Source of the DNA: a virus | DNA length: 21,327 nucleotides | Reading direction: 5' to 3' (one strand) | Virus record (IMG/VR): IMGVR_UViG_3300044950_000506 | Span: 1 to 21,327 of that record | Shown here: piece by piece, positions 1 through 21,327 of the stretch | Position numbering within the stretch: position 1 is the stretch's first letter | How the letters are laid out: every line of letters begins with the position of its first letter | Position numbers and translations under genes: made by a program | The notes under the pieces: generated by a model | What the model was told of the DNA's origin: nothing | Seen by the model: only the letters and a program-made list of their open reading frames with translations | The model's database searches: none

Positions 1-1088
1 TTAAGTTAGGCGATGGTGTAACGGCTTTAAGTGCCTTGTCTTTTTTACCAACGGTAAGTGCGTCAACTCCAACTATTCAACAAGTATTAACGGCTGGTCA
101 AGTTGCAACAACAACAATAGAAACAACGGGGTTTATTAAAACAGGCGGAACTTCATCACAGTTTTTAAAAGCAGATGGTACAGTTGATAGTAATGTTTAC
201 GGTGTTGGAAATGCTTTAACATCAAATCCTTTAAGTCAATTTGCAGCAACTACTTCATCTCAATTAGCAGGTGTAATAAGCGACGAAACAGGAAGTGGTA
301 GTTTAGTTTTTGGAACTAGTCCAACTTTTACAACTAATATAACTACCCCACAGATAACAGGCGTAAGTGGTAATTTAGTATTTACAAATGCAGCACAATC
401 AAGCGGTGCTATTACTAACTTTACTTTTACAAATGTAGCAAACACAAACCAAACCCTAGGTACTAACATTCCAAACTTTAGAGTAACAGGAGCTAACAAG
501 CAATGGGCAACAGGTGCTTTAGCAACACAATACTTTAATTACTTCTCAGCTAATACGGTTAGTTTTGTTGGAGCAAGTACTGCTACTAATGTTTATAATT
601 TGTTTTGTGAAAGCCCCATAGCAGGAGTTAATGCGAGTATAACTAATAGATATGCTGCTGGGTTTGATGGGGATATTAGAATAGTAGGTAATGGGGTAGG
701 AACAACAAATCCGTTTAGGATACAAGGTTATGTTTCAGCTCCTGCTAGTTTAACTGCATTTTATACTGCCGCCACTCCATCGGCTATAAATTATAATATA
801 GTTTTTGATCCTACTTACACAATCGTAGGTGGCACAGTCGGTTCTTATTTTAGAGTAAATAATGTTACTAATATGCAAGTATTAAATACAGGAATAACAG
901 TAGGATTAACAACTTCTCAAAAAATATCTTTTTGGAACGCTACACCAATAGTACAACCTACAACGGCTGTGGCTGCTGCTACCGTTGTAAGCGGAACAGG
1001 CGGAAACGTTAAGCACGATGATACTTTTGATGGGTACACACTTGAAAAAATAGTAAGGGCTTTAAGAACAATCGGATTGCTAGCATAA
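1..1088 (+). CDS. Tail-fibre-like protein, C-terminal part (5' end outside window)
   Basis: The frame is open from the first full codon at base 3, so the true start lies left of the window; the TTG at 36 is only the first in-window start-like codon. The protein is rich in Gly, Thr, Ser, Asn and Ala, and it carries phrases such as GTSSQFLKADGTVD and GSGSLVFGTSPTFTTN, which are typical of phage tail fibre or receptor-binding proteins in Bacteroidota and other phages. The end (KHDDTFDGYTLEKIVRALRTI) is the kind of conserved helical tail that closes such fibres. Its position just before the lysis genes agrees with a last structural gene. Residues in the middle look like beta-rich fibre sequence, with no catalytic motif seen. 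The fibre role is inferred from composition, motif style and position. Confidence 0.7.
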   Translation, partial: KLGDGVTALSALSFLPTVSASTPTIQQVLTAGQVATTTIETTGFIKTGGTSSQFLKADGTVDSNVYGVGNALTSNPLSQFAATTSSQLAGVISDETGSGSLVFGTSPTFTTNITTPQITGVSGNLVFTNAAQSSGAITNFTFTNVANTNQTLGTNIPNFRVTGANKQWATGALATQYFNYFSANTVSFVGASTATNVYNLFCESPIAGVNASITNRYAAGFDGDIRIVGNGVGTTNPFRIQGYVSAPASLTAFYTAATPSAINYNIVFDPTYTIVGGTVGSYFRVNNVTNMQVLNTGITVGLTTSQKISFWNATPIVQPTTAVAAATVVSGTGGNVKHDDTFDGYTLEKIVRALRTIGLLA

Positions 1089-1106
1089 TTTTATTATATT
1101 TACAGC

Positions 1107-1283
1107 ATGAAAACAGATTTAAAAAAAGTTGAAGAGGTTGCAGCAACCACACCAACACAAAAGAAAATTGAAGACTATTCTACAACTGAATTAAAAGCAT
1201 TAGTTTATGATTCACTTGCTACTATTGAAGCCCAACAAGCTAACATTAAATTCATAAATGAGGAATTAAAAAAACGTGGGTAA
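1107..1283 (+). CDS. Small hypothetical protein, 58 aa
   Basis: ATG at 1107, 18 bases after the fibre gene stop, runs to TAA at 1281-1283. The 58-residue product (starts MKTDLKKVEEVAATTP, ends FINEELKKRG) is highly charged and predicted helical; the second half (TELKALVYDSLATIEAQQANIKFINEELKKR) reads as one long amphipathic or coiled-coil helix. No transmembrane segment or catalytic motif is seen. It overlaps the following gene by 8 bases, so the two are probably translated together. Small coiled-coil proteins between fibre and lysis genes are common in flavobacterial phages, and chaperone or structural roles are possible, but I do not recognise the family. Confidence 0.65.
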   Translation: MKTDLKKVEEVAATTPTQKKIEDYSTTELKALVYDSLATIEAQQANIKFINEELKKRG

Positions 1284-1626
1284 ATTATTAATAATATTTT
1301 TGTTATCGTCTATTTGTGTTAAGTCGCAGATAGACGATAAAACAAAACACTTTTACGCTGGTTTTGGAATTACAGTACTAACAGCCGAAGTTACTAATCA
1401 AATGATTGATAAACCGTTTCTAAGTGCTTTAACGGGCTTTGTAGCCGGTACAACGGCAGGGATATTAAAAGAGGTTGTTTGGGATAGAAAGATGGATAGG
1501 GGCGTATATTCTAATAAAGATATGGGCATGACTATTTGGGGCGCAGCTTGCGGTGCTTTAGTCATTAGAGTAAGATTTGATTTACAAGATAAAAAGAAAA
1601 ACAAAGCACTATATTATTATGAATGA
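1276..1626 (+). CDS. Exported or membrane protein, YfiM/DUF2279-like
   Basis: The start is GTG at 1276 inside the end of the preceding gene (8-base overlap); no ATG lies near. The 116-residue product has an N-terminal signal peptide or anchor (MGKLLIIFLLSSICVKS), then DDKTKHFYAGFG, then two hydrophobic stretches (about 28-58) rich in Gly/Ala, a GTTAGILKEVVWDR motif, and a third hydrophobic segment (about 84-98). The DK.KH..AGFG and AG..KE..D arrangement resembles the small YfiM-type (DUF2279-like) envelope proteins. In this lysis block it could help disrupt or modify the envelope, but that is inference. The last codons encode a Lys- and Tyr-rich tail overlapping the next gene. Confidence 0.65.
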   Translation: MGKLLIIFLLSSICVKSQIDDKTKHFYAGFGITVLTAEVTNQMIDKPFLSALTGFVAGTTAGILKEVVWDRKMDRGVYSNKDMGMTIWGAACGALVIRVRFDLQDKKKNKALYYYE

Positions 1627-1870
1627 GGTTTCTAAATTAAGATTTGAATTTAAAGAGGTTGCTTATATTGTTGCGGCCGCAATAGCTTATTTTACTCAAC
1701 TATCTATTTTGTCTAACAAAATTGAAATCTATAAAAGCAAAAGCGATCTAACTTTTCAAGCGCATGACTTTAGAATTTCAGCTTTAGAAGTTAATTTTAA
1801 AGTAAACAGTTTTCCTAAGCAAGTTGCAACGTTGCCAACAAGTCCAACAATAAAAGGAGAAGATGAATAA
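1619..1870 (+). CDS. Single-TM small protein, candidate i-spanin or holin accessory
   Basis: I chose ATG at 1619, which overlaps the preceding stop by 8 bases; an upstream TTG at 1577 would add 14 Lys-rich residues and seems less likely. The 83-residue product has a short N-terminal segment, one transmembrane helix (about residues 14-32, VAYIVAAAIAYFTQLSIL), a charged helical region with coiled-coil character (about 35-62) and a Pro/Ser/Thr-rich tail ending KGEDE. An N-terminal anchor followed by a periplasmic coiled coil is the general plan of Rz-like i-spanins and of some holin-associated proteins. It joins the endolysin gene by a TAATG stop-start overlap, supporting a lysis role. Family assignment is not certain. 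Confidence 0.6.
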   Translation: MNEVSKLRFEFKEVAYIVAAAIAYFTQLSILSNKIEIYKSKSDLTFQAHDFRISALEVNFKVNSFPKQVATLPTSPTIKGEDE

Positions 1871-2277
1871 TGAATATATCCGAACACATAACATTAGAGG
1901 AGGCAATATTAAGCCCAACAGCTTTAAGATTAGGCATAGATAACAAACCTAATAATGCTCAACTTAATAATATGGAAAAGGTGGCAGACTTTTGTTTTGA
2001 GCCTTTGCGTAAATGGTATGGCAAGCCTATTAAAATTAATAGTTTCTTTAGAAATGAAAAACTAAACAAGGCAGTTAAAGGTTCTAAAACTTCACAACAT
2101 TGTACCGGTGAGGCAATGGATATTAGCGCAGGAAGTAAAGAAGAAAATAAAAAGTTATTTGATTGGTGTAAAGCTAATTTATATTTCGATCAATTAATTA
2201 ATGAATACGATTATAGCTGGGTGCATATCAGTTATAAAATGAGTGGAAATAGAAACATGGTTTTAATAATTACATAA
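1870..2277 (+). CDS. Peptidase M15 family endolysin
   Basis: The 135-residue protein carries the zinc-binding signature of D-Ala-D-Ala / L-Ala-D-Glu type M15 peptidases (Peptidase_M15_3): SQHCTGEAMDI with H77 and D84, and WVHIS with H119. The expected FRN..LN..V.GS..S.H pattern precedes it at residues 60-77. Such phage enzymes cut the peptide cross-links of peptidoglycan at the end of infection. No signal peptide is seen, so it probably depends on the neighbouring holin for release. The start ATG at 1870 overlaps the previous stop by one base (TAATG), and an AGGAGA lies about 10 bases upstream, which is an unusual purine-rich element for this genome. Confidence 0.9.
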   Translation: MNISEHITLEEAILSPTALRLGIDNKPNNAQLNNMEKVADFCFEPLRKWYGKPIKINSFFRNEKLNKAVKGSKTSQHCTGEAMDISAGSKEENKKLFDWCKANLYFDQLINEYDYSWVHISYKMSGNRNMVLIIT

Positions 2278-2278
2278 T

Positions 2279-2761
2279 ATGCCTTTACCAAAATTCATAA
2301 CAAACATATTAGCAGGAGGTGGCTCTAAGTTAATAGAAACAATTAGCAATACAGTTGATGAGTTTACTTTATCTAAAGAAGAAAAGGAAGCTATTAAATT
2401 AAAACTAATTGAGGAAGCTAATAAACACACTCAGTTAATGGAAGTTGAATTAACTAAGCAAATGGATATTGAGCAGAAAGAAATGGACTCAGCTCGTAAG
2501 CGTGAAATTGATATTGCGACAAGTGATAAAGCACCTTTATTAAATAAAATCATTACACCTATATTAGCCTTATTAGTTTTAGGCAGTACCTTTATATTTT
2601 GGTACATTATTATATTTAAAGATTTAGAGCCACACAAAGAAGTATTAGTAAGCGGTATAATTGGCAGCTTAACAACTATTTCAATGGGAGTGATAGGTTA
2701 TTACTTTGGAAGTTCAATAGGCTCTAAAGACAAACAAACGTTATTAGACAAACTAAAATAA
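2279..2761 (+). CDS. Holin, 3TM/GTA-holin-like
   Basis: The 160-residue product has a charged helical N-terminal half (residues 30-85, with TLSKEEKEAIKLKLIEEANK) and two strong transmembrane segments (about 91-113 and 122-144). It then ends in YYFGSSIGSKDKQTLLDKL, the closing motif seen in the three-TM holin family of phages and gene transfer agents (GTA_holin_3TM). In that family the protein sits in the inner membrane and releases the endolysin encoded next door; here the M15 peptidase gene ends two bases upstream. It is the last gene of this transcription unit and a terminator hairpin follows within 6 bases. Confidence 0.8.
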   Translation: MPLPKFITNILAGGGSKLIETISNTVDEFTLSKEEKEAIKLKLIEEANKHTQLMEVELTKQMDIEQKEMDSARKREIDIATSDKAPLLNKIITPILALLVLGSTFIFWYIIIFKDLEPHKEVLVSGIIGSLTTISMGVIGYYFGSSIGSKDKQTLLDKLK

Positions 2762-2766
2762 AAAAA

Positions 2767-2794
2767 CCTAGCTTTCTTAGGGCTAGGCGTTTTA
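2767..2794. terminator. Bidirectional intrinsic terminator between convergent units
   Basis: CCTAGC (2767-2772) pairs perfectly with GCTAGG (2782-2787) around a 9-base loop. Rightward it is followed by CGTTTT; leftward it is followed by six T (read on the minus strand), so it is stronger for the minus-strand genes. It sits directly between the holin stop and the end of the minus-strand lipoprotein gene. Confidence 0.7.
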
Positions 2795-2820
2795 GGTGGG
2801 ATGCTTTTAGTTAAGTAGTT

Positions 2821-3003
2821 TTACTCAGCACAATAAATGCATTTACTTTTAATTTCTATTAATTGTGTGTTTGCCTTTAAATATTGCGTACGGTAATATA
2901 GTATATCTTTATTAGCTTGGTCTAATTTAGCCTGCAATATAATAACATCTTTTGAATTGCCAGAGCAACTTGTTAAGGCTACTATTAGTATTAAGTATTT
3001 CAT
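2821..3003 (-). CDS. Small lipoprotein, 60 aa
   Basis: The product begins MKYLILIVALTSCSGN, a short type II signal peptide with lipobox LTSC (Cys13), so it is expected to be lipid-anchored. The rest is a charged helix with heptad-like spacing (VIILQAKLDQANKDILYYR) and a C-terminal pair of cysteines (CIYC). The gene ends near the bidirectional terminator and starts one base after the next minus-strand gene ends, so the two form a small operon. A tiny lipoprotein beside a lysis block is a plausible o-spanin partner for the 1619-1870 protein, but the opposite strand makes this tentative. A superinfection-exclusion or surface role is an alternative. Confidence 0.65.
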   Translation of the reverse strand: MKYLILIVALTSCSGNSKDVIILQAKLDQANKDILYYRTQYLKANTQLIEIKSKCIYCAE

Positions 3004-3004
3004 C

Positions 3005-3319
3005 TTAAAACCTCTCTTCGCTATATTCTAATTGAATAGAACCATTAATAAAATCTTCAATATATTGTTTTAAATTATACATTCTTTCATCTTTATGAAT
3101 TCTAAAATAGTCGTCTGCTTCAATATATTTAGGCTCTCTTTCGATGGTCGGATCTATTTCGCTATCTGTTATAATACCATCATACCATTTAAAGTAAACG
3201 GTAAATAAGTTGTTTTTATCCTCGATGGTAAATTCAAGGCATTTACGAGGGTCTATATTAGAGCTTTCAATTTCGTAACTTAATATAGTGGCTAATTGGT
3301 TTGTTGTTATTTGTTTCAT
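3005..3319 (-). CDS. Hypothetical protein, 104 aa
   Basis: I do not recognise the family. The product (starts MKQITTNQLATILSYEIE) is acidic and soluble, with a probable alpha/beta pattern: an N-terminal helix, strands around EFTIEDKNNLFTVYFKWYDG, an aromatic- and acid-rich centre and a C-terminal helix (NLKQYIEDFING). No cysteine pair, membrane segment or catalytic signature is visible. It is the first gene of the minus-strand pair, read from a TATCTTTG promoter 25 bases upstream of its ATG, and is transcribed away from the early region. That placement suggests an early or constitutive accessory gene. Confidence 0.6.
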   Translation of the reverse strand: MKQITTNQLATILSYEIESSNIDPRKCLEFTIEDKNNLFTVYFKWYDGIITDSEIDPTIEREPKYIEADDYFRIHKDERMYNLKQYIEDFINGSIQLEYSEERF

Positions 3320-3343
3320 ATTGTTTGGTTTTTAATTATACGT

Positions 3344-3351
3344 CAAAGATA
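3344..3351 (-). promoter_or_regulatory. Leftward promoter, -7 element TATCTTTG
   Basis: On the minus strand TATCTTTG matches the Bacteroidota -7 consensus TAnnTTTG exactly and lies 25 bases before the ATG of the 104-aa gene. A TTTA about 16 bases further upstream is a poor -33 match. It is divergent from the rightward promoter about 100 bases away. Confidence 0.5.
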
Positions 3352-3422
3352 TATAATTAATTTGGTTTAAAGTGTTAAATTATAATTATAGTTATAAACA
3401 ATTAGAATGTTAATAACTTTAT

Positions 3423-3438
3423 AATTGTAATTACAATT
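3423..3438. promoter_or_regulatory. Perfect 16-bp palindrome, likely operator
   Basis: AATTGTAATTACAATT reads identically on both strands and covers the TTG of the -33 element of the rightward promoter. A second A/T palindrome (TATAATTATA, 3381-3390) lies upstream. The first gene downstream encodes a ribbon-helix-helix protein, a family that binds such palindromes as dimers or tetramers, so autorepression is likely (inference). Confidence 0.5.
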
Positions 3439-3454
3439 TAATGTTGTATATTTG
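3424..3454 (+). promoter_or_regulatory. Rightward early promoter, ATTG-N19-TATATTTG
   Basis: TATATTTG at 3447-3454 matches TAnnTTTG and ATTG at 3424-3427 matches the -33 element with a 19-base spacer. The predicted start site leaves a short untranslated leader of roughly 15-18 bases before the ATG at 3475. It should drive the 3475-5554 gene block. Confidence 0.65.
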
Positions 3455-3474
3455 TAGAAACTTAAAACAACTAT

Positions 3475-3615
3475 ATGGCAAAGAAACAAATTACATGGCA
3501 ATTAGATGAAGCTATTATTAATAAGATAAAAGCTAAAGCTAAAAAAAAGAAAGTAGCTATTCAGGTTATAGCTAACGAATTATTAATAAAAGGATTTGAA
3601 TATGACGGAGTATAA
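3475..3615 (+). CDS. Ribbon-helix-helix DNA-binding protein, 46 aa
   Basis: The tiny product has the Arc/MetJ layout: a basic N-terminus, one short beta strand with alternating residues (QITWQL, 5-10), helix A (DEAIINKIKAKAKKKK) and helix B (AIQVIANELLIKGFE). It is very Lys-rich. Proteins of this fold act as transcriptional repressors or antitoxins by inserting the paired strands into the major groove. It is the first gene after the rightward promoter, whose -33 region contains a perfect palindrome, so it probably represses its own transcription and perhaps the divergent pair. It overlaps the next gene by 14 bases. No toxin-like partner is evident. Confidence 0.7.
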   Translation: MAKKQITWQLDEAIINKIKAKAKKKKVAIQVIANELLIKGFEYDGV

Positions 3616-4015
3616 AATATATACGTTAACGTGTCCGTTAGACGGTCAAGTTAAATATGTTGGCAGAACATATAGCGCTAATTTAAAGACTAGATTAGAC
3701 AATCATTATAGCGGTTGCGAGGGGACTTTAAAAAAACTACTTTGGATTGAGAAACTTAGAACTGAAAATGTAAGACCTATAATTGAAGTTGTGGAAACTA
3801 TAAATACTGATAGCAAAAAAGTTATAGACGAAACAGAAAGCTATTGGATTAATCAATTTAAACAATGGGGTTTTAATTTAGTAAACGGAACTCATTACGC
3901 TCAAAACAAACGTAAATATATTAGCCCATCTGAATACGCTTTATTAAGAGAAAAAGAATACAACAATTATCAAATAGAAATAAATTTACTAACTAAACAC
4001 GCTGATAGAAAATGA
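3602..4015 (+). CDS. GIY-YIG nuclease domain protein
   Basis: I chose ATG at 3602 (137 aa) rather than the upstream TTG at 3596. The N-terminal half shows the GIY-YIG nuclease pattern: YKIYTL (residues 4-9) and KYVGRT (18-23) for the two core strands, then the catalytic-type Arg and His in LKTRLDNHY (28-36), and the metal-binding Glu in DETESYWINQFKQWGFNL (77-94). The C-terminal 40 residues are charged and helical. Free-standing GIY-YIG enzymes in phages are homing endonucleases or cut host or competitor DNA. No intron or disrupted gene is seen next to it. It overlaps the ribbon-helix-helix gene at its start and the next gene by 4 bases. Confidence 0.75.
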   Translation: MTEYKIYTLTCPLDGQVKYVGRTYSANLKTRLDNHYSGCEGTLKKLLWIEKLRTENVRPIIEVVETINTDSKKVIDETESYWINQFKQWGFNLVNGTHYAQNKRKYISPSEYALLREKEYNNYQIEINLLTKHADRK

Positions 4016-4548
4016 AAAACAACGAAGAATTAAAACAGACCATCATCGAAAAATGTGATGCGCTTAAAAAAGAATTGCTTAGTAAAATTGAGCCTGAGTT
4101 TGAAGTGGGGAAGTGGTATATACAAGATAATGGAGTTCTTAATAATTACCAATTAAACAATAAAAGTTATGGTATATCTTTATATAAAGATTGGGTAATT
4201 GATAACGCTTGGTTTAAAAGAGAACGCAGTGAGTTTAAAAGAGAAGCCACCCCATCCGAAGTTGAAACAGCTTTGATAAATGAGGCTAAGAAGAGGGGGT
4301 TTAAAGATGGCTTAAGATTAGATAGAAGTAATTTAATTCATAATACTTGTAAAACAACAATAGATAGAGGAAGTGATAACTTTGAATGGGATGGTAAAAT
4401 GTTACAGTTAAACGGCTCTTCTATTTTTGAACATGGGAATTGGGCTACTATTGTAACAGAAAAGACAAGCGAAGAGTGGGCAATGGAATATTCAAATAAT
4501 TTATTAAATTGGCTTAATAAAAACAACCTTAAAATCACAAAGAAATGA
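4012..4548 (+). CDS. Hypothetical protein with EVGKWY and ATPxEVExAL motifs, 178 aa
   Basis: I know no function. Residues 1-28 form a charged helix, followed by FEVGKWYI (30-37), a region of aromatic beta-like sequence, then ATPSEVETALINEAKKRGF (79-97), and a C-terminal part with another strand cluster and a helix (EEWAMEYSNNLLNWL). The combination of VGKWY with ATPEEVE.AL..EAKKRGF recurs in uncharacterised early proteins of Bacteroidota phages, to my knowledge. No membrane segment or metal site is seen. It starts 4 bases before the nuclease gene stops and ends in an ATGA overlap with a membrane mini-protein, so it belongs to the same operon. Confidence 0.65.
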   Translation: MKNNEELKQTIIEKCDALKKELLSKIEPEFEVGKWYIQDNGVLNNYQLNNKSYGISLYKDWVIDNAWFKRERSEFKREATPSEVETALINEAKKRGFKDGLRLDRSNLIHNTCKTTIDRGSDNFEWDGKMLQLNGSSIFEHGNWATIVTEKTSEEWAMEYSNNLLNWLNKNNLKITKK

Positions 4549-4679
4549 TAGAGTTATTAATCTTTATGTTTGTATTTGGTATAGGTCTACTAATTACAAT
4601 TATGTGTTATCCACACATTGGTATAATTATTCACGATGCTATCTCTAATTGGTGGCATAAATACATTATGAGAAAATGA
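4545..4679 (+). CDS. Membrane mini-protein, 44 aa
   Basis: An ATGA overlap links this short gene to the one before it. The product (MIELLIFMFVFGIGLL to HKYIMRK) has one strong hydrophobic segment over residues 3-21 and possibly a second, amphipathic stretch (IGIIIHDAISNWW), then a basic end. It is translationally coupled on both sides, which supports expression. Its role is unknown; early phage mini-membrane proteins often inhibit or remodel the host envelope. Confidence 0.5.
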   Translation: MIELLIFMFVFGIGLLITIMCYPHIGIIIHDAISNWWHKYIMRK

Positions 4680-4777
4680 TATGGATTGCAGTAGTAAGCA
4701 TAGTAACGCTAGGCGTTATTAGTTACATGATTAAAGATAATGAATATGATGAATGGACTAAAAATAAAAACAAATGA
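4676..4777 (+). CDS. Membrane mini-protein, 33 aa
   Basis: This gene starts in the ATGA end of the previous mini-gene and ends in an ATGA overlap with the next gene. The product MIWIAVVSIVTLGVISYMIK is a single N-terminal transmembrane helix followed by an acidic then basic soluble tail (DNEYDEWTKNKNK). The perfect coupling on both sides is the main evidence that it is real. Its function is unknown. Confidence 0.45.
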   Translation: MIWIAVVSIVTLGVISYMIKDNEYDEWTKNKNK

Positions 4778-5184
4778 GACTATACACTAAATATAACTTT
4801 GATAAATTAGAACTTAATAGGGCTACATTTATACGTGGCGTTTGCCAAAACATCAGAGTAAGTTCAAACCATTACTCGGAAAAATACAACGTTAAATTTA
4901 AGATTAAAAAAGTAGGCGATGGTGCAATGGTTACTTTAATTGAGGGAGTACAGCCTTTAATTAAAGAACGTCAAACTAGGGAGATTGAAAAGGATAATTT
5001 TATGACTAAATCGGATATGGTTATTAAATTAGATCGTTCGCAAATAGAAACTTTAATAGCTCATAGAAACAACCTAGACTACCGAGTAATTAACAACATA
5101 GACTTATACACAGATAAATGTGTGTTCTTTGAAAAGTCAAGAGAAATAACTAAATTTATAAATTCAAATCAAAACATAAAATAA
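4774..5184 (+). CDS. Hypothetical protein, 136 aa
   Basis: I do not recognise it. The soluble, basic product begins MRLYTKYNFDKLELNRATF, has a beta-rich centre (KYNVKFKIKKVGDGAMVTLIEG, with the strand pattern of a small beta-sheet) and a helical C-terminal part with KLDRSQIETLIAHRNNL. The gene is coupled to the mini-protein upstream by ATGA and lies 7 bases before the SSB-like gene, so an early DNA-metabolism or host-takeover job is possible but not shown. No cysteine-based metal site or hydrophobic segment is present. Confidence 0.6.
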   Translation: MRLYTKYNFDKLELNRATFIRGVCQNIRVSSNHYSEKYNVKFKIKKVGDGAMVTLIEGVQPLIKERQTREIEKDNFMTKSDMVIKLDRSQIETLIAHRNNLDYRVINNIDLYTDKCVFFEKSREITKFINSNQNIK

Positions 5185-5191
5185 AACAAAC

Positions 5192-5554
5192 ATGGAAATC
5201 ACAGGCACAATCAAAGAGGTATTCGCAACCCAAACAATTAGCGAAAAGTTTAAAAAGCGTGAATTTGTACTAACGACAGACGGAAGTACGCCGTACCCAA
5301 ACCATCTATTAATTCAAGTTACTAATGCAAAATGTGACTTATTAAATAGCTATTCAAGTGGTGATGAGGTTACAGTTAGCATAAATTTGCGAGGCAGGGA
5401 ATATCAAAACCCAACTAAAGGAACTCAGTATTTTAATAGTATTGAGGCTTGGGCTATAAAAGGTGTTAGTCAATTTACTAAACCAGCTCCAAACGTACAG
5501 GCTGAAAATCATAACTTTGTAGGTAGTAATGATAGTGATCCGCTTCCTTTTTAG
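5192..5554 (+). CDS. Single-stranded DNA-binding protein, DUF3127-like OB fold
   Basis: The 120-residue product begins MEITGTIKEVFATQTISEKFKKREFVLTT, matching the start of DUF3127, a Bacteroidota OB-fold family of SSB-like proteins, including the phrases KKREFV, CDLLNSY and GDEVTVSINLRGREY and an aromatic IEAWAIK near residue 90. The decisive detail is the end, SNDSDPLPF: an acidic tip closed by Pro-Phe, as in bacterial SSB proteins, which recruits partner proteins. It probably coats single-stranded phage DNA during replication and recombination by the ERF protein encoded just downstream. It is the last gene before leader RNA 1. Confidence 0.75.
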   Translation: MEITGTIKEVFATQTISEKFKKREFVLTTDGSTPYPNHLLIQVTNAKCDLLNSYSSGDEVTVSINLRGREYQNPTKGTQYFNSIEAWAIKGVSQFTKPAPNVQAENHNFVGSNDSDPLPF

Positions 5555-5559
5555 CAAAA

Positions 5560-5595
5560 TAAATTTGTAGGTTAAATAAATAATACTTACATTTG
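5560..5595 (+). promoter_or_regulatory. Promoter of leader RNA 1, TTTG-N20-TACATTTG
   Basis: TACATTTG (5588-5595) fits TAnnTTTG and TTTG (5564-5567) fits the -33 element with a 20-base spacer. An overlapping TAAATTTG (5560-5567) is a possible second -7. A 7-base inverted repeat, TAGGTTA (5568-5574) and TAACCTA (5596-5602), brackets the -7 element and could be an operator. Confidence 0.6.
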
Positions 5596-5598
5596 TAA

Positions 5599-5695
5599 CC
5601 TAATCACCGCCAAGATGAAAAATAATTCAAAACATAACCCTCTATTTTGTGAGCTTTACTTGGCGGTGAGCTTACTTAATAGGGGGTTTCTTTTT
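5599..5695 (+). ncRNA. Leader RNA 1: interleaved stems, U-tailed hairpin
   Basis: TCACCGCCAAG (5604-5614) is perfectly complementary, over 11 bases, to CTTGGCGGTGA (5659-5669). The latter lies in the terminal part of a long hairpin: AACCCTCTATT (5636-5646) pairs with AATAGGGGGTT (5678-5688) through 11 pairs with one G-U. Inside it GTGAGCT (5649-5655) pairs with AGCTTAC (5669-5675). U-rich TTTCTTTTT follows. The first pairing crosses the second, so it is a pseudoknot-type contact or a competing structure. The gene ATG is 19 bases after the stem. All pairs were read from the sequence; function is inferred. Confidence 0.6.
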
Positions 5696-5707
5696 AAAAA
5701 CAATCTT

Positions 5708-5980
5708 ATGAAAATTACATTAACAGAAAAAACAGAAACAACAAGGGAAATTGAGTTAACACTTCCTTATTACTCTAAAGCACCTTTAGACTTATTTTAT
5801 TACAAAGTATTAAGCGAAAACTACATGGTAAAATTAACTCATTGCTCAAACGATTATTGTATTGAAACTACAAAGTACACAATAACATCAGCATTTTATG
5901 ATGATAGAATTGTTATTACAGAAGAAGAATTTAATAATAAATTTAATGAATTACTAACCTTAATTAACTCAGCGAAATAA
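5708..5980 (+). CDS. Hypothetical protein, 90 aa, first gene after leader 1
   Basis: I chose ATG at 5708, preceded by an A-rich stretch, instead of the in-frame ATG at 5615, because the latter lies within the structured leader and would add a 31-residue extension. The product starts MKITLTEKTETTREIELTLPYYSK, an N-terminal beta hairpin, has a centre with two cysteines (THCSNDYCIETT) and ends in an acidic helix (EEEFNNKFNELLTLINSAK). I do not recognise a family. It joins the ERF gene by a TAATG overlap and is therefore likely co-expressed with recombination functions. Confidence 0.6.
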   Translation: MKITLTEKTETTREIELTLPYYSKAPLDLFYYKVLSENYMVKLTHCSNDYCIETTKYTITSAFYDDRIVITEEEFNNKFNELLTLINSAK

Positions 5981-6510
5981 TGAAAGACTTAGTAAAAATT
6001 CAAACAGAATTAAAAGTTCCTAAAGGTAACTTTAACAGCTTTGGTAAATACAAATACAGAAGTTGTGAAGATATTTTAGAAGCTGTAAAACCAATCCTAA
6101 ACAAGTATAACGCTACATTTAGTTTAACTGATGAAGTTATATTAGTTGGCACTAAACTATTTGTTAAAGCAACTGCATCTATTCATATTGGACAAGATCA
6201 TAATTGGACTTGTGGCTTTGCAGAATTAGCAGAACATAAAGGAATGTCACCAGAACAAGCAACCGGAACTGCATCAAGCTATGCTAGAAAATATGCTTTA
6301 AATGGTTTATTTTTAATTGATGAAACAGAAGCGGATGCGGATAGTCAAAAACCTGCACCAGTTAAACCAACTTTAAACGCTCAACAATTTGAAGCTATAA
6401 TTAACACTATTACAAGTGGTAATAAAGACAAGGTAATTGAAGCGTTACCAAAATATACAATCTCAAAAGAATTTCAAACCGCTATTGATTTAGCATTAAA
6501 AAATAATTAA
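5980..6510 (+). CDS. erf: ERF-family single-strand annealing protein
   Basis: The 176-residue product has the two ERF superfamily hallmarks: FGKYKYRSCEDILEAVKP (residues 21-38) and EQATGTASSYARKYALNGLF (92-111), followed by IDETEADADSQ. ERF proteins bind single-stranded DNA and promote annealing and strand exchange, serving genome circularisation, repair and recombination-dependent replication. The C-terminal part after residue 125 is a Pro/Ala/Lys linker and a small helical tail, as usual for the family. The SSB-like gene is upstream and a Gp157-like gene is 2 bases downstream, a common phage recombination order. Confidence 0.9.
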   Translation: MKDLVKIQTELKVPKGNFNSFGKYKYRSCEDILEAVKPILNKYNATFSLTDEVILVGTKLFVKATASIHIGQDHNWTCGFAELAEHKGMSPEQATGTASSYARKYALNGLFLIDETEADADSQKPAPVKPTLNAQQFEAIINTITSGNKDKVIEALPKYTISKEFQTAIDLALKNN

Positions 6511-6512
6511 TT

Positions 6513-7007
6513 ATGAAAGTAGCATTATACCAAATCGAACAGGAATATTTAAACATTGTACAATCTATAATAGATGCAGGTGGCGAAATAACAGAGGAGC
6601 AGGAAACTGCCCTCTCTATTTCTAAAGAACAATTACAAAATAAAGGCGTTTGTTATGGCTTTATTGTAAAAGAATTAGAGGGCAATATAGATCTAATTGA
6701 TTTAGAAATAAAGCGATTACAGGCATTAAAAAAACCTTTAGTTAATAGTATCGATAGACTTAAAAATAACCTCACACAAGCCATGCAAATGTTTGATGTA
6801 ACGGAATTAAAAACACCGTTGTTAAAGATTAACTTTAGAAAATCAGAATCTATTGAAGTTACTGATATTGACTTGTTAGATGCAGATTTTGTTAAAACAA
6901 CTATAACTAAGGCAGCCGATAAAATAGCGATTAAAGATGCTATTAAGGCAGAGATACCAGTTAGAGGTGCTGTGTTAATTACTAACTATAACCTACAAAT
7001 TAAGTAA
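6513..7007 (+). CDS. Gp157-like phage protein
   Basis: The 164-residue product fits the siphovirus Gp157 family: an N-terminal helix starting ALYQIEQEYLNIVQSI, an acidic IT.EQE.AL segment, a long coiled-coil region around residues 48-90 (GFIVKELEGNIDLIDLEIKRL, KPLVNSIDRLKNNLTQAM), then KTPLLKINFRKSESIEV (about 101-117), and a Lys/Ile-rich C-terminus (DKIAIKDAIKAEIPVRGAVL). The family occurs beside ERF or other annealing proteins; in streptococcal phages it is linked to phage resistance, but its biochemical role is unclear. The gene ends in a TAATG overlap with a 42-aa gene. Confidence 0.75.
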   Translation: MKVALYQIEQEYLNIVQSIIDAGGEITEEQETALSISKEQLQNKGVCYGFIVKELEGNIDLIDLEIKRLQALKKPLVNSIDRLKNNLTQAMQMFDVTELKTPLLKINFRKSESIEVTDIDLLDADFVKTTITKAADKIAIKDAIKAEIPVRGAVLITNYNLQIK

Positions 7008-7135
7008 TGGAAAAACCAATCCTACCAAACATGATCGTGCTAAATGATAGCACGGTCATTTATAAAGGCAAAAAACTAAAGCCAATATGTTTAACCATAT
7101 CTCTTATAAGGGATAGTAAAAAAGTGAAGGAATGA
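7007..7135 (+). CDS. Mini-protein, 42 aa
   Basis: ATG at 7007 overlaps the preceding stop by one base, and its stop overlaps the next ATG by 4 bases (ATGA). The product (MEKPILPNMIVLNDSTVIYK to DSKKVKE) is basic, with a short beta hairpin (MIVLNDSTVIYKGKKLKP) and one cysteine. Coupling on both sides supports it as a real gene. The DNA for residues 9-18 forms a strong 12-pair hairpin in the message. Function unknown. Confidence 0.5.
   Translation: MEKPILPNMIVLNDSTVIYKGKKLKPICLTISLIRDSKKVKE
7031..7059 (+). promoter_or_regulatory. 12-pair RNA hairpin inside the 42-aa gene
   Basis: ATGATCGTGCTA (7031-7042) pairs with TAGCACGGTCAT (7048-7059) around the loop AATGA, with a single G-U pair. No U-tract follows, so it is not an ordinary terminator. 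It may be an RNA processing site, a translation pause or a protein target, or only a chance result of the encoded hairpin. Confidence 0.35.
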
Positions 7136-7872
7136 AGATTATACAATTATATGGAGGAGGCACAAACTCATTAGCTGTTTTAATAAACATGGTTAAAAAT
7201 CAGATAATACCAGATGAAATTTTATTTAGTGATACGGGCGGAGAACAACCTAAAACTTATAAAATTATTGAAGAGGTAAATATTTGGCTATCTGAAAAGA
7301 ATTTTCCAACTATCAAAACATTAAAGTATAAAACAAAAAATGGTGAAGAACTTACACTTGAACAGGATTGTTTAAATAATAATACAGTACCTCCGATTGC
7401 TTTTGGTTGGAAAACGTGTAGCCAAAAATTTAAAATTTCACCCGTAGAAAAATATCTTAAAGCTAAATATCCAAACGAAAAACTACAAATGTGGGTTGGG
7501 TTTGATGCTGGAGAAGAAAGAAGAGTTAAGGCTAATCCAAATGAAAATTTTGAAAACTATTTTCCTTTAATAGAATGGGGATGGAATAGGGAAAAATGTA
7601 TTGAAATAATTTTAAAATCTGGTTTAAGTATGCCCGGTAAAAGTTCTTGTTTTTTTTGCCCAAATATGAAGAAACATGAAATACTTGCTTTAGATGATGA
7701 ATTGAAAGAAAGAGCAATGGCAATGGAGAAAAACGCTACAAAGTTAATGGAGATAAAAGGGTTAGGCAGAAATAAAACATGGACTTCGTTAATACAAGCA
7801 GATAGATCACAATTAAAAATAGATTGGGATATTGAAGATTGGCATACTCCATCCTGCGAGTGCATTGATTAA
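7132..7872 (+). CDS. PAPS-reductase-like PP-loop ATPase
   Basis: The 246-residue protein has an N-terminal PP-loop of unusual form, YGGGTNS (7-13, canonical SGGKDS-like), followed by FSDTGGEQPKTY (32-43), KTCSQKFKISPVEKYL (94-109), GFDAGEERR (123-131) and FPLIEWGWNREKCIE (144-158). These are the successive motifs of the phosphoadenosine-phosphosulfate reductase family. A cysteine cluster, SSCFFCPNMKKHEI (171-184), and a terminal CEC could hold a metal or Fe-S centre. Such phage enzymes adenylate a substrate; sulfur transfer or nucleic-acid base modification are the usual proposals. The gene is coupled by ATGA upstream. The substrate is unknown, and it is not closely like the second PP-loop protein (10650-11978). 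Confidence 0.8.
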   Translation: MKIIQLYGGGTNSLAVLINMVKNQIIPDEILFSDTGGEQPKTYKIIEEVNIWLSEKNFPTIKTLKYKTKNGEELTLEQDCLNNNTVPPIAFGWKTCSQKFKISPVEKYLKAKYPNEKLQMWVGFDAGEERRVKANPNENFENYFPLIEWGWNREKCIEIILKSGLSMPGKSSCFFCPNMKKHEILALDDELKERAMAMEKNATKLMEIKGLGRNKTWTSLIQADRSQLKIDWDIEDWHTPSCECID

Positions 7873-7890
7873 ACAAGAAATTTAAAACCT

Positions 7891-8184
7891 ATGACCACAG
7901 ACGAAATAAACAAACTAATAGCTAAGGAATATCAAAGCCTTAGCGATTTAGCTATTCAAAAGAATAACAGTTACGCAGGATCAATTTTTAATCCTGATTG
8001 GATTATTAAGCCATCAATGGAACTAACTAAAAAAGATATGATTGAATTTGGAATAGCAGCCAGAGCAAACGATAAAATTAATCGTATCAAAAGCGCAGGT
8101 TTAAAAGGCTTTGACGAAGATAATCTAAAAGACTTAATAGGCTATCTTATACTGTTTCGTATCGCTCAGGGTCTAAAAGAATAG
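7891..8184 (+). CDS. DUF1599 / nucleotide-modification-associated-like protein
   Basis: The 97-residue product is helical, with KNNSYAGSIF (residues 24-33), EFGIAARANDKINRIKS (50-66) and DEDNLKDLIGYLILFRI (74-90). This order (K-N-x-x-Y, GI..R..DK..R, acidic helix with DL.GY..L) is that of DUF1599, also called nucleotide modification associated domain 1. The family resembles all-alpha nucleotide pyrophosphatases and is proposed to act on modified nucleotides. It is the last gene of the leader 1 operon and follows the PP-loop enzyme after an 18-base gap, which hints at joint nucleotide chemistry. Assignment rests on motif order, not on an alignment. Confidence 0.6.
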   Translation: MTTDEINKLIAKEYQSLSDLAIQKNNSYAGSIFNPDWIIKPSMELTKKDMIEFGIAARANDKINRIKSAGLKGFDEDNLKDLIGYLILFRIAQGLKE

Positions 8185-8195
8185 TTGATTATTAT

Positions 8196-8218
8196 CCACA
8201 ATAACCCTATATTTGTGG
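8196..8218. terminator. Weak hairpin between convergent genes
   Basis: CCACAA (8196-8201) pairs with TTGTGG (8213-8218) around an 11-base loop, just after the plus-strand stop at 8184 and over the stop of the minus-strand gene. No T-run follows, so termination is a weak guess based mainly on position. Confidence 0.3.
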
Positions 8219-8560
8219 CTCATTATCAACATCTGGAATAGGCAGACTTTCATAATATTCATTTAACTTTGAATAAATTACCTCTGGTCTGCCGGGTGAA
8301 TAAACCAAATCCCCATTCTCAAAGACTATCTCGGTGTAATATTTCTTATTAGTTTTACCTTTAGGAATAAATACCTTTGGGTTTAATTGCGTAATTGTAT
8401 TTCGAGATAAACAAAAGTAGCCTATTGTAGTTTCATAGTCATCTAATAAACCTTCATTTAAAAGCCTTATTTTATCTAACTCGTCTATTTCCTCATCCGT
8501 ATTAAAAGCTGAGTTTATAGGGTGAATTATCGATATTGAGAACCATTGTAGACTATCCAT
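8207..8560 (-). CDS. Hypothetical protein, 117 aa
   Basis: I do not recognise a family. The product begins MDSLQWFSISIIHPINSAF, has a conspicuous acidic helix (TDEEIDELDKIRLLNEGLLDDY), a beta-like region with CLSRNTITQLNPKVFIPKG and EIVFENGDLVYSPG, and an acidic Pro-rich tail. There is no membrane segment or metal site. It follows the phosphoesterase gene by one base on the same strand, so they share an operon and probably a function. It looks like a phage-specific partner or regulator of the phosphoesterase, but this is only inferred from linkage. Confidence 0.6.
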   Translation of the reverse strand: MDSLQWFSISIIHPINSAFNTDEEIDELDKIRLLNEGLLDDYETTIGYFCLSRNTITQLNPKVFIPKGKTNKKYYTEIVFENGDLVYSPGRPEVIYSKLNEYYESLPIPDVDNEPQI

Positions 8561-8561
8561 G

Positions 8562-9545
8562 TTAATAGATTTTATTGTTAACTATTTTTAAGTTCTTAAT
8601 AAAATATTCATCACTTTTAAGGTTTAAAGTAACGTGGCTAAAACCTAAGTTCCATTTGTTTATGGGAGCGAACATTGGATTCATATCACATAAGCAGCCC
8701 TGAGAGTGAACAGATATTAATCTATTGTTCATTGTTGGCTCAGAATGTGAACTTGTCCTATGATAGTGACCAACTAAAGTGTCTTCCATTGTTTTAGTAA
8801 AAGTTGCTCTGGCAGGATTAACACCACCCATTCCAAACAATTCATGACCATGTAAAACAGTTAATTTACCGATTGATATTGGGCGTTTATCTTTTACCGT
8901 TTCAATCTTTAACTCACCTAATTTTAAAAGTATTTCTAATTGAAAATCGGCAACATCAAATATCTCAGGTGCTTTAACATATAACCATTTTTCCCAACGT
9001 TCGTCATGGTTACCATGCTTATAAACTATCTTAGCGTTTGGAAAATTATCTCTTAGACTTTGTAAAAATTGCCTTACTGCAATAAATTCATCATTAATAG
9101 AACGGTGTCTAAAATCCTTTTCGTGCCGGCTTATGTTTGCAAAGTCAATAAGATCTCCATTTATTAGGATGCAGGTTACTTTATTGTCTAAACCATATTG
9201 TAATGCCGTTTCGATAGCTTTATTGTTTTGGTATGGAAAATGTAAATCACTAATAACTAAAGTTGAGGTTTGTTTTATTTCGTATGTACTAAAATCATTC
9301 GAGTAACTTTCTGGCAAATTAAAAGGATTAAGCGGCTTTGGTGCTACATAAATATTTTTATCCTTCATTAGTTTTCTATTTTTTTGACCAGCTTGCCCTA
9401 AATAACTTCTAATAAGACTTCTTACTGAATCAACGTTTGTGAACAGTTTGGAATTTTCTTTGTAGATTTTCTTAGCAAGAGTAAGGTTTGGAGTATTAGG
9501 GAACTTCTTTAAATACTTTTTTACAATTTCACCGTTTAAAGCCAT
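8562..9545 (-). CDS. Calcineurin-like metallophosphoesterase with N-terminal HTH-like domain
   Basis: All five metallophosphoesterase motifs are present in the 327-residue protein: SDLHFP (D100, H102), NGDLIDF (G130, D131), KHGNHDER (177-183), LHGHE (231-235) and GHYHRT (259-264), which bind two metal ions. The first 60 residues are a separate basic helical domain (LTLAKKIYKENSKLF, SVRSLIRSYLGQ) that resembles a helix-turn-helix, as seen in related Bacteroidota phage proteins. DNA-directed phosphatase or nuclease activity is plausible; Mre11/SbcD-like roles are less likely because no ATPase partner is nearby. The gene is transcribed against the flanking replication operons from a region shared with the RusA promoter. 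Confidence 0.85.
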   Translation of the reverse strand: MALNGEIVKKYLKKFPNTPNLTLAKKIYKENSKLFTNVDSVRSLIRSYLGQAGQKNRKLMKDKNIYVAPKPLNPFNLPESYSNDFSTYEIKQTSTLVISDLHFPYQNNKAIETALQYGLDNKVTCILINGDLIDFANISRHEKDFRHRSINDEFIAVRQFLQSLRDNFPNAKIVYKHGNHDERWEKWLYVKAPEIFDVADFQLEILLKLGELKIETVKDKRPISIGKLTVLHGHELFGMGGVNPARATFTKTMEDTLVGHYHRTSSHSEPTMNNRLISVHSQGCLCDMNPMFAPINKWNLGFSHVTLNLKSDEYFIKNLKIVNNKIY

Positions 9546-9554
9546 AAGTTATAA

Positions 9555-9588
9555 TTTGTGTAAATATAACATTTTTTGTTTACTTTTA
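9555..9588 (+). promoter_or_regulatory. Possible rusA promoter, TTTG-N22-TACTTTTA
   Basis: TACTTTTA (9581-9588) is a one-base-off match to TAnnTTTG and stands only 5 bases from the ATG at 9593, so the message would be nearly leaderless. TTTG at 9555-9558 is slightly far. The minus-strand gene start lies just beyond, so this 47-base gap is a divergent promoter region. Confidence 0.35.
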
Positions 9589-9592
9589 CATT

Positions 9593-9916
9593 ATGCATAA
9601 AATAAATATAAAACCATTGTCAGTTAACCAAGCATGGCAAGGGAAAAGATTTAAGACAAATTTATATAAACAATATGAGCATGATGTTTTACTACTCCTG
9701 CCAAAGATTAAGATAGTTGAGCCACCTTACAGGCTTAATTTAATAGTAGGATTTAGCAATAAAGCAAGTGATATTGATAACATTTTAAAGCCATTTTTAG
9801 ATATTTTACAAAAGAAATATGGCATAAATGATAAGCATATTGAAGTTTTACATATTGAAAAACAGATAGTTAAGAAAAATAATGAATTTATTTCATTTGA
9901 GATAGTGTCAATTTAG
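9593..9916 (+). CDS. rusA: RusA-family Holliday junction resolvase
   Basis: The 107-residue product has the standard RusA layout: an N-terminal PLSVNQAWQGKRFKT (residues 8-22), two beta strands (YRLNLIVGF), and the catalytic region ASDIDNILKPFLDILQKKYG (58-77) with D60, D62 and D70 as metal ligands and K66 as the conserved basic residue, then GINDKHIEVLHIEK (77-90). RusA dimers cut four-way DNA junctions symmetrically, resolving recombination and branched replication intermediates before packaging. Length matches the family (about 100-130 aa). It stands alone between divergent and leader promoters, the next gene being behind leader RNA 2. Confidence 0.9.
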   Translation: MHKINIKPLSVNQAWQGKRFKTNLYKQYEHDVLLLLPKIKIVEPPYRLNLIVGFSNKASDIDNILKPFLDILQKKYGINDKHIEVLHIEKQIVKKNNEFISFEIVSI

Positions 9917-9927
9917 AATTAAATTTA

Positions 9928-9935
9928 TACTTTTG
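9928..9935 (+). promoter_or_regulatory. Promoter of leader RNA 2, -7 element TACTTTTG
   Basis: TACTTTTG matches TAnnTTTG exactly, 12 bases after the rusA stop. No good -33 TTTG is found at the usual distance, so the promoter may be weak or activator-dependent. Its predicted start site is about 9940, immediately before the first hairpin. Confidence 0.45.
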
Positions 9936-9939
9936 TCAA

Positions 9940-10026
9940 AGTTAAGGTTTGTGCGAACCATCTAAATTAACTAAGATATTAACCCTATTCCCTGAGAGCG
10001 CACACTCGAGGGGTGTAGGGTTTTTT
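9940..10026 (+). ncRNA. Leader RNA 2: kissing hairpins, U-tailed
   Basis: GGTT (9946-9949) and AACC (9956-9959) close a loop TGTGCG (9950-9955). A second, long hairpin pairs AACCCTA (9981-9987) with TAGGGTT (10016-10022), then CCC (9990-9992) with GGG (10011-10013) and GAG (9994-9996) with CTC (10005-10007). Its loop AGCGCACA contains CGCACA (9999-10004), the exact complement of the first loop over 6 bases. Six T close it and the ATG at 10040 follows 17 bases after the stem. The two loops can kiss. Confidence 0.6.
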
Positions 10027-10039
10027 AATTTATAAAACT

Positions 10040-10477
10040 ATGGAAAGAATATACCACAATTATAAAAAATGGGAGGATTTTAATTGTGGATTTTATAGCA
10101 CAACAAATACTAAAAATAAAAATTATTTAATTTCAAAAGTTATTGAATTATTTACAGACTCAAATTTAACTGAAATTTATATGAGAAAAGTTATTAATGA
10201 ATGGGTTTATTCTTGTGAGCATAATTTAACAAATATGAGTTTAAATAAAATAGCATATATTGGTCAAGCCGCTTGTTGTATTTATGCTAAAGTTCCTTTT
10301 TATATTACAATGAACGCTTGGAATAAAATAGATATAATAAATAGAAATATAGCAGATAAAATAGCTTATAAAATAATCAAAGAATGGGAACAAAATCAAA
10401 AGTTAAAAAATACATTAAAGATTGGGAAAGAAAAGGATATAAATATGGAATACCAGATGAAGCTCCTATTGAGTTAG
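10040..10477 (+). CDS. Uncharacterised protein of the IbrA-type cluster, 145 aa
   Basis: The product starts MERIYHNYKKWEDFNCGFY and contains EWVYSCEHNLTN (residues 54-65) and NKIAYIGQAACCIYAKVPFYITMNAWNKI (69-97). I recall this order (WED..GFY; EW..S.E.NLTN; IGQAAC; AW) from short proteins next to PAPS-reductase-like DUF3440 genes in phages; their function is unknown. It is helical and soluble. The final 32 residues share DNA, in another frame, with the start of the next gene. It is the first gene after leader RNA 2 and the start of a strikingly A+T-rich block (about 17% G+C in bases 10081-10140, hand count). Confidence 0.6.
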   Translation: MERIYHNYKKWEDFNCGFYSTTNTKNKNYLISKVIELFTDSNLTEIYMRKVINEWVYSCEHNLTNMSLNKIAYIGQAACCIYAKVPFYITMNAWNKIDIINRNIADKIAYKIIKEWEQNQKLKNTLKIGKEKDINMEYQMKLLLS

Positions 10478-10653
10478 AAAAATTAAACATAGTTCCATCT
10501 TATAGAAAAATATGTATTGCATTAATGAAAAACGAAAATAATTTAGAAACACTTGGATTTTCAAGAAAAAAAACATTAGTGTATAGTGAATTAAAAAGAA
10601 TAGAAATAGAACAAAGATATATTAAAAACAAACAATTAAAATTAAATTTATGA
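10384..10653 (+). CDS. Stand-alone homologue of the IbrA C-terminal tail, 89 aa
   Basis: The product contains YIKDWERKGYKYGIPDEAP (10-28) and PSYRKICIALMKNENNLETLGFS (38-60). The latter lines up with the tail of the following IbrA-like protein (PNWKAVCITIMKNDFGLTYM, 392-411), so both appear to carry the same small module. The 94-base out-of-frame overlap with the 145-aa gene is real rather than a wrong start, because the conserved IPDEAP region is itself inside the overlap. The function is unknown; a recruitment or regulatory domain for the PP-loop enzyme is a reasonable guess. It ends 4 bases into the next gene (ATGA-type overlap). Confidence 0.65.
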   Translation: MGTKSKVKKYIKDWERKGYKYGIPDEAPIELEKLNIVPSYRKICIALMKNENNLETLGFSRKKTLVYSELKRIEIEQRYIKNKQLKLNL

Positions 10654-11978
10654 ATGTATTAGAAGCTACAAACAAAAGATTAGAAATAATTTTTAGAGAT
10701 TTTGAAAACGTTTTAGTTGCATTTTCTTGCGGTAAAGATAGCGGTGTAATGTTATCATTAACATATAAATACGCAAAAGAAAATAATCTTTTACATAAGC
10801 TATCATTTTATTATGAAGATTATGAAGCTGGTTATAGACACACAGACGAATATGCTGATAGGGTTTTTTCTGAATTAAATGATGTTAAGGCTAGGTATTG
10901 GCTATGCTTACCAATATCTGCCGCTTGTTCAGTTTCAATGTATGAACCACGTTGGATACCTTGGGATAAAGATAAAAAAGATATTTGGGTAAGAGATATG
11001 CCAAACTATGATTATGTAATAAATGAAGATAATTGCCCTTATGAATTTATAAAAGGCACAAAGGGTTTTGATGCGCGTATTCAATTTAGTACTTGGTATG
11101 GAGATACCTTTGGTAAAACTGCGGTTTTAATAGGTATTAGAGCAGAAGAAAGTTTAACAAGGCGTGGAATATTTACATCGCAGCATAGAAAACATATGCA
11201 CAAAGGATTAAATTATTCTAAAATAGTAGATAAAAATACTATAAATTTTTACCCTATTTACGATTGGCAAACTGAAGATATATGGAGATGTAATAGTAAA
11301 TTTGAATTTGATTATAATAAGATATACGATTTATATTATCAAGCTGGTTTAACAATAGACCAAATGAGGGTAGCTAGTCCATTCCATTTATCTGGTCAGG
11401 AAAATTTAAAATTATATAAAGTAATAGATCCAAACAATTGGGGTAAAATGGTTGGTAGAGTTAACGGGTGTAATTTTGGCGGAATATATGGAGGCACTTC
11501 TGCAATGGGTTGGAAAAAAATAACTAAACCTAATCACTTTACATGGAAACAATATGCTGAATTTTTACTAGACACTTTGCCAGAAGATACAAAAAAAAAA
11601 TTTAATTACCATTTAAAAAGATTTGCAGATGTTTGGAAAAATAAAGGATACGGTAGAAATCCAAGAGTAATAAAGCAAATTGAAAATGCAGGAGTTGAAA
11701 TAGAGAGAACTGGAAATATAAGTAAACTATGTAAGAAAAAAGATATATATGAAATTATAAAAATAAAAGGGGATTGGGTAGATGAAATAAATATAGAAAA
11801 TTCAACACCTTTTAGGCATTGCCCAAATTGGAAGGCTGTATGTATAACAATAATGAAAAATGATTTTGGATTAACTTATATGAGTTGTGGTAGAACCCAA
11901 GACAAAAATATATTAAAACAAAAAAGCATGACTAAGTTTAAAAAATTACAAGATTTAAAAAAAATAAACAAAAAATAA
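10650..11978 (+). CDS. ibrA-like: IbrA-like PAPS-reductase family protein, DUF3440
   Basis: The 442-residue product has a PP-loop (FSCGKDSGVML, 25-35), the PAPS-reductase motif LIGIRAEESLTRRG (160-173), YPIYDWQTEDIWR (201-213) and the DUF3440-type region QMRVASPFHLSGQENL through VNGCNFGGIYGGTSAMGW (238-288). A Lys-rich C-terminal domain ends with PNWKAVCITIMKND (392-405). This is the arrangement of IbrA, which in Escherichia coli is encoded with the ParB-like IbrB and affects expression of immunoglobulin-binding genes. The biochemical reaction is not established for the family; ATP-dependent sulfur or nucleotide chemistry is expected from the fold. The IbrB homologue follows 4 bases downstream. 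The first conserved Gly of SGGKDS is Cys here. Confidence 0.85.
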   Translation: MNVLEATNKRLEIIFRDFENVLVAFSCGKDSGVMLSLTYKYAKENNLLHKLSFYYEDYEAGYRHTDEYADRVFSELNDVKARYWLCLPISAACSVSMYEPRWIPWDKDKKDIWVRDMPNYDYVINEDNCPYEFIKGTKGFDARIQFSTWYGDTFGKTAVLIGIRAEESLTRRGIFTSQHRKHMHKGLNYSKIVDKNTINFYPIYDWQTEDIWRCNSKFEFDYNKIYDLYYQAGLTIDQMRVASPFHLSGQENLKLYKVIDPNNWGKMVGRVNGCNFGGIYGGTSAMGWKKITKPNHFTWKQYAEFLLDTLPEDTKKKFNYHLKRFADVWKNKGYGRNPRVIKQIENAGVEIERTGNISKLCKKKDIYEIIKIKGDWVDEINIENSTPFRHCPNWKAVCITIMKNDFGLTYMSCGRTQDKNILKQKSMTKFKKLQDLKKINKK

Positions 11979-11982
11979 TAAT

Positions 11983-12519
11983 ATGGAAACAGAAACAAAT
12001 CAATTTAAAAGTCCCGTTTATAATGTATTAAGAATACACGTTGATAAAATTAGGGCAAACGCTTACAATCCAAATGCAGTAGCTCCACCAGAAATGAAAT
12101 TACTTGAAATGTCTATTTGGGAAGATGGCTATACAATGCCAGTTGTAGCTTATTATATTCCTGAAGATGATGTTTATGAGATTGTCGATGGTTATCATAG
12201 ATTTACAACTCTTAAAACGAGTAAAAGAATTTTTGAAAGAGAGCAGGGTTATTTGCCATTAGTAGTTATTGAAAAAGATTTAAGTAATCGTATGGCATCT
12301 ACTATTAGACATAATAGAGCTAGGGGGTCACATTCAATTGATTTAATGAGCCATATAGTTGCTGAATTAGTTGATAGTGGAATGAGTGATAATTGGATAT
12401 TAAGACATATAGGAATGGATAAAGATGAATTATTGAGATTAAAACAAGTAACTGGATTAGCTGCTTTATTTAAAGATCAAGAGTTTTCTAAAGCATGGGA
12501 GGATAAATCAAATGATTAA
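11983..12519 (+). CDS. ibrB-like: IbrB-like ParB-domain protein
   Basis: The 178-residue product matches IbrB closely in motif order: RANAYNPNAVAPPEMKLL (24-41), SIWEDGYTMPVVA (44-56), the ParB-type EIVDGYHR (66-73), the basic NRMASTIRHNRARGSHSIDLM (102-122), GMSDNWILRHIGMDKDELLRL (133-153) and KQVTGLAALF (154-163). ParB-N domains of this group bind DNA or act as nucleases or CTPases; with IbrA it forms a two-gene system found in phages and prophages. It starts 4 bases after the IbrA-like stop and overlaps the next gene by 8 bases. Likely partner and DNA-targeting subunit of the PP-loop enzyme (inference). Confidence 0.85.
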   Translation: METETNQFKSPVYNVLRIHVDKIRANAYNPNAVAPPEMKLLEMSIWEDGYTMPVVAYYIPEDDVYEIVDGYHRFTTLKTSKRIFEREQGYLPLVVIEKDLSNRMASTIRHNRARGSHSIDLMSHIVAELVDSGMSDNWILRHIGMDKDELLRLKQVTGLAALFKDQEFSKAWEDKSND

Positions 12520-13126
12520 TTTACCAACTAAAGATAAAAACGGAAAAAGTTTTTTAACCTATTCTCAAATAGCATTATTTTTAAAAAACAAAAAAGAATA
12601 TACAAAACAGTATATTTTAAAAGAACCTTTTTTTCAAAACAAATACATAAAGTTTGGTTTAAAAGTTGGTAATGCAATAGAAAAAAACGATTATTCTTTA
12701 TTTACAAAAGACGAAAAAAACATATTAGAGACTGTTAAAAGATTAGATTTATTTGAAAAAAAGTGTTTTTTAGATTTTGATGATTTTTATATTTCTGGAA
12801 GAATAGATAGTTGTACTTTTGATTTAACCGAAATTATAGATTATAAAACCGGTGGAGACAATAAAGAAATACAATACACTTTACCAGAGTATGTTCAATT
12901 ACCATATTACGCTTTATCTATAAGGCAGCAAGATCAAATACACGTTAATTCCGCAAGTGTTATATTTATAAAAAGAACTAAAGAATTAAAAATAGCAAAT
13001 GAACCTCCATTAACAATCCCAATAGACATAAGCGAACAAAGGTTAAAGTGTGTTTATTATGACACAATAAAAATTGCAAAAGAAATTGAATTATTTTATG
13101 AAAATTATTTGCAAAATCAAAAGTAA
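12512..13126 (+). CDS. PD-(D/E)XK nuclease, Cas4/RecB-like
   Basis: The 204-residue product contains the nuclease core YISGRIDSCTFDLTEIIDYKTGG (93-115): the GRID aspartate is a metal ligand, and the E-x-x-D-Y-K string supplies the acidic residue and the catalytic lysine. A QLPYYAL motif (133-139) is the usual Q-x-x-x-Y helper. An N-terminal SYSQ-like segment (TYSQIALFL) also occurs in RecB/Cas4-type phage exonucleases. It probably degrades or processes DNA ends during recombination, or serves the IbrAB-like system it overlaps. No Fe-S cysteine set is seen, unlike true Cas4. It is Lys/Phe/Ile-rich and shares the low G+C of the island. Confidence 0.75.
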   Translation: MINLPTKDKNGKSFLTYSQIALFLKNKKEYTKQYILKEPFFQNKYIKFGLKVGNAIEKNDYSLFTKDEKNILETVKRLDLFEKKCFLDFDDFYISGRIDSCTFDLTEIIDYKTGGDNKEIQYTLPEYVQLPYYALSIRQQDQIHVNSASVIFIKRTKELKIANEPPLTIPIDISEQRLKCVYYDTIKIAKEIELFYENYLQNQK

Positions 13127-13139
13127 TTGTTTATATTTG
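13108..13139 (+). promoter_or_regulatory. Promoter of leader RNA 3, TTTG-N20-TATATTTG
   Basis: TATATTTG (13132-13139) fits TAnnTTTG, and TTTG (13108-13111) fits the -33 element with a 20-base spacer, the same geometry as at leader 1. The -33 element lies within the last codons of the nuclease gene. Predicted start about 13143. Confidence 0.65.
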
Positions 13140-13142
13140 CAA

Positions 13143-13224
13143 TGTTGTCTGGAAGCAACCAATAAAATATTACTCAAAAAGCTCAATTCTGCGTGTCTTC
13201 CAGCACAAAGTTTTGGGCTTTTTA
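13143..13224 (+). ncRNA. Leader RNA 3: kissing hairpins, U-tailed
   Basis: GTTG (13144-13147) and CAAC (13156-13159) close the loop TCTGGAAG. The distal hairpin pairs AAAAAGCTCAA (13176-13186) with TTGGGCTTTTT (13213-13223) by 11 pairs with one G-U. Inside it GTG (13193-13195) and CAC (13204-13206) close a loop TCTTCCAG. CTGGAAG (13149-13155) and CTTCCAG (13197-13203) are perfectly complementary over 7 bases, loop to loop. The stem's 3' arm ends in the U-run and the ATG at 13236 follows after 12 bases. Confidence 0.6.
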
Positions 13225-13235
13225 CATTTTAAAAC

Positions 13236-13910
13236 ATGGCAGAAAATAAAAAATCATTTGTTCTTTATTGTGATTTAATTCACACTATCGAAAAGATGCC
13301 AAACGACAAAGCTGGATTGTTATTTAAACACTTACTTAGGTATGTTAATGATCAAAATCCAATCATTGATGACCTGTTAATTGAAATTGCTTTTGAGCCA
13401 ATTAAGCGACAACTTAAAAGAGATTTAGAAAGTTGGGAGGAAAGTTTAATTAAAAAAGGTGATGGTGGAGCGTTAGGAAATTTAAAAAGATGGCATTTGG
13501 ATTTATATAACAAAGTGATTTCTAAAGAGTTAAGTTTGCAAAAGGCTGTTGAACAATCAAAGTATCGCATAGCATCGCATAGCGATAAAACCGTATCGCA
13601 CCCGATCGCATCTATCGCTGTAACTGTAACTGATACTGTAACTGATACTGTAAATGTAAATGTAAAAAATAATATAAATGAATTTTTTAAATCTTTATTA
13701 AACGGATCTGATTTAGAAAGAATAGCAATGAATAATAAATTAACAATAATTGAAGCTAAAGAATATGTTGAATTATTTAAACCTAAAGCTGAGTTAACTT
13801 ATCAAACTTATGCTAAATTTGTAAGCCATTTTAAAAATTGGTTAGTTTTAAATAAACAAAAAACAGGGCAAGATAGACACGATTTTTTAATGAACGCTGG
13901 TAAAATGTAA
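13236..13910 (+). CDS. Phage replication initiator-like protein (DUF6291/DnaD-like)
   Basis: The 224-residue product has an N-terminal helical domain starting SFVLYCDLIHTIEKMPNDKAGLLFKHLLRYVND (7-39), the pattern of DUF6291-type phage proteins. A low-complexity linker follows (about 108-145: SHSDKTVSHPIAS, then TVTDTVTDTVNVNV), then a helical C-terminal domain ending KFVSHFKNWLVLNK and QDRHDFLMNAGKM. Such two-domain proteins with a Val/Thr/Asp/Asn repeat linker stand before phage primase-helicases and are taken as origin-binding initiators or helicase loaders. The primase-helicase follows 2 bases downstream. The linker DNA carries helically phased repeats, as in the lambda O gene. Initiator role is inferred. 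Confidence 0.65.
   Translation: MAENKKSFVLYCDLIHTIEKMPNDKAGLLFKHLLRYVNDQNPIIDDLLIEIAFEPIKRQLKRDLESWEESLIKKGDGGALGNLKRWHLDLYNKVISKELSLQKAVEQSKYRIASHSDKTVSHPIASIAVTVTDTVTDTVNVNVKNNINEFFKSLLNGSDLERIAMNNKLTIIEAKEYVELFKPKAELTYQTYAKFVSHFKNWLVLNKQKTGQDRHDFLMNAGKM
13564..13706. repeat. Iteron-like repeats and A+T-rich stretch, candidate replication origin
   Basis: ATCGCA occurs at 13564, 13574, 13595 and 13605, with the variant ATCGCT at 13614 and an inverted AGCGAT at 13581: spacings of 10, 21, 10 and 9 bases, one or two helical turns. Next come two exact tandem copies of ACTGATACTGTA (13629-13652) and two of AATGTA (13653-13664), then about 40 bases of nearly pure A+T. Iterons followed by A+T-rich DNA inside an initiator gene recall lambdoid origins. 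Confidence 0.5.
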
Positions 13911-13912
13911 CT

Positions 13913-15670
13913 ATGGAAGATTATAGCAAATACGGAATTAAAACAAGTAATAAAACTAAAGGCGAGTTTGCAACAACTTGTCCTAAATGTTCTCATGACC
14001 GTAAAAAGAAAACAGACCCTTGTTTAAAAGTTAATTTAGATAAAGGTTGTTGGAAGTGTTGGAACTGTAATTGGGCTGGTTATCTTAAAGAAGAGAAGAT
14101 TGAAACTAAAAACTATATTAAACCAGTTTGGAAAAATCAAACAAATTTAAGTACAAATGTTGTTAAGTGGTTTGAATCAAGGGGACTAAACCAAAATACA
14201 TTAACAGAGTTTAGAATTACCGAGGGTTTAGAATGGATGCCACAGGATAAAAAAGAGGTTAACTGCATTCAATTTAACTATTTTAGTAAGCTAAATGAAT
14301 ATACAAATACCAAATTTAGAACTGGCAGCAAAGGATTTAAACTTATTAAAGATGCTAAATTAACATTTTACAACCTTGATAAAATAGATTTTACTAAAAG
14401 AATTTACATAGTTGAAGGCGAGATAGATTGCATGACACTATCGCAATGCTCATTTAAAAACGTTTTAAGCGTTCCTAATGGCGCAAGTGTTGGTAATAAT
14501 AGAATGGAATATTTTGATGACATTAGCGAGGATATATTTAACTGCCCTGAAGTTTACCTTTGTTTAGATAATGATATTGCCGGTCGTTCTTTACGTGAAG
14601 ATTTAGCAGAGCGAATAGGTAAAGAAAAATGTAAATATGTTGAGTTTAGAGATTGTAAAGATGCTAATGATTGTTTAAATAAATATGATTTACAGTCTGT
14701 TATTGTTTCAATTAGCGAGGCTAAACCGTTTCCATTAGAGGGCGTTTACACCATTAGCGATATGTCAGATGAAATTGATGACCTCTACTATAATGGATTG
14801 GATAAAGGCGTTAGTCTAAAAATTGATGGGTTTAATCTAAATATTGTTAAAGGTTACTTATCAATTATTACAGGAATACCATCACACGGTAAATCTGAAT
14901 GGGTTGATAATATTTGTGTTCACCTTAGAAGGCATCACAACTGGTCGGGTGCTTTTTACTCCCCTGAGAATAAACCAACAAGACTTCATTTTAGTAAGAT
15001 AGCACGAAAGATAGTAGGTAAAAATTGGATGGGTAACGATAAAATGTCAATACTTGATGTTAACTCTGTTAAAAAATATTTAGATAAAAAGATTTGGTTT
15101 ATTAAACCTGAAAAAGATTTTACATTAAAATCAATTTTAGATCATGCTAAAAGAACTAAGTTAATGCACGGTTTAGATTATTTTGTTATTGATGCTTGGA
15201 ATAAATTAGAGCATAAAAATGATGGAAGTACAAATGCAATAGGTAAAGATTTAGACGAGTTAGCCTCTTTTTGTGAACTTAATAATGTTCATTGTTTTTT
15301 AGTTGCTCACCCAACTAAGATGAAAAAAACAAATGGTAAAGATTTTGATGTACCTACCCTTTATGATATAAATGGGTCATCTAATTTTTATAATAAAGCA
15401 GATAACGGTATTTGTGTTTATAGAGATAAAGAGGCAAATTTAGCATATATTCACATACAAAAAGTAAAGTTTAGCCATTGGGGCGAAGAGGGAAGTTGCT
15501 CTTATGCTTATGAACCAAACAGTACAAGATACTACAAAGGAATGCCAGACTTTACAAATTGGATAAGTGCCGATCAAGTGCAAACTAAACTTCAACAAAA
15601 TGATAACTTTCTAACAAGCCCACTTGATATAATAACAAACAACGGTAAAAACGAAATAGACCCATTTTAG
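13913..15670 (+). CDS. Primase-helicase, T7 gp4-like
   Basis: Domains in the 585-residue protein: a zinc-binding primase ribbon CPKC (23-26) and CWNC (49-52); a TOPRIM fold with YIVEGEIDCMT (165-175) and the DND-type LCLDNDIAGRSL (217-228); and a RecA-like DnaB-type helicase with Walker A GIPSHGKS (321-328), YSPENK (349-354), Walker B YFVIDAWN (423-430), VAHPTKMKK (464-472) and DINGSSNFYNKADNG (485-499). It should unwind the fork and lay primers for lagging-strand synthesis. No DNA polymerase is encoded in the window, so the host's or one elsewhere is used. It follows the initiator-like gene by 2 bases. Confidence 0.92.
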   Translation: MEDYSKYGIKTSNKTKGEFATTCPKCSHDRKKKTDPCLKVNLDKGCWKCWNCNWAGYLKEEKIETKNYIKPVWKNQTNLSTNVVKWFESRGLNQNTLTEFRITEGLEWMPQDKKEVNCIQFNYFSKLNEYTNTKFRTGSKGFKLIKDAKLTFYNLDKIDFTKRIYIVEGEIDCMTLSQCSFKNVLSVPNGASVGNNRMEYFDDISEDIFNCPEVYLCLDNDIAGRSLREDLAERIGKEKCKYVEFRDCKDANDCLNKYDLQSVIVSISEAKPFPLEGVYTISDMSDEIDDLYYNGLDKGVSLKIDGFNLNIVKGYLSIITGIPSHGKSEWVDNICVHLRRHHNWSGAFYSPENKPTRLHFSKIARKIVGKNWMGNDKMSILDVNSVKKYLDKKIWFIKPEKDFTLKSILDHAKRTKLMHGLDYFVIDAWNKLEHKNDGSTNAIGKDLDELASFCELNNVHCFLVAHPTKMKKTNGKDFDVPTLYDINGSSNFYNKADNGICVYRDKEANLAYIHIQKVKFSHWGEEGSCSYAYEPNSTRYYKGMPDFTNWISADQVQTKLQQNDNFLTSPLDIITNNGKNEIDPF

Positions 15671-15672
15671 AT

Positions 15673-15813
15673 ATGACCCAACAACTAGCACACCAAATCA
15701 TTAAAAACTACCTTAAAACACATTCACTACCTACTAAAGACTGTGATATTTGGGTAGGGGATGTTAAATATACTTGGAATTATTTATTAAAACTTTGTTA
15801 CAATATAAAATAA
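15673..15813 (+). CDS. Small hypothetical protein, 46 aa
   Basis: ATG at 15673 follows the primase-helicase stop by 2 bases. The product (MTQQLAHQIIKNYLKTHSLP to LLKLCYNIK) is basic with an N-terminal amphipathic helix and a W-rich centre (CDIWVGDVKYTWNYLLKL). Its last third overlaps the -33 element of the next promoter. Spacing and codon use suggest a real gene, but there is no recognisable family. Confidence 0.45.
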   Translation: MTQQLAHQIIKNYLKTHSLPTKDCDIWVGDVKYTWNYLLKLCYNIK

Positions 15814-15826
15814 AGTAGTATATTTG
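15794..15826 (+). promoter_or_regulatory. Promoter of the sigma-like gene, TTTG-N21-TATATTTG
   Basis: TATATTTG (15819-15826) fits TAnnTTTG; TTTG at 15794-15797 is 21 bases upstream. The ATG at 15833 lies only 6 bases after the element, so the transcript would begin at or next to the start codon (leaderless). Confidence 0.6.
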
Positions 15827-15832
15827 AAACCG

Positions 15833-16441
15833 ATGACACACCAAAAGGTAATCGAGGTTATAATATCTAACGACAGTTATTTGAAATACTGCCACAAATT
15901 AGCGTCACCACGTACTCACATAGCTGAAGACTTATACCAAGAAACTATCTTAGCTATTTGTGAAACTAAAGATGATCGTTTTGTTAAGGCATACAATGAC
16001 GGTTACCTAAGCCCATTTGTTATTAAAACAATTAGGAATATTTGGTTAAAGAGAAACACTTTTAAACAACATACAGACGGATCAACTTCTAATTTAATGG
16101 AATACGCTAATACTTTACAAAACATAGATGCTTTCGATTTTGATAGGACCTACATAAATCAAATATCTAAAGACTACGACCCGACAGCCGATATAGTTTT
16201 TGAAGCTGCAAAGAAAATAATAGCTAAAGATAGTGACAGCGATAGAATGGAAATAAGATACCGGGCGAGGGTTTATAATCATTCTAACAATAACATTGCA
16301 GGCTTTGAAGCTATTAAATCATTTAAAAATGCTGGTAGATTTTCGCAATACATTGGAATAAAAAGATGTGCTATTTATAAAAGTTGTAGGGAATACCAAG
16401 AAATACTAAAAAGTAAACTAAAATATATTATCAATGGTTAA
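15833..16441 (+). CDS. Sigma-factor-like transcription regulator
   Basis: I chose ATG at 15833 (202 aa); a TTG at 15824 lies inside the promoter's -7 element. The N-terminal half resembles region 2 of ECF-type sigma factors: HIAEDLYQETILAICETKDDRF (about 29-50), with the D-L-x-Q-E core of region 2.1/2.2, then FVIKTIRNIWLKRN. The centre is acidic and the end (NNNIAGFEAIKSFKNAGRFSQYIGIKRCAIYKSCREY) could be a helix-turn-helix reading out a phage-specific promoter or acting at antitermination. It starts the last operon, which runs into glycosylation and packaging genes, so it may drive late expression. The sigma assignment is by motif resemblance only. Confidence 0.55.
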   Translation: MTHQKVIEVIISNDSYLKYCHKLASPRTHIAEDLYQETILAICETKDDRFVKAYNDGYLSPFVIKTIRNIWLKRNTFKQHTDGSTSNLMEYANTLQNIDAFDFDRTYINQISKDYDPTADIVFEAAKKIIAKDSDSDRMEIRYRARVYNHSNNNIAGFEAIKSFKNAGRFSQYIGIKRCAIYKSCREYQEILKSKLKYIING

Positions 16442-16673
16442 TTATTTATACATAGCTTTGTTTGCGTTTTGGTTTGCTGAACTTTCAACAATACCACAAA
16501 GGATATTAATAGCAACGGGATTTAAAAACCTTTACCCATTCAGTTGCGTAAAGTGTTTATCCTTTTGGATGGCTTTAATTTACTCTTATAACGAACCGTT
16601 TTGTATAATTATAGCAGGTGTTACTTCGTTACTATCAATGACTATTTGTTTAATATTTAATAGATTAAGATGA
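16434..16673 (+). CDS. Membrane protein with CxxC, 79 aa
   Basis: The product has a first hydrophobic segment at residues 3-18, an amphipathic loop with FSCVKCLSFWMALIY (CxxC, about residues 36-50) and a last hydrophobic stretch (57-74). The CVKC.SFW motif recurs in small two- or three-TM proteins of Bacteroidota phages and in DUF1360-like sporulation proteins, but no function is known to me. It overlaps the preceding stop by 8 bases and the next start by 4 bases, so translation is coupled. Confidence 0.6.
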   Translation: MVNYLYIALFAFWFAELSTIPQRILIATGFKNLYPFSCVKCLSFWMALIYSYNEPFCIIIAGVTSLLSMTICLIFNRLR

Positions 16674-16936
16674 CCAGAGACGAGGCAATGGATGTGTTAG
16701 TTAAACACTCTCAGTTTTTTGAAATATACGCCAAAGAACTATTTATCCCTAGAGGATGCGAGGGTATTATGGCTGAAATAATAGCAGCTTACAAAGTAAT
16801 TAATAACGGTTACGTTTGCTCATCATGTGGTAACGAATTGATAATTGATGCGAACAGATACCGTTTACATAGAATGAAAGAACTTAATTTAAAACACCAT
16901 ACGTTTGATGAAAATCCTACTAATCCACAGCTTTAA
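16670..16936 (+). CDS. Small zinc-ribbon-like protein, 88 aa
   Basis: The product begins MTRDEAMDVLVKHSQFFEIYAKELF, a helical acidic region, and has one CSSC knuckle (YVCSSCGNELIIDANRYRL, residues 48-66). Two further Cys or His residues are needed for zinc; CEG at residue 30 and the HRM/HHTF histidines near the end could supply them. The function is unknown. It overlaps the glycosyltransferase gene by 29 bases, which is longer than the usual 4-8 base overlaps in this genome. Confidence 0.55.
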   Translation: MTRDEAMDVLVKHSQFFEIYAKELFIPRGCEGIMAEIIAAYKVINNGYVCSSCGNELIIDANRYRLHRMKELNLKHHTFDENPTNPQL

Positions 16937-18032
16937 CATTAAAGACAACAAGCCAGAGTTCAACGCTGTGTCTTATTATCGCATGAATAAACCTCATGAA
17001 GTTTTAGCACGTTTAAACCCAGACTTTGAAATAGTGCATTCTAAACCTAATGACATTTATCCTGATGACTTTTTAAAAACTATTGACTTAGTTTTATTTT
17101 GTCGTGAAATAGACAATAGCAACGGAATTATTGAAGTTCTTAATAAGTTAGGCATTCGTTTTGGTTTAGACCTTGATGACTATTGGGATTTACCCGAAGA
17201 CCATTTGTTATACGAACATTATAAAGAAACTAATAAACCACAACTAATTGTTGAATCAATTAAAGCTGCTCACTTTGTTATTTGCACAACTGAGATATTA
17301 GCTACTAAGATTAAAGAACACAATAAAGAAGTTTATGTTATTGAGAATGGAATTGATACAGAAGACCCAACGTGGCAAAACAATCACATCAACTCTAAAC
17401 GAATTAGATACGGATTTACGCAAGGCACAACTCACATACCAGACGTTATGTCTATTCATAAAGACGTGCAAACTGCTTTATATGATGCAGACTTTAACCG
17501 TAACTGTCAAGTAATCTTAACAGGTTGGAACGCTATTAGAAGTGAAGAGTCGGTTTACATTGGTTACGAACGTATGTTAACTGATAACCTTAAAACTATG
17601 CTGCCAGTCGAGCGTGAGTATTGTTTGCGATTAGTTAAATATAAGTTTCCTAGTGGTATTAGTAAACCATACAGGCGTGTGGGAGCGTTACCTGTTTATG
17701 AGTTTGCAAAGGTATATGATGAAATGGATATATCAGTTGCGCCTTTATTAGAGGGTGAGTTTAATAGTTGTAAATCTGAGTTAAAAATGATTGAGGCAGG
17801 TTTTAAAGGGTGTGCGTTTATGGGTAGTAACGTACCTGCATACTCACACCTAATGACTAAAGAGAATAGTTTTGATTTAAACTGGGGTAATTTTTACGAG
17901 TGGTCAAAATACATTCTAAACAATCCTAATATTGTAAAAGATAAAGCTGCACAATTAAGTTTGGATACTAAAAAATATTCATTAAATTTGCTAACTGATA
18001 AACGTAAAGAATTATATGAAAAGTATATTTAA
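16908..18032 (+). CDS. Glycosyltransferase, GT4-like (GT-B fold)
   Basis: I chose ATG at 16908, not the TTG at 16905. The 374-residue product has GT-B features: N-terminal MKILLIHSFN and YYRMNKPHEVL (23-33), FGLDLDDYWDLP (85-96), then ICTTEILATKI and VIENGID (about 125-150), which are typical of GT4 enzymes, and the donor-site region ISVAPLLEGEFNSCKSELKMIEAGFKGCAFMGS in the C-terminal half. GT4 enzymes transfer sugars from nucleotide donors. Here the target could be virion proteins, phage DNA or host surface glycans. Two more glycosyltransferase-like genes follow in the same operon, so a short glycan may be built. The acceptor is unknown. Confidence 0.85.
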   Translation: MKILLIHSFNIKDNKPEFNAVSYYRMNKPHEVLARLNPDFEIVHSKPNDIYPDDFLKTIDLVLFCREIDNSNGIIEVLNKLGIRFGLDLDDYWDLPEDHLLYEHYKETNKPQLIVESIKAAHFVICTTEILATKIKEHNKEVYVIENGIDTEDPTWQNNHINSKRIRYGFTQGTTHIPDVMSIHKDVQTALYDADFNRNCQVILTGWNAIRSEESVYIGYERMLTDNLKTMLPVEREYCLRLVKYKFPSGISKPYRRVGALPVYEFAKVYDEMDISVAPLLEGEFNSCKSELKMIEAGFKGCAFMGSNVPAYSHLMTKENSFDLNWGNFYEWSKYILNNPNIVKDKAAQLSLDTKKYSLNLLTDKRKELYEKYI

Positions 18033-18231
18033 AGTATTAGCAGTTTTAATAACTCTAACCTCATGCGAAAGAGGTCAAGTATCTGAATACAGGGTTAGCT
18101 ATGAGAAAAGTCAAACCATGACAATAGAAATAGATAGTTGCGAATATATTTTATATTCTACAACTAGAACTAGTGGCGGTGTTTGTATTATTCATAAAGC
18201 TAATTGTAAAAACAAATTTCACAACAAATGA
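18016..18231 (+). CDS. Small lipoprotein, 71 aa
   Basis: It has an N-terminal signal peptide with lipobox (VLAVLITLTSC, Cys17), so it is expected to be anchored in an envelope membrane. The mature part is beta-rich with the phrase TTRTSGGVCIIHKANCKN, which I have seen in short Bacteroidota phage and host proteins of unknown role. Four cysteines remain after the lipobox, perhaps in disulfides. It overlaps the glycosyltransferase stop by 17 bases and the next start by 4. A surface role such as superinfection exclusion would fit a lipoprotein amid glycosyltransferases, but this is a guess. Confidence 0.65.
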   Translation: MKSIFKVLAVLITLTSCERGQVSEYRVSYEKSQTMTIEIDSCEYILYSTTRTSGGVCIIHKANCKNKFHNK

Positions 18232-18896
18232 AACTATACCACTATTACCACATATACGCAGACGGACAATGGTTAGAGCCAGTTAGCGAACATATTAAAG
18301 CCCTACGTAAATGGGGGCTTATTGATAACTTAGCAGCGTTCCGTATTGGAATAGTTGGTGCGGACCATAACCGTACAACCGTTATTCAATACCTAATCAA
18401 TGAACGTATTAATTTTGATGTGATAGCAACATCCGATACAGGATGGGAGCAAGTTACTCAAATACCTATGTATGAATTTGCACAGTCAAATGATGGTTAT
18501 GTGTTATACGCTCACTCTAAAGGCTCATCACGTCCTGAACAACCTAATCAATCATGGCGCAGGTCAATGACTTATTACAACGTTGGGCAATGGCAAACGG
18601 CAGTACAAAAATTAAACGAGGGCTTTGATGCAGTTGGTCAACATTGGATGCGTCCTTCACATCACTCAGTAGAACATAGAGGTAGTCCTTTCTTTGGAGG
18701 TACATTCTGGTGGACTTCATTATCTCACGTACGTAAAATGTTAGCACCACCAGTATTTAATAGGCATGATGCTGAAGGGTGGATTGGTTATGTTAACGGC
18801 GAAGACATGAAGTGCTTTGACTTTACTGGTCATATTTCTGCTCACCCATGTTATTCGATGTGGACTCCCGAAACTCAACAATGGATATACGAATGA
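18228..18896 (+). CDS. Glycosyltransferase-like protein
   Basis: The 222-residue product contains YAHSKGSS (94-101) and an FFGGTFWWTS block (155-164), with a conserved HRGSPFFGG approach and a DAEGWIGYVNGED acidic segment near the end. YxHSKG with a Gly-Gly-Thr-Phe-Trp block is a signature I associate with a family of sugar transferases found in bacterial capsule loci and in large phage glycosylation clusters. There is no obvious DxD. It lies between two other glycosyltransferase genes, with 4-base overlaps on both sides, and its codon use (more G+C) differs from the A+T-rich IbrAB island. Confidence 0.65.
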   Translation: MKLYHYYHIYADGQWLEPVSEHIKALRKWGLIDNLAAFRIGIVGADHNRTTVIQYLINERINFDVIATSDTGWEQVTQIPMYEFAQSNDGYVLYAHSKGSSRPEQPNQSWRRSMTYYNVGQWQTAVQKLNEGFDAVGQHWMRPSHHSVEHRGSPFFGGTFWWTSLSHVRKMLAPPVFNRHDAEGWIGYVNGEDMKCFDFTGHISAHPCYSMWTPETQQWIYE

Positions 18897-19093
18897 TTGA
18901 GATAACAGAAGAAGAGCTTTTAAAGTTAGGTTTTGAAAGAACTGGTAATTTAGATACTTGGTTTGGCAGAGCTTGTTGGACTAAAGGCGATGTAGTATTA
19001 ATGCACGGTTATGGAACTTATACAGGTGGCAGAACAACGTGTAAAGATACCGAAGTTGATTATGTACACGAACTAATAGAATTAATAAAATGA
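18893..19093 (+). CDS. Hypothetical protein, 66 aa
   Basis: I chose ATG at 18893 (ATGA overlap with the previous stop), as the longer frame from 18848 lies inside the transferase gene. The product (MIEITEEELLKLGFERTGN...) has an acidic helix, then an aromatic/Cys beta region (TWFGRACWTKGDVVLMHGYG) and a C-terminal helix (DYVHELIELIK). The LGF....TW..G motif recurs in small phage proteins of unknown role. It overlaps the next gene by 4 bases. Confidence 0.55.
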   Translation: MIEITEEELLKLGFERTGNLDTWFGRACWTKGDVVLMHGYGTYTGGRTTCKDTEVDYVHELIELIK

Positions 19094-19644
19094 AATTAAA
19101 TATATTTACACCTTTATTCCGTAGTGGAATGATTAAGAAAGTAGCCGATTCAATACCCGACTATGAAGATATAAATTGGATTGTTGTTATAGCCAAACAT
19201 AGAGAGATACTTATTAAAGAATGCCAAGCATATAATATTCCATACTTAACAGTTGATTGTATTGATGACCTTAGCGGTGTGGGCAAAAAAGTTAACAAAG
19301 CCTTAGACAATTTAGAAGATGGTTTCTTTTTTGGTTTAGATGACGATACAACCTTTAACCATAACACTTATGATATATTTAAAAAGTATCAAAATGATTA
19401 TGATATGATTGTGGGGCAACAAAAACTATTAGACGGTTCTATTAGAATAGCACAAAAACCAACGCATTGTTATACAGATGGAGCGCAAGGATTAATAAGA
19501 ACTACCTTAATAGATGGTTTACGCTTTGGATGCTTTACTACCGACCCGGTGGCAGACTGTAACTTTTTATTAAATTGTTGGGATAAGTCAAATAAAAACC
19601 TTATCTTAGATGAAGTAATTAGTAACTATAATTTTTTAAGATGA
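19090..19644 (+). CDS. Glycosyltransferase, GT-A-like
   Basis: The 184-residue protein begins MKLNIFTPLFRSGMIKKVADSI, the start of a GT-A nucleotide-sugar fold, continues with WIVVIAKHREI and a helix (LSGVGKKVNKAL, 61-72), and has FFGLDDDTTFNHN (80-92), whose Asp cluster (84-86) is the metal/nucleotide-binding DxD. Later TDGAQGLIRTTLIDGL could form the acceptor side. It is short for a GT2 enzyme but all core elements appear present. It ends with ATGA overlapping a 27-aa reading frame. With the genes at 16908 and 18228 it forms a phage glycosylation cluster ahead of terminase. Confidence 0.75.
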   Translation: MKLNIFTPLFRSGMIKKVADSIPDYEDINWIVVIAKHREILIKECQAYNIPYLTVDCIDDLSGVGKKVNKALDNLEDGFFFGLDDDTTFNHNTYDIFKKYQNDYDMIVGQQKLLDGSIRIAQKPTHCYTDGAQGLIRTTLIDGLRFGCFTTDPVADCNFLLNCWDKSNKNLILDEVISNYNFLR

Positions 19645-19724
19645 TAGACTTTAGTAAAATGACGCTACCTTGTGATGTAGCAAACTCACATATTTTAGGC
19701 GAGATAATTGTATGTTTAAACTAA
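19641..19724 (+). CDS. Possible mini-protein, 27 aa
   Basis: ATG at 19641 overlaps the previous stop (ATGA) and the frame runs to TAA at 19722. The product MIDFSKMTLPCDVANSHIL to VCLN has no recognisable feature. Only the stop-start coupling supports it. A second frame of 21 codons (19712-19777) follows; it bridges to the terminase small subunit but is even weaker. Confidence 0.3.
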   Translation: MIDFSKMTLPCDVANSHILGEIIVCLN

Positions 19725-19752
19725 TGCAGGATATTTACGAACACCAAACAGA

Positions 19753-20202
19753 ATGGCAAAGAGTGAAGAATTTATAACAAGCCTACCAGAATACGCTCAA
19801 AAATATGTTGAGGTATGTTTAAACCATTCTAAAGAAGTGGCAACAGGTAGCGGAAAGATAGTTAACCAAAGGGAAAGGCATATACCTACAATAGCGTTCT
19901 TTTTGAATATATGGCTTCCAATGAACTTGGGTGATACAATTGCTAGGAAGACTTATTACGAGTGGTTAAAAGGCGATTGTGAGCAAAAAAGTAACACTAT
20001 AAAAAAGATAGACGATTTATTTTGTTCTTTAGCCGTTGATATTGTTGCAAATGAGGGCAAAGGTATATTCTATGCAAAGAATAAATTAGGCATGACTGAT
20101 AAGGTCGAAGCTAAGAATGAGAATACTAATATAGAAATCAAAGCAGAGTTTGGTAGTAAAGTTATACAGTCCACACGAGAATCAGGCGAAGATACACCGT
20201 AG
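19753..20202 (+). CDS. Terminase small subunit-like protein
   Basis: The 149-residue product lies immediately before the terminase large subunit. It has an N-terminal helical part, a helix-turn-helix-like region (HIPTIAFFLNIWLPMNLGDTIARKTYYEWLKGD, about 42-75), then a helix (KKIDDLFCSLAVDIVANEGKGIFYAKNKLGM) and an acidic tail. HTH followed by oligomerisation helices is the plan of phage small terminases that recognise the packaging site. The motif GIFYAKNK..MTDK matches the 'N..FLLKN....D' zone of related proteins. The large-subunit start lies inside its final codons, so translation is coupled. Assignment rests on position plus motif order. Confidence 0.7.
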   Translation: MAKSEEFITSLPEYAQKYVEVCLNHSKEVATGSGKIVNQRERHIPTIAFFLNIWLPMNLGDTIARKTYYEWLKGDCEQKSNTIKKIDDLFCSLAVDIVANEGKGIFYAKNKLGMTDKVEAKNENTNIEIKAEFGSKVIQSTRESGEDTP

Positions 20203-21327
20203 TATTAATGAAGAGCATTACAAATACTATGCTCTTAATATTGGTAGGCAGTTTGGCAAATCTTTACTTGGTATCAATCAATCCTTACATTGGTTCTTTA
20301 ACGTACCTAATTGTAAAATAGGCTGGGTTAGTCCTGTGTATAAACAATGTAAGAAAGTATTTAAAGATATTGATTCAGCATTTTCAAACAATCAAAACGT
20401 ATTTAAAGATAAAAACAAAACCGATCTAATTTTAATAGGTCATAACAATTCATCTTTAAATTTTTATTCAGCAGAAAGTTACGATAGTGCAAGGGGTGAA
20501 ACATTCGACTTTCTTATTATGGATGAGTTTGCATTCCAACCTGAAGACGCTTGGACTTCTGTATTTAGAGCAACCGTTTTAGTTAGAGGTCAAAAAGTAT
20601 TATTCCTTTCAACTCCTTTTGGTAAAAACCATTTCTATAAAATACATTCTTTAGACGGTGTAAATGATAATTACAAGTCATTTACAATGACCTCTTATGA
20701 CAATCCATTAATTAACCCAACTGAAATAGATGACGCTAGGCTAACACTTCCTGAAAATGTATTTAGGCAGGAATACTTAGCTGAGTTTATAGACGGTGGC
20801 ACGGGTGTGTTTGTTGGCGTAGTAGTTAATGATTCACCAAGTGGAGCTGAGCAATACTATGCAGGAATAGATTTAGGTAGGGCAGATGACTACACCGTTT
20901 TAACTGTTCTTAATTCTAAAGGTCAAACCGTTTATTGTAATAGGTGGCGGCATAACACTTGGTCAAACATTATAAACGATTTAATGCCACATTTAACTAA
21001 ATGGAACGCTATGTGCTATGTTGAGGTAAATAGTATTGGCGATGTTCTTTATGAGCAAATAAGAGCAAGGTACAACCGAGTAGAGCCATTTTACACCACC
21101 TCAAAAAGTAAGCAGGATATTATTGAGGGTTTACAAGTGGCGGTCCAAAACAAAGAATTTAGTATATTAGATTTAGATTGGCTTAAAAAGGAATTTGATG
21201 TGTTTACTTATGAGTACTCACAAAAGACACGTAGCATAAAATACTCAGCGCCAAAGGGTTTTCACGATGACGGTGTTATGAGTTGTGCTATTGCTTACCA
21301 TGCTTTAAAGACTTTAAAAAATACAGG
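20150..21327 (+). CDS. Terminase large subunit (3' end outside window)
   Basis: The reading frame is open to the right edge. The last in-frame stop before it is at 20132, and the only start-like codon ahead of the conserved YSPHENQ motif is TTG at 20150, overlapping the small subunit by 53 bases; the annotated start is therefore uncertain. Motifs: GRQFGKS (residues 32-38, Walker A), SPVYKQCKKVF (61-71), FDFLIMDEFAF (119-129, Walker B with D125/E126), FLSTPFGKNHFY (coupling motif) and, near the right end, YAGIDLGRADDYT, the nuclease-type aspartate, and FHDDGVMSCAIAY, a final acidic pair. It is the ATPase-nuclease that packages DNA into proheads. Confidence 0.9.
   Translation, partial: MVVKLYSPHENQAKIHRSINEEHYKYYALNIGRQFGKSLLGINQSLHWFFNVPNCKIGWVSPVYKQCKKVFKDIDSAFSNNQNVFKDKNKTDLILIGHNNSSLNFYSAESYDSARGETFDFLIMDEFAFQPEDAWTSVFRATVLVRGQKVLFLSTPFGKNHFYKIHSLDGVNDNYKSFTMTSYDNPLINPTEIDDARLTLPENVFRQEYLAEFIDGGTGVFVGVVVNDSPSGAEQYYAGIDLGRADDYTVLTVLNSKGQTVYCNRWRHNTWSNIINDLMPHLTKWNAMCYVEVNSIGDVLYEQIRARYNRVEPFYTTSKSKQDIIEGLQVAVQNKEFSILDLDWLKKEFDVFTYEYSQKTRSIKYSAPKGFHDDGVMSCAIAYHALKTLKNT

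Follow-up and report, generated by a model that had tools for sequence, protein, structure and literature searches.

In phage P4 CI RNA immunity, as in the plasmid control systems ColE1 RNAI/RNAII and CopA/CopT, the loops of short RNAs recognise a complementary segment, and the loop words used for recognition diversify into distinct specificities. Promoters of the Bacteroidota have a known form, with TTG at -33 and TAnnTTTG at -7. In the lambdoid phage HK022, putL and putR are cis-acting, promoter-proximal elements of about 70 nt that form two stem-loops in early transcripts; they occur in more than one copy per genome, and the copies have a common sequence and bind the zinc-binding domain of the polymerase beta' subunit (PMC9378689).

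Here we describe leaders found in virus record IMGVR_UViG_3300044950_000506 (21,327 bases; hereafter the window) and in its relatives. Each carries a short segment near the 5' end of the RNA (the 5' word), usually in a small hairpin (P1), that is complementary to the apical loop of a downstream hairpin (P2). Like put RNA, these leaders are promoter-proximal on phage transcripts and have two stem-loops; unlike put RNA, their sequence is free (37 different words) while the kissing contact is constant, and P2 resembles a terminator. Like leader attenuators, they place a promoter-proximal intrinsic terminator before a coding region, but their terminator arm has no other pairing that is conserved, and the partner is the terminator's loop. 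They also resemble P4 CI RNA, ColE1 and CopA/CopT, with the difference that the leader partners lie in the same transcript, on one strand.

Results

Three leaders in the window

The first-pass annotation of the window had proposed three leaders of one layout, a TAnnTTTG box followed by a 5' word, a linker, P2 and an ATG. We read all three base by base, from the box through the 5' word, A/T-rich linker, P2 and U-tract to the start codon, and found this layout at each place (Table 1). The proposed matches of 11, 6 and 7 bases at sites 1, 2 and 3 were exact, and the leaders do head a recombination module (ERF), an IbrA/ParB island and a replication module, respectively. Because there is no 5' hairpin at site 1, this leader is a plain pseudoknot and not a kissing loop; at sites 2 and 3 the word lies in the P1 loop. 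It had also been claimed that cross-talk between the leaders is avoided, and this is only roughly true. The exception is TTTGTGC at 9948-9954 of site 2, which fits GCACAAA at 13203-13209 of site 3, a segment that falls partly in the inner stem of P2.

Table 1. Leader features and the genes behind them in the window
Feature	Positions	Strand	Details	Basis
Leader 1 promoter	5565-5595	+	TTG 5565-5567, 20 bases, TACATTTG 5588-5595	sequence
Leader 1 5' word	5604-5614	+	TCACCGCCAAG, no enclosing hairpin	
Leader 1 P2	5636-5688	+	terminator-like hairpin AACCCTCTATT ... AATAGGGGGTT	fold
Leader 1 partner word	5659-5669	+	CTTGGCGGTGA in P2 loop, 11/11 complementary	
Leader 1 U-tract	5687-5695	+	TTTCTTTTT	sequence
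Leader 1 first gene	5708-5980	+	90 aa, ATG 5708	
ERF recombinase	5980-6510		next after the 90-aa gene of leader 1	
Leader 2 -7 box	9928-9935	+	TACTTTTG	sequence
Leader 2 P1	9940-9972	+	outer stem AGTTAA/TTAACT, inner stem GGTT/AACC, loop TGTGCG 9950-9955	type A alignment A3
Leader 2 P2	9981-10026	+	hairpin 9981-10022, loop word CGCACA 9999-10004, T-run 10021-10026	
Leader 2 module	10040-13126	+	first ATG 10040	
Leader 3 promoter	13109-13139	+	TTG 13109-13111, 20 bases, TATATTTG 13132-13139	sequence
Leader 3 P1	13144-13159	+	stem GTTG/CAAC, loop TCTGGAAG; 5' word CTGGAAG 13149-13155	
Leader 3 P2	13176-13223	+	loop word CTTCCAG 13197-13203, T-run	
Leader 3 replication module	13236-15670	+	DUF6291 protein, Toprim/DnaB-type primase-helicase; ATG 13236	

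The first gene behind leader 1 had no Pfam match. The module behind leader 2 encodes a 145-aa protein, a DUF3440 fragment, an IbrA-like protein (PAPS reductase/DUF3440), a ParB-like protein (IbrB) and a PD-(D/E)XK nuclease. The small protein encoded at 10384-10653 matches the C-terminal end of DUF3440 and lies upstream of the full IbrA-like PAPS-reductase/DUF3440 gene (10650-11978), as if DUF3440 had been partly duplicated in this module. Two further TATATTTG boxes stand near start codons, at window positions 3447 and 15819, without a kissing leader; thus, not every phage promoter carries one.

The pairing is kept while the words change

We asked whether the complementarity could be chance in A/T-rich intergenic DNA. 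The 11-base match of site 1 has a chance probability of about 5e-5, and the matches of 6 and 7 bases at sites 2 and 3 are not decisive when taken alone, a weakness that speaks for chance. Relatives were pulled from IMG/VR using three window proteins. Each candidate had a TAnnTTTG box followed by a terminator-like hairpin, and we matched its first 32 nt against the loop of that hairpin; a contact was scored at -12 kcal/mol or better, and mismatched partners served as the control. Contacts were found in 21 of 47 candidates in the first set, against 1.0 with mismatched partners, and in 39 of 136 box-plus-hairpin candidates from a larger set of 163 related and reference sequences, against 2.9. Four permuted control boxes, run with the first set, gave 0 to 3 contacts. 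The 5' words started mostly 8-17 nt past the box, and a stem (score of at least 10) enclosed the word in 32 of 38 cases compared with 8.0 in shuffles. When a promoter was not required, terminator hairpins with upstream complementarity hardly stood out, since hairpins are called too permissively in A/T-rich DNA.

Two subfamilies could be aligned. Most type A leaders were collected with their common pattern, AGTTAA...TTAACTAACT.ATT, which is the only reason that their outer stem is invariant. In this alignment the contact was paired in 66 of 66 cells, with both sides changed in 4 of the 6 pairs; covariation was also seen in the inner P1 stem (3 of 4 pairs) and at the P2 apex (2 of 4). The alignment scored 0.565 for covariation, versus 0.174 for shuffles and at most 0.136 for slid controls. 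Type C, the second subfamily, came to light in cultured phages, namely FCV-1 and FCOV-S1 (Flavobacterium columnare) and the Baltic Flavobacterium phages lillamy, morran, mumin and snusmum. Here the contact at one position reads GTAGAGAG/CTCTCTAC, GTGAGACG/CGTCTCAC, GTGAGAAG/CTTCTCAC or GTGGAACG/CGTTCCAC, and the stem around it, GTAATGAA...CATT, is constant while the contact words differ. Across 20 type C sequences, 159 of 160 contact cells paired and both sides had changed in 5 of 8 pairs (score 0.323, versus 0.165 for shuffles, in which kinship was not removed, and at most 0.111 for slid controls, in which it was). Among orthologous leaders, 11 of 12 contact-loop columns varied, versus 3 of 18 columns in the P1 stem and closing bases. 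Since the 5' word in most leaders forms the loop of P1, a hairpin that itself covaries, the contact amounts to a kissing loop or a pseudoknot. The P2 apex of type C (alignment A4) also keeps GGA(G/A)(G/A)GC ... GC(C/T)GA, a pattern resembling G-A pairs beside a short G-C stem.

We also scanned IMG/VR blindly, with only the P1 hairpin of type C and six free loop bases. This gave 24 distinct matches, already-known cultured phages among them, and in 23 of the 24 a complement of the match's own loop (7-8 bases) was located 37-44 nt downstream; the single failure had neither a TAnnTTTG box nor P2. A looser scan with the outer stem of type A gave 33 matches. Thirteen of these had the TATATTTG box, an inner hairpin bearing G/C and a T-run, and all 13 had the contact; the others were background. 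The controls, the covariation and this blind prediction all exclude chance complementarity, to which we assign next to no probability, and the structure, that is, the leader fold with its contact, is near certain. The idea that this is a selected RNA structure whose pairing is kept while its sequence can vary freely was thus borne out by the controls and aligned relatives: when relatives were examined for broken or one-sided loops, complementarity was kept and both sides changed together.

Promoter, terminator form and start codon

In 19 of 36 leaders a TTG preceded the box by 17-23 nt, compared with 3.6 in shuffles, and a predicted -33/-7 promoter is supported by these motifs. P2 has the form of an intrinsic terminator, a stable stem directly followed by a U-tract, though not in every leader. 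The T-run directly follows the G-rich arm in 19 of 19 type A leaders; the terminator form is present in 17 of 20 type C leaders, and the U-tract is degenerate in the other three (L170, L171 and L192), suggesting that termination is not universal. In most leaders a start codon on the same strand follows P2 by 9-23 nt, and in a second group by 42-49 nt. Type C leaders of the second group have one extra small hairpin between P2 and the ATG. This hairpin occurs at L193, L188, L178, L187, L164 and other type C loci in the form CGGT-ATCTTAAA-ACCG or with a changed stem, for example AGGT/ACCT or CCGT/ACGG; the genes behind it encode a family of proteins of about 70 aa that start with MAKFELKF or similar.

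We found no conserved competing partner for the 5' arm of P2 upstream of it: a fraction of 0.17 of arm bases paired there, versus 0.26 in shuffles. A classical antiterminator was rejected on this ground. A leader peptide was rejected as a general mechanism, since an ATG frame runs through P2 in a minority of leaders and mostly does not share the reading frame of the next gene. Leader 1 does have its hairpin inside an open frame (5615-5980, ATG 5615) that is in frame with the gene starting at 5708, and L052, L046 and L039 likewise have frames that run through P2.

Range and mobility

In total, IMG/VR contigs and cultured phages yielded 66 distinct leaders. Cultured carriers include Flavobacterium phages FCL-2 (37475) and 11b (33621), Croceibacter phage P2559S (33901), FCV-1 and FCOV-S1, and Baltic carriers are lillamy, sniff, tooticki, morran, mumin and snusmum; snusmum9-1 has three leaders, before a helicase, an endonuclease and a small gene. 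All hosts known to date belong to the Flavobacteriaceae. We detected no good contact in any candidate leader of Flavobacterium phages 6H and pippi8-1, Riemerella phage RAP44, Nonlabens phage P12024S, the first 50 kb of Cellulophaga phage phiST or Bacteroides phage B124-14. Weak box-plus-hairpin matches in leader-free Bacteroidota phages were judged to be chance. Among genome contigs scanned with an IbrA-like protein, three non-flavobacterial loci had no convincing leaders.

The leaders move as cassettes. FCL-2 and FCV-1 have common sequence up to about the promoter and then different leaders and genes; the gene behind leader 2 is common to the window and L018/L019 (82% DNA identity), whereas the leader directly before it differs; and one type C leader precedes several unrelated small genes. 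Phages from the same hosts have different words.

A BLAST search of phage records with a type A leader returned nothing, though the fold occurs in phage records, and no Rfam 15 covariance model gave an above-threshold match over any leader tested. Ordinary sequence and covariance searches miss the family because its constant part is a pseudoknot. The DUF805b cis-regulatory RNA (RF02914), a short Bacteroidota element that the leaders do not match, co-occurs in the same phages: it was matched at L161 12781-12815 in lillamy9-1 (52 bits), about 20 nt before a ParB-like gene, and therefore occurs in a virulent phage.

Discussion

We suggest that the element may be a promoter-proximal attenuator in which the 5' end of the RNA itself holds the terminator loop; we give this proposed regulatory action about an even chance of being correct. 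Transcription would begin at the Bacteroidota-type promoter (-33 TTG, -7 TAnnTTTG), and the first 10-40 nt form P1, or occasionally a bare segment, bearing a word of 6-13 nt. P2, terminator-like and with an apical loop that carries the exact complement of the 5' word, follows about 25 nt later. The 5' word can pair with the P2 loop once this has emerged from the polymerase, ahead of closure of the lower P2 stem at the U-tract, and this contact would alter how often the polymerase passes P2 into a replication, recombination or accessory module. Our guess at the direction is that early contact would strain P2 or delay its closure, so that read-through would be favoured. As no competing antiterminator pairing is conserved, any effect of the contact would have to come from topology or from action in trans. 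Two points make an attenuator our preference: a terminator so near the promoter would, if unregulated, keep the module silent, and type A has retained the U-tract together with the contact.

A finished short RNA of about 80-110 nt could, in addition, act in trans: by pairing with the 5' word of a newly made transcript it could bring termination back, which would give feedback. Such feedback is our proposed explanation for why words differ within one phage and between related phages. We read the words as diversifying into separate addresses, and their diversity is most easily explained if mispairing, either in trans or with another leader, does harm or serves as the signal. The fuller form of this idea is a self-addressed switch, in which the terminated short RNA acts in trans on copies of its own leader through diversifying loop words, and the diversification would resemble that of incompatibility groups; we offer it tentatively, as an unlikely reading at present. 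A partner on the opposite strand, as in ColE1 or CopA, is not what we found, since both partners lie on one strand of one leader.

The same structure could instead govern mRNA stability or the start of translation and leave termination unaffected, with P2 and the contact shielding the 5' end or setting the landing zone of the ribosome. This would fit the nearly fixed distance of start codons past P2, the three type C members that keep the contact without a good U-tract and the second conserved small hairpin before the ATG in some type C leaders; a perfect terminator in all 19 type A leaders, however, would be hard to understand if the polymerase never stopped there, and we regard this explanation as improbable, at roughly one chance in five. 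Somewhat less probable still are autonomous small RNAs between genes, each consisting of a promoter, a folded RNA of 80-110 nt and a terminator, in which the contact would be a mere tertiary fold. The unit is indeed complete from promoter to terminator and moves before unrelated genes, but most copies are tightly spaced to an ATG on the same strand, and free change of the loop word is odd if a small RNA has a fixed target.

We consider it quite improbable, more so than either of these, that the leader antiterminates as HK022 put RNA does, riding folded on a polymerase that then ignores later terminators. The position behind phage promoters, the size and the two-hairpin plan all agree with put RNA (PMC9378689); the subfamilies, on the other hand, have no common sequence, which a polymerase-binding RNA would be expected to need, and descriptions of put RNA include neither a U-tract nor a kissing contact, whereas P2 ends in a U-tract. 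Taken together, the evidence does not fully separate an attenuator from a stability or translation element, a small RNA or a put-like site.

A literature search, confined to sources outside subscription, found no published description of the leader element, and in the paper on the Baltic Flavobacterium phages, promoters, terminators and RNA elements go unmentioned. We have filed the leaders as a new RNA family outside the named families, working most like a leader attenuator. Little is known of how phages of this phylum control their genes, and the leaders make up a large RNA family there that had not been described; their presence in cultured phage-host pairs makes them directly testable. If the attenuator is correct, it would be a new control principle, and the words would provide a ready set of mutually distinct RNA switches. 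If the self-addressed switch were also true, each gene module and phage lineage would have a private address for feedback or superinfection.
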